Source of the DNA: Nereocystis luetkeana
Lineage: Eukaryota; Sar; Phaeophyceae; Laminariales; Laminariaceae
Assembly (NCBI GenBank): GCA_031213475.1
Contig: JARUPZ010000018.1
Coordinates: 1,612,001-1,676,000 of the forward strand
Reading direction: 5' to 3'
DNA length: 64,000 nt
Part shown: in pieces, positions 1 to 64,000 of the stretch
Layout: every line of letters begins with the position of its first letter
Position numbering within the stretch: position 1 is the first letter of the stretch
Program-made: the position numbers and the translations under genes
The notes under the pieces: model-generated
Databases searched by the model: none
What the model was told of the DNA's origin: nothing
Seen by the model: only the letters and a program-made list of their open reading frames with translations

Positions 1-722
1 CCATCATGGAGCTTTCATCAGCCGTTTTGGTTTCGTTTCGATTCGGCAGGAAGCGGGGGAAAGGAGGGGGGGGGGGGGGGAGGGGAGGGAGGGGCGGCCG
101 AGGAAAAAATGTTCTGGTGGGTCGATAACTGCTGTGGCCGGCAGGAAGAGCTGACCGAGACGGGTTGGCTGCTTCTTAATCTGAAGCGCGCAGGTGCAGT
201 CACTACTCTCCACCGAGACAAAGCGTCCTTCGACGGGCGCCGCTATAAACTTGCCACCCTCGCGGTGAAAACCTTTGTGACGATGACCGTACGCATTAGA
301 CAGCGGGGGTGGAAGATTATGTTTAGCACGGGGAGAAAAACAAGATGCGCTGGGCATTCCACGAACATACACCGTGCCAAGCAAGTGTGCCCCAGCAGGA
401 AATCGAGGCATCAAACGAGTAGCAGCTTGCGAGCCGGACAACCTGCGCGAAGACGATCATGGTCCGAGCGCCCCCTCTCCCCCCCCCCCGCCCTCCGGCC
501 TTCCCTAAAGCATTGAATACAAAAAAATCAAGGCCGCCCAAAATGTTGACTGCAATTTCGTGCAGTCAACATTTCGATTTTCGCGCGAAGGTTTTACGAC
601 TTGCGAACCGGGACGGCAACGGCATCTCGGCCTGACGGGACAAAGGCCGATCGCAACCGCGAACACGTCCTTATTTGTTTTTCGACTTTTCTTCGTGCGT
701 TTGCGGCTGTGCGCATCAATAC

Positions 723-815
723 CTTTTTGAAAGCTCTCTTCAGTCCTTCGAGCTCCAAGCTTCGCAGCGCATTGAGCTGCGGCAGAACCTTGCACAGCGT
801 AGTGAATAGTTCGAC
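723..815 (-). CDS. possible leucine-rich-repeat exon
   Basis: A 93-base, phase-0 stretch bounded by a textbook acceptor (C and T run then gcaag, read on the minus strand from 840 to 816) and the donor aag|gtattg. It encodes VELFTTLCKVLPQLNALRSL followed by ELEGLKRAFKK, which fits the L..L..L.SLEL.GL spacing of one leucine-rich repeat. Exon-sized repeat modules of this kind are common in LRR genes. I could not find neighbouring repeat exons; 1070-985 (-) has a protein-like frame (SLPIVNGASLLVDVQGSVIE) but the wrong phase. A lone exon this short could be chance. Confidence 0.33.
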
Positions 816-2159
816 CTTGCAAAAAAAAGGGGGGGGTATACGGGGGGAAGCATCAAGAGAGCAGGCGGGGTGCTAGCTAGCTAGCTTATTGAACGTTGAG
901 TGGGCCTCATGCGAGATTCGCGCGCCTGCGCCCGGCCGCCCGCTATGAGACGGATACGTATCGTTCAAGAGCATCAGCATTTGTTCAATAACCGATCCCT
1001 GTACGTCGACTAGCAAGGAAGCACCGTTGACGATCGGCAAACTCCCTGAAGCTTTCAGCCAAGTTTCGGCGAAAAGGAGGGTCTCATTCACGCAAGGCAG
1101 ATGGCAGACCTCGGGCCCACGACACAAAAAACGGCCCGCCTAACGGCTTCGGCCTGCCGAAATTAACTCATTCTGCAACCTAAACATAAAATTAGCGTGT
1201 TATTAACAGCGGACCTGTTTCCTCCTCGTGCATCGGAGGACCGCCCAAAAACAGCGACAACTCGGCTAGACACAACAGACACTCCCGAAAGAGAGCATAA
1301 CAAGAGCGCAAGAGAAATCCCCCCCATAAAAAAGCACGCAGCGTCCGAAACGTCCCTGAACGGTTACAAAAAAAAAAACTGCGTGCTCGAACTAAAATCG
1401 CGACAAACAACGCACACGCACACACACGAACCCACACACACAGACACAATCACACGTGACATGCGCCTCTATTTGTTCGTGTTTGTACACGAGGTCGTTG
1501 ATACGGCTTGTCATCCTGGTACCCCGACTGCCATTTTGTTTTTTGACCCTGCCCATCGGCAGAATACTTTGAGCTTTTTCACTACCACAGGCTGGATTAT
1601 TCTTCATGGCAATGACCTAGTGTGATATCAACAACAAACATCAGCACCAACACCAAGACCACCAACACCACCATCACCACCACCAACACCAACACCACCA
1701 TTACCAACACCACCACCACGTGGCAGTCGAGAGTTCTGCCCGTGCGACACACCTGCCCCGCCGGATCCCTCTCCATCGCCATCCCTCGACTGGAGCCGAG
1801 GGACCCCCGTCCCAACGGCTTGGCCAGGCCCGCCCGCTTCCGTACCAACGAGCACCTAGCCTGAGCCGCGCTGATCACCACGGAGCGCAACTCCCTGTGA
1901 GCCTCCTTGGTCCTGTCGACGGCGGGGGTAGCCCCAGAGGCCGCCGCCGACACCGGCACCGAACGCAGAGCGGAAGGGCCAGTGACGGTGAGTGTCGTGA
2001 TCGGCGGGGGTCGAGGGGAGGTATCACCGCGCGGAAGAAAGGCGACAAGGAGGGGGGGTGCATGCGTGGCGTCTCAAGGTTGGCGCGGAGCAAATCGGCG
2101 AGGATTGGAAAGAAGAAGAGAGTAGCGGAGTGGAGCGAAGCGGCGTGGCGCGGTGTACA

Positions 2160-2177
2160 CGGCGATGTTGTTGTTGC

Positions 2178-2217
<40 letters not shown>

Positions 2218-2400
2218 GCTGTTGTTGCTGTTGTTAATGTTGTTGTTGCTGTTGCTGTTGCTGTTGTTAATGTTGTCGTTGCTGTTGCTGTTGTTGTTGC
2301 TGTTGTTAATGTTGTCGTTGCTGTTGCTGTTGTTATTGATGTTGTTGTTAATGTTGTTGTTGCTGTTGCTGTTCTTGTTGCGTTGTTATTGATGTTGTTG
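2160..2400 (+). repeat. (TTG/CTG)n triplet microsatellite
   Basis: Long run of gttgttgttgctgttg with periodic aatgttgtcgttgct variants, about 240 bp. It opens frames on both strands that translate as Val/Leu or Thr runs and are not genes. A related CAC/AAC-rich run lies at 1635-1712. Confidence 0.9.
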
Positions 2401-2619
2401 TTATGCTCCGTGCTGCTTGCTGCGGCGTATCGCTCTGTACCGTTCGCGTGCTGTGCTGATGTGTGTCTGCGTGCGGCGGGTATGGCGGCGCCGGCACCGC
2501 TACCCGCTATAGCCGCCGCCGCCGCTGCTGACGCCGCCACCAGGCGCTGCGAGCGACAGGTGTCAAACCATACGTTGGAACACCTCTGTTTCGAAAGAAA
2601 CATACCACACCTCAGACAA

Positions 2620-2900
2620 ATCATGATCTATCTATCTATCTATATCTAGCTGGTATCTATCTAGCTATCTGTATATCTACAGTATATCATCTAGTTCCTC
2701 ACCCGCCGTTGTGAGAGGTTGTGCAGGATCTGTGCATAGTACAGATCCAACCCAGGAAACAGGTGCTACCGCTGTAGTAGGTCATGCAGATCATATGGGC
2801 CCCACCGGGTAACATGATCTTTGTTCGAGTAGATTACATAGAACCGGGAATAGATCTAGCCTCGGAAGATCTAGATCATGACGTGGGAACCGATGACCTG
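2620..2900. repeat. GATC-rich element relic
   Basis: Contains gttgtgcaggatctgtgcat and agtacagatccaaccc, the inverse of words at 15040-15080, and begins with a TCTA-repeat (2628-2690) after acaaatcatgatctatc. A decayed copy of the element at 14870. No gene seen. Confidence 0.45.
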
Positions 2901-3327
2901 TTGGAGATGTGAAACGTACCATCAGCTGCCGACGTAAAAGTCAACCAATGATTTTTTTGTTTTCAGCCGATCACCCGCAATCGATTTACCACCAGATCTT
3001 CGGCGGAGATACAAGATACCAGATACAAAGAATGATAACACAACAACCGTGCGTATTACGTACAGTACCCAACGACAATTTTCGACACACAAGGAGAGAC
3101 AAAAATATTCCGCTGCGTTTTTTGTGAGTGTTTACGTAGTAGTGCGTATATAGTCTTACGTGAGCAGTGTCGCGATCACAGCCGTCTCCTCTTTCTCGCA
3201 CACAGTGAGGTTCCACACCAGTTCACCAGCGCCGAGCGCTTGTGCAACGTCTTTGCTCGGCTGCACGGACGGTCGAGCAGACTGAACGGGGGGGGGGGAG
3301 GGGGAGGGGGCATAGTTCTACATGCGG

Positions 3328-3435
3328 ATACGGGTGAATGGGTGGGTAGGTGGGTGAGGGAGTGGGTGGCGCTGGTAGGTGGGTGGGTGGGTGGGTGGGT
3401 GGGTGGGTGGGTGAGTGGGGGTGGGGATGGTGGGG
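3328..3435 (+). repeat. (GGGT)n G-rich repeat
   Basis: Around 100 bp of gggtgggtgggtg with minor breaks, preceded by G-rich 3289-3312. Able to form G-quadruplexes. Not a telomere repeat. Confidence 0.85.
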
Positions 3436-3439
3436 TGTG

Positions 3440-3490
3440 TGGGGGCGTACTCATTTGTTGCTTGCCTTAGTCATTTAGGGGGGGGGGCAA
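3440..3490 (+). repeat. poly-G-tagged I-repeat, copy 1 (short)
   Basis: gggggcgtactcatttgttgcttgccttagtcattta, between two G runs. The same word follows a long G tract in four other places in the window. Confidence 0.6.
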
Positions 3491-4781
3491 AGAGATTGCG
3501 TGCCACACCGCAGGCTGTCGAGCAGCCAAGAGACTGGATGAAATAGGCAAACCGGGTCGAACGCAGGACGAAGTTTGGCGCCCGTTTGGCGTACGCTTCG
3601 TCCTTGCACGCCAGACCCGGGAGGGCCTTTGTCGATCGGGAAAAATTACAGGAACGAGCTATCATATCACACCGAGTGAGCAGCCAGCAAAAAGGCTCAC
3701 TGCAGTCTTCACGGCCTGGTCGCGGTTACTACAGAGTAGCAGGTCGTGGCACGAAGTGATCACGCGGTCGCAGTGTCATGCCCTCACTCAAGGCAACATC
3801 ACGTTGTCTTTGTCCTTTATGGTTATCGCATGATACGTTTTACAGTAAAAGCACTAGGCCACAGTCAGTAGGAAGCCATGATGTCGGCGGTACTTCAGCT
3901 GTACTTTGGTCGGCGCTACGCGTCGGGGGGGGGGGGGGGGGGGTCATTCACGGAAGTGCGGGGCCTGCCGTTGGGTCGTTTGCCGTGGTGAGGTTCCAGA
4001 ATGCTTGCTGTGTGCTTGCCCGCGTGTCGCGTGTCACGCCGCGTCGCCAAAATATAAAAGATCCATACGGCGACACGAGCGGGGCACGATCCAAGACCCC
4101 TGAAATACCCATCATTATTGCGGCACCTCCCTGGTACATATCAAACGTACCCGGAATAAACATGTCAGTTGCCTCTACGTACACCAGACGGTTACGCATA
4201 ACCATCGCGTATACCTCGTACGTTCAACAACCCCAGACGAAGATAAGTCAAACGTCGTGCTTTCCTATATACCAGGTATGCTTGGGACGTGCCGGAAATG
4301 TACCGCTACAGCAGTAGTATGAGCAGTAGCAGTAGTAATATTAATAGTAGTACCGCCCGCCCGGTATCTGCAACACCGACAGCATCCGTGGTCCGACGCC
4401 CAGCGGCGATCGGCGATGTTATCGATACACGAACCCTGGGCCCTGGGCGTCATTGGTCAAGTACCTGGTACGTGGTGCACGACTACAGTACCGCTGTACG
4501 ACTACAGCAGTATCTAACAATAAGACCACCAATGCACAGGCGATAGATCACGCGGTCTCTACACACAGGCAGCGGTACGGCAAGAGGATATTCGATTATC
4601 GATCAGCCTTTAGCCATAATCAGAAGGAGGGGGGTGCTGCGCACACGTGGGAGGGGGGGGGGGTCCGTGGGTCTGCAACATGTATTTTATATCACCAAAG
4701 GTCAATCCTACCCGACCACTGGCTGTTGCGCTGCAAGCTACAAGCTACACACACGTACAAGCTGCCACGCCAAGGACTCAC

Positions 4782-5574
4782 GTAACAGAGGGACAGGTAC
4801 TTCTTCTGGATGTCCTTGATGCCCACACCGTCGCGCAGCAACCTCCGCATGGCGGTGTCGTTGCCGAGATGCACCGCCAGCGGGCTCGTGTCACTGAGGC
4901 GCAAGCGTGCAACGCAATTGCAGTCAGCACTCGACCCGGTACGCATAATTCTGCTGCACAGAACCTGGTACGTACTGCTGTAGTACCCACGGGTAGACTC
5001 ATGGTACGATTGGTTTTGTTTGGTCGAGTGGGCCAAGGGGGTGTCGGCAATTGCGTCCTGGGAGGCGATACGGCGGTACCCGAGGCAACATGGTATCGGT
5101 ATGCAACACATACTGCTGCTCCTGGATCCGTTGTATTATGATACGAACCAGGTACTACGTACCTGGTATGCTGCAACCCTGAGAGTTGCTGGACGCGGGC
5201 CGCGGGAAGCCTGAGAACCCGCCGCGTTGGGGACTAGGGATACTCTTGAGAGTTGCAACGGTCACTTCTCGCTTCTAGCCGACAAGTCTCAAAGTTAGCA
5301 TCGAGTAGGACAAGGCACAATTCTCAACGGGGGTCCAACGTGCAAGACCTCTTGATCGCAACTGTTACACAGCCGGTCGGATGCCTGCCTCGATGGGGCA
5401 AGTGCACGTCGGATTTTGGATGCAACGCGCACGAGATTTTGGCGACCAACGACCGGGATACAGAGCTGCCGCGTCCTATTTTTCTCAGTTTTGCCGTATG
5501 ATACCTTATGGCCGAGCGCTTGCTCAGCCTGCTGAAGACGCTCCCGCAATGCAGACTCATGACCTCGGCCTCCT
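4782..5574 (-). CDS. two linked exons of an unknown, ankyrin-like protein
   Basis: Exon 5574-5505 starts after a T-rich acceptor (tttttcaag) and ends at aag|gtatca; exon 4893-4782 starts after gcctcag and ends at tac|gtgagt. Their phases match (2 bases plus 1). The second exon reads DTSPLAVHLGNDTAMRRLLRDG followed by IKDIQKKYLSL, which resembles one ankyrin repeat (TPL...G....RLLL..G). The first exon reads EAEVMSLHCGSVFSRLSKRSAI. Above it, 5771-5598 (-) is an open frame with a leucine-rich membrane-like segment (LCLLLLGVYWLL) that might be an upstream exon, but I found no convincing donor linking it. If so, this gene would be divergent from the TPP1-like gene at 5880 with only about 110 bp between the starts. 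Neither end is defined. Confidence 0.4.
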
Positions 5575-5879
5575 CTTGAAAAAATCACCAGCCCCTATCA
5601 GCCGTGGAACCGTTGGTGTAGCAGCCAGTACACGCCCAGCAGCAGCAGGCACAAACAGCGCAAAGTTGGAGGCAAAAAGGCACCCCCATCGCCCACAACG
5701 CTCCCCAATACGAAACGCCTTTCCAATACGTTATCAAACCTGCAACTAACCGCCAAACGGGCCACGGCCATGAGCACATAGTCAAAGCGAGCAAATTCAG
5801 GAAGGAATTTCACACCTTCGGGCCGTCAGCGCGAAACAGAACGGAGCGTTCCCTAGAAAAGGTGTAAAGATCTCTCGCC

Positions 5880-8800
5880 ATGAGACTGATAAGGCCATGG
5901 CTGAAGGCCGAGCTGGAATCCATCCTACAGGACGGGGTCAACGACGAACAACCTTCGCATCGTCGGTTCCGGAATCGCTCGAAAAAGCAGCATGTGCAGT
6001 GCGTCGAGGTGGACGAGAAGCGCAGCGCGCTCAAAATCAACGACACAGACTCCATGGTGTGGTGCTTCGTCTCCACGCCAGGCATGAATAATGTGAGTGA
6101 CAAGATGGTAAGGCCCCGCGTGGTAGGCGTGGCAGATGCTCACACTGCGATTGTTGAGGTACATCCGCAATTCTGTGAATGCATACCTGGTATGATGTAA
6201 ACGGCGAGACTTCTCAAATTTGAAAAGTTTGACGGCCTGCTGCAGCGGTGCCGCCGGTAGGTAGCCCGTACCCGTCCAAATTCAATTACACGGTGCATGT
6301 CTACCTGGTATGTGCCATACCAGGCATCACGCATCACGCCCTGAGTTTTCACTCGGGAGTCGCGGGCACCTGTGGGGAGCACGTTCTCGCCGAACCAGAT
6401 AGTTTATCACCCTGCAGCTATGACGGCGGAAGTTCTATACCAGGTACGAGTACAGTACAGTAGTAGCTACGATGAACAGATGAACAGGCTGTCCTTTCGG
6501 TTGGCCTCCTTTTGCCGACCGCTCATGCCTCCCGCCAAAGGGTAAGGGTTGGAGCTGGGGACAGGGATAGAGTTCGATCAGGGTTAGCGTTGGGTTCGGG
6601 TTTTGGTCTGGGCCGACGTCCAAAATGTGAAGTTATTCACGAGTTTTATCTGCAAGGCGGCAAGTTGGTGTTGCAATCAGGGGCACCCAAGCAAGTGTTG
6701 CGGGAGCAGTATTCGTTGACATCACTCGCAATGATTTTCGCAACGTGCTGCTTGCTTGTATTTACACATCAGAGGCTCGAAACATGAGCTGCTTTCGGAG
6801 AGCTGTCGATTGATACCCCGTACCTGGTATATATCATATATCATACCTCGTACGTACACGATCGTGCTATCGACATCGTAAATCGATACCAGGTATGTGA
6901 GTACAGAGTACTGCTGCTGTACCGTACAGCAGTACAAACATGAAGTATTTACAGCGGTGGTAGTATATACAAGCATGCATAATTTGAAGCAGAATTACAG
7001 ACTTATCGTATATAGGCCGTGTCCTACGCAGTTCGATTTTGGAGCTTCAGATTTTGACCCAATCGCATTTTCAGAGGTGAACTTGGCAAATCGAAACAGT
7101 CTTCCTATGCGGAAAAAAATCAGATGTGAACTTGGCAAATCGAAACAGTCTTCCTATACGGAAAAATCAGATTTGTGTGTAGAGATTCGAGCAAGCGCCG
7201 AGACCAACTGCTGTTTTTGTGGTTTGGCGCCGAGAAAAGACGCGCTGGGTGCGCTGCCCTGCGCGTAGGACCCGAACGCCCGAGCCAAGGCTGACTGTCT
7301 CTGGTCTGACGGCAAAGAGACGCGGCGAGTGCGCTAGAGCCAACCTGTCTTGGTATTTTGGGTTCAATTTTGTGACTGACCGCTCCTGCTGTACAGCAGT
7401 GTAGTCTACGAGTACTCGTACGTATCCGCGGAGAGATGCGTGCCGAGTGCGCTTCTCTTGACCTCTAGACCCGAGCCCTCGCCAGGGGACTGTAGTCTGG
7501 CCACAGAGGGACACGCCGCCCGCCGCCCGAGCGTCGGGCGCGAAGCAACGTCGCTATACAGCTGTGCCACCATCCAACTCATCGATCGTTCTGCTGCTGT
7601 TTGCTGTCGTGGATAACATCTTGAATTTAGAGAGCATGCCATTTTTCGATTTGAAAATCTGACGACCCAGGTCGTCGGATTTTGGGCCAAAATCCGACGA
7701 CTTGGGTCATCGGATTCTCAAATCGAAAAAAAAACGGCCGGATTTTGCTTATTTGGACTGCATAAGCAGGGTCATTCGTTTTTGAGATGAAATAATTCAA
7801 ATCTGAAGCTCAAAATAGAACCGCATACCCTGATAGGAAAGCCTAAGGGCCGTTCCTAACGAATCGAAAAAACAAACACGATTCATGAGTTTTTGGCGTA
7901 ACAAAAGATCACGATCCGTGACATTTCAGTTCTAACAAGCCAAAAAACGTCACGTTTCGTGATATTTCCAGATTGTAAAAATTCCGATATTTCAAACCCA
8001 ACGATTTTTGGGGGGGGTGCCAAGTCTCGCGAGTGGGGCACGACCATGCCGGGCCGGGCCGATCGCGCCTGGCCCAGCCCAGCCCGTGATATATTCGAAT
8101 CACGGGCCGAAGCCTGACCCAGCCTGCGAGATTCCAATCTCGCCGACCGTCGGCCAAGCCCGGTCCACGAGATTCCATCTCGCAGGCCGTCTGCCCGACC
8201 TGGCCTGTGATATTCTCAGGTCATTTTCGCTTTTGTCTTCGAGCTGTGGCTCCTGCTTCTCGAAGTTTGGAGGCCACAACGTGCTCGTTAACCCGCGCCC
8301 GGCAGTGTCTTGGGTAGCCGCCCGGTGTCCACAAGTGGCGTATGAAGCAGAGTCTGCCATGCCCCTATACCGGCCCTCGGATACCGTGGGCGCCCGTGGG
8401 TTGCGTAGTGCCTTGATCAGGCGTATTCCGGAGACACGACAAATGTCACGAATCGTGATTTTGTTTTTTTCGGGGAAATCTGAAAAAATTGGCGTCATGA
8501 ATCATGCTTTTTTTGTCATGATTCACGACAAAAAAATCACGATTCAAAACAAAAATCTCACGAATCACGTTTTTTTTAATTCGTTAGGAATGGTCCTTAC
8601 AGCTCATCAGTAGACTTCAGTACATCAACAGCTGTGCCGCAATGTCAGCTTCCTGTTATCAGGTATCAGGGTTATAATCAGCATTTGCGCTGGCGCAACA
8701 TTTTGGTCAAAATGGCCGTTTTCCGCAACAGCCGCGGAGGGCCTGGTTGCGAGCAGCGCAACACGCATTCAAGGCCCAAAACATTGTTGCGGGCTATTTT

Positions 8801-11800
8801 GTTCGCCGTAGGCCAACAAAAACACTGTTTTTCAAATTCGCCTTTGGCGAAAACAAATTGAGCCCCCCTTTTGAGTTCGCCGTATGGTATTTTTTTTGCA
8901 AGATCCTTTTTCCATAGTAGAACAAAAAAAAGTTAGGTTCTGATCTCGATACACGCCTCTTTGAGGTTTGCGAGGCGTTTAAACGCACTTTGTTACTTGG
9001 TTTTCGGGCATTTATTCGCACATATACTTGTATCGTAGTTTTCTGCGGCGCGCAACACGCCTTGCGTCGCCTGTTGCGCTGCGCGCAACAGACACCGGAC
9101 CACTAATTATATCCCTGCCAGGTATCAACTGCCTTCGCTTAAGAGTACGGAATGGAAGCTCTTGTTCAACGTTCCCCGTTCCCCAACCCCACCCCGACTC
9201 GCCCCTTCCCGCTCCCCGCCGACTGACAGTTCAAAACCCTAAGAAACCCGACGTTCGGAAGCCTGAACAGCAAGACCATCACCATCGAGGACTGGGAGTT
9301 CTCGTCCCTGAGCGTGTTGTGCCCCTCCTTCGAAGAGAAGAAGGCCAAATCCAACGGCCAGATCTGTATCTTGGTGAGAGCAAGCGACGGCAAGGGCAGC
9401 CGGGGTCCCAACGGAGGTCCCAGGGGAGGTCCCAGCGGGTCCCGGGAGCGAAACAAACGGCAGTCCACGTCGAGAACTCCCGTTTCCCTTCTTCCCCCCC
9501 TTTACTATGACTGCACCCGCGACTTAGGCACGGAACCCTTGAAAATAGAGGAGGTTTTTTTTTTGTGCAGTGGGCTGGAATGATACCAGGTATACAACAG
9601 TAGTAGAACAACTGCTGGACAAACTACTTGGAAATAGACTATTTCGGGGGGAAATTGTAGTAAAAACCCTGTGTGGTAGTTAAAAAGTAAGAGAAGGAGG
9701 GATATACAGTATATAGACGAGTTTTTTGGGGTCCGTCGTGAGTTCTGATTACTATCACTGCGTCCCAAAATATAAGGATCGTTTATGATATATAATAATA
9801 TACAAACGCTCCTCATGTTTAGGGACAGAGTCGTACGTATGTATTTACTATCGCCCCCCAACGTAATGGTATTACATACAGCTGTACAGCAGTAGTAACC
9901 TTTTTCGGGACTCGAGAGGAGGAGAATGTTGAAAGTGGGAGTCATAAATGGTCACAATGGCGGTTACACGACCGACTGCCGCGGAGCAGCCCGGGCTTCT
10001 GGCGTACGGGATGTGTCCGGAGCGCAGCCTTTAGGGGCTGTACGACAGGGGCGTGGGCGTGGTGACGTTTTTTTTTTTTTTCTCTGCTTGCAAACCCTTG
10101 GTAGACTAGGCGCTTTGGCAACATCGCACTCGTCATTTTTCTTTGTGTCGCTTTTATGTGTAAGCATGGGTCATGTAAGGATCGCGTAGCGTGTATGATG
10201 CTGTAGGCTTTAGCAGTAAAAGTAAAAATAGTTGTTGCGGGAACGAAGGCGATGGAATGCGATCGCTCATCGGAACACAGCAGTAGCAGGCAGTCGATAC
10301 GCGCTTGTCGAACACGACAGCAGCCCTACTCGCTTGAATATACCGGTATGTACTAATTGTTGAAACTCTTGGAGTGCGTCGACAAGGTCGCGCCGTTCCA
10401 TTCACCCGGAAGGGAACGTTAAGCTGCTGACGATCTCATGTAATCGGAGATTTTTTTCAAGACCACCAGTGTAGGGCCAGCTTCGACAAAATGGTTGATA
10501 CGTGCTTGACTTTTATGCACAACCCTAGCACTAAAACCCCAACCGCCCTGCGAAATTTCTTGGAACGATTTTTAACCCCGACCGCCCTGGGAAATTTCTT
10601 GAAATGAAGATGTCAGGGCGTGCTGTTAAAGTGTGGGCTATTAGCAGTCAGTAGTTTGGGATATATATCAACCCTTGTCAGTCGAAGCTGGGATTAGTTC
10701 TAAACACTACCAGGTACTATTTACTACTACTGCTGTGTATAACGTGCGTAAGCCCCGTCTCAGAAGAAGTGGCGCGCATCGACAGATGCTCTATATCAAT
10801 GCCCCATACCCTCCTCCGCCTGCAGCTGCAAGCTGTCCGGTGACTCACGTTACTCGGTGTGCCCGGCCTACGTTGATTCTTGTCCCTCTGCTGCCCACGG
10901 GGCGGGGGTTTCTCGGGCATTTTTTTGTCTTGGCCGTGTGGCGGCAGATCTCCAAGTTTAGCCTTTTGAGCGGCGAGCGTACGACCACGGTTGGGTATCC
11001 CACGAACCTCGGGGAAGGAAACCGGGACCTGCGCGCCATGCTGCGCTCTCTTTCCAACCCGAAAATCCTGGTGCGGGCTCTGGCGCGAGGGCAGGGGCTG
11101 ACGGACCTGCGGGACGCAGAGGGGGTTTTGATGAGCGCTCCAAGTTTGAAGGTGGGTGGATGGGTGGGTGTGTCCTTCACGGACGTTACACGCTGGTTGC
11201 TGCGTTATTTTTTACCTGTACATGCATGTGGGTAGCACTAAAAAGACATACCAGGCACGTATAGTCGGACGTACGAAGAACGTGGAAGGACGTGGAATGA
11301 CACATGCCGTCGGAGCAAGCGGTAATTGCGTAGCTTTTTGTTGTTGTCGTTGTCTGCTCGGTGAGCCGGTCGCTCTCGCTGGTGTGGCTGTTGTTGTTTT
11401 TGTGTTGCAGTAATTGGTGTTGATGTTCTAGTTTTGGTTTGTTTTTTTCGAGTTCGTTACGTGCGGCTTTCCTGTCTGTCTGCGCTCTGAGCCGATTGAC
11501 CCTTGGATGTTTCTACGTCCTAGAAACGAACGTAATCTCTCGTGACAACGGATTCGTACGTACGTAAATATCCCCGAAAAGCCAATGAGGCGTCGTCTGC
11601 ATTTGCTGCTCCTGCTGAGGACCCCCCCCCCGCCCCGGCGACTCGCCTTACCGTCGCCGCCTACCCCGAACTCAAATATCGCACGCTCATGGCGCGACTT
11701 GAATATGTATCTATATATATATATATTAAAACAGATGTCGTGGAGCGATGTGGACCGGGAGCTACTGATGGATTCAGCGACAGCGCCTACACCTGCAAGC

Positions 11801-13735
11801 GAACGAGCTGCAGCGCGCCCCACTGCACCGCAGCAGACCCCGCAGAAGGGGAAGCAGCAAAGCCAGCCCGGCGCTGCATCCCCTAGAGGGGCACGACGCT
11901 CGCCTGCCGCGGGCGACGCGCCGGGTGGCGCCGTCGTCGGGAGTAGTCCACTGCAGCACCCGGGAGAGCCTGCTGTAGACGACATGAGTCAGGTGAGCCT
12001 GGGGATGGAGTACGAAGGCGGGCTTGAGGAAAGCCAAGACATGTTCCACACGCAGGCGCCGTCGGCTGGAAACGTTTTCAGCCAGGAGGCGATGGACATG
12101 CGCCCTGTGTCGCCGTCTCCTTCTCCGACCCCGTCTTCTCCTTCTCCCGAAGTTGGCGGTGCTCCGGAGGCGTCCACGGCGGCTTCGGCGGTGGTAGCGG
12201 CGACCCCACCTTCTACCGGAGTTGGCGGTCCTCCGGTGGCGTCCACGGCGACTGCGGCGGCGGTAGCGGCGACGGTGGCGGCGGCCGCGGCATCGGCGGC
12301 AGCGACATCGGCGGCGGCGGCGGCAGCGGCGGCGGGAAGGCAACCGTCAAACCCCCTCTCGGGCGCGTTAAGCCCTCCGAGTGTTTTGCCGACGCTCCCG
12401 GTGGATGAAGAGGACCTCAGTACTGAAGACGGCTCCGGCAACTCTTCTTCGGAGAGCCCGGAGCGCGAGGTGACGAAGAGGGTGACGCGCTCGAAAACGG
12501 TCAAGGAGGCGCCACAGCAAGCGATCGCGGGCGGGAAGGAGAAAGCTCGAGGGGGAGAGGGGGAGGAGGAGAAGGAGCGGGAGGAGGGGCAGGAGGAAGA
12601 AAGCCAGGATTCTCCAGTGCCCCCTGGTCTCACGCAGCTTGACGTGTTGCCGGAAGGCGAGACATCAGAGCAACCGCCGAACGGGGTGGACGAGGAGGAC
12701 GAACTACTCAAAGACACCGAAGAGTCGGCGGTGGAATGGCGTGCCGGGAAAGGTGCCGCCAGGAGGGGGGCGACACGGGGAGCCACCACGAAAGGAAAGG
12801 GGAAAGGAAAGGAGATCGGGAAAGGGAAGGGAAGGGCCAAGGCACCGGATGCCGACACCGGCGAGAGCTTGCACGTGCCGCGGCAGCAACCAACCAAACC
12901 AGCCTTGAGACAAGGACCGGAATCCGGAGCACCAAACCGTATTATTAAGGGAAAGGGCAAGGGCAAGGCGAAAGCACTGGTGGTAGGCGACGGCGGCGAC
13001 CGTGGCGGCGCCTCCTCCGATACCTTCGACTGCTCTCCGTCACCGGATGACATTCTCAGCCCGGAAGAGGTGTCCGCCCTCAAGCAGTTGGAGCTGAGCT
13101 GCCTTACGCAGAAACGGCAGAACGAGGGGGAGAGTGAGCCCAACAGCGATGCCCGCGCCGCGTCGCGCGAGTGCGACATACGCAGCCGTTTCGGGGGTAG
13201 TGGCAGCGGCAGCGGCTACGGTGAGGGCTCGGGGTCCCGTGCTAACGTCGCTGGTGGCCGTGCACACGGCGGAGGGGGTAGTGGCAGCGGCGACGGCAGC
13301 GGTAGCGGTGTTGGTGGCAGCGAACGAGATGCTATACTGACCCCCGACACTGACGACGGGCCGGGTGGAGGGGTGATATCGTGGAGGGACCCGCTCTACG
13401 AGAAGGCCGCCAAGACGTTCCCGGCGCAGCCATTGCAGAGTGGCTCCGTGTCAAGGTGGAAGCGGACTCGTCCGCTGTCCGACGTTCTCGTCACCGTGGA
13501 CGTGCAGAACTGGGACCAGCAGAGTCGGCCGGCTATAATCGCGCGCGGATACAAGGCGCTCAGGTCGCTGGCGGAATTTTTGGACGAGCCCAAGTCGAGG
13601 AGGCAGCCCCAGATGACGATAGGAGGGTTGCTGGATAGGTGCAAGGAGGCTGACGAACGGCGCAACAAGCGCTCTAAGGGCGGTAGGGGTGACGGCGGCG
13701 GCAGCGACGGCGGGAGTAGCTCGGATGCCCGATAG
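5880..13735 (+). CDS. TPP1/ACD-like telomere OB-fold protein, 4 exons
   Basis: Exons 5880-6092, 9230-9373, 10948-11151 and 11735-13735, all joined in phase 0, encode 853 residues. Donors are gtgagt, gtgaga and gtgggt; each acceptor is a cag. The ATG at 5880 follows an in-frame TAA at 5865. Residues 1-187 match the OB fold of shelterin TPP1 (ACD): an N-terminal RPWL as in human RPWI, a strand ALKIND..VWCFVS matching TLLVSD..VRCLVT, then GQICILISKFSLL matching EFYLQVDRFSLL. The spacing between these anchors equals the human spacing across two exon junctions. In TPP1 this fold caps POT1 and recruits telomerase; the function here is inferred. The acidic telomerase-recruiting loop is not visible at the aligned site. 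The remainder is low complexity: poly-Ala about 360-389, acidic 450-480, Gly-Lys repeats 535-557, Gly-Ser 672-715, then an ordered-looking, unrecognised segment 734-834. Family assignment is by eye; a different OB protein such as Est3 or Tpz1 type is possible. Confidence 0.62.
7013..7844. mobile_element. Harbinger/Tourist-like element, copy R1
   Basis: Terminal inverted repeats of about 38 bp begin GGCCGT..CCTACGC and end with the complement of TATGCGGTT..GAGCTTCAG. An internal hairpin at 7640-7725 pairs cgatttgaaaatc..ggtcgtcgg with its inverse copy. R1 carries a tandem duplication of a 50-60-bp internal segment (about 7072-7165) and, near its right end, an insertion turning TA into TACCCTGATA relative to R2 and R3. 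GGCC termini suggest the PIF/Harbinger class. No transposase; non-autonomous. Confidence 0.75.
7845..8600. mobile_element. second inverted-repeat element abutting R1
   Basis: Left end GGGCCGTTCCTAACGAAT and right end the complement of GGACCATTCCTAACGAAT form terminal inverted repeats; subterminal cacgattcatg and tcacgaatcatg stretches are also inverted. The centre (8030-8220) is a GC-rich set of short repeats of the word cgagattcca. It starts directly where R1 ends. Non-autonomous; ends resemble Harbinger-like MITEs. The long plus-strand frame inside is an artefact of the repeats. Confidence 0.65.
9753..9835. mobile_element. mariner-like MITE, copy N1
   Basis: An 80-bp palindromic element bounded by TA. 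Left end cactgcgtcccaaaatataag, right end the complement of CGACTCTGTCCCTAAACAT; the centre is AT-rich. TA boundaries and the TCTGTCCC..AAATATAAGG terminal word point to the Tc1/mariner (Stowaway-like) class. Confidence 0.65.
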
Positions 13736-14869
13736 CGATCGTGATGGGGATGGGGAAAACGTCTGTGTTGCAAGTACTGTAGGATCAGCAAGCAGGAGAA
13801 TTAATAATCAGGGTGTGTTTTACAACAGGGTCATGTACGTATACACTCTGGGGTCATATCCCCGGAGGCATACCCGAGTATGATCAAAACAACCAGGTTT
13901 TGACACCCGGGGATATACCCCATATAGTATATTCCCTACTATGAAATTAAACACCCCCCCCACTAGGTATAATAAGAGTAATAACTTTCTGCACAGACAG
14001 CTGTACGGCTTTCGTACGTCCGCGGGTTGCTCGATGTAGCAGAAAACATCGCATCCATCGAACCGGATGGTGTAGACCTTGGCAGCAATCCCGTCGAGCC
14101 CTCGGTCGCTTCTCTCGCCAGCCCCTTGACGTGCGTGCGTGTCCGGTGCACCGGCGTGCACGCATGTCCGAACAGTGCTGTGGAGCGTCGCCGTTTATTT
14201 CCAGAGTTGTTGGTGTCCTGGGCGATGCCACGTACTCGAGAATTATCTCGCGGTTGTGGGGGCAGATTTTTCCGTACGTTGTATGGGTAGGTCTTGAGCC
14301 AGTTAGTGCGGGGGGGGCGGGGGGGGGGGGAAGAGGTGACGTGGCGTGGCGTGTGACGAGTCTTTCTGATCTGAACCGTTCTGCGAGTACAACGACAAAC
14401 ACCCGGCACGCGTACGTGCACAATTTTGTGTTTCTTGTTGCAAGTAGAATGGGTACGAACGAACATGTCGAGCCTGGACGAGGTACATTTTTGGGAGCCC
14501 AAACCTGCTGTAGTTTTTTTTAAATATAACTTATGGAGCTGTTAGAAAAAATCCCACACGTGACACGCTTGTGTTTTTAATTGTATACCAGGTACCTGGT
14601 ATATATTTTGTGTTTTTTTTTTACTGAGCACTGATGCTTATTTTATGTACATGTTTTGTTTACACCGTAGAACTAGCGTTTACACCATGACAGGCCCTGA
14701 TTTTTTTTAGGGACAAGCGGTAATGCCGCCCGCGTAATGCCATGATGGAGGGGGGGGGTATGATCCCATTAGTTTTTCTCAGGTCTTCTTCAACACGAGC
14801 TCTGGACATCACCCTAAAACCGACGTTGATACAAAAAAAAATCAAACGCAGCCCGACGAACAATCCACC

Positions 14870-15122
14870 TATCGGACAGATCAGATGCTGCAGGTCATCC
14901 CCACTTCATTATCTAGATCCTTCAGTAGCAAAATGACTCCCGATCTGTGTGATCTATAGGTCGTGTTTTCGTTTTTGGAGCCGTATAATCTGCATGATCT
15001 ATACGGGCAGCAACATAACCTAGATTTGATCTGTACGGTACAGATCCTGCACAACGTATCGTAACGGCAGGTTGGGATATCGATTTTCTAGATCATGATC
15101 TATCTGATCTGTCCGATGTGCG
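14870..15122. mobile_element. GATC-rich inverted-repeat element
   Basis: Ends cggacagatcagatgctgc and the complement of cacatcggacagatcagat form a TIR. The body is packed with GATC, AGATCT and ATCTAGAT words. The right half (gatctgtacggtacagatcctgcacaac) recurs in inverse at 2722-2762. Confidence 0.55.
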
Positions 15123-15719
15123 GAACGACCCATGTTTCTGTTTCCCTTTTATTTTTCATCTCACCTATTAACCCCTTTATTTGATGGTGTCACGGCGTAG
15201 ATATGAGGGGGGGTGCAATACGTACCAGTGCGAGAAGATAGGCAAATACTGTACGAACTACGCGTAGGAGATCACGTGACGACGTGCTATTGCTAGTAAC
15301 GGATACAGCTATTTTGATCGTCACGTGCATGAACGTACGAATATACATGGTTCAGGGGACAGTATGGTGCTGCTGGACTGGCGCTTTTGATCTCACTCTG
15401 TTATTGTACCCTAATTGAGCTACAGTAGCTCTCTGTCAGATAAGCAACAAGAAGGAGCGCGCCCTCACCAGCATCGACATCCCTGTGTCCTCCATAGGGC
15501 GCACCATGACGTTTTGGACTGCATTCCCTCGTGAGGGGCAACTGGGGACGAATTATTTGAGATTGGAGGTAGTTACATGTTTCTGTGCAGTGCAGAGCAG
15601 TATAAAAGGGCGTAATATTTGTCCTTCGTCTCCCTAGCTCCCTCCCTTTCGTGATCGAGACCTGGGGTCACATAGCGGGTCCTCCTCCCCTCTCCCCAAT
15701 AAAGTGCGCGTGCCTTCCA

Positions 15720-15960
15720 AATTTTATCGCGAGAACATAATTCAGCCTGTTTTCTTCCCTCCTCGTCGACGCGCGTTGAATAGTTGCGCGTGCAAGAGGC
15801 ACGCTACTTTTTACGAAAGAGTTTTCTGCCGTCAACTTTTGCACGAGAAAAAAGTCCCTCTCGGGGCGGGCTCGAGGTCGCGGCGAAGTCGACGTTCTCC
15901 GTAATCACGAGGTTATTCACTAGACCACTGGGGGCGCTGGCTTATAAACCGGTAGAGGCG
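15720..15960 (-). mobile_element. SINE-like copy with tRNA-derived head, J1
   Basis: On the minus strand the head reads cccagtggtctagtgaat (A-box-like) and gcgacctcgagcccg (B-box-like), followed by a T-run and a body with caacgcgcgtcgacgagg and tctcgcgataaaatt. The same head-body order occurs at 56640-56848, and the body alone at 45890-46010. Confidence 0.45.
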
Positions 15961-16489
15961 AATAACGAACAAAGTATGTATTCATGTTGTCGAGGCTTGA
16001 ATTGGGTAATAGGGGATTGTTCAACCTTTTAGCAGTAGTCCAACGGACTAACCGCGTCTATCGGCCGGACATGGGCCGTTGGTCAAGAGTTTCGAATCTT
16101 CAACGCCCACCATGAAAACGCTTTTCGAAGAAAGTGAATTTCCTCGTGTCAAGAATCTGACAAAGCAGTCTTCCTGGGTCTTCAGACATTGCACAGGTTG
16201 TGAGGAGCTGCGGACTGCTTGGCACGTACGGCTATACGGAGACCAAGGACCCCGCTGTTCCGAAAGGAGGGAGAGTGTTGTAAGGGTTAGATTGGGTAGG
16301 CGATTGGTTAACCTTTCACCTTTAGCCCAACGGACTAAGACCTTATCGTTAATAGCGAAAACACAATTGGGATTCATACCTATAACACACGACGGGCAGA
16401 TCACGCTCTACTTAAAGGTCACCTATATAAAGTTGGTATATAATACGATGTGGAACCTAACATGCCGATACGAGGTGTTACGCAGGACA

Positions 16490-16790
16490 TGTACAGATCC
16501 AACACAAAACCCTTGTGCCTACTAACAATAGATCAATGCAGATTATGCGGCCCCCGCCCCGGCAGCACGAGCTACACCGGTAAATCAACTTTTACGGGGG
16601 GCCACAGTAAATAGGACCAAATCTTGTTGGAAAAAATATGTACCAGGTATATATATATAAGTTTTTGTCTGCACCGTAGGCTCCTATTTAACATGGTCCC
16701 CCGTAATAGATCAGGGATCTATCTGCGCTGAAATATCTTGATCGCGAAATAGGATTTGATGAGCTATCCGACGTGCGGATATACATATAT
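16490..16790. repeat. GATC-rich element relic split by MITE M1
   Basis: Left part 16490-16591 (tgtacagatccaaca..atagatcaatgcagattatg) and right part 16707-16790 (gatcagggatctatctg..tgagctatccgacgtgcgg) resemble the element at 14870; M1 sits between them, giving a relative insertion order. Confidence 0.45.
16592..16706. mobile_element. MITE of the TTACGGGGGACC family, copy M1
   Basis: About 115 bp with inverted ends (tacggggggccacagtaaa at left, complement at right) and an AT-rich centre ending in gtttttgtctgcaccgta. It is inserted inside an older GATC-rich element (16490-16790). Its centre contains TACCAGGTA, absent from the other three copies. Confidence 0.75.
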
Positions 16791-18599
16791 ATTGAGTGTT
16801 TCCTGAGTTGAGGAGTCCTGTCAGTGGGATTTTTTTGGACCTAAAAGTACCCTCCTGTGTCATGGCACATGGCTCGCCCGGTGTCAAGAACTCGCCAGGC
16901 TATTATCTGTGGGAGACCCGGGGACGTCCTGGTTATAACCCCGGGCTTCCTAGGTGGTTGTGTTGGACCATGTGAAGGGGCACCCGCAGTGAGTGGAGTT
17001 TAGATCCGAGTGGCGAGTTTCGGTGTTTCATGGCTGAGCGCAACTTACGCAGAGATATACCAGGTACGTAGAGATGGATTCCGTAGAACAATCGAGCACG
17101 CTATACGTGTGGTGGGTGCGTTTCGTGTCGAAAAATCATTTGCTGCGCTGCCTCCAGTAGAAGGAACGATCAAAGGGGGGGGAAATGAGTATGTGTAGGT
17201 GCGTTGCGTGTGGGCAATTGTGACGCCCTCCCCAGAGAGGGCCAGAGAGGGGGGGGGGGGGGGGGGGGGGCACCGCAAGCGTTTTCTTGCATATGTAGCA
17301 CACAGACAGACGTGGTTGTTTGTGCCACACGCACCGAAAGGAGAATGCGAGTCTTTTTTTTGGAGCCTGAAAAAAAAAAAGAAGAGAGCTACTCTCTTGT
17401 TTCACCGCTGCAAAAACTAAAGTGTATGATTTCAACTCTAGGTGCTATCTTACCAGTCCAGTCCAGTTTTTCTCCGCGAAATAATTGTCGCGTTTTCTGA
17501 AAAGGCGTTACACGAGTGAGGGTCATTCTTATCGGAGAGCTTTTTGTCCATATTTTCGACATTTTTTTCGCGCAATTTTTCAATCTTCCATATTGTCCTT
17601 TCTTTTTTTTTTCCAAATATTGGAATGTTAACGAACTTGATATTTTTGCTTCTGGACAATTTCACGAATAGTGACAGAACGCCTCCGTATATCGATAAAT
17701 ATCTCCAATTATTTCCAAACTTTGGAAATTTTGGAAAAAACGCTCTCCGATAAGAATGAGCCTGAGGGGAGAAGTGGTGAATACAACATCCGCTGTATGA
17801 AACAGCCCGGCCTATCGAGGTAGAGCATACCACTCTGCCCTGAAACGCAAGGGGACCATTTGGAGTACACATCAATCTACAAACGTTCCTCGATATTTTG
17901 GGATAGAGTTGTATACTCGAACTGCAGTACATCGTACAACGCACGGGGATCGGACACACGCGGCCGGCATGACACGACTCGTGCTTGCTGCGCACTCCTC
18001 GTGCTACTAGACGGTTGGTAACGTGCCGGCCGCTAGTTCCGTCACAGGCTGAACACCAACGAGCGAGGGGAAAACTCCCGCTGCCGCGGTCTTTTCTTCG
18101 GGCCTCCTGAAAAAAAAATACGACCGTTTCGGGCCTCCGCAAAGTCACGGACCGTTTCTGCACCAACGGCGACAGACTAAATAACCGGTGTTACCGATAC
18201 CGAAACATCCATACGCAAGGACCATATTGCAGGCAAGAAGCGGGGGAAAACTCTTGAATTAATTTTCCAGAGGTCAAGGCATCAACCGCAGTCGGGATCT
18301 CTCTCCGACACCGCGAGCGCCCTTACGCTAATCGCAAAGCTTGGGGGAATTCGAAACCCCAAACGCGACAGCCGAGAGGGTATCGAAACAAAGGGGGGCA
18401 TCTGAGGTTGACCACCCCCCCCCCCCCCCCCCCCTTTCCCCCTTCCCCTCCACCCCCCTCCCCCCAAACACTCCCCAACGCCCTCTCGGGGACATGTCGC
18501 GAACGCCGCGGCGGAAAGTCGGGGCCGGGGTCCGGGTCCGGCTCTCGTCCCTAGGCCCGGCAGCAAAACAAAACAAAAAAACACATGTTTTGTCTTTCC

Positions 18600-21500
18600 T
18601 CATGTCGGTCCTAGCGGGAGAGGCCGCGCCTCTCGCATCTCGCTCTTGATCCCCAGCTGTTCCACAAGTGGCACCGGGAGGGCGTACACCGCGTCCACAG
18701 GAACGAAGTTCTCGTACCCCTCCCTGCCGGTGTGGAAACAACAAACAAACACACACAAACATAAAAGCAAAAGGTTGAGCGTCCTTTTAAACACCGCACC
18801 CCCGTTTAGAGAACACACTGCTACGGGGGGCCATAGTAAATAGGACCTACACTACATACAAAAACCTATATATTTTACCTATTTTTATCAACATTATTTG
18901 GTCCTATTTACTATGGTCTCCCGTAATACTCGAAGTTTATACTTTTTTCGCAGGAATTGGGTCAGACGGCGGGTGGTGGCTTGGCCCACGGGGTGGGGTG
19001 GTTGTAGGCGACGAGAATCCATCCCTGGGTGGGCTCGAAGCGTGGTGGCATGACGGCCACTACTGAGATCCGCGCGCGTTTTGTACACACCAGCAGAAAA
19101 GCGAGATGTACTGTTGAGCGAGAATGAGCGAGGGAATGCCATGGTACGAAACTTTACGCTTGCAGGCAAACGAGCTATACCAGCAGGGAAGCACGCACGC
19201 GTTGAGTTCTTCCTATTACGGGGGACCATAGTCAATAGGATCAAATATTTTTAGCAAAAATAGCGAAATATATAGTTTTTGTGTCTACCGTAGGTCCTAT
19301 TAACTACGGTCCCCCGTAATATTAATAGAACCATGTTATTGTGTTGTATGCCCATACGGCACAAGAGCTGGACCACGGCGCGAGGGGGAAAAAAAGAAGA
19401 CAGATACAAGAATCTAGCGGCGCGAATAATATACCGCTGTATAGCCTGTACTTGCTGCTGCGGCCCTGCATGGCAACCTTAAAAACAAAAAAACTTGAAA
19501 CAAACCTTCAAAACTACCCGTAAAAACCGTAATACACATACTTCGAAGTACACTTACATCGCGCGCACAGAAGGCGAGCGGTCGGAGCCGCAATGCCCCC
19601 CCCCCCCCCCCCCCCCCCCTAGCGCTGCTCCGTCTCGAAAGGGATGCGTGGTCATTGGTCAAATGACTAAGGCAAGCAACAAATGGGTACGCCCCCCCCC
19701 CCCCCCCCCACCTATTAATAGACCCACCTGCCGTCGAAGTGTCCGAGGAGAGACAAGCCGGCGACGCCAAAAAAGGTGTGAAATATGTCGGCCAGGTTAC
19801 CCGGCCTCTCCGCGATGCCTCCGTCCTCAGCGTCCTGGCACCGCAGGATGAAGCCCTTCAGCTTGCGCCCATCTATCCAGTCCACCTTCGTCGGCAGCGA
19901 AAACAACCGGAAAACCAACAGCGAGCGAGAAAACAGTACCAGGTACGTTGTAACTAATCACAACAGCAAAACAACAGAATTTTCACTGCGACGGTCCAGC
20001 AGGCGCGGGGCAACCCTCAAGACACGAGAAGCCCTCTCCCCGGCGGTTTCAAGTTTCAAAACACGTTTTTTTCTTCACCCCCTTTTGCACTTTTTCACGC
20101 CCATCAGATCTATTAAACATGCAGTGCGCGACCGCACAAAAAGCAAAGAACAAAATGGCAGTCTGGATGGGGGGAAAGAATAGCGCCCGAACGCCCGCCC
20201 GCTGCCGTGTGCGACGGGTTTCGGGTGGGTGGAAGGCGAAATGTGGGGGGGGGGAGGGGGGGGGGGGGGGCGTATTCATTTGTTGCTTGCCTTGAGTCAA
20301 TCGACCATTGACCACGCATCATTTTCGAAACGGAGCACCGTTCCTACTCCTGATAGAGACACCTCGAACAGTTGGGCGCTCATTACATTGTTTCCTTATA
20401 CTACATAGAAACGTTTTGCTATTCTTATCCCCTTCCGGTTCCGCTGCCCGTGGCCACCATCTATCATAGAGCGGGCGGGGGGCGGGGGGGGGGTTGGATG
20501 ACGCCAGCCATGATCTTACCTTGCCGAGTATTTTGAGAGCAGATAAGATCCACCACGAATAGCACACGTCCGCCTGCTTCTCAGGTCGCCCGTTCAAGCC
20601 TCCCGAGTCACACTGTCGCTCGCAGAGCCACCAGCCCAACAGCCCTGATAGCGCAAGTTTCCAAAGAGTCCCCCCCAAAATCCACGAGTCAGCGAGCGAG
20701 CGAGCGAGCGAGCGGGGGACGGAAATGAGAGACGAAGAAAATCACAATCGAGTCCAACATTTTGAGCCAACGCTTTGCAGCGCGTACCAGAGGCAACTCA
20801 TGGCTCGCTGGTTGTTTCGATTGAAGCCGGGGAGGGGACGACAGCCGTGGCGGCGGAGTGATATGGGAGGAGCGACATACTAGCACGAGGAAAACAAACT
20901 GCTGCTCTCAGGACACAGACGCACGATGCTGCTCTTTTTTCTCTTCATCCTCAGCCAGATTGTTGCACGCGACGGCGTCCACGACAAGAGCCATACGAGT
21001 AGGCGTTCCGGGCGACGTTTCCACCCCGACGCTACAACTCGCTTTCATATTTCCCGCAAGATCTTTTGCACACGGCGTACGACAGAAGCAGAGGCATCCC
21101 GGAGCGTTTCGATCTCGTTAGCTACTTTCTACCTCGCTGTCAAACCAGCAACCGAGGCATCCCCACTCTTGGTGTGCCTCGGTAGAAGGGCAGCCTCATG
21201 CCGAGCATCACCAGCAGCCAGCCGGTCGATGTCAATGCGTCGCGCGGCGCTCGGTGTTAAAAGACTGCAACGCGCTTCGAAAAATAAACGACTTCATCAC
21301 ACCGCCGCCGCCACTGCTACTGCCACTGACTGCCACCTCCGTCGACGTCGCCAATGCTGGCGATGACGACGTCAACAACGACAGCGAGAGTGACACGAGC
21401 ACTCTTCCCGTCTCTCTTGTTTTTTTGCTTAGCCATCCTACCACGGCACGAGGTCTTCTCGGAGTGCGGACGGGTGCTCACCTTCGTCTACGAGGTGAAG

Positions 21501-24500
21501 CGACCGCGCGATCGACAACGCCCCGACGCACGTGAAGATCTGACCCGCGTGAGACTCCGCCCCCGGGATGCAGCCGAAGCCACCGTCGAAGTTACGGCAC
21601 CTGGAGACGCAGGGCAAACGGAGAAGTCGGTGGGTGACCGTTTTGTTTTTTAGTTCGAGGTTCTTGAAAAACAAGTTGGTGCCAGAAAAAAATGTGTCCC
21701 GAACGTCGGAAGAGACTTGTCTGAAGTTAACCCCGCCATCGGGGCGCGGCCACCCTTTGGAGCGCTGCTAACCCCATGGCGGAAACTCACAACAACTAGT
21801 GACACTTAACACAATATATATATATATATAAGTAGTAGCAGCAGCAGTAGTAGCAGCAGTAGTAGTAGTAGAGGTAGTCGTATTGTAGTGGTAGCAGCAG
21901 TAGCAGTGGGAGTAGCAGTGGTTGTAGTAGTACTGTAGTAGTAGCAGTAGCAGTAGTAGCAGCAGTAGTAGTAGCAGTACTGTAATAGTAGCAGTAGTGG
22001 TAGTGGTAATAGGAGTAGGGTGGCGCAGGTGGGCAAAACATTATATCGAGCGCAATGCGGGGAGAATGTACAAGGGTAGCTCAGCTCCATAAACAAACCA
22101 ACAAAAATGATACCCCAAGCGTAACACGCGGGGCAGGATCGCCTTCATATAAATCCCTAGCGCGCCCCGCGCATAACGAGCTTTTCTCGGCTGCTTTCCG
22201 AGTTTACGGAGGGTCGCCTCACAAAACTAATCTGAGCGGCTATGTATGACAGCCTTTCGTTCGTCCCGAAAAGTACCGTCAACGTCTAAAGGATCACCAA
22301 GACCTGCCCGTCCTGGACCCTTCCAGTGCTCGCTTTGCTTTCTTGCCTGCCAACAAACTCCCCGGCCTTCTTCACGTCGATCTTCCCATCGTCGAGCTGC
22401 CCCAGTATCGCCATACTCGAGAGCGCGCAGTAGGAAAATCGGGTGTCCACTTCCCCCCACTCGTCGCCGAAGAAGGAGCCGTCCGGCTGCTGCAAGCTGC
22501 ACACGTAGCCCGCCACCTTGCGACGAGGCGAAGAAAACCACAGGACGGAAACGACAACGCAAGCGTGCGGACGCATGCGGGGCGGCAGCCAGTACGACAT
22601 TGAAGCGAACGTCTACCTCTCAACCGAACATGATGACACGCCGAGCGCACAGGACGAAGATCGTTTTTGTTTTCTTCTTTTGTTCAGGCACCCCTCCCGT
22701 TCATAGTATTGGTATAGCGGGTCATCGCCTGTCTCGCCTCGCGGAGAGCGCCCCGTCTCGGGAAGGACAGCGAGCCCCACCTTCCGAGCATCTCGATTCG
22801 TGGAGGGGCATACGTGTGAGTGCAGGCAGGGTCTGCTACATAAGCGTACTGACTTGTGCCGCGAACAACCACAGCAGTGCAACCTCCAGGGTGAAACGAG
22901 GCGTGTGGGAGAGACCCCACATTATCGCCGACACGTCAACTCGAGGAATTTTAGGCGAGCATCGGCAACAGCGACACATACGCCGAGTATACCCCCCACT
23001 CGCACCGTTTACCACAAGGGGGCAAGGCGGACTTTGAACGCGGAAGACGACACCACTTCCGTTCGGAAATGGCAAAGAGTGCGTCTGGACGGTTCACCCA
23101 CATGTGTCCCACACGCTCTCCGTACCTTTCCGAGCAGGCTCGTGCATCATCACACACTGCTGTTGTATCACGACACTGCTGTGCGATAATGGGCGCATGT
23201 TGCCATGAGGATGTAACTGTATAATAATCGAAAAAACAGAAAAGGCAGGGGTCCTGTCACGAGGCGGTATCCCGATATAACGCGGTCACAACCGCTTGGA
23301 GCGACTGGGGAATTGCACTCATAACCTGGAAAGAACGAGGCGGCTTCCTCCAACAAGTCGGTCATGCTGCTCTGGCACACCATACTACCACCTTACTGGG
23401 GGACCCCTACTGTACTCAAGATCGTGTGAATGAACTCGTATTCACCTCCGAGGCACAACGGTACGCACCGATTCACAGACTCCGACCTAAGCACCTGCTC
23501 GACCATCGGGGTAGTGCAGCTGGCTACCATCTTTTCTCTGGCGGGTCACCTCACCTTGTCTCTGTCCACTCGTTCAAGCTCCCCCAGCAGCGCCATCACC
23601 TGCAGCGCACTCAACGTGTACAGTATGTGCGGGTCGTGCCCTTCGTTTCCGCCAAACCTATGACACGACGGCACATGCCGAAGCGAGGCCCGTTCGGTTT
23701 TTGAAGTGAAATCGAATCGAATCGTCCGGTATACAGTAGTATCAACAGCTGCGAGCAAAAACAAGCGGAGATGATTCATTTCGCGTTTGCATTGCTACCT
23801 ACATGCATCGCTCCGCTCTTTTTGTTGTTGTTGTTGTTGTTGTTGTTGTCTGGCTGGAAACGTGTTCGCGTTGGCTTGGCGACGCTTCCAACGGAGGCAA
23901 AGGCGCAGGCATTGATCGCTCGCGTTAACTCTAGGCAATCCACACGCTGAGCTCTTCTAGCATTGGCGGGGTGGGGAGTGAAGGGGGAGCGATCGAACAA
24001 AGCACGTGAAAAAACATTGGTGGCCTTCCAGTGGGCGGCACTGGGAGAGAGCAGAGTCACACCCGCGGAAAGAGCGAAAATAGTTTTTTTGCCGTTGTGA
24101 AAGGAACCTCTCGACACCAGGAATACTGTAGAAAAGGCGTTTAGCACGCTCGCTCATCGACACTACGGTTCTCTGCAGCACAGGGGAGCACAAGACCAGC
24201 AGCCAGTTCCACGCCTCGGGGGTTATCTCTCCCATACCCACAGAAGAAGATAACGCGACCACCAAGAAGCGTGGTCGCCGTAGCCATCATAGGTATTTCA
24301 CAAGTAATTCCACAAATTCCTTGCATTCTGCCTTCTCTACTTCTGCCGGAAATTCCCGCGCCTTGCACCCAACCGAGCAAAACGCCTAGGACAGACGATC
24401 CAGCATTTATCCATGGCTGCGTCACGAGCTACAAGGAGGGCGGGCCGCGGCGAAACGGGCTACAGCAGCGGTAGAAGTACGAGCCAGTACCATCCTGCAA

Positions 24501-26713
24501 GGGGGAAAAAAGAGGAGCTCACTCACCCCCCCCCCTCGTGCTGGCACCGCATGACCCAATCCGCGAGATCATCGGCGCCCATTTCTTTCCGCAGGTCTCT
24601 TCCCATGAGCGCCATGCTCATCAGCCCCCAGTACACTCCCGACATGCGCAGGTGCTGCGGTTCAAGACGACACGAGAACGTGACACGACGAGTGAAAGAA
24701 AGAGCGAGGGTATGTGCACATGCCTGTGAGCGAGGAGGAGGCACGAAACGGGCCAGTTCGCGAAGGGACGGCCTCACGCCGAGGAATACTTCGGTAGCAC
24801 GCGCCCGTCGCAATTATCACGCAGTAGGTCTGAGCCGATCGCGGAAAATGGAGCGCGTCTGCCATGATTGTCTTGTCGCCAAGCAATCTTCGAAGCATGT
24901 CGCGGGCATGGGCAAGACAGTCAAAAGGCCCAGGCGGAAAAGCGCATGGCGTCAGACACGGGCGGTATTGAGGCGGAGTGATGGAAGAGTGCAAAGTCCG
25001 AAACGGAAAAGACGGAAGCAAAACAAGACAAGAACCCCCCCCGCACGCGGTTTTCGAACGCCCAGAAGGTGGAAATCTTGGAGCTGCTCGGCCGGAAGGT
25101 GTCACATGTCGTGATAGCAGACCGGTACGGCTGCGGTCCGCGAACGGTTTCCAGAATCGCGACATCGTGGCCGTCAAAACGGTTTTCCAGAATCACGACA
25201 ATCGTGGCCGTCAGGGGGCTCGGGGGTGAGGGCTGGAACTGAACACAGTTCGTCTGCTGCACAGGGCATCGTGATTGCCCCCTCTGTTCGTTGTGCGCTG
25301 TTAATAGGGGTGCGTGTGTTATCGCAGCAACAGCAGCAGTAGGGGTGTGATACTGCCTATACCTCGCTCAAAAGCAGCACCAAAGCGAGGTTTTGTACTG
25401 GTGGAATTGATGTGGAGGCGAAAGTGGGCCGGGGATAGGGCGGGAGCCGCTCTGAATAGGGCGGTAGCCGGCCTATATAGGGTCCGTTGCTAGGTCGAGC
25501 GGTAGCCGCCCTATTCGCATCTCCTGTCGTGTAAAGCCGATTTTGACCACCTTATCTCGAATGACCGCCTTACTCAGACTGCCTTATATAGGCCCCTCGA
25601 CTGTATATATATGGCCTTCGATATTATGCCGGTGCAGCCCGTGTTTTGCACGCATCCCCGAAGGAACCCAAATTGTATTTGTTGTTCTATCCCTAGCCAC
25701 CTCACCGCCAAGTGCGAGTATGCTGCGAAGATCAGCAGAGCGCGCTCTCGAAGCGCGAGCAGTCAGTTGCCATGGTGACGATATTATCATATCAACATGG
25801 GGCGCATTCTGAGGGGCTTTGTCGAAAGACCCAGCAGGTAGGTACCAGATGTGCCAGATGCATGGATACCGGTACCGGTGTGCACTCGTGTACGGTGTGC
25901 TCGTACATATTTATACATACATGCCGCTTTCAAAAACGGCCACCGCCAGCCTCTTATGAAACGGCTGAGATTTGCAAACAAGCGTTGATGTACAGCAGTG
26001 ACAATACGACAGCAGTATTAATATTAATAGTATCATCATACGTATCGACTATCGAGCGGGCTGTAGCCTGACACCTGAAACACCAGTACCTGGTGGCCAC
26101 AGTACCTGGTGTTCCGTCAATCAATATTCAATACTGGTAGCCTCCAAGCTCGCAGAAAATAGCGGTCCAGCCGTCTAGCCTATAGCTCATTGGCCCCACA
26201 GGCGTGGAACTGGACCCCGACAAGGCAATGACAGCAGTAAGGATGAAAGGGTGCATCGATGTGTGTGTTGCAACCAACCTCCGTCATGCAGAACTCGAAG
26301 GTGTCCGTTTGCTCCGAGATTCTCAGCACGTACTGCCGATGGAATTCCTGGAACGAAGCAACAACATACGAGGAGGACATGTGATACGTATCAATCATAC
26401 CAGGTAATGATACGTGGCGTTGATGGTCGAATACAGCTGAAAACCACAAAGAGATGCCTTCACGGCACGGACGCAACCCGTTCTCTTCCTCAAACGTGGA
26501 CGGCGCTGCTGCTACTGCTGCTGACATTTGAGTCAAAGTTGATGTGTGCCTGGTGATACTGAAAGAAAGTGAATACGTAAGTCTCGGTTCGAAAATATAG
26601 GCAAGAACAACATGGAAAAACAAAAACACGCAAAGACCCCATACCTCCAAAAAAGGTGGGTCAGCATCTGCATCACCATGAGGAGGACTGCTCATTTTCT
26701 CGAACTCTGTCAT
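18600..26713 (-). CDS. RABGGTB: Rab geranylgeranyltransferase beta subunit, 9 exons
   Basis: Exons in order: 26713-26645, 26347-26279, 24654-24527, 23657-23555, 22516-22347, 21600-21482, 20644-20520, 19885-19728, 18723-18600; 354 residues, all phases agree. The protein is the catalytic beta subunit that, with the alpha subunit and REP, adds geranylgeranyl groups to Rab GTPases in the cytosol. It carries the alpha-alpha barrel repeats of prenyltransferases: [65 protein letters not shown] and [14 protein letters not shown]. Zinc ligands are D245, C247 and H297, each offset by exactly 7 from the human residues 238, 240 and 290. The last exon has the plant-like [10 protein letters not shown] end. 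The intron after exon 5 starts with GC (cag|gcaaga). Introns hold MITE copies at 18822 and 19215 and poly-C tracts. The exon 3 donor lies at the end of a G9 run. The N-terminal two exons are weakest but keep phase and end in the conserved FEFCMTE. Confidence 0.93.
18822..18926. mobile_element. MITE of the TTACGGGGGACC family, copy M2
   Basis: About 105 bp. Ends tacggggggccatagtaaat and ggtctcccgtaat are inverted repeats. The orientation is opposite to M1, judged by the position of the ttttgt word. It lies in the last intron of the RABGGTB gene, about 100 bp upstream of the terminal exon on the coding strand. Confidence 0.78.
19215..19319. mobile_element. MITE of the TTACGGGGGACC family, copy M3
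   Basis: About 105 bp, ends attacgggggaccatag and ctacggtcccccgtaat, same orientation as M1. It lies in the last intron of RABGGTB, 290 bp from M2. A TATTAATA motif directly overlaps its right edge (19320-19327). Confidence 0.8.
19620..19709 (-). repeat. poly-C-tagged I-repeat, copy 2
   Basis: gctccgtctcgaaagggatg, gtggtcattggtcaaatgac and taaggcaagcaacaaatggg, then gtacg and C18 (19692-19709); another C24 tract lies at its other end (19596-19619). Reverse orientation relative to copy 3. Intron of RABGGTB. Confidence 0.7.
20245..20342 (+). repeat. poly-G-tagged I-repeat, copy 3
   Basis: G10-A-G15 tract then cgtattcatttgttgcttgc, cttgagtcaatcgaccattg and accacgcatcattttcgaaa, ending cggagcaccg. 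Intron of RABGGTB. Confidence 0.7.
21826..22016 (+). repeat. (TAG/CAG)n triplet microsatellite
   Basis: Imperfect agtagcagcagtagtag run of about 190 bp inside a RABGGTB intron, next to a (TA)n run at 21812-21831. Confidence 0.9.
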
Positions 26714-27099
26714 GGGCAGTACCGGCTAAGCTGTGCTAGCTTGTGCGCGAGAAATCCAGATCATTTCTGATCGGTGCCCCCAGATCCCGTGAGGTACAAT
26801 TTGGCCATTTTAGGGAACTCCTTGAAGCGCGCACAAGACACGCAACATCACATCAACACAACATTCAATAACAGCCACAGCGTGGACATTACGAAGTAGT
26901 TTCATGAAGATCTATTGCGGATCACTGTTACTCCTCTTGCCTGGATATCTACGTGTCGGAGCGGTGGCACATGTGTGAGTGCTGTGAGGAGATTCGCCTA
27001 TGTACTGAGATATGTTCTTTGAACGCACGATATTGTAGATGTACTCGTACTGCCGCATTATCACTCGTAGTGCTTCAATGTTTTAGAGGGGTAAAAGGG

Positions 27100-27270
27100 G
27101 GTGCTCTGCACGCGCGTCCCGGTGACACTTCTCTGAGTTTGGCTGACCCACTCCGCTTCCTGGTGATTCCATTCAAGCAATATTCCACGGAGTGAGGCCG
27201 TCCTAGACTCGCACACAGAGTTTGCCGGATGGACGGGGCGCGGGTCAGGGCTGCCCAGTTTGGTGGTGCT
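27100..27270. repeat. L-repeat, copy 1
   Basis: About 150 bp related to 28620-28745: shared words tggctgacc, gattccattcaa, ccacggagt and ggcggggcgcggg. The pair flanks the R2 element. Copy 1 has 8 bases between cattcaa and ccacggag, copy 2 has 14, containing TATTAATA. Confidence 0.6.
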
Positions 27271-27742
27271 ATTTTTGTAGGGTACGGCGGTACGTAGCGC
27301 ATTCAATTCGAAATCAATAATCATATACCAGGTACCTGGTAGACTCTACCTCTGCAACAGCAGGTCTGTCGCGTGTAACGTGTGTACCAGTAGTCAGTAG
27401 AGTCTACCCTTTTATCCTGCTGCAATTGGTACGGAATACCCGAAGAACAAGAACTACTATTAATAAGTGACTACCTGTACTACTGTACTACTACGGTAGT
27501 ACTGCTGTGTGCTTCCTGCTGGTTGGTCGTCTCCGTCTTTTTTCATATACTAAACTAAGTAAGAAATGTACGTTAGTATTAATAGCAGTTCAACCGATCG
27601 GTCGATGCTCAACTTTGCAACGTGCGTGATAACGCGGTAACCGTTCGCGCTTTTCCGTTTGTTTCCCCCGCGATTGACGACTGGCCGGTGACCCCCCTGG
27701 ATGCTACCAGCGGGTCCTTTTTGTAATCCTATCTGAAATCTG

Positions 27743-28527
27743 AGGCCGTTTTCTATGCGGTTCGATTTTTGAGCTTCAGATTTTGGCCCGATCGCATTTT
27801 CAGATGTGAAGTTGGCAAATCGAAACAGCCTGCCTATGCGGAAAAATCAGATTTATTGTGTGTGTATAATAGAGATTTGGGCAAACGCCGAGACCAACTG
27901 CTGTTTTTGTGGTTTGGCGCCGCGAAGAGACGCGCTGGGTGCGCTGCACTGCGCGTAGAACCCAAGCGTCCGAGCCAAGGCTGACCACCTCTGGTCTGGC
28001 GGCGAAGAGACGTGGCGAGTGCGCTAGAGCCACCTGTCTTAGTATTTTGGGTTCCATGTTGTGACTGACTGCTGCTGCTGCTGTACAGCAGTGTATTCTA
28101 CGTACAAGTACTCGTACGTATCCACGGAGAGGTGCGTGTCGAGTGCACTTCTCTTGGTCTCTAGGCCCGAGCCCGCGCCAGGCGACTGACGTCTGGCCAC
28201 GGAGGGTCGCGCCGCCCGAGCGTCGGGCGCGAAGCAACGCCGCTATACAGCCGCGTCACCTTCCAACTCATCGATCGTTCTGCTCCTGTTTGCTGTCATG
28301 GATAACATCTTGAATTTAGAGAGCATGCCATTTTTCGATTTGAAAATCTGATGACTCAGGTCGTCGGATTTTGGCCCAAAATCCGACGACTTGGGTCATC
28401 GGATTCTCAAATCGAAAAAATTCCGGTCGGATTTTGCATATTTCGACTGCTTAGGCAAGGTCATTCGTTTTTTAAATCGAAAAATACAAGTCTGAAGCTC
28501 GAAATCGAACCGCATAGGAAACAGCCT
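27743..28527. mobile_element. Harbinger/Tourist-like element, copy R2
   Basis: Same element as at 7013 and 55399, about 785 bp. Left end ggccgttttctatgcgg, right end ccgcataggaaacagcc, flanked on both sides by TGA, a plausible 3-bp target duplication. Contains the long internal hairpin (28330-28420). Compared with the sister copies, it has TATAATA where they have TA (about 27867). Codes for nothing recognisable. Confidence 0.8.
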
Positions 28528-28619
28528 GAAGCAAAAGTCGAGCGGCGTAACTTGTATCGTTTTGTCATGGTCTTAATTTATTTGGCGTTACTTTTCACAT
28601 ACTCGGATTGGCGAACGAC

Positions 28620-28745
28620 GGGCTGACCTCTTAACTTCCTGGCGATTCCATTCAACTATTAATAATAACCCACGGAGTCTGAAAGACCAGCCTTGGCACG
28701 CACACGGGCTGCTTTGCCAGCTGGGCGGGGCGCGGGCCGGGGTTC
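28620..28745. repeat. L-repeat, copy 2
   Basis: See 27100-27270. Contains TATTAATA at 28657-28664 between the shared words gattccattcaa and cccacggagt. Confidence 0.6.
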
Positions 28746-28784
28746 AGCCGCCTCGCCCCGACTTGCTCTCCCGCCGCCTCGCTT

Positions 28785-29340
28785 TTGAGGTCCCGAACGT
28801 GTTCGGTCGTCCCGAATAATAAATTACAAGGTACACAGCAGCAGCGGCTACGAGCCCTGAGCGTGTTTTCGTTCGTCGTAAATATCTGGCCAGGTAGACA
28901 GCAGCAGGCGAAACCTGGAGCGCATGGCTTGGTCGGGATGAGGAAATTGCGTCTGTTGCAGACTCTTGAGCTACTATTCCTTGCATATAAGAGAAAGAGA
29001 GCTCACCCGAGCTCGCTCCTGCTGCTATTAATACCACTGCGTACCTTGCCAGTGATTATTCACGATGACCGAACACACGCTCGGGCCTCGTAGCCGCTGC
29101 TGCTGTGCACTCTTGTTCGGGATCCCTGAACACACGCTCGGGCCACATAGCTGCAAGCTCGGGTCAGCTCCTATTATCCTTCGCAAGGAAAGATATGTGA
29201 AATCCTGATCCCGACCAAATCATGCCCTCGAGCCTCGCCCTGCTGCTGCTGTTGACCTTGCGTGCCAGTTATTCACGACGACCGGACACACTTTTGCGCC
29301 TCGTAGCCGCGCTGCTACGGGCCTCGTATCGGTCGCGATA
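28785..29340. repeat. complex inverted/direct repeat cluster
   Basis: The word gaacacacgctcgggcc with gcctcgtagccgctgctg recurs at 29068, 29127 and 29280, and in inverse at 28835-28880 (cagcggctacgagccctgagcgtgtt). Distances and copy number suggest a locally rearranged small element. TATTAATA at 29026. No gene seen. Confidence 0.5.
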
Positions 29341-30009
29341 GATTTAAATGGAGAGAGATAGCTAGATAGACAGTTACGTAAGAAGCCGTGAGCGCAGTGT
29401 CGAAAGTTACTCATAGACGGACGAAATGCAACATGTAACGGCACGAAGTGTTTGGTCGACGAGCACACCGATGCCCGTCGAAATGGTAGAGAGCCCAAAA
29501 TAATAACTCAGATGAAATATTCAATAGTGCGTGATTAGCGACAGATGGACTCTTCAAGTGCCGGTTGACAGGACAAAGCCAAATTCGATGTGTCAGATCA
29601 ACTATCGAATTGATGGATACTTGGTTATTTTGAAGCCTACTAATAGTCTTTTCCCGGTGGTGATGAGGTCGCAAAGATGCCGCCTTAAGGGATCCCTGGA
29701 GCGGTGGCGTCGTGCTGCGAGCTCTGCTGCGAGCCTGCTCTGGAATCGTGCCCTGCCGGACTTTGCCGCGGTTTTTCTTGGATCGTACTCCGGAACGAGG
29801 CATGGCAAAACTTCCCACGGTGGTCACCAATATGAAACCTAGCCTTGTCCCGGAAGTAACGGGGCCGCAAAGACGTTGCCTTGATGGATCCCTGGAGCCC
29901 TGGAGCGGTGGTCCCGGGTAGGCGTCTTTACCGCAGACGTGGGCTGAGCGAATTTTCTTTCTTCAGATGTGACAAGAGATGTCAAACTTTATAAATTATG
30001 CTCCCGTGG

Positions 30010-31120
30010 GATTATTGTGTGGGTGGTCTTCACATTAAATCGTCCTTTCTACCCAGTTTCACCAGTACACCCAGTGTCCGCCCTGATTCCTTATCCTGGA
30101 GAGATACTACTTATGTGGTTGCGCGTCCCCGGTGGCTTGGTAGGTGGTCCGCGTGCCTATCAAGATCAATTTCGTGGGTTCAAGTCCCACAGAGTGCATG
30201 CTCGTAGGGACTTTTTTTTGCTTAAAAAAATTGATTGGCGGAAAGCGCGAGAGCGTGAGTTACCTACATTCGATGAAAATCGACGAGCAGTGGGAATGCT
30301 GAACCCTATGCGCGACAAAAAATAAAGGCACGTACCGGGGGGGAGAAGAGACGACACGTGTGACCACGGCTTGTCCAGAAGATCGCTGAGGGTAAAACCT
30401 CCTACGAGTTAGGCTGGAAAGTAAAAGTGATGACTAAAAAAAAAAAAAAAAGGGGGGGGAGAGGGGAGGGGCAGCTGTACTGATACAGCTGTCGACGAAT
30501 GCAGAAACGAAATGATAGATCGGGTGGCTGGGTATCGGTTCGACTAGCTCTCACAGACTTTTGCCTGTATCTCCCTCTCTTTCGTGTTGCTTCGTCCGCG
30601 CAGCAGATACCTGCCCTTCCGGAGTACGTATGTTTTCCGTTGATTTATCAGCAGTTTTTCTGAAGTCCTTGCGTCGTTTGTAATCTGTTTTTTTTTCAGA
30701 TTTTTGTTTTTTGTTTTTATTGTGTTTTTATTCTTATTTTTCCGGTCTTTTTGTTGTTGTGTTCTCGTCCCCGGTACGCTGGCATTTCACTTGCTTGACA
30801 CTTGAATTTGCGATTTTTTTTTTTTTTTTTGTCTTCCTCTATCTCACAGTCTGTAATCACAGAATCAGTATCTCTCTAGGATATGGAATCAGGACGGACA
30901 CTATTAATAGGTGTACTGATGAAGCTGGGTAGAAAGGACGATTTAATGTGAAGACAACAACAACAACAACAACAACAACAACATGTTGTGAGACAGAAAG
31001 CCCCAGAGAAAGAAAATGATAAATCGCAAAATCATGGGTAAAGCGAGTGAAATGACAGCGTACCGGGTACGGGAACACGATACAAGTAAGACCAGGAAAT
31101 AAGAACAAAAAATAAATGAA
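30010..31120. repeat. F-repeat: one direct and two inverted pieces
   Basis: The segment 30029-30110 (cttcacattaaatcgtcctt..ggagagatact) recurs inverted at 30868-30955. A second segment, 30716-30850 (cttatttttccgg..ggtacgctggcatttcac), recurs inverted at 30985-31110. The result is a large imperfect palindrome around 30900 with a (CAA)n run at 30955-30980. The direct copy has CA (30072-30073) where the inverted copy has TATTAATA (30902-30909). Confidence 0.7.
30122..30330 (+). mobile_element. SINE-like copy with tRNA-like head and Pol III stop
   Basis: A-box-like tggcttggtagg (30134-30145), exact B box ggttcaagtcc (30178-30188) in a perfect 5-bp T stem (gtggg/cccac), and a run of eight T at about 30211. 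The acceptor and anticodon stems do not pair, so this is not a plain tRNA gene. The following gcgcgagagcgtg and aaaatcgacgag words match the SINE body at 56640. Confidence 0.45.
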
Positions 31121-31669
31121 CAAAAATGAAATGGAACAGGGTACAAATGACGCAAGGAGACATAAAATGCTGCCATCCTTCGTATACTAGAAGGAAAGCG
31201 TATATACGTACTCAAGAAGGACAGACTGCTGCACGGACGAACAACACGAAGGAGAGGAAGATACCTTGGAGAAGTTACCGATCGGACCCTGAGGAACGTT
31301 CAGTTAGATTGACCCGAGGACCGGTCAACCCCGTCAAAGACGGGAGACCGCATTCGACCCGAGATCTTTTGGTAGGAGCTTTCGTTACGGTTCTTCCATT
31401 TTTCAACATCTAAGATTGATACGTACGACCCCGTCCTTCACAATACAGATCCATTTATTGATTGAAGTTGGATTAGGTAGGAAGTTTTAGGGAGGGATTA
31501 CAAAAGATCGATGGGGTTTACGTCGAGATGTTGTTGAAAAACAGGGAATTTCGGGATTTATTTTTAATTGCCCCGACAACACCCAGTAACTAAGGTCACT
31601 GGGAATACCAGAACGTAGTGAAGACTTCTCCCCCCCCCCCTGAATGCCTTTTGCTTGAATGCTTGCCTT

Positions 31670-34614
31670 ATGTATTCGCACAACAGACGCCGAAAAACCC
31701 CCGTCCGCGAGAAGAAGGCGTACGATACAAGCGTGAGAGCGTTTTCTCCCGATGGAAGCATCTATCAGGTATCGTTGATCAAGCCGGCACGGCCCACCTC
31801 TTTTCTGATTCTATTCGTGGGAAACAATAGGGCAGCACTGTTGTACGAGCGCCATCCGCGCTACGTACGTACCCCCCCCCCCCAGGGAGCTGCCGACTCT
31901 GTTACACCAAGCTGTTTCGACAACCTGTACACTCTGTACACAGCAGTGCAGCAGCAATACTGGCATCAAAATCTGCTCGATTATGTCCTACCGAGTACCT
32001 TGAGTAAACGTGTACATGTACGTACCAGGTATACTAGAGCTAGACGACGGTTACTGCAACTGCCCTGCTCAGCTGCCTAGGTTTTCTTGGGTGTGTGTCG
32101 TTCCTATCTTGACTGGTAGACTGTTGATTGGAAGGGATGACCTACAGTAGTACGTAATGGTCCCTCTATAGTGCAGGTTGCCTGCTATAGTGCCTGTAGA
32201 ATCGCTGGCACAGGTGGCATTCACCAGTGTGGCAGTGTGCGGAGCATATAATGCCGGTTGGCGCTACGAGTATAGTGCCGGTATTGTTGGCTGGTGCATA
32301 CCGGCACTATAGAGGAATTACTACTGTTCTCTCCCTTCTACCCAACAAAAAAACGGGCTCGTCCCGCGTCCTGGTTGAAAACCTGAGCATCCACGATCCA
32401 CGACTTCAACCTTACCATTGACGCGTTTCGCTTGCCTACTCCGCATTCAATACCCACGTGTCACAGCCGATATTTCGCACGATCTATATACATAAACTGG
32501 TACCAATATATGATACACAACGTCAGATTAATCTGTAACCAATCGACGCATCCGACGCACACCAGGTAGAGTACGCTGTGCAAGCGGCGCAAAAGGGAGG
32601 TCTCACGATCGGTGTACAGACGGACCGAGGACTGGTGTTGGCGGCGCAGGGTCGGCGGCGCTCGCCACTCCTCAAGAGCTCGTCCGTTTGCAAGATCGTC
32701 GACATCGATGTCCATATGTTCTGTGCCATGTCGGGATTGCTCCCGGACGGCCGTTTGTTAGTCGACCACGCGCGGTGAGTCCGATTAAATAGTGCCAGTA
32801 GACAATAGGGTACAGCTAAAGTGATTATATTGCATTAGTACGTACTGCTGTAGCCACGTCTAGGTCGCCGTTCAACGATACAGCATGCTACAGTAGCTAT
32901 CCCAGCACAGCGACATCGATGATCGAGGTGCGTAGACATTTCGCTACCACCAGCCGCAGTACCAGCAGTCCAAACACTGTATGTATCTGTGCGGCCCTCT
33001 CTATATTAATAGCCGTCCAGAGGTAAATTGATGCGGTGCGGAATGTTGCCCAAGCCAACCTCTGCCAACAGCTGCGGCCGTTTGTATTTTTTCTCGCCAT
33101 CCGCGCACAGCACGTGGGTGCAAGAGCACCGCTTCGAGTTCGACGAAGCTCCAAGCGTGGAGGCAGTGGCGGCACAGCTGAGCCGATTGGCTCTCAAGTT
33201 TAACGGGTACGACGCATCCGGGGAACAGGGAGAAGGCGGGAATCAGGGTGGTTTGGCGATGTCTAGACCGGTGGGCGTTGCGCTGCTAATGGCGGGAATA
33301 GACTGCGGAGGTCGTCCGGTGCTGTACCACCTCGACCCGTCTGGTGAGGCTTGGGTCATGGCGTTCAAAACGATCCAGGCGATGCTAAGATTAGCTCGCT
33401 TCGTGCGGAGTTGTGGTATAAAAATTGAATACGTACGTAGTACGTGTAAGATATGTAGGCGAGTGATCCAGGCATGTCATAGCGCCCGCAGGAAGTGGTT
33501 CAAGTGTTGCGCTGTTATTTCCTCCTTTTTCGCGAACAAAAAAGTCGTCTACCTGGCTATCTGGGATTGTTATTGTTCTCACATCAACTTATCGCCACAA
33601 TGCATGCAGTCTGTGGTAGCAGGACAGGCTAAAGAAACTATGGAGCGAAATATTCCCTGCGAGGAGGGAAACATAAAAACGTATCTGGTGGGGTGGGTGG
33701 TGCCGAGTTGCTGACCGGATCACCAAGTATGTCTCTCGTGGTAATTGATCTTCCTCTTGTTGTGTGTAGCTCCGAACTTGCATCACGTATACTTGTATAC
33801 TCGTATACGTAGGTGCTTTTTTCTTCGTGTTCCGCGCAGCGGCCAAAAGTATGGAAGAAGCCGAAACACCACACGCTGCTTGCAAAGTTGAATTCCGGCG
33901 TACTCTTGATCCCACAGCAGGTGAGGTGTCTTTTTTTGTATTTTAAAATGAAACAACGAATGCGAGGCTGTGAGCTTGCTGACTCAACCTGACTCGAGCC
34001 CCCCCATCCCCCTATCCCTGTGTCCGGCCGCAGGAGCGTACGTCCAGTGGAGGGCAAGAGCGATCGGCGAAGAGAGCTCCGCCGCGGAAGCCAAGCTCGA
34101 AAAAGCTGGGCCCTATGAAGGCATGACCGTACGACGGGCCATGGCGACAGTGCTCAGAGTACTCAAGGACGTCCTCGGGGACGACTTTTGTGTTGACCGG
34201 CTCGAAATGGTCTGCGTGGACAACCTGCGTGAAGACGACGACGAGGAGCAACTCGATAAAACGATCGAAGGCCCGGGGCGGAAGCACCGACGGGATATCT
34301 CGCGGTCCGATGGCCAGGAACAAGGCTCGCCGACGATGTCGTCACAGGACAGCCACGGCAGCAGCAGCAGCAGCAGCAGCAGCAGTATTAGTAGTAGCAG
34401 TAGTAGGATAGGTGGGAGTAGTGGTAATGGTAGTGGTGGTACTGGCGCAAGCGATCGAGAAATCAGCAGTAACGGGAAGGTCGCGGCAACTAACGGTTCG
34501 CCTGGGGCGATTCCTCCAATGCCGCGACATTTTGGACTGTTTCGAAGAGTTTCCAAGAGCGAGATGGAAAAGTTGCTTGTTGACGAGCTCGCAGCGACTC
34601 AGGTTTCTGCGTAA
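31670..34614 (+). CDS. PSMA5: 20S proteasome subunit alpha type-5, 4 exons
   Basis: Exons 31670-31768, 32566-32774, 33111-33343 and 34034-34614 join in consistent phase to 373 residues. The N-terminal proteasome-alpha signature is YDTSVRAFSPDGSIYQ|VEYA, split by the first intron exactly between Q and V. Diagnostic alpha-5 features follow: IVDIDVHMFCAMSGL, MSRPVGVALL, YHLDPSG and YVQWRARAIG. The protein belongs to the outer ring of the 20S core and has no catalytic threonine. The usual length is about 241; the excess comes from a longer N-terminus, a Gly-rich loop before MSRP, and a Ser/Gly/Asp-rich block at about residues 244-339 placed before the last helix (HFGLFRRVSKSEMEKLL). The block contains AGC and AGT runs. 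The ATG at 31670 is the only ATG before the signature in this exon, but an extra 5' exon is possible. A TACCAGGTA motif sits in the first intron. Confidence 0.9.
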
Positions 34615-35372
34615 TGACATTGTTGGTGGTGATTGTGACGTGATTTGTTTTTTTGTGTGGTTTTGAGGTTTTGTTTTGAGGTGCGCACATCTCGCTCGTT
34701 ATTTTTCCAGGTCGTGCGGCCGAGCGGGCTGATGCCTCCACTTCTTTATTTCAAGAAAAGATACTCTAGTCTCCAGAGTCTTGGAGGCTGCGTGGACTTC
34801 TGGAGATCTGGAGATGTAGAGTAAACGAGCTTCGGTACTCCGGGACCCATGACCCATGATTCACCACACAAAGCCCTTGAGCCCATTGGCCTGACCAACA
34901 CAACAAGTAAGCGTCGCGCGTGGTAGAAAGAAAATAAAAAAGAAGGCACGAGTACAGCATTTAAAATTAGTACGAGAGTGCGTATACTCGTATATGAACT
35001 AGAACACGAATTACTTGCGTTGTTGTATACATTCGCACTATATAAGTACAGGATTCCAACCATTAATATGTGACGAGCAGCGTGTTGCAGCAGTATCAGG
35101 GCGTGGTATTTTTTAAGACGTGCTCGGACTCGTTCTATCGCGACCCGTCTCCCTTGCTATACCAGGCGCAATTGGGTTCGCTGTTGGTTGCTGGTCTTCG
35201 TTGCGGTTGAAACGTTGAAACAGTAATACCAAGTACCAAGTACCTGGTATCCATTATCCATCCCCTCTTCTCTTCGAATACACGCCACATAATCTGTTGG
35301 AAACCCTGCGTGAAAACCAACGCATCCGACAACACAACACAAGACTGCAACTGGACACCTGGTGTGGAAGCA

Positions 35373-37960
35373 ATGAAGCTGCTGGAGCCACACGGACCGG
35401 CCATGATGTACATGATGATTTCCTTCGTTCTTTCCACCTTCGTACTCGTCTCGTCATTGAGTCGATGGCCCGATATCGCCGACATCGACCCTTTCGATGA
35501 GCACCTCGCACGCCAGATCGTCAACTTGACCGAGGCAGCCTACTGCGCGGACAAGCTCGTCGACTGGGACTGCAGGGTGTGCCAGAACTTTCCGGGTATG
35601 ACCAACGTCACGGTCCTTCAAGGTAAATCACGGAACGTGCGGGGTTTCGTCGGGATCGACACCGGCGTTGATCCCGTTGGCGTTGGACGAGGAGATGAAC
35701 TCCGGAATGGAGCGGCGGTATGGAATTTTTTGGAGCCCGACAGCAGTACAGGTAGTACCAGCAGCAGCAGTGAAGCACAACAAGCAGCCGTCGACGTGGA
35801 CGCCGCCGCCGCCGCTAGCCTCGCGGCGATGGCTGTCACCACTAGACGACGGCATCTCCGAGCTTGGTCTAACAGAGACTACACAACGGGTCCGAGGAAA
35901 TCGAAAGTTGTCATCACGTTTTCGGGGACGGACCCGAAGAGCATAAAAAATTGGATCGATGACTTGGAGGCGGCTCCAATCGCGCATGTCTACGGGAACG
36001 CATGCGAGGAATGCAAGGTGCACCGAGGTTTCTTGGCTGCCTACGGGATCGTACAGGACCAGGTGGGTGGCTGGGTGGCGAAGGGTGGACCGAGGTGTTC
36101 TTGGGGCGGGTACGTAGGGGCAAGCCCTCACGATGACCTACTCGTGGAGGCTTCCGTTCTCTACACTGCTGTTTAGCAATTTTTCTGACATTTATCCCGG
36201 ACGAGTACTACTAATATTAATATTAAAGGAGTGACGAGTACGAGTTCTGCTGTTCGGATTGAGTTGAAGTTCAACGTCTACACAATACTGCTGTCGTAGC
36301 GCAATTATTTTACTGCTGCTGCTGACTGCTGAGTCCAGTTTAGAGCTGTCAGTCGGCAAGATCTCACTACTGATATCTCTTCGGTAGGTGCCGTTAGCCA
36401 ACTAATTGACTTTCGTCGGCAAGTCGGCTGGCGAAGCCAGCTGATAGCCGGCCAACTTGCCGACTTAAGTCGGCGAGCGAAGCGACCAAAACCATCCCCC
36501 CCCCCCCCCCCCCCGAGAGAGCCCCGCCCTTAGAAAAATCAATGTACCCTGCATTCAACAATCCTTCCTGACAAGGATGGAAAACCGATAGGTCGGATAG
36601 TCGGCACCCCCGGCATACGACTAACTGTTATTCCAACTATTAATAATGACTAGTGTGTGACTCAAGCCGTGTAGACCCACAGATCTAGGCCGCCAGCGAA
36701 GCCCCCTCGTATGCTGATCAAGATCCCCGTACTGATTGCACGGCTTGGATTAAAAACAGGATCATTGATGAGTAGTGAGTTCATGATATAGATCGTGAGA
36801 AACCGTTCATGAGTTCGCAGGACCTGTATACGATAGTACTAATAGTAGAAGAACACCCACGAACGACTGACCGCTCGGCGTGCGAAGTGGGGGATCGACC
36901 ACTTCAGTTATGCTCACAGATGACGTCCGTGTTCGTAACACATGATAAGTCACGAAAAATGTGCGCCCGCATCCAGAGGACCATGGCCGATGGGAAGAAC
37001 ATGTCGAATCCTTCTCTTGGGAATGAGTCATGAATGGATAGACCATGCGTCAAGTCAACGCTTGTTTGGCGCGGGCACGCACGGTTCTCCACCGCGGAGG
37101 CGTAGGACATGTGTGTATATTATCATTCGCGTTTGCCACGCACGATATTCGGACAGCCTCAACAGTACACTCAGCATGTCTTGTCCCGTATACCGGTAAC
37201 ACGTATCGAGCTCTTTTTTTCAAGGGCTCTAAGCGAACGCACTTGCGTTTATTCGAAGAACTTGCGAAACATATAATGTACGTTCAATTTCATGTTGCAT
37301 GCTATCTCTCCGAGAGTATACAATTGGTGTCCCGCACGTAAAACGGAACCGCTCCTTGCTCTTCTGCTTTCCCGGTCTCCCCACCCCCATGCCCCTTCCG
37401 GTCGATCGAAGATAAGGGCCGCGGTTGCCGGCCACCTTCAGCACAACCCCGCCGCAGAAATTATGATCACGGGCCACTCCTTGGGGGGCGCGCTCGCGAC
37501 GCTTTGTTTCTTAGACCTCGAAAGGACGCTGGGCGTGAAGGTGTCTTTCGCACCCCTCTACATCTACGGCGCCCCTCGGGTGGGCAACGCGGCGTTTGCG
37601 GCGTACTCGGCCTCGCGCGGCGTCCCCATCTTCAGGGTGGTGCACAACCGTGATCCTGTCCCCCACCTTCCGTTCGAAGCCTGGGGATACGTCCACCCTC
37701 CGCGCGAAGTGTTTTTCGACGGCCCTCAGGAGAGCTACGTGGTGTGCGACGAGAGCGGGGAGGATGCGACGTGCTCGGACCAGTTCTGGGTGATGCCGGG
37801 GTTGGCCCACGTGGGCGATCACTTGGAGTACCTGCAGGTGGACTACACCAAGGCTTATCTGACGTGCATGCTAGCCGAAGGGAGGGAGGAAAAGGAGGAG
37901 GAGACGGACGAAGCCGCTGCGGCTGCGGACACGGCGGCGGTGGCGGTGGTAACAGGTTGA
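35373..37960 (+). CDS. secreted class 3 lipase, 2 exons
   Basis: Exons 35373-36062 and 37412-37960 (donor cag|gtgggt, acceptor cgaag) give 412 residues in phase 0. An N-terminal hydrophobic stretch, about residues 11-31 (MMYMMISFVLSTFVLVSS), looks like a signal peptide or anchor. The alpha/beta-hydrolase lipase_3 fold follows: RNVRGFVGID, VVITFSGTDPKSIKNWIDDLE, VHRGFLAAY, the nucleophile elbow GHSLGGALA (Ser253), YGAPRVGN, and the acid NRDPVPHLP (Asp311). The catalytic His is most likely His367 in GDHLEYL. It should cleave ester bonds of triacylglycerol-like lipids outside the cell or in a lumen. Odd: about 70 residues of Ser/Ala-rich, poorly ordered sequence (around nt 35655-35890) interrupt the beta-sheet between FVGID and KVVITFSG; an exact donor-like caag|gtaaat at 35621 could splice part of it out, but RNVRGFVGID just after it looks genuine. 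The intron holds a hairpin repeat (36400) and a GATC-rich relic. The C-terminus is an acidic/Ala tail. Confidence 0.88.
36400..36660. repeat. D-repeat, copy 1, with hairpin and poly-C
   Basis: Begins with a hairpin: gtcggcaagtcggctggc pairs with gccggccaacttgccgac around a short loop, followed by a C19 tract (36496-36514) and ccctgcattcaacaatcctt. Related to 40385-40680. Lies in the lipase intron. Confidence 0.65.
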
Positions 37961-39587
37961 ACACCAGTATCTGCGCATGTAATATATACCTGGTATATGT
38001 ATTGTGGTTTTTGTATTCACGCGTTTCTTTAGCCTCCTCGTGGCGGACCGGGTCGTATCGCGCCACCGCCTCTTCCGTGATTCGTGCGTGCCGTGCGTAC
38101 GATCTATAACTGCTGTGCGTGCTGATTGGTGTAGAGGGGGGTGACACCCGATGCGCTGCCCGGATTCCACGCATTTTCAGCCTGTTTTTTTATGTTGTGG
38201 CGGTTGTGCTCGCACCAAATCTGGTGCTTTTGTTTATATTTTGGTTCTGCTACGAGGACGTGTTGATTGCTGCAGATAGATTGCTGCAGTTCACAGCGTG
38301 TCTGGATGTTATCACGCAGAGGTCGTAGGTACAGCACATGTGCTGGAATTCTGGAGGGTTGTCACGACGATCGCCGTCGAGCGCTGATACGGATCCCAAG
38401 GCGGCGTGCAGCCCAGTGCACGCAAAGCTTTAGCTTGTACCTGGTGTTTTTTTTACCCGCTGGGTGAGCTTGTTGAATTGTATAGCACGGAGTACATATT
38501 GCAGTCCGGGTACCTGTCATTGTTTATGTCAATATTGCAGTCTACTTTTAGGAAACTCATACTATCTGTTTCGTGCTCCGAGAGACGAAACAGGCAAAGC
38601 TACTACTGTATGTTCGGTACCTGTTACGGTGTCTTCCTTGAGAAGGGGCGGTACCCAGCCACCACGAGATCTGGCTATCGCGATAATTCACGTGCGGTAA
38701 TCACGTAGCCATGTCGAGATTGTGCTCTTTGGGATTGTACGGGACCCGGTGACCGCATTATGTCACTGGGCAAGGGGGGGGGGCGGGGCAGCCACCACGG
38801 GACTGTACATAATCAGACGGCAGGGCCAGCCACCACGAGATTAAAACGGCAGCAAGTAAAGTTTTAACTCCTTTTCTTTGATTTTTTATTTATTTGGAAA
38901 ATATCCAAACATAATCGAGAAGTTTTATTTATTTATTTTTTCAGTAATCAGTTTTTATTTTCAGCCTAACTCGTAGGAGGTATAGAAAGACAACAACACG
39001 GCCAAAAACAGTTATTTTGTTGTTTTATATTTCGAATTGGGTTGTTATTATTTTTCTCTGAGACGTGGGAGGGAGTTTTCCATTGTTCGGCATGCAACTA
39101 ACGTCACTGACGGTTTTCCATGTTCATACTACGGAAACTCTGGTAGATTGATCTTCAATTTTCCAGGAAGATTCTGCTCTTTGATCACGTAGTTCACTGG
39201 TCAGCTGAGGTCGCGCGCTTCCCGTTTGAGATTGCTGTGCTCGTCGAACTGTGTGAGAATTATCTCGTGTGCGAGCTCTCTTCCATGTTCACCAGGTATT
39301 CAAGTCTTCGACTCACATCAATTATATCGTAATTTTTTTGACGTCCGCTTAACCTGCTCAGGCTTAGTTTCGTTTCGGCTAGACCCTGACCTCAGGGATA
39401 TACATATAGTATGTGTTGTTTTTCGCTCATCAATCATAGAATGTTTCAACCTCTCAATTAGCAATTCGCTCGTACACAACGAAACACGGATTGTTTCTCT
39501 CGATCTAGAGTCTCGTCACAAGCCTTCCCGCTCCTGGTACGTGTAGGGAAAGCAGACTTGAAATGTTGCGCAACAAACGCTCATGCT

Positions 39588-39695
39588 TAGCCTTCTATAC
39601 TCGATTTCCACCACGTTCTCCAACGCTAAGCCTGAACGCAACACCGAATATAGCCTTCTGTGCTCGACTTCCACCACATTCTCCCGCGCTAAACC
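39588..39695. repeat. tandem duplication, about 60-bp units
   Basis: tagccttctatactcgattt..ccaacgctaagcctgaa is followed by a diverged copy tagccttctgtgctcgactt..cccgcgctaaacctga. No gene seen here. Confidence 0.7.
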
Positions 39696-39989
39696 TGACA
39701 TACGTCTCTGATTATATGTCAGGAACCCCGACGAGATTATGATGATCCATCCAATTTTACCTCCGACTCCTTTTCGGGATTGGAATCAGTTCGCAATCGC
39801 TCTCATCATCGTTCCTTTTACAGGTTCTTGAAGATGAGTTTTTTTTTTTTTCGTCTTTCAAGGGATGAAGTTGATGATCGGACCAGCGGCATCACTCTGC
39901 ATAACATCACGCCCTGCCGCCGACGCCACTGTAGAGAGTAGACAAAAACATGTTGCACAACAAACGCTACATATCGTACACCGAAGGAA

Positions 39990-40200
39990 GCGTTCTGCGA
40001 TAGAGGTAGCACATTTCCGCTATTAATAGAGCGTTTTCTGAATGACGGGGCTCCTTAACCCATAATCGTCGCAATGCCTATCTTGTTTCGAAAAATTACG
40101 TTTTAGTATGCCTGGGCTATGGGAGTATTCGCATTTGATGTTCGCTGGAGTCAGTTTTCGTGTGAGCTATGGAGCTCCTCACCACGTTTTTTACGGAATG
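39990..40200. repeat. K-repeat, copy 1
   Basis: Diverged direct copy of the inside of the element at 63317-63654; shared words include gcgttctgcgatagaggta, ttttctgaatgacgggg and catttccgcta. This copy has TATTAATA (40021-40028) where the other has TA (63409-63410), with equal-length flanks. Confidence 0.7.
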
Positions 40201-40384
40201 GGGTTTCGATCTCCACACCTTGCTTACCCGTATGGCTCGACCCACCTACGTACCCTCCAGGAGTCACTGGTAAAGCGCTGAGCTGGCTGTCAATCAGTAG
40301 GGCTGGCTGTGATGTTTGGCTGTCAATCAATACGAGGGGCTGTGAATTTTGGCAGGATCTCATGGCTAACAACAAATAATCGGC

Positions 40385-40680
40385 ACGTCGCGTTACCAGC
40401 CAACTATTCGACTTTACTCGGCAAGTCGGCTGGCGAAGCCACAGCTGATGGCCAGCCAACTTGCCGTCTTCAGCGAGCCAAATTAGCCCACCCCGGCCGA
40501 GAGCCCCCCCCCCCCCCGTGCAGAAACGAAAAAATGCGTCCCGCATTCAACAATCCTTCATACACATGATGAAACCCAGCAAGTAGGACAGTCGGCAACT
40601 CCGGGAAACGACTCCTCAGGCTGACTAATAATATCACAAATCCAGGAAACGACCAGTACTGAGTCTGACTCGTACTAGTA
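40385..40680. repeat. D-repeat, copy 2, with hairpin and poly-C
   Basis: Shares ggcaagtcggctggcgaagcc, gccagccaacttgccg, a C-tract in the same place and ccgcattcaacaatccttc with copy 1 at 36400. Confidence 0.65.
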
Positions 40681-42082
40681 ACCAGTTGGTGGCTTTTAGG
40701 TCCTGCCGACTCACAGCTCCACCAATCAGTTTTTTGCAGAAGGCGGGATGGTAAAAAAATGGGATCGGTGATTTTGCACGACGCGCCATCGGTGAGTTGA
40801 GTTTCTGAACGAAACAGGGTTGAGGATTTTTTCTCGGAAGCTGGAACGGAGTGTTTTTTACCGCACCAAAAACCGTAAAGCCGGTTTTTTTTTGTTGTGT
40901 GGAACAGGTTGTACGGTGTGAGGATCGAGGATTTTAACGTGGGAAGCACGCAGCGGAACGCATGCAGTCCGGCGAATATACCGCGGTATATAGCCCTGGA
41001 AACGTCGATTTTTTTGCCTGTGGGGTTCGACAGTACCACCTCCTGATACGCCTCGCGTATGCTATTCTAGATATGGGGCTAGTATTTTGCAAGCTTTCCG
41101 AGTTTGGTATTACCATGCCTATACTTCCCTTGGGTGGGTTCAGGCAGCATCAAACGTCGTTCGCGACTGCATGAAGAGTGCCACATAATAAGACGTTCCG
41201 AGTCAAGACATAATTTGTGGATCCTCCCGCTGCCTCTCCCCCGGAGGCAATCCGATTGTTCGAAGACGACTTGGTTCAACACAATTTACCAGGCCCCTGA
41301 CACGTACCAGGTATACGATTACTTCTTATCTTTGTAAGGGCATTATCCCAACATACCACTACGTTGTGAACCGGGAAATACAAAATAGATGCCATAACTA
41401 CACAAAGGAGACAACCAGCAACAAGAACTTCCACGACACAGGGCGACGCACAGCCGGTAGCGAACTACAATACTAAGTTTATAGCGAACTACAGCACTAA
41501 GATTATCAGGATGACACAGTTGTCAAGCATGCACATCACACAAAAAACCGAAGGGACACTCAAATCTCCCTCCGCAAGGGAACAAAACAGCCGCGGAACG
41601 CGCAAAACCTAACATTACACCAAACGAACCCCACGAAACGTTGCCAAAGCTCCCGTCGCTGCCAAAGCTCCCGAATTTGAACACTCCCCCCCCCCATGCT
41701 TGCAAATATCATCCTAACCCCGCGGGAACCGGGCTAATATAATAGCACAAGGCGTTTGGCTTAGACTGCCGACCTCGTTGCCCTGTGAGCGTGAGTATGC
41801 ATGCATGCTGCCTCCCCTGCCCCCATCTAAAATGCAGGCTAAAGATTCGAATGCCATCGCGTGGAACTACCACACCATCGAAATCACCCCCACCCCCCCC
41901 CCCTCGCCGTTCTGATTACAGTGGTATGAATGATGCCGGAAAAAGACCGACGAACATATTCTTCGACGGTATGCAACGAACGCGCGCTGTTTCCCTGCGC
42001 TTGCTTGCTTGCCCTCTCCGCCCGACACAATTTGTTTATTTTTGTGCATCATCGCACACGTACGTCATCTTCGTTATTTTTT

Positions 42083-42415
42083 TTACCAGAATTGGTCTAT
42101 AAATTTAAAACCCAACAAGACACACACGCGTTCCAATCGTGCACGTTTGCATTGTTTTTCTTGTTTTTCGGGTATAAAAGAAACGCAGTCAAGAAGGTAC
42201 TCGTCTAAGGCGAGCATTTCCTCCCCCGCCGCCTCCGTCCTCTGCCCCTTTCTCGAGCAGTCGAGGAGGCACTCCTCTAATAGAGACAAGACAGGCAACT
42301 GGATGACTTCCATCGCCGCTTCCGCCCTCTTCCTCTCGATCAAGTCATCACGTATGTACTTCACACACCCGAGGCAAGACGTGAACCTCCCCCCAACCTC
42401 TTGCCTCGTTACCAA
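42083..42415 (-). CDS. possible exon, helical Glu/Leu-rich peptide
   Basis: An open minus-strand frame containing YIRDDLIERKRAEAAMEVIQ, then LPVLSLLEECLLDCSRKGQ and EEMLALDEYLLDC. The composition (charged, Leu-rich, few rare residues) looks coding. It lies just 3' of the stop of the PH-domain gene, and its frame does not continue that gene through a visible intron. No clean splice sites were found at its lower end, so it may be a separate gene, a remnant or chance. Confidence 0.28.
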   Translation of the reverse strand: MVTRQEVGGRFTSCLGCVKYIRDDLIERKRAEAAMEVIQLPVLSLLEECLLDCSRKGQRTEAAGEEMLALDEYLLDCVSFIPEKQEKQCKRARLERVCVLLGFKFIDQFW

Positions 42416-42450
42416 GTGTCTGTCACACGTGTTTGTCCTTTCAGCTCATT

Positions 42451-44726
42451 TCACTCCATGCAGCCTTCCTCTGCGCTGTCCTCAATGCTCTTCGCAAGGG
42501 CCTGGCACAGAACCGAGCCCCACCGAAGCAAGCTGGCGGGGTTCTCGGGATCGAGCCACAGAGTCACGTCCGTGGCTGGGCTGACCACCTCGATGATCCA
42601 GCCGTTGTTGGAAGAGGCCACTTCGCAGTGCTGAACGGTCGCTCCGGCCATGGATATGATGGGCAGGAATCCAGCTGCCACAAAAAAAAGGAACATGGAG
42701 AAAAAAAAAAGAAGCCACTATGTCACGTTGGGAGGGAAAAGGGATGGTAGTAAATGGACTTATTAGCATAGCGCATGGGTCAACGGATGACACTGCTAAC
42801 ATAAATATTTGTACCTGGTACACTTGAATATGTATTACTGCCTTTGCCATCCGACAAGTGCAGGCAAGCAACATGAGCTTTAACGTCGATCGCTCGTACC
42901 TATTTCATCATTCCAGGATACTTGGCTACTGCAAATACTATTCAATCCTTATTCCTTATTCCAACCAGTTTGTTCCACACACATGGGGCAGGCAGCAGCA
43001 GGCAGCAGCAGGCAGTTCTGAAGATTTAGATTGGACTACAAATAAGGATAACTCCGGGCTGTTTTTTTAGGTATACAAGGACTAGATACGCTGTAAAAGC
43101 GAGGTTTGTAGGAGCCGGCATCGTTGAGTTAGTTATATATATATACCCTCGGAGCCATCGCTTGAAATAAAAAAGGTTTCTTGAAGGCTGCAGTCCAGAG
43201 AGTCCTCCCGCTGTAAGACCCGACCGTGGGCCTACCTACCGCTCTTCGACGGGGTTAGTGTTAGCTTTTAATAGCGCGCTTTACGGATTTTATGGGCTTA
43301 TTTTATTGATCAACCTCATCTCCAGCACGACAAGCAGCAGTCAATGCAATTGGGACTGCTGGAACTGATACTGTAGTTTGTGCACAAGCAATTGCTTGTA
43401 GACGTCCATAAGCCATACCAGTATATAAAAAACCAATGCCCCCCCCTCCTCGGGAGGCAGGCCCTTTACTGCTGCAAACTGTCTGGTCCTACCCCCACTC
43501 CCTCGATTGAATCTAGTATCCGAAGGACAGGGTGAACAATTTGACGCTATCAAACCGAATACACGTGAATATGATACCGAAGTAATGTTTTGAGGAGGTG
43601 TCGGGGCGGGTGCATCGGAGGCTGGGTTATTTTTATTTAACTTGATGGGGGAAGATAGAGAAAATAACCAAACCACCCACGACCATTGGATACGTCTTGG
43701 TTGGAGCTTACGTCAAAAAGGACGACACAGCAGCAAGTTAGTCGAGTGTTTGGTTGGTATACAGCATGGAGCAACAAACCAACACAGGACAGACACAGCA
43801 GGCAGGTCGCACTGCCCCCAAGAACCTACGAGAAGAAAGAGCGTGGCAATAAATAGGGTGCTGGGATAACATAACGGCGGGCCCGTGAAGACACGTGAGT
43901 TGCTTTTTAATAAACTCGGCACAAACTACGACAGCAGTGTTTTTATAAACGAGCGTGGAGCATGTGGGGCGGCGACGATATCGATTGGGAAACAAAAGCT
44001 ATCGTTTACTCATACAGATGATTCTTACTCCGTCTGCTATCCGACAATTTACAGCACCTATTTCAATAATACCATCCACACACAAAAATAAAGGCAACTA
44101 CTCGCAGAGTTCAACCACATAAAAAACGGAGGGTGCACAATTGCACGGACATATTTGTTGGCGGAATATGCATACGCACTCAATCGGCGAAAGGTGCACT
44201 TCGCGTTGTTTATCAAGTTGAAGAACGGTCCAGCTCGTCGAACTTTGACGACGATCTGCTTTGTGTGAAGCAAGGCGTGTGGGGACTGAGGCATGGATGG
44301 GGCTCAGAGACTCGCCACCATCTAACACCGAACGCGCAGAGCATACTGGCCAAACCGTACCACTAAACCAAACTGCTGTGGCGTCTGCGCATGCGAACGA
44401 CGAACGGACCAACCCGCTGCTGCTGCCTGCCGCACATGTGTGCGTTCGGCTCGTAAAGGAAGAAAGTACTCCCCACTCCCAACTCTCCGACAGCAGAAGG
44501 ACCCCTGAACGGAACACTGCTTCGCTACGTACCGCGGAGAAACTCTGTAGAGGCTACGAGTATACCCTGGTACCAGGTACCTGGTATTAGATACCAGGTA
44601 CTTACATAGTAGCAGTATTAGCGTAGTTGTACTGCTACTACTACAGTAGTAATGCAGTAGTAGTGACTACTGTAGTACAACTGAACTTTTTAGTAGTAGC
44701 AGAAGCAGTAGTAGCAGTAGTATTAA

Positions 44727-44789
<63 letters not shown>

Positions 44790-44813
44790 CAGAAGCAGTA
44801 GCAGTAGTATTAA

Positions 44814-44863
<50 letters not shown>

Positions 44864-47800
44864 AATAGTAACCGGTAGTATTATTAATGAAAACACAGTG
44901 GAAATATTAGTAACATTAATAGTGGTATTAATAGTACCTGGTAGTTGTTTTAGTTGTACTGGTCGTAGCGATAGCAATAGTAGTATTGACTTGATAGTTG
45001 TTGGACCGAAGTATTTAGTCACGAAGTACCTACAAGTACGTGCAACAATGCCATTTCTTGGGACATCAGAGGAGAACTTAGACGACAAGAGAGCAACGAT
45101 TATTACAGCAACGGCCACCGCGTGGTCGGGGGGATCATGGAACATCGATCGGTGTCCGTCCGAGTCGTGCCGCACGGGTGCAAGGAACATGATCCTACCC
45201 ACCCGTGCTGTGCTAGGTGTTTACGCTGCTCCTGCGAGAGGTTATGAGGTCATCCAAATGTTTCCCAAATATAGACACACCCACTCCTTGAACTCTGCAG
45301 CTTCAGATTTTGTCTTCCTCATATACGGAATGTATTTCCTGCGTGAGGTCATGAGCTCATATACATCCCGTAGTACGCGCGATCGAAGTATCACACACAG
45401 CTCGCAAATATGTCAGCTTGGACGAAATCCTCGATCTCACATTTCTTCATTTTATAAATAAATATACGACAAAACTCGCACCCATTAAACGAAAACTCTG
45501 CTGCCGGGAGAAGAGCGTGCGTTTTTCTCCAGCAGGAGAGAGTGTGGCAACCCCGCTTCCCGCCAGCACCAGCGGGCAACATTATGCCCGGTGGTGGCAT
45601 ACCCGCGCCTGGAACATACGGGTAGCTGCGTTTATCGGAGCCTGCTATATATAGCAAGTATTCGTAACGGGAGGATAGAGCTGGGGGTAGCTGGCGGCAG
45701 CAACGGCGAGACAGGCTGCTGTTGGCCACTTTTTTTTTCTTTTCGTCCCATCCTATCTATTTACTGCTGTCTGTACTTGCCCTACTTCTCCACCTCCCTA
45801 TCGAAACTCAGATCCCATACGTAGTCATGGTCAAATACTGGGAACTCTTCTCTCCTTCCCCTCTCCCCACTATGGAGCATGCCTCCATTTTTATCGCGGG
45901 AAGAGTGCGCAGCACTTTGATCCCTCGTCGACTCGCGTTGAATCGCGCGCGTGCACACGCACGCGCTACTCGTGGGCGCTTTCTGCAGGCGTTTTTTTGC
46001 ACAATAAATAAAAATTCGCCACGGAGATATTCGCACTCATAAAATCGGCCTTGCGTAACGTAGTTTAGTAAATATGAGATTCAACACTATTAATAGACCA
46101 ACGAGGGCGGGTCTGGGTACTCATCTACTTGGTACTAAAAACAAAACTCTGTGGAACCCATCATGCAACTCATAGTAGTTTTTGGCTTATATTATCCGTA
46201 GGTGCAGCGTTGGCATACTTTACGCACGGTAACTACTACTGCTGTACATCGGGGTCTACGATAGGTTTTATTTCATTTCCATGTCATACATACTACCAGG
46301 TACACTTTTATCTTATTCCTTACCCCTCCCTGTGTGACTGACGGGTTCAAATCCTATTCTGGGACGGTTTCGTAGTGTGTGACCACCGAGCGTACTTACT
46401 TTTTTTTTTACCAGGTACCAGGTACGAGTACCAGGTATAGATTTATAGATCTGATATTTAGGAACACTCAATAATGACGCTGGGTATGCTGGATGGTTAT
46501 GCTAGATACCCTGATCTACTGCTGTACAGAAGTAGATGGGGGAATGACTGTGACTACAGGCTTACATAGAGTAGTATTAAAAATATATATATAGAGAACA
46601 AGGTGCTGTTCCATTGTATGCAGTAATTCCTGATAGCATACATAGGCCTCGATGAGCAGAAATACCGGATTAATTAATTGCAAGCCAAACAAAAACCGAC
46701 GACAACAAAATGTGGCGGTCAGTAACCGCAGAATGCTAAACTTGTACATATATATGTAGGTCTCCCGAGATCAGATACGGTAGAAGAAGGCCGGAGCACC
46801 ACCACAGCAAGACTTGAAAAAAAGTTACTGCTGTTTGTGCCCACAAGTGCTTGCTTGCAGCTCGCATGCACGCTTACTGTTTGTGCCCACAAGTGCTTGC
46901 TTGCAGCTGGCATGCACGCGCACAGGGCCCGCCACTTGGTCGATAACCCGACCATCCTGCTCTACGCGAAGCGCTGCGGGTGTTTTCTCTTCAAACCGAA
47001 GAAGACGACACCTTTATGCTATTTGTCTCGTGTGTGTTTTTGCTGACTACTCCCACTGCTGTGTGCTGTGTTTTGTTTGTACCAGGTACCTTTTTGACGG
47101 CACACAGCACCGACAACGAATGGACGACGAATAAATGCGAGTATTGCCGTCCGAAACAGACACTATTTAACAATACAAACGTCACTATTTACACATAAAC
47201 TCGAACAAGACTTGAACTATTATTACATGTGTGGGTACCACGTCCTGACCCTAGATCGTACCGCCTCAGCATCACTATAATCCTTCAAGGCCATCCTGGC
47301 TCCTCGGGGGCAGTCTGAGATGACTCCTGAGAGTGCGTGGTAACGCCACGCAACCCATCTCGCTGTATGACAATGTCTTGACACCCAAGCTCAAAAAAGA
47401 GGTAACCTGCTGCAGGACGGGACTATATATAATATACCGCCCCACTCATGTATCATAAAATAGTCAAGTTTTCTTCTACAGTATATTCGTATACCACATT
47501 TTTTATTCTTTTTTCTCAAAGAGATGGTAGATGAGATAGGGCCCTTCTTGTGAGAAATAGATTAGATAGAGCCCTTGTTGTGACCACAAGACTATTTATT
47601 GATGTACTGTATACGTACACGTGATAGACTATGGGGTACGTAGAGACAGAATACCTTGAGAAAGCAACTCCAATACTATTACTTCGTATGTTATTTACGG
47701 GGGACCATTGTAAATAGGACCAAATGTTGTTCGTAAAAATAACTTATTAATAATATTTAGTTTTTTGTGTGTACCATAGGTCCTGTTTACTATGGCCCTC

Positions 47801-49200
47801 CGAAATAGTAATATCATAATGTGGCCCATCTGTTGGAAGCGAGAGGGGTTCGGATCTTACAAATAACTAAAGCTATTAAACATTGTAAATAGGACCAAAT
47901 GTTGTTCGTAAAAATAACTTAATATTTAGTTTTTTGTGTGTACCATAGGTCCTGTTTACTATGGCCCTCCGAAATAGTAATATCATAATGTGGCCCATCT
48001 GTTGGAAGCGAGAGGGGTTCGGATCTTACAAATAACTAAAGCTATTAAATAGGCATCAGGTACGTGCGTGCACAGGCAACAGGGGACCAGAAACCATATG
48101 CACTACGAACGTACCTCGCGTGAAAACTATTACGCAAAAAAGTGTTCTTCGATGCGGAAAGCGCGAGAGCGGGAGGGAGCAAAGCACTACGCAAAATTCC
48201 ATGGAAGTCGCCTCGCCGGGTGTGGAGAATGCCGAACCATATGCGCTAAAGGAAACACTAATTTAAGGCAAATAAAGTGCCGGGGTGGGAGAAAGGAGAA
48301 ATATAGAAATGTATATACCACGCTGCCCCTAAACATAGGAACCGTTTAGATTTAATCTTACTATACAAAGTTCCTTATATTTAGGGACAGAGGGGTATGT
48401 TTTTAACGTAGACACGTGAGTCAATATACACGTGACCACAGTAGTTAGTTATTTGATTCAGATTGCCGCCGAGCGTAAAAGAAGCACTAATACTGTTATT
48501 TCTAATACTACTGTAATAGCAAAAACGGGCACGCTTGGCTCGATACCAGCTACCAGGTACCTGGTATATATTCATACCGCTCTGTCCGGAAATATAATAT
48601 TTTTTTGGGGTATTGTGCACTCTCAACACCACCCAAGAACGCTTCTAATTTTTCCGGACAGAAGTGTGCCCGGTTTAAATTAAAATACGGGTCACGTACA
48701 CCGCCCTTACATTTTCGAGACAGTGTGATATCAAATACCTGGTACCTGGCATCACATACCTGGTAATAATACGTACCACTACCTGTTGGTAACAAAAATA
48801 GCACCCGAACAAAAAATAGAATATTGGCTGACTGACTTGATCGACTGGCTTGTATTGTAGTCGGTGCACGAATGCATCCATCTACATGACAGGTACCAGG
48901 TATCAATATATTTTCACCATCTCACCTTGCTCGTGCTCGCCGACGCTGGAACGACGGTCCACCTCGCGGAGCTCCGCCCAGATGATGTTGTCGCACAGCA
49001 CCAGGAACCTCTTGCCGCTCAGCACCCCCTTCGTCCCGCCGACGCACCAATTGCTCGCTATCCAGCAAACGCCTTGGTAGTTGGCGCGGAGGCCGGCGTC
49101 CGCGCGAATGCCTGCCACGTCTTGCGCATCTTCGAGCAGTCGGGCCGCCGACAGGACTTTAGGGGCCCGGCTGATCCCTCCGTCGCGGCAGGATTCGCGC
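42451..49200 (-). CDS. PH-domain protein, 3' part (two exons seen)
   Basis: Two minus-strand exons, 49200-48926 and 42674-42451, join with matching phase (1 base plus 2). The first ends with KGVLSGKRFLVLCDNIIWAE, the start of a pleckstrin-homology domain, and stops at donor caag|gtgaga. The second opens after a pyrimidine-rich tract and gtggcag, and runs NNGWIIEVVSPATDVTLWL..LLRWGSVLCQALAKSIED before a TGA at 42451. Together they give the strand order, the central loop and the final Trp-containing helix of one PH domain, which typically binds phosphoinositides or proteins at membranes. Upstream residues (ARLLEDAQDVAGIRADAG) are helical. The 5' end is not found; the exon starts with 1 base so needs more exons above 49200. 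A 20-codon ATG exon with a perfect gtaagt donor (51405-51346) could be its start, but that is a guess. The implied 6.25-kb intron is full of repeats; an intermediate exon may exist. Confidence 0.6.
43303..43676 (-). pseudogene. AT-rich-codon reading frame broken in a G8 run
   Basis: The minus strand reads a coherent peptide (ITSVSYSRVFGLIASN, then GGRTRQFAAVKGLPPEEGG) up to a run of eight G at 43439-43446; the continuing homology-like sense then lies one frame over (GIGFLYTGMAYGRLQAIACA, then QTTVSVPAVPIALTAACRAG) to a TAA at 43303. Codon use is strongly AT-ending (ATT, TTA, GGT, GCT, GTA), unlike the GC-ending nuclear genes of this window. It may be a transferred organellar or foreign fragment, or an AT-rich local gene hit by a homopolymer length error. 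I cannot name the protein. No ATG is seen at its start. Confidence 0.4.
44605..44878 (+). repeat. (AGT)n microsatellite broken by TATTAATA
   Basis: A long agtagtagt array in which TATTAATA occurs twice (44721-44728, 44808-44815) exactly in phase as if TA had become TATTAATA, each after an agcagtag word; the two halves look like a duplication of the array. TATTAATA recurs at 44926 and three TACCWGGTA at 44571-44600. Confidence 0.9.
45265..45450. repeat. H-repeat, copy 1
   Basis: About 175 bp shared with 57970-58140: tagacacacccactccttga, ctgcagcttcagattttgtc, acgcgcgatcgaag and ttggacgaaatcc. Function unknown; no coding potential shared between copies. Confidence 0.65.
45890..46020 (-). mobile_element. 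SINE-like body, J2
   Basis: Shares ttttatcgcggg, ccctcgtcgactcgcgttgaat and gcacgcgctac with J1 in the same orientation; the tRNA-like head is not recognisable here. Confidence 0.35.
47694..47815. mobile_element. MITE of the TTACGGGGGACC family, copy M4
   Basis: About 120 bp, left end ttacgggggaccattgtaaa, right end a slightly decayed complement (tactatggccctccgaaat). Its left 12 bp lie outside, and the rest inside, a tandem duplication, so a 5'-truncated second copy follows at 47881-47990. Confidence 0.8.
47706..48049. repeat. tandem duplication, 175-bp and 169-bp units
   Basis: Unit A (47706-47880) and unit B (47881-48049) both start cattgtaaataggacc and end gctattaaa. Reading them side by side, I find no substitution; they differ only where A has cTTATTAATAat and B has cTTAat, i.e. 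a 6-bp TTAATA present in A. The duplication is therefore young, and the 6-bp change younger or a precise loss. Confidence 0.9.
48316..48397. mobile_element. mariner-like MITE, copy N2
   Basis: About 80 bp. It starts TACCACGCTGCCCCTAAAC and ends with the complement of TACCCCTCTGTCCCTAAATA. The outermost bases are TACC and GGTA, which would leave TACC..GGTA junctions on excision. Confidence 0.65.
48575..48740. mobile_element. mariner-like MITE N4 and a degraded neighbour
   Basis: Left end TACCGCTCTGTCCGGAAATA, right end around 48655-48669 the complement of ACTTCTGTCCGGAAAAA. Immediately after, 48699-48731 has cgcccttacattttcgagacag, a decayed terminal repeat of the same class. Several TACCWGGTA motifs border the cluster (48551, 48558, 48736, 48757). 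Confidence 0.5.
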
Positions 49201-50014
49201 CTGCACATCGATCGTTCGTTCGACGGGTAGCAGTGAGTACGTGTAGGGGGGGTTGGCTTCGTTTATATCTTGCTGCGTGTAAAAAAAAAGAAAGGACGCA
49301 GCTGACGAGTCAAGCACAGCAGCACGTAGTACAATATCTACTTAGAGAGGGGTGTCGTGACGGTGCGCTCGCAAGCCTTCCATGTAACGGACGGACGAAC
49401 GGAGGGAGGGAGGCAGGGAGGGAGGGAAAGTTAAGGTTGAGGTTGGACTATACGACCTCACATAGCCGATTGATTGTCTTTCGCCTGCAAATATATCAAA
49501 GTACGCCACCGCGCACAGACAAACTAGGTTATCAGATATCCTCTTTCGTGGTTACGTTGTGAGAGATTGAACGCTTGCTTCCTTCCACTGGTCGGACGAG
49601 TCTGAATGGGGGAAAACTAATGTGAACCAGCCGGTATATGCAAGTACAAGCAAACAGTACGAGCATAGATACATGAACTGATTTGATTGATTATCGCATG
49701 CGTGTGTATGTATGCAACACTGCTGCCGCAACACTCCAAACCACTGACTGCTTGTTTTATCTCTTTCTCGCTCCGCCGTCCTGACAAAATCTGAGATGCG
49801 TCATCTTGTGGATGTCTGTTTTTCTTTATTCCTGCACGTCGGCAGTCGAAATTCTTACGGCATATCCCGGAGGAAAGGCGGGGGGGGGGGGGGGGCGGTA
49901 GAGAGGGGGGGTAGTTAAAAAAAAAAGAAGTCGATCTGCTGCCACCGACACACCCCCTAGACAGGGAGATGGGGGAGGGGGGTATTCGTGTCATGTATGG
50001 CCGCAGTCGAGGGA

Positions 50015-50112
50015 GGGGGGGGGGGGGCGTATTCACGTGTTGCTTGCCTTAGTCATTTGACCATTGTCCACACATCTTTTTCGAGACGGAGCACAGGGGG
50101 GGGGGGGGGGGT
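50015..50112 (+). repeat. poly-G-tagged I-repeat, copy 4
   Basis: G13 tract then cgtattcacgtgttgcttgc, cttagtcatttgaccattgt and ccacacatctttttcgagac, ggagcaca and a G16 tract (50096-50111). Further G tracts with catggccgtagtcgtatgta words follow to 50400. Confidence 0.7.
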
Positions 50113-50636
50113 GTACTCGATAGGAGAGATGTACTCGATCTCATGCATGGCCGTAGTCGTATGTATGACCATAGACCCTCGAGCACGGGGGGGGGGGGTA
50201 CTACAGTAGATAGGGTAGGGGGGGTATACATGTTGTGCATGGTCGCAGCCGTATGTATGACCATATATATATACCCTTGCATCTCTACAATGAATGCCGG
50301 GACGGAGTACGTCGGATTTTCCACCGCAGTCGAAATTCTTACGGCATGATGTCCCAGAAGGGAAGAACGGGGGGGCGGGGGGGTGGGGGATACATAGCTA
50401 TGTGTACGTATGGGAGTCGCATGAAGGGGAAGCTGCATCCCACAAAGAACAGCTTGAATTGATGTATTTTCTGGTGTGGCCACTTCCAGAAACATCAATG
50501 AGCTTACCATGTCACTGCCTCGTGGATGCCTCACCACATACATACACAATAGGTGCTGCGAACATCCCCCTTCTCCCCACATAAGAATGATCCAACTCGA
50601 CCGTCAGCCGTGGTGACCGCCGCCAAAAAAAAAAAC

Positions 50637-50708
50637 GGACCCTGGTTGTCTAGGTCACGCGGCGACAGGCAAAACGGACCCTGGTTGTCTAGGTCACGCG
50701 GCGACAGG
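50637..50708. repeat. perfect 36-bp tandem duplication
   Basis: cggaccctggttgtctaggt followed by cacgcggcgacaggca occurs twice back to back. The minus-strand frame reads CLSPRDLDNQGPF twice, so it might lie in a coding exon, but none could be defined. Confidence 0.85.
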
Positions 50709-52029
50709 CATGCTTTATTTACAGCGTCGTCACCAACCGACGCCAACCCAACCTACATACCTGGTACACACGAATATGTGTACCAGGTATATAACATAGG
50801 GGGGGGGGGGGACTCATGTCACGCATGGTCGTAAGGGGGGGGTATGTTGGAGAATCGTCGCTCTGCTGCCAAATATTTTTTCGAGCATGGGATAAACATC
50901 CCTCAGATCTGTTTACGTCTCACGTCGATACGACACTCGTCCATCTTCGATGGAACTGCAACCACATTTGGGGGACAAAATACTTGGAATTAGAGTAAGA
51001 TAACTTCAGCTGTGGTGGGCCATGACTACACGCCGCACGTGCGGACTCGTTCCATACGTAAAATAGTCACAAACATGAGCAAATTAAACGCCAGGAACTG
51101 GCTGGCCCCTGAACTCCGGGTGTTGCCGGGTACCACAGGTGGCACAATATTGTATATATAACCAGGTACTTGCTTGCGCACCAGGAAGTTAGGCCTGCAC
51201 TGCTGCTTTAATATTGCTTACTGGTCTATTAAAAGCTGCTGTACCAAACCCTCAATAAACAAAAAAAAATAGCACACTCCTGTGTATACTGCTGCTGTAC
51301 AGCAGTTCTCTGCTCTCTGCGTACTGCTACTTGCGTTCCACTTACGGCGATGGACGTGGCCGCTGCCAGCTGCCCCGGCAGCAACTTTGGACCATTTCGT
51401 GTCATCGTCTTTGTCTTGGTATATGTATATGAAAATGCGTGACACGTGTTGTTGGGGAAATGGTTGAACCAGGAAATTCCAAGATTCGGTCCACAACCCA
51501 ACTATTTCGGCGTTCTCAATCACCCAATTATGAACCTGGTATAATGTACGGTCTACGGCTGGTACTCCTCTTATATACGCATGAGTACCTGGTATCTGTA
51601 CGAGCACCATCTGTATAAACCAGTTGGTAGTCGGCGACGAAGAATGCGCAAGATGGGTCGGTATGAACGATATAACCCGGTACAACCTCTTCGATCCTGC
51701 TGTGTGTGTGAATAAAGCAAGGGAGCTGAGCTCCCACTGCCCAACCCAGAGAAGCCAGAAAGTGACAAGACATTTTTACTTTCAACAAATAATACGTCAG
51801 CTGTTTTACATTTCCGTTACATTTTACTCTTGGAAATGCGCCGTTCATTCGACAATCATCAATCCCCCTCTTGCAGCTTTAGGTACGATCGAATTCGGAA
51901 CCGGGTACAACGTCGTCAGTTTCGTCTCACGAAAAACAGCCTGCAACGGGGCAAAAGCACGTACTAGGTGGGGCACCAGGTATGATATATCATTCCGTAC
52001 TCTGCTCTACGTACACGGTAATACCGAGC

Positions 52030-52971
52030 TCACATGCTACACCTACCACCCTGAACCAGGCGAGCGAACTCACACCAATAATAATACCTGTGTCCCGCGC
52101 TCAGGGCCCTCGGCGAAGACCTAGGAGGGGGGGTCTTTGGAGATATGAGGACCACCGATCGATCCTCCGCCAAGGCCTCCAGCTGCTGCTGCTGCTGCTG
52201 CTGTCCCCCTACTTCGCGAGAAGAGTCGATGCGAACTGCCCCGCCATCCTCACGGGGGTCCTTGCTACAGAAGCCTTCGGCCGCCACCGCCGCCGCTGCC
52301 GCCGCCGCCGCGGCCGCCGCCGCAGCAGATCCTACGGGAACAAGATCTTCACACCCGATTTCCAGTTTCAGAGTATCCTCGGTTCCAGTGCCGAACGGAG
52401 AGCGAAGGGCTCGCGTCCGGATGGGCGACCCACCCGCAGGCGCCACCGACGCCCGACGACTGCGGCGCCGACTTGAAGGTCTGGTGAGCTTCGCCGGGAG
52501 GTGTTGCTGCTGCTGCTCCTGGTGGCCCTTCTCCTTCTCCTTTTCGGCTGTAGCTGCTGTAGGAGGCGCATCTTTGTCTTTGTGTTTGGCTTTGCTGCTG
52601 CTGCTGCTGCTGTGGCTGGTTCTCCCCTTACGGACCTTGTCGATATCCGGCAGTTTGAAGAAGATGGACGACCTGCGTTTGCGCACTCCTCCGTGGTGTC
52701 CCTTGGGGCCTCTCGGAGGGCAGGCCATGGCAGGGCGAGCAGAGGGAGCTTCCCGAGGTGGCTTCATCGGCGGGGGGGTGCAGAGGAGCGGTATTCGCTT
52801 TGGGGTCCCTGCGGAGCTGCTCGTGGGGGATGTCGTGTTTGAGTCTGATCTCCAGTTAAAGCTGTTGTTGTTCCTTCCACGGCTGTCGGGGCGATATTTG
52901 TTTGCCTTGCCGTTGTTGTCACGGCCGTCGCGAGTAGGGCTATCAAAACTAAAGTTCAAAAACGAAAACAT
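52030..52971 (-). CDS. unknown Ser/Arg/Lys/Gln-rich, disordered protein (partial)
   Basis: A long open frame on the minus strand; the first ATG is at 52971 (MFSFLNFSFDSP), although the frame is open upstream to about 53211. The product is rich in Ser, Arg, Lys, Pro and Asn, with poly-Ser, KDKD and EKEKEKG blocks, a basic RPSSRRRSRRAS stretch, a 13-residue Ala run and a Gln run. RKRRSSIFFKLPDIDKVRKG is the most structured-looking part. I see no known domain. The opposite strand is also open (52145-53200) but reads as Leu/Cys/Val-rich sequence typical of an antisense shadow. The 3' end at 52030 may lie in intron sequence, since the final residues lose the compositional bias after about 52130. 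It lies 560 bp upstream of, and divergent from, the carrier gene at 53773. Confidence 0.45.
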   Translation of the reverse strand: MFSFLNFSFDSPTRDGRDNNGKANKYRPDSRGRNNNSFNWRSDSNTTSPTSSSAGTPKRIPLLCTPPPMKPPREAPSARPAMACPPRGPKGHHGGVRKRRSSIFFKLPDIDKVRKGRTSHSSSSSSKAKHKDKDAPPTAATAEKEKEKGHQEQQQQHLPAKLTRPSSRRRSRRASVAPAGGSPIRTRALRSPFGTGTEDTLKLEIGCEDLVPVGSAAAAAAAAAAAAAVAAEGFCSKDPREDGGAVRIDSSREVGGQQQQQQQLEALAEDRSVVLISPKTPPPRSSPRALSAGHRYYYWCEFARLVQGGRCSM

Positions 52972-53772
52972 TCTCGCCAGGTCCCAGCCTTCCTTAGCCT
53001 CAGTAGTATTCCCTTGCTTGCTGCGTTGGTCCGTGGAGCTCTCCTTGGGAGAGGGCGCCGGGTGTGCCTCTAGCGGATGCTCTACGCCGTCCTTCTCGCT
53101 TGTCGAAGCCAGCCGAGTTGCGCAGCAGGAAAAAGAAAGGAAGCAGTCCAAAAAAGGAAGTTGTTTTGCCACCACTGCTGCAGTTGACTGCTGCTGTTGA
53201 CAACGCTGCAATTAACCTGATATTCCGTAGGCACACTGGCAGCAGGAGGCTCGCTCGCCCCGCTTCTTTTTTTGTCGAGCACGGTGCGTTCAAGTCCTTC
53301 AGTCGGCGACGCTCTTCGCTCAGGGTAGGTAGGGTGAGGCCGCGGAGATTTTGTGGGATCTTGTGTGCTGCTGTGTGGGACCCCAACGATCCGTCTCCGC
53401 GGTTCGCAGTTCGCAGGGTCGCCGGCGTTTTTGATACACGGATGTTTTTGTTTTCTGTCGTTTCATAAGCGGCAAGAAATAAAAATCCGAATATGGAATT
53501 AAAGAATAAGAATCTACGTAGACTGGTTCGTAGAAAATACCAAAAGACAGACCCACCAAAGAACCAAAGAAGCGATGACGCGTTTTGGACTACATGTTGT
53601 ATGGAAGGCCTTGTCCACTAGGGGGTGATGGGACATGCGTGCGGCGCGGAACGAGCACCCCACACTGACTAACTGAAAGTGGTGCTGCTTTGGAAGTGGA
53701 CCGTGCGGGGCACCAAACAGCTGACGGGCTAGGAAAACCACCGGCGAGTGCTAGTCTAGGTGGCGACACACA

Positions 53773-54750
53773 ATGAGGGTTCTTAGAGGATGTGTGGCCA
53801 TGGTGCTCCTTGCGCTGCCCACGGGCAACGCCGCCCAGCAGGCTGGGACTGTCAAGTCTCCCAAAGCAGGGAACAGAAAGCAGCAGCAGAAGCAGCCTCT
53901 GCCGACGCTCACCACGCGGGATAGCTTCGTGACGGGCCTCCTCTCCGGCGCGGTGGCGGGAACCACGGTAGACCTCATCCTCTACCCCCTGGACACGGTG
54001 AAGACGAGGCTGCAGGCGACCGCAGGAGCGAAGCTCTCGGTGAAGACCTTCGAGGGGCTCTTTAACGGAGTCGCCCCCGCCATCGCCGCCAGCGCCCCGT
54101 GCGCGGCGGTCTTCTTCGGCGCGTACGACACCCTCAAGCGCGTGCTCACGGACAAGCTCCCCGACGACTACGCCTCCGTGGCGCACGCAGGATCGGCGGC
54201 TGGAGCCGACCTCGTCCAGAGCGTGGTCCGAGTCCCGTTCGAAGTGGTGAAGCAGCGGGTGCAGGCGGGCGTCGACTCCTCCGGGCGGGCGGCCCTGGCC
54301 AGCGTCTTGCAGACGCAAGGCCCTCGCGGGCTCTACCGAGGCTGGGGCGCGCTCGCCATGCGCGACCTGCCGTTCGACATCATCGAGTTTCCGCTCTACG
54401 AGTGGTTCAAGAGTGAGTGGACGAAGAAGAAGGGGGAGAAGCTCGCTCCGTGGCAGGGCTCCCTCTGCGGGTCCGTCGCCGGCGGCATCGCCGCCGGCCT
54501 CACGACGCCCCTGGACGTCGTGAAGACGCGGCTCATGACCCAGAGCCCCGGGCAGTACTCCGGCATCGCCAGCTGTCTACGGTCTATCGTGAAGGACGAG
54601 GGGGCGGGGGCTCTGTTTGCCGGTGCCACGCCGCGGATGACGTCGATCGCGTTCGGAGGGGCCATCTTCTTCGGCGCTTACGAGACGGCGAAAGCGGTGA
54701 TCTCGGTGAAGATGGAGGAGAGGAGCGCGGCGGCCGCGGCGAAGGCGTAG
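53773..54750 (+). CDS. mitochondrial carrier, S-adenosylmethionine carrier type
   Basis: Single exon, 325 residues, ATG at 53773. Three mitochondrial-carrier repeats carry the P-x-D/E-x-x-K/R signature: PLDTVKTR (72-79), PFEVVKQR (155-162) and PLDVVKTR (246-253), each after a hydrophobic helix and followed by glycine-rich linkers such as GLYRGWG and ALFAGATPR. The opening GAVAGTTVDLILYPLDTVKTR, the VVRVPFEVVKQR block and LPFDIIEFPLYEWFK are typical of the SAM carrier branch (SLC25A26, plant SAMT), which swaps cytosolic S-adenosylmethionine for the homocysteine product inside the organelle. Substrate is inferred from overall resemblance. The first ~22 residues are hydrophobic and end in an Ala-rich cleavage-like site before a basic Gln/Lys linker, so a cleaved signal or plastid pre-sequence is possible. 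GC-rich codon use is typical of the nuclear genes here. The opposite-strand frame at 53590-54318 is a shadow. Confidence 0.93.
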   Translation: MRVLRGCVAMVLLALPTGNAAQQAGTVKSPKAGNRKQQQKQPLPTLTTRDSFVTGLLSGAVAGTTVDLILYPLDTVKTRLQATAGAKLSVKTFEGLFNGVAPAIAASAPCAAVFFGAYDTLKRVLTDKLPDDYASVAHAGSAAGADLVQSVVRVPFEVVKQRVQAGVDSSGRAALASVLQTQGPRGLYRGWGALAMRDLPFDIIEFPLYEWFKSEWTKKKGEKLAPWQGSLCGSVAGGIAAGLTTPLDVVKTRLMTQSPGQYSGIASCLRSIVKDEGAGALFAGATPRMTSIAFGGAIFFGAYETAKAVISVKMEERSAAAAAKA

Positions 54751-55398
54751 GGTCGGGCGAGGCTTGGAGGGCGAAGGCGTTACAGGCGGAAAGGTGTGTC
54801 TTTTGTTGAGTGTTGTGGATGGTTGAGTGAGGTTGCGGTATGGCATCGTGCTCGTAGTGATGGTACATTGATGGTGCAGCGCTGGACTTGACGTCGAGTC
54901 AGGAAGTGGAGTCCTCGTGGGGCAAAGAACGTCATATTCTAGAAACCCAGTCTGAAACACACGAGTGGCAGCGCATACTCGTACATACCTAGAATTGCAT
55001 GGATATGTACTCGTACAAGCTTTTCTGAATATCTCACTGCGAGCAAGCACCGCAAGGTTGAGGTTGCAGTTGTCGTGCCATCAGACATCAGACTGAAACG
55101 TACCGGTATAATCCAAGGTACCACACACTTCAAAACTAGAATATACGCGTAGACTTGAAAGTAAACGGTTACGGTTACGTAGTCCATGGTACCTGATTGT
55201 TTAAAAAATCCAGGATGATTGACAGAGTGGTGGTGCGGGTATGACACTCAGCTGATGACACTACACGTCGAAAGCCCCACAACGCCGTGAGCACACCTTC
55301 CCGTTCTCCAAAACTTCGGCTGGCAAGTACACGCGTTTCATGAGCTACTTACACTGATACTCGTGTACCAAGGTACCAGAGGTATTCCCTACAGTACT

Positions 55399-56176
55399 AG
55401 GCCATTGCCTATGCGGTTCGATTTTTGAGCTTCAGATTTTGACCCGATCGCATTTTCAGATGTGAACTTGGCAAATCGAAGCAGTCTTCCTATCTATGCG
55501 GAAAAATCAGCTTTATTGTGTGTGTAGAAATTCGAGCAAACGCCGAGACCAACTGCTGTTTTTGTCGTTTGGCACGGCGAAGAGACGCACTGGGTGCGCT
55601 GCACTGCGCGTAGGACCCAAGCGTCCCAGCCAAGGCTGACTGCCTCTGGTCTGGCGGCGAAGAGACGTGGCGAGGGGCGCTAGAGCCAACTTGTCTGGGT
55701 TCCATTTTGTGACTGACTGCTGCTGCTGTACAGTAGTGTAGTCTACGAGTACTCGTACTACGAGTACTCGTACGTATCCACGGAGAGGTGCGTGCCGAGT
55801 GCGCTGCTCTTGGTCTCTAGGCCCGAGCCCGCGCCAGACGACTGTAGTCTGGCCACGGAGGGACGCGCCGCCCGAGCGTCGGACGCGAAGCAACATCGCT
55901 ATACAACTGTGTCGCCATCCAACTCATCGATCGTTCTGCTCCTGTTTGCTGTCGTGGATAACATATTATATTTAGAGAGCATGCCATTTTTTTATTTGAG
56001 AATCTGGTGACCCAGGTCGTCGGATTTTGGGCCAACGACTTGGGTCATCGGATTCTCAAATCGAAAAAAATCCGTTCGGATTTTGCATATTTGGACTGCC
56101 TAAGCAGGGTCATTCGTTTTTGAGATCGAAAAATACTAATCTGAAGCTCGAAATCGAACCGCATAGGAAACAGCCT
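55399..56176. mobile_element. Harbinger/Tourist-like element, copy R3
   Basis: Third copy of the family at 7013 and 27743, about 778 bp, with the same inverted ends and internal hairpin (partly shortened, 55985-56070). It has a 15-bp tandem duplication of a tacgagtactcg segment at 55743-55775 and lacks about nine bases (ttggtattt) present in the other copies. Flanks are CTA and TTA. Confidence 0.78.
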
Positions 56177-56639
56177 TAATAGTATGACAACACAGGTGGC
56201 CGCATTTTTTTTTGCCGTTTCGCTTGGACGCTTGAACTCTGCGCCCATTTTTCGAAGTTAATGCTTGGTACATAGTTTCTCTCCATACCATTAATCGTCT
56301 TCGCCCTTATTTTCTCTCCGTCCTGTTGGTAGTAGTAAACCAGAACCGGGGTCACATACCGTGTACTGGTAGCACTTAAGACAACACACCCCCTCGGACG
56401 ATTTTCAAAGCTGGGTTTCTCGACAACGGGGAGGGCGTACTGAATACGCCCAGCGATGTGTCAATCTGCAATCTTCTCGACGATTTTTTTCCAAAGCCAC
56501 CATTTTCGTTGTGCGTGCCCCCCCAAGTTTTGGAGGGAAACCGGGTCTGAAATTCGTCCCAGGGGGTGTGTTATCTTGATTACAGCTTACGGTAGTAGGC
56601 TCCTGTCCCCCCTCTCCACTACTACACTACTACCAGGTA

Positions 56640-56848
56640 CGTATTTTTATCACGAGAAGACAGCAGCCCTTTCTTACCTCGTCGACTCTCGCGGCATTCC
56701 GCCCATGTACCCACGCTACGAAGGCGCTCACAGCGATTGGTTCCTTTTTTTGCAAATCAAGTCAAAGTCTCACAGTGGGATTCGAACTCGGGGATCAAAT
56801 GCCATCAATAATAGAATTCGAGGCCAACCACTAGACTACCGGGGCGAT
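56640..56848 (-). mobile_element. SINE-like copy with tRNA-derived head, J3
   Basis: Minus strand: ccggtagtctagtggttgg is a good A box and gagttcgaatccc an exact B box, but the stems do not pair as a functional tRNA. A body with ccaatcgctgtgagcgcc, gagagtcgacgagg and tctcgtgataaaaa follows. A TACCAGGTA motif (56631) abuts its tail. The long plus-strand frame crossing it (SGIRTRG word) is the usual false translation of a tRNA-like head. Confidence 0.5.
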
Positions 56849-57275
56849 GTAACCGCTTTATGCGGAGGTCTCCAGTGGTGTAGGCGTTTATATAGGACGG
56901 TAGGACGCCTTCTTGCCTCTTGCTGCAGTACTACAGCAGTAGTTGTTCTTGGAATGGAAATCTTCGTCCGTGTTTGGTTGTTGGCAAGTAGGCCCGTGCA
57001 TGTTGTGGAACAGGAATGCTTTTACGATTCTACCTGGTATTCTCCTTTAGACCCAATTTGCAAGCTACGAGTACCGGTATTTACTTTGTACTACAGCACT
57101 ATAAACTATGTTCCCTCGGGTATTACCACATCAAAGACATTTCACCAAATCACTCTAAAGTTTTTTGCCGATATTTTGATTTTCTATAATCCGAAAATTC
57201 GAAAATTCGAATTTTCCCCATTTCGAGGCGGCCACCCGCGCTTTTTCCCGTCTTGGTAGCCCCAGGCCGCCGTAC

Positions 57276-57394
57276 CTCGTTGGCATGCCGTAGGTAGGTG
57301 AACTGATGCACGTGGAGACAGACGCTCTGCAGGCGGCCATTCTTTGGGCGTTGGCAACCGATTACGCAACGCTCGTAGATATGTCTTCCCCTCT
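57276..57394 (-). CDS. possible exon of an unknown gene
   Basis: 119 bases between acceptor gcctacctcag and donor gag|gtacgg. The frame (2 bases, then 39 codons) reads RGRHIYERCVIGCQRPKNGR then LQSVCLHVHQFTYLRHANE, with four Cys and several His that could suggest a metal-binding module, though the spacing matches no family I know. No partner exon was found nearby, since the DNA on both sides is repetitive or AT-rich. Confidence 0.3.
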
Positions 57395-57949
57395 CTGAGG
57401 TAGGCACGATAGTGTGTTCAATTATTTCCTTGGCGCTATACCTGTATATCTGTCCGTACTGTACCTGGTATTATATACCTTGTACCTCTTTGTGTCTTTA
57501 TTAGTATGGTCCGTTTTGCCTTTTTTTTTGCGTTTTGCTATCTGCTTCTGTTTTAGTTTTGTTTTTGTTTTTCTTTTGCTTAGCTTCATCTTCTTTTTTT
57601 TTTAGGTTTTTGTCTGCTATTAATAGTCTCCTTTTTGCTTCCCTGGTGTCCGCAGTGGTGGAGTGCGTATGCTTGTTTTTTGTTTTTTGCCTCTGTTTTT
57701 ACTTGAGGTATTTCTTCCACTCCAGAGTTATTGGAGCCTGTCCTGCGACCACGGACTGCATTGAATTGTGAGTTAATGTGAGAACAACAACAACAACAAC
57801 AACCAGGTGATACATTATTAATCAGTCATAACAGATATGAAATTCACACCCGGGGGGGGGAAGGGGAATTTCTCACTCGTGGAAAGCTACGTGCAACCTC
57901 CGGAAAAATATTTTTACTTTATTTCGTTTTTTATTTTCATTTATTTCCC

Positions 57950-58140
57950 CACTATAGACACACCCACTCTCCAGTATAGACACACCCACTCCTTGAACTC
58001 TGCAGCTTCAGATTTTGTCTTCCTCCTACTGACTGTGTACCCTGCAATGAGGCCGTATACAACCCGTAGCACGCGCGATCGAAGCACCGCACACAGCTTC
58101 CAAATATGAGTTTGGACGAAATCCCCGATCTCACTGTTGG
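57950..58140. repeat. H-repeat, copy 2
   Basis: Second copy of the repeat at 45265. Its first 22 bp (tatagacacacccactc..) are duplicated in tandem at 57954 and 57975. Confidence 0.65.
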
Positions 58141-60363
58141 TTGTTGTTTTTGAATTGTGTACATATGTACCTTGTATACTTCGTATGATGTACAAATCAA
58201 GCTAAACCTGTACCTTTATCTGTGCAGATGGCACGTGCCAAAAACTTACCTACTTGAGATAGGCGTGTGCCGAAAGGAACACTCCACGTCACGCCTATCG
58301 AAGTGTTCGACCTGGAGCAAAACTTAGTTCGTGTGGTACTTTCTGCCCGAGTCGCACCCTTTTTTTCCTTTTTTTTTTCCTGACATATCGTCAACTATAT
58401 ATGAGCGCTAACTAAGTCAAGCGCAAGTCCGCCCACTGATCATATATTAATATTGTACTTGTCACGGGAACGCCGTAGTACCAGCAGGCTCGCGTGTTGT
58501 GCGGTGTACTATCTGTTATCTATATATATATACTATTAATATCTGTTATTTATTAATTTACCACAATTGAAATAGCGTAGAGCGCTAATTATATACCGGG
58601 GGCAACGTAGCTGTTGTATGACGTACCCTGTCCTCTAGGCAAGGAGTTCCGGGCGAACGGCGGAAATCCCAGTCAACCACCGAGAGCTGTGTGCACCCTC
58701 AACCGCTTTGGAACCGCACCCACGTTTGTTGGTGAATAACTACTTGGAACTACAGCAGTGGTAGATACCTACAGCAGTACCGTCTCCGCTGCGCGCAACG
58801 CCCGTCTCTGAGATATAGGCAAGATGGGCGTAAAGTACAGCAGTAACTGCTGTCTGCTGTAGCACGACAAGCAGGCCATATTCCAAAAGAGACATGCCTA
58901 GAAGGCGTGGCCCCACCATCGCAAGCTTGGACCGCCTGCCTGCCTCAGAGCTCAAGACCGACTTTATTGCAGCACGTGTTATTTATTTTCAGTCGCGGCG
59001 GCGCGAGACTCTCATGTAGTCGTCAGGTCGACTAGTCAACAGCAGTAGTTGTTTGTACACACCAGGTACCGTACGTAGTAGCTCGTCACCCTCTGGTGAC
59101 CTCAGAAGGAAAAAAATGGCGACAAACACTCGGACGATTACAGCGTCGGCCACTCACTGCTGCTACCTCGTTGGGGGATGATGAACGATAACTTTAGCGA
59201 GCCCGGACCGCTACAAGGCGAGAAGCTGTATAACATGGATGGGCACAACGTGGTAGTCAATGGTACTGCCTGTTGTCTGTTGATACTTGTACCCAAACCA
59301 TCAGGACAGCCCGCATGGTACGTACGTAGTCGCACCTACAAGAACGCGTAAGACATCGCACGCATTGTGGGCTGCTGCGCGTTCGCACTAGATGGTTGGT
59401 AAGACGAGACTCCTCTTTCTTGTTTTGGCCGCTATCTGTTGGCCCCAATAGGGTTCATCGTGTTGCTATTGATGTTATACGTTAATACCAGCATAGCAGT
59501 AATCTGGTGGTTTTGTATTTTACACTGGTACATCTTGAAGCCGTGCCATGAGCTGACGTGGGTAGCTTACCGCATGTTCGAGGAAATGGTTGAGGTTCAC
59601 CTGTGTACGAGACGAATAGCAACTATGGTAAACCCTAATCCTAAGCCGATCAGACCCAAGCAACCATTGGTCGGCATTAGTCCCTTTGTCTCGTGCACAG
59701 TGTTTGCCAACCTTTTTATGAGATATGTTCAGTGTTGGTATGCTCTACAGGAGTTAGTGCGTGCTACCGCCGTGTCGTTCAATAGTGCCCCTGATGGGAG
59801 TGGGGGGGGAGAACGATAATAGCCATATTCCGGTGGGGCGTGTCTTTTCCACCAGAAAGCCAGCGAAAGAAATAATGGTATGCCGCCTTGTCATGAACAC
59901 TATCAATACAATGATATCGCAAACTCTGTAACATGTAACACGTCCGTTCTGGCCTAACCTGCACCCTTTTGCTGCTGCAATAATAGTCCCACGCTAAATC
60001 CAAGAATTTTTTCTCTCGACATTGTGGGTACAGTTCTGAGGACTACCAGTACGTGTCAAGTGGACCATAGTACCCTCGAGATACTTACGACGCAGCTCGT
60101 CTTCTACTATTACTACTGCTGCCGGTAGTTACGAAGAGTTAAAATCGGTAAAACAAACACCTGCGGCGTTTTGGAGCCTGTCGGCGTATGGGAGAACGAG
60201 CGTTAATTTGTCCGATTTTGCGTCGCTTCGAGCTACGCGCTCCTTACCCCTTCAAGACCACACTCCCGCTCCGGAGACAAAATAGTTGAAATCAATGTTT
60301 GTTTCTGCACAGCAGTGCGGTGCTAATTGTCGAAGGTTTTACGTACTGTAGTATTTTGAGGAG

Positions 60364-61111
60364 TTGGAACAGCAGGGGTTGACCGAACAGCCCGACGTCA
60401 TCGGTGCAATCTCGACGGACTTGTGCTGCACCGCCGGAAGCTTTTCACTCCCAATAACGGGTGCAAAACCTGCGCTTTCAAAACAAACGGTGTACCAGGT
60501 ACGACTTATGTATGTAGACTACATTGTAGACTTGTGTCGACGAGATAACGAATCTATCGTTGTATCCAAGAAAGTGCCAAAAAAAAAATCGCTGCTCAGA
60601 CTGACTTACTTGCGCCTGATCTTTCTCGGGCGGCATACAGCTTGCAGCAAAACACGAAAATAAAGCCTTTTGGGTGGACTTAACTTGTGCGTGTGACAGA
60701 GGGTTACCCTACGATTGCAGCACAACTATGAACACATGCCGACACGGCTTCTGTGGTGGCGCGACCGAATTCTTGGATGGGTCTTGTTTCACCTAGCGTC
60801 AGATGGTCGAAGTCAGAGCGCACAGTGACCAGTCACGCTCAGAGCAACAGGGATCGGCCTCCGGTCCAAGCTGCGCGTGTCGGTGGTATAACCCAGTCGC
60901 AATGTGGCTCCACTGCTGCATGCACCTGGATTGCTGGCGTGTGTATATGCTGTGCTTGTCGTATCCAGTTCGATAGCAGGTCATTGCGTTGTCTGCTCTT
61001 CTTGCCGCATTCCAATGTTATATCTCTGTGTCGTAGTTTTGTGACCACACAGCTTATATCTCTCGAGAATGAACCATCGGCACGGACACTGGATGTGCTG
61101 GATGTCGACGG
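60364..61111 (+). CDS. doubtful two-exon gene, LAMTOR5/roadblock-like start
   Basis: At 60364-60498 the frame reads LEQQGLTEQPDVIGAISTD, close in pattern to the start of Ragulator subunit LAMTOR5 (LEQ..., then IVGVLCTD in human), and ends at a TACCAG|GTA donor-like site. A second piece, 61049-61111, follows a cacacag acceptor and reads LISLENEPSARTLDVLDVDG with a stop after GQK. Both are phase 0. The central part of the family fold is missing, so this is either a degenerate copy or a chance match. Confidence 0.2.
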
Positions 61112-62264
61112 GCAGAAATAACGGTTTAAACGTGAAGAACACACACAGGCGCCCCACGAACGGAACCACGAATAATAGCGCTGTCTCTGTTGAAGAAAAA
61201 AACGTCGTCGCTATTGCGTGTTGCGTCTGTTTGAACTGTGCCTACAGTCAGTAGTTCGGCAGACGGCGAGATAACTGCCCTGGTGCACCATGTACAACCG
61301 CACAGCCGCGTGCTGCGAAGCTGTAGGCACGATTTTGCTGTAGACGAAGCTCTGCATTAGAAGAGAAGGTGCCGACAATCGTGAACGCAGTCTTGGTTAT
61401 TCGGAGTACGGGGTGAAAGCAAGCGTGTACATACGATGGATGGTCGTGTCGCTCGGTGTGGGTTGCCCGAGGGCAAGCGCAGCGCTTCAACCTAACTTCG
61501 CACCCTTGACCTCCGGAGGGTAGCGCTTTGATGCCCCACAGCAGACAAACGCAGCGAACGTCTCATCTCATGCTGATGTAGCACCTCTTGTGCCGTCGCA
61601 CCTTTTTATGCCACACTTTACACTCATTCACGTTCTTAATATTGGTGTAACCCTACATCATCTATAGAGAAAGCCGACCGTGGTGGTGCCTCGGAGCCCC
61701 CCCGCCTCGGACGAAACCCCACGCCGCAGTAGCAACGCTTCGTGCAGCTTTCGCGTTCCGCGCCTTGCTTTATTTTATTAAAATATTTGCAACGCCCACG
61801 TAAACTTGGCCGGTATCATGGGGGTGCCTTAGTGAGGCCGACTCGAACAAGGACCCCTACCCCCCCCCTCCAAATTCTGTAAACACTTCCCCTCCTTTCT
61901 TGTCACTCCGGCGTTCAACTAAAACGACCTCAGAATCGGGAGGCACCGACGGCGATGGTGATATATTTTTTTAATAGTCTGCCTCTCGCGGCAGCCCTCG
62001 ACGGCCGTGAGAAGAAAACTAGGACTATCAATAGCACCGGTATCTGAGACGGCACATACCGTTTGGAGCTTTTCTGCCGTTTCGTCGATCAAACTGTACA
62101 TTGAAATGGGAAAAACACACCTCAAAGCAGTGTCGAAACAGCAGCATAAAGCAGTGTCTAGCATACTAATGCACTCCTATCCGCCGCCGCCAGCACCAAC
62201 ATGTCGGTGGTTTTTCGAGGCTTCCTGACCGGACAGAATACCGTACCATCCATCGGCCCCTCTT

Positions 62265-62841
62265 TCATGCTTCCACTGGGAGATCGACAGCTTTGACATG
62301 CGTGCGTTCCCTCGTATCGGGGTCAAAGGTCGCTACTTGCATCCACGCACCAGGCACACATCTAACTGTGGGAGCCTTACGGCATAAAAAGAAGAGTATC
62401 CTGCTGCTATTGCTGTATACCTGGTAGTGAATTGTGGCGACGGGGTGCGAAATGAGCACTCGTGGTAAAGTTTTCTGTTAAATCGCTCAAGTTTTGGTGT
62501 CATTACAGACCTGAGTGCCACATCACTTTCGTTTCACAATTTTCTGGGGTGGTTTTTAGGTGGGGTCATTCGAAGCTACCATTCGCGAAGGTATCATCAG
62601 GGGACGGTAATTTTCAGCGTCGTCGGTCACACCTGAAGGAACTCCCGCACCAAAACTTCTACGTAAGAGTCTAGACCGCCGTCCCTCACAGGTCTAAACT
62701 GCCGTCTCCTGACATCTTCGATCATCTGTCGCGGGAGCTTGTCCTTTATGTCATCCACGCAGTCACCGACCAAGCAAGATCTGCGTCGTAGCGGCGAAGT
62801 GCCATCGGCACGCCTCGCCGCTTTGCCAACGCTTCTGACGG
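62265..62841 (-). CDS. 3' end of an unknown gene, two exons
   Basis: Exon 62841-62633 (acceptor acag, donor ttcag|gtgtga) encodes GDCVDDIKDKLPRQMIEDV, then QFRPVRDGGLDSYVEVLVREFLQ, a charged helical sequence with the balanced composition of a folded protein. It joins in phase 0 to the terminal exon 62375-62265, which reads APTVRCVPGAWMQVATFDPD..RERTHVKAVDLPVEA and ends in TGA. I do not recognise the family. The first exon begins with 2 bases, so more exons lie above 62841, but the next sequence upstream is a poly-C-tagged repeat. The intron carries a TACCTGGTA motif at 62418. Confidence 0.5.
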
Positions 62842-62865
62842 CTGTTTTTTTACTGGTGGTTAGAA

Positions 62866-62953
62866 CGGTGCTCCGCTCCAGATGGGATGCGTGGTCAATG
62901 GTCAGATGACTAAGGCAAGCAAAAATGAGTACGCCCCCCCCCCCCCCCCCCCC
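62866..62953 (-). repeat. poly-C-tagged I-repeat, copy 5
   Basis: gtgctccgctccagatggga, tgcgtggtcaatggtcagat and gactaaggcaagcaaaaatg, then agtacg and C20 (62934-62953). It abuts the exon at 62633-62841. Confidence 0.7.
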
Positions 62954-63316
62954 ATGCTCGAAATCAACGTGGGTAGCAGATTGAATGCACGCACGCACCC
63001 CCGATAGAGCGAGTGATAGACAACCATAGTATCTATGATTCGCTGAGAGTTGGCGCCGACCGATGAGCTAGCTGTGAAGGCGACGTGTCACCGTCTACTG
63101 GAACACGACACCGCTTCGACAATACGTACCCATTGATCCAACTTCTCTATATACACTCCTGTGAGGCAGCAGCACACAAAATGAAGCCTGCCCACGAACG
63201 GTCCAGTGGTTGTCTCTATTCCAGTAGTAAATACACACTTCGACCAACCATGGTGTCTGAGTTAATAAATACACTTCCGTACCATCCCTCTCGGTAAAAG
63301 CTAAACACTTACGTGG

Positions 63317-63654
63317 TAACACTACTATGCCCCTAAATGTAAGGAACGTTCGACATGAGTATTTGTATACAAACAACGCGTTCTGCGATAGAGGTATCAC
63401 ATTTCCGCTAAAATGTTTTCTGAATGACGGGGTTCCTTAACCCTAAATCGTCGGAATGCCAATCTTGTTTCGAAACATGACGTTTTTTTATACTTGGGCC
63501 ATGGGATCATTCATCGGGAAGCAGTTTGATTTTTGCTGAAGTCAGTTTTCGGGTGAGGTATGAAGCTCCTCAAGTGGGGGGCCTCAGAAAAAATTGGGTG
63601 AACCTCTATCGTAGAACGCCTCAAACGGTGCTTATATTTATGGACAGAGTGGTA
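63317..63654. mobile_element. mariner-like element N3 with internal K-repeat
   Basis: Right end reads, in complement, TACCACTCTGTCCATAAATA; left end is ctactatgcccctaaatgtaa. Nested inside are the inverted words gttctgcgatagaggt (63380) and acctctatcgtagaacg (63602). The inner part (63380-63580) is a diverged copy of 39990-40200. No coding capacity. Confidence 0.6.
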
Positions 63655-64000
63655 GGTAGCCTATACTGCCATCATGACGATTAAATCGCCTTCACTGAAG
63701 ATGATCAAAAGCAAAACAGTTTCTTGGTACTCGTACGTATTAGTAGTCTACATGCCGTCATAACGACGAAATCGCGAGGTGGATGGAGTTGTCGCTCGAT
63801 TGGAAAAGCAGTCTTGGCCGGTGGAGGCGATTGCTGTCTGTGGGCGCCTCTCGGACGGGGGCGAACCCACCGGCTTTACCAGCGTGTGTACATATTATGC
63901 CAGCAGCCCAAACCCGGGCTACAGTACGTAGTAGTGTTTCACTCGAGCCAACTGGCCGCGCAGATCCCGACTTTGTTCGTACGTGGTTGACTTTGTTTTC

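What the first reader, a model, noticed from the sequence alone, without database searches (positions are those of the whole stretch)
5880..13735. Candidate shelterin TPP1/ACD ortholog with a huge low-complexity C-terminus
Three phase-0 exons reproduce the TPP1 OB-fold landmarks: RPWL start, ALKIND/VWCFVS strand pair, and GQICILISKFSLL strand. From the VWCFVS strand to the SKTITI strand there are 24 residues, the same as in human TPP1 as I remember it, and the FSLL block aligns across another intron. Such agreement across two introns is hard to get by chance. TPP1-type proteins evolve fast and are often unannotated outside animals, fungi and ciliates. The acidic TEL-patch loop appears replaced (KTLRNP), hinting at altered telomerase recruitment. 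The C-terminal segment at residues 734-834 could bind a POT1 or TIN2 analogue.
Basis: partly seen in the sequence, partly recalled or inferred. Interest (0 to 1): 0.87.

Follow-up and report, generated by a model that had tools for sequence, protein, structure and literature searches.

The report
Brown-algal TPP1/TEBP-beta telomere protein candidate
A gene in what is probably a brown alga appears to encode a fast-evolving relative of the TPP1/TEBP-beta protein that helps cap chromosome ends and guide telomerase in animals, fungi and ciliates.

Summary
Four exons joined by three phase-0 introns (5880-6092, 9230-9373, 10948-11151, 11735-13735, + strand) encode an 853-aa protein. An 853-aa orthologue is deposited as an "unnamed protein product" in the brown alga Pylaiella littoralis and a partial one in Hapterophycus; they confirm the junctions and show conserved blocks in the low-complexity tail. 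The N-terminal ~190 residues are the conserved domain. Of the family members tested, the closest by sequence is not human TPP1 but its ciliate counterpart TEBP-beta: TEBP_beta is the top Pfam match of three orthologous domains (E 0.004, 0.008, 0.02, all below Pfam's cut-off), and alignment scores to Oxytricha TEBP-beta stand 4-8 s.d. above shuffles. Human TPP1 and TEBP-beta do not find each other in the same tests. An RPW motif shared with TPP1 and Est3 precedes the domain, and the same genome carries a clear POT1. No database-wide match is significant, and two AlphaFold models were too poor to test the fold. I judge this a probable new, divergent member of the TPP1/TEBP-beta/Est3 family, perhaps POT1's partner. 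The acidic TEL-patch loop is largely replaced. POT1 binding and telomerase recruitment are inferred, not shown.

The parts
5880..6092 (+). Exon 1 (residues 1-71): N-terminal RPW motif, predicted beta1-beta3 of the OB-like domain
   Evidence: 29 of 29 exon-1 rows (incl. the window's own P0002) keep the phase-0 donor
5892..5906 (+). RPWLK motif (residues 5-9), aligned by MAFFT with RPWIR of human TPP1 and QPWIK of yeast Est3
   Evidence: the motif or a close form is in 27 of 48 proteins; of the 31 that contain exon 1, four (P0044-P0047) lack it (with P0001 and P0048 counted)
5994..6071 (+). VQCVEVD...LKIND...VWCFV (residues 39-64), predicted beta1-beta3
   Evidence: AlphaFold strands 41-45, 50-54, 59-65 of P0001 (model poor overall, block means 78, 79, 64 here); alignment to TEBP-beta and TPP1
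6093..9229 (+). Intron 1, phase 0 (3.1 kb)
   Evidence: phase conserved in relatives
9230..9373 (+). Exon 2 (residues 72-119): TEL-patch-equivalent loop and SKTITIEDWEF segment
   Evidence: exon-2 rows P0040-P0043
9230..9265 (+). Loop FKTLRNPTFGSL (residues 72-83) in the place of human TPP1's acidic TEL-patch loop
   Evidence: MAFFT columns; human residue numbers and PMC10055720 passages
9269..9295 (+). SKTITIEDW (residues 85-93), aligned with DKVIVINNW of TEBP-beta and GRLLLLQDC of TPP1; presumed beta4
   Evidence: not formed as a strand in the AlphaFold models
9374..10947 (+). Intron 2, phase 0
10948..11151 (+). Exon 3 (residues 120-187): ISKFSLL segment and helical C-terminal part of the N domain
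   Evidence: 13 exon-3 rows incl. the window's own P0003
11152..11734 (+). Intron 3, phase 0
   Evidence: junction supported by the SWxDV continuation in P0001 and P0048
11735..13735 (+). Exon 4 (residues 188-853 and stop): low-complexity tail with conserved blocks
   Evidence: no Pfam family below E 3
11987..12106 (+). Conserved tail block 1 (residues 272-311): SLGMxYxG...TQAPSAGNVFSQExMDM
   Evidence: picked by eye from window against P0048; coordinates; no PDB match
12614..12643 (+). Conserved tail block 2 (residues 481-490): PPGxTQLD
13088..13192 (+). Conserved tail block 3 (residues 639-673): LSCLTQKRQNEG...PNSxAR...CDIRSxF
13400..13639 (+). Conserved C-terminal block 4 (residues 743-822): FPAxPLQ...RPLSDVLV...IARG

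Best explanation
This is a nuclear gene, probably of a brown alga, encoding a divergent member of the TPP1/TEBP-beta (and Est3) family of telomeric OB-fold proteins. Shown: a conserved four-exon gene; an N-terminal domain that aligns with TEBP-beta better than chance, preceded by an RPW motif; and a long low-complexity tail with blocks conserved in Pylaiella. Inferred: the domain is an OB barrel; the protein pairs with the alga's POT1 through a tail block, strengthens POT1's grip on the 3' G-strand overhang, and brings telomerase to the end through its OB domain. Because most of the acidic TEL-patch glutamates are missing, docking on TERT would need a different, conserved surface (the NP[ST]FxSLNxKTITIxDW segment is the best candidate).
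Against: No match reaches a curated cut-off or a database-wide significant E-value: TEBP_beta 17.3, 16.3 and 15.0 bits against 26.6; for whole P0048 it is second (E 0.22) to an unrelated family (0.16); no PDB sequence match for the single sequence or the 11-row profile; HMMER E for TEBP-beta at PDB size is 1.2 and 2.3. hhalign's own probability is 4.3% for TEBP-beta and 0.8% for human TPP1, where the alignment is off-register and at least 10 of 300 shuffles score higher. Noise of similar size exists: DUF7183 at E 0.005 for fragment P0039; Inhibitor_I24 (PinA) recurs at E 0.04-0.2 in the window domain, in 4 of 11 rows and in three of the fragments. Est3 is hardly better than the controls (p 0.028; 152 of 2000 shuffles as good). 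AlphaFold gave pLDDT 53.5 and 53.6, pTM 0.27 and 0.31, so no barrel is shown; VIA-align listed no TPP1. PF07404 found nothing in the exon-by-exon genome search, whose controls were silent too. No expression, binding or telomere data exist here.
Confidence: 0.8

Rival explanations
1. It is an OB-fold protein of another telomere or single-stranded-DNA complex (CST subunit, RPA-like, SSB-like), and its resemblance to TEBP-beta is generic OB similarity.
For: Foldseek with the weak model also lists RPA, RADX, HIN and S1 chains at non-significant E. The AlphaFold strand order is only generically OB-like.
Against: TEBP_beta is the top Pfam family of the three exon1-3 domains, and no other telomeric or RPA/SSB family is listed. 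The two control OB sequences score far below TEBP-beta with the algal HMM. The RPW motif is shared with TPP1 and Est3.
Confidence: 0.12
2. It is an Est3-like telomerase subunit rather than a POT1-bound shelterin subunit (same family, other role; overlaps with the best explanation).
For: The PW[IL]K motif at the N-terminus matches Est3 (QPWIK) as well as TPP1.
Against: Est3 is the weakest of the three family matches (p 0.028 with the 3-row and 0.049 with the 37-row profile) and its 181 residues leave no room for a long tail. Budding yeasts with Est3 have no POT1 homologue (PMC7338525 passages); this genome has POT1.
Confidence: 0.05
3. It is a brown-algal protein of unrelated function; the match is chance in a fast-evolving domain.
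For: All database-wide E-values are sub-threshold, unrelated Pfam families appear at similar E, and AlphaFold gives no fold.
Against: Three orthologues (related, so not independent) rank TEBP_beta first. The alignment is collinear with the same beta3-beta4 spacing. Of 2000 shuffles none reaches the TEBP-beta HMM score, of 300 none the hhalign score.
Confidence: 0.08

Closest known systems
Oxytricha TEBP-beta (PF07404; PDB 1pa6_B, 2i0q_B)
   Same: Window domain aligns over residues ~36-173 (local alignments of P0001 and P0048 stop after the DDW); KTITIxDW aligns with KVIVINNW and ILINKF with IVHSFK; closest of the three members tested by HMM and hhalign. Beta4-to-beta5 spacing is similar, 35 against 33.
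   Different: The alga has an N-terminal RPW motif that MAFFT does not find in TEBP-beta, and a long tail with no recognised resemblance to it.
Human TPP1/ACD OB domain (PF10341; PDB 2i46_A)
   Same: N-terminal RPW[IL][KR] motif, LxxxDG..VxCxVT strand pair, FSLL strand; a long tail after the OB domain.
   Different: TEL-patch E168/E169/E171 and F172 read L/gap/N and P here; the POT1-binding motif (human 266-320, PMC5394241 passages) was not recognised by eye in the algal tail.
Saccharomyces cerevisiae Est3 (PDB 9swn_C, 2m9v_A)
   Same: PWIK motif and strand order in the MAFFT alignment.
   Different: No long tail; weakest score of the three, near the controls.

Membership tests
TPP1/TEBP-beta/Est3 | Sequence-profile match to PF07404 or PF10341 at the curated cut-off | tested here: inconclusive
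   PF07404 top but 17.3/16.3/15.0 bits against a cut-off of 26.6, i.e. the cut-off is not reached; PF10341 only at E 0.057 in one of 11 rows. Shuffle-controlled tests favour membership.
TPP1/TEBP-beta/Est3 | OB-fold barrel with TPP1-type topology | tested here: inconclusive
   AlphaFold pLDDT 53.5 and 53.6; Foldseek lists human TPP1 chains at ranks 2, 3, 6, 7, 8, 16 and 38 of the 50 rows shown (66 matches), none significant; VIA-align lists none in its 14 rows.
TPP1 | Acidic TEL patch (human E168/E169/E171) for TERT docking | tested here: not met
   MAFFT columns read L/gap/N in the window, D/G/N in P0001 and P0048 (one acidic of three), K/F/N in TEBP-beta. Precedent: the corresponding Est3 surface of Hansenula is positively charged (PMC7338525 passages).
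TPP1 | RPW motif at the N-terminal edge of the OB domain (that it marks the family is my inference from human TPP1 and Est3) | tested here: met
   RPWLK at residues 5-9, aligned with RPWIR and QPWIK by MAFFT. TEBP-beta lacks it. NOB function not tested.
TPP1/TEBP-beta | Binds POT1/TEBP-alpha through a region after the OB domain | not testable with these tools
   POT1 gene present in the same genome; conserved tail blocks exist, binding unknown.
TPP1 | Telomere localisation and telomerase recruitment | not testable with these tools
   No experimental data; the TERT search of the genome (PF12009) did not complete by the server.

The most novel reading that the evidence does not exclude
Brown algae have a POT1-TPP1-type complex whose TPP1 recruits telomerase through a largely non-acidic surface built around NP[ST]FxSLNxKTITIxDW, and whose long tail blocks bind algal-specific telomere partners. 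This would place the POT1-TPP1 pair in stramenopiles and make it ancestral to the ciliate and animal/fungal forms.
Probability: 0.35. Interest if true: 0.78.

Novelty: new member of a known kind. Interest (0 to 1): 0.63.

Why it matters
TPP1-type proteins evolve so fast that human TPP1 and ciliate TEBP-beta are not found by each other's sequence in the tests made here. A stramenopile member that resembles both would link the ciliate and animal forms, support an early origin of the POT1-TPP1 pair, and give a multicellular lineage separate from animals and plants in which telomerase recruitment without a full acidic TEL patch can be tested.

Tried and rejected
Profile and single-sequence PDB searches: no hit (tail block 1). 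hhalign against human TPP1: not above shuffles; a first attempt failed on a format error. Two AlphaFold jobs on P0001 with fragment-rich alignments: pLDDT 53.5 and 53.6. VIA-align: 14 rows shown, no TPP1 or other telomere protein among them. Exon-by-exon genome search with PF07404: nothing, controls silent too. Reading exon 4 as a separate gene starting at its own ATG (11735) was considered; P0001 and P0048 both run across the junction, so I prefer one gene. Literature listings, rows shown of papers found: 15 of 1,022; 2 of 2; 15 of 427; 15 of 21; 10 of 27; 12 of 64; 7 of 7; 10 of 33. No title or abstract start shown reports a brown-algal TPP1; the lists are mostly capped, so this is no proof of absence. 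I saw passages only of PMC7658794, PMC7338525, PMC10055720, PMC4748036 and PMC5394241 and no whole text.
Full report
What is there. The window is G000:C18:1612001-1676000 of an unnamed 465-Mb assembly in 1987 contigs. Two deposited proteins support the model: P0048, an 853-aa 'unnamed protein product' of Pylaiella littoralis, and P0001, a partial one of Hapterophycus canaliculatus. Both species are brown algae, Phaeophyceae, Ectocarpales, so the window is probably brown-algal too. A profile search gave 46 proteins, two of them the window's own exon ORFs; all ids together are P0001-P0048. Apart from P0001 and P0048 these 48 are single-exon pieces: 29 exon-1, 4 exon-2 and 13 exon-3 rows. All 29 and all 4 run into V as a phase-0 GT donor would; of the 13 exon-3 rows 11 are preceded by Q and 2 by K. 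The sources of these pieces are unnamed; that they are brown algae is inference.

Domain identity. Pfam ranks TEBP_beta (PF07404) first for the window domain (E 0.004, 17.3 bits, residues 34-142 on profile 12-118 of 140), for P0001 (E 0.008, residues 42-96 only) and for the P0048 N domain (E 0.02, residues 41-95 only). For whole P0048 it is second, at E 0.22. All are below the cut-off of 26.6 bits. Among the 11 rows of A2, TEBP_beta appears in 2 and PF10341 (TPP1) in one, at E 0.057. Three shuffles and a reverse of the domain hit neither family. Unrelated families reach similar values: DUF7183 E 0.005 for fragment P0039, and Inhibitor_I24 at E 0.04-0.2 in the window domain, in 4 of 11 rows of A2 and in three fragments. 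So one Pfam value of this size is not proof.

Structure. Two AlphaFold jobs on P0001 gave mean pLDDT 53.5 and 53.6. Some predicted elements follow the expected order in the second model (helix 6-17, strands 41-45, 50-54, 59-65, 117-122), but beta4 is missing and no barrel is shown. Foldseek with the second model gave 66 matches with E <= 10, none significant; human TPP1 chains (wild type or single-residue variants) stand at ranks 2, 3, 6, 7, 8, 16 and 38 of the 50 rows shown. Foldseek uses residues as well as shape, so this is one weak, partly dependent observation.

Partner and mechanism. The same contig carries a POT1 exon at C18:6946170-6946415 (-) (57.6 bits; 59.1 bits against a cut-off of 29; PDB POT1 chains E 2.6e-8). 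In ciliates and humans POT1/TEBP-alpha binds a segment of TPP1/TEBP-beta outside the OB domain (PMC5394241 passages). The algal tail has four blocks, picked by eye, conserved between window and Pylaiella (272-311, 481-490, 639-673, 743-822); the first lies nearest to where a POT1-binding motif would be expected, which is inference. Human TEL-patch glutamates E168/E169/E171 are called strictly conserved and cap TERT helices, and E-to-D changes there are tolerated (PMC10055720 passages). The window has none of the three; P0001 and P0048 have an aspartate at one; the TEBP-beta row has none. Hansenula Est3 has a positively charged surface there (PMC7338525 passages), so loss of acidity does not exclude a telomerase role.

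Verdict. I file it as a probable new member of the TPP1/TEBP-beta/Est3 family at the level of homology, nearer TEBP-beta than TPP1, and as 'works like POT1's partner' by inference. It does not meet TPP1's acidic TEL-patch criterion, so 'TPP1 orthologue with TPP1-like telomerase docking' is not claimed. No brown-algal TPP1 report was seen in the (mostly capped) listings. The confidences of the rivals overlap (the Est3-like reading is within the same family) and need not add to one.

Noticed in passing
window 1-64000: The 9-mer TACCAGGTA/TACCTGGTA occurs 45 times in 64 kb where base composition predicts about 0.5; CTGTACAGCAG (9 against about 0.04) and GTAGTAGTA are also frequent, probably parts of dispersed repeats.
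   Followed up: partly
L004 1501-1746 (-), i.e. G000:C18:6946170-6946415: An exon of a clear POT1 (PF02765) lies on the same contig, about 5.3 Mb from the window gene.
   Followed up: yes
window 53755-54747 (+): A single open frame with a mitochondrial carrier protein match (PF00153, E 3.9e-57, three stretches).
   Followed up: no
window 33013-33711 (+): An open frame with a proteasome-subunit match (PF00227, E 3e-6, 31 residues).
   Followed up: no
window 35211-36173 (+): A weak class-3 lipase match (PF01764, E 0.0025, below cut-off).
   Followed up: no
window 11992-13215 (-): A 408-aa open frame on the opposite strand of exon 4, probably a by-product of its GC-rich low-complexity composition.
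   Followed up: no
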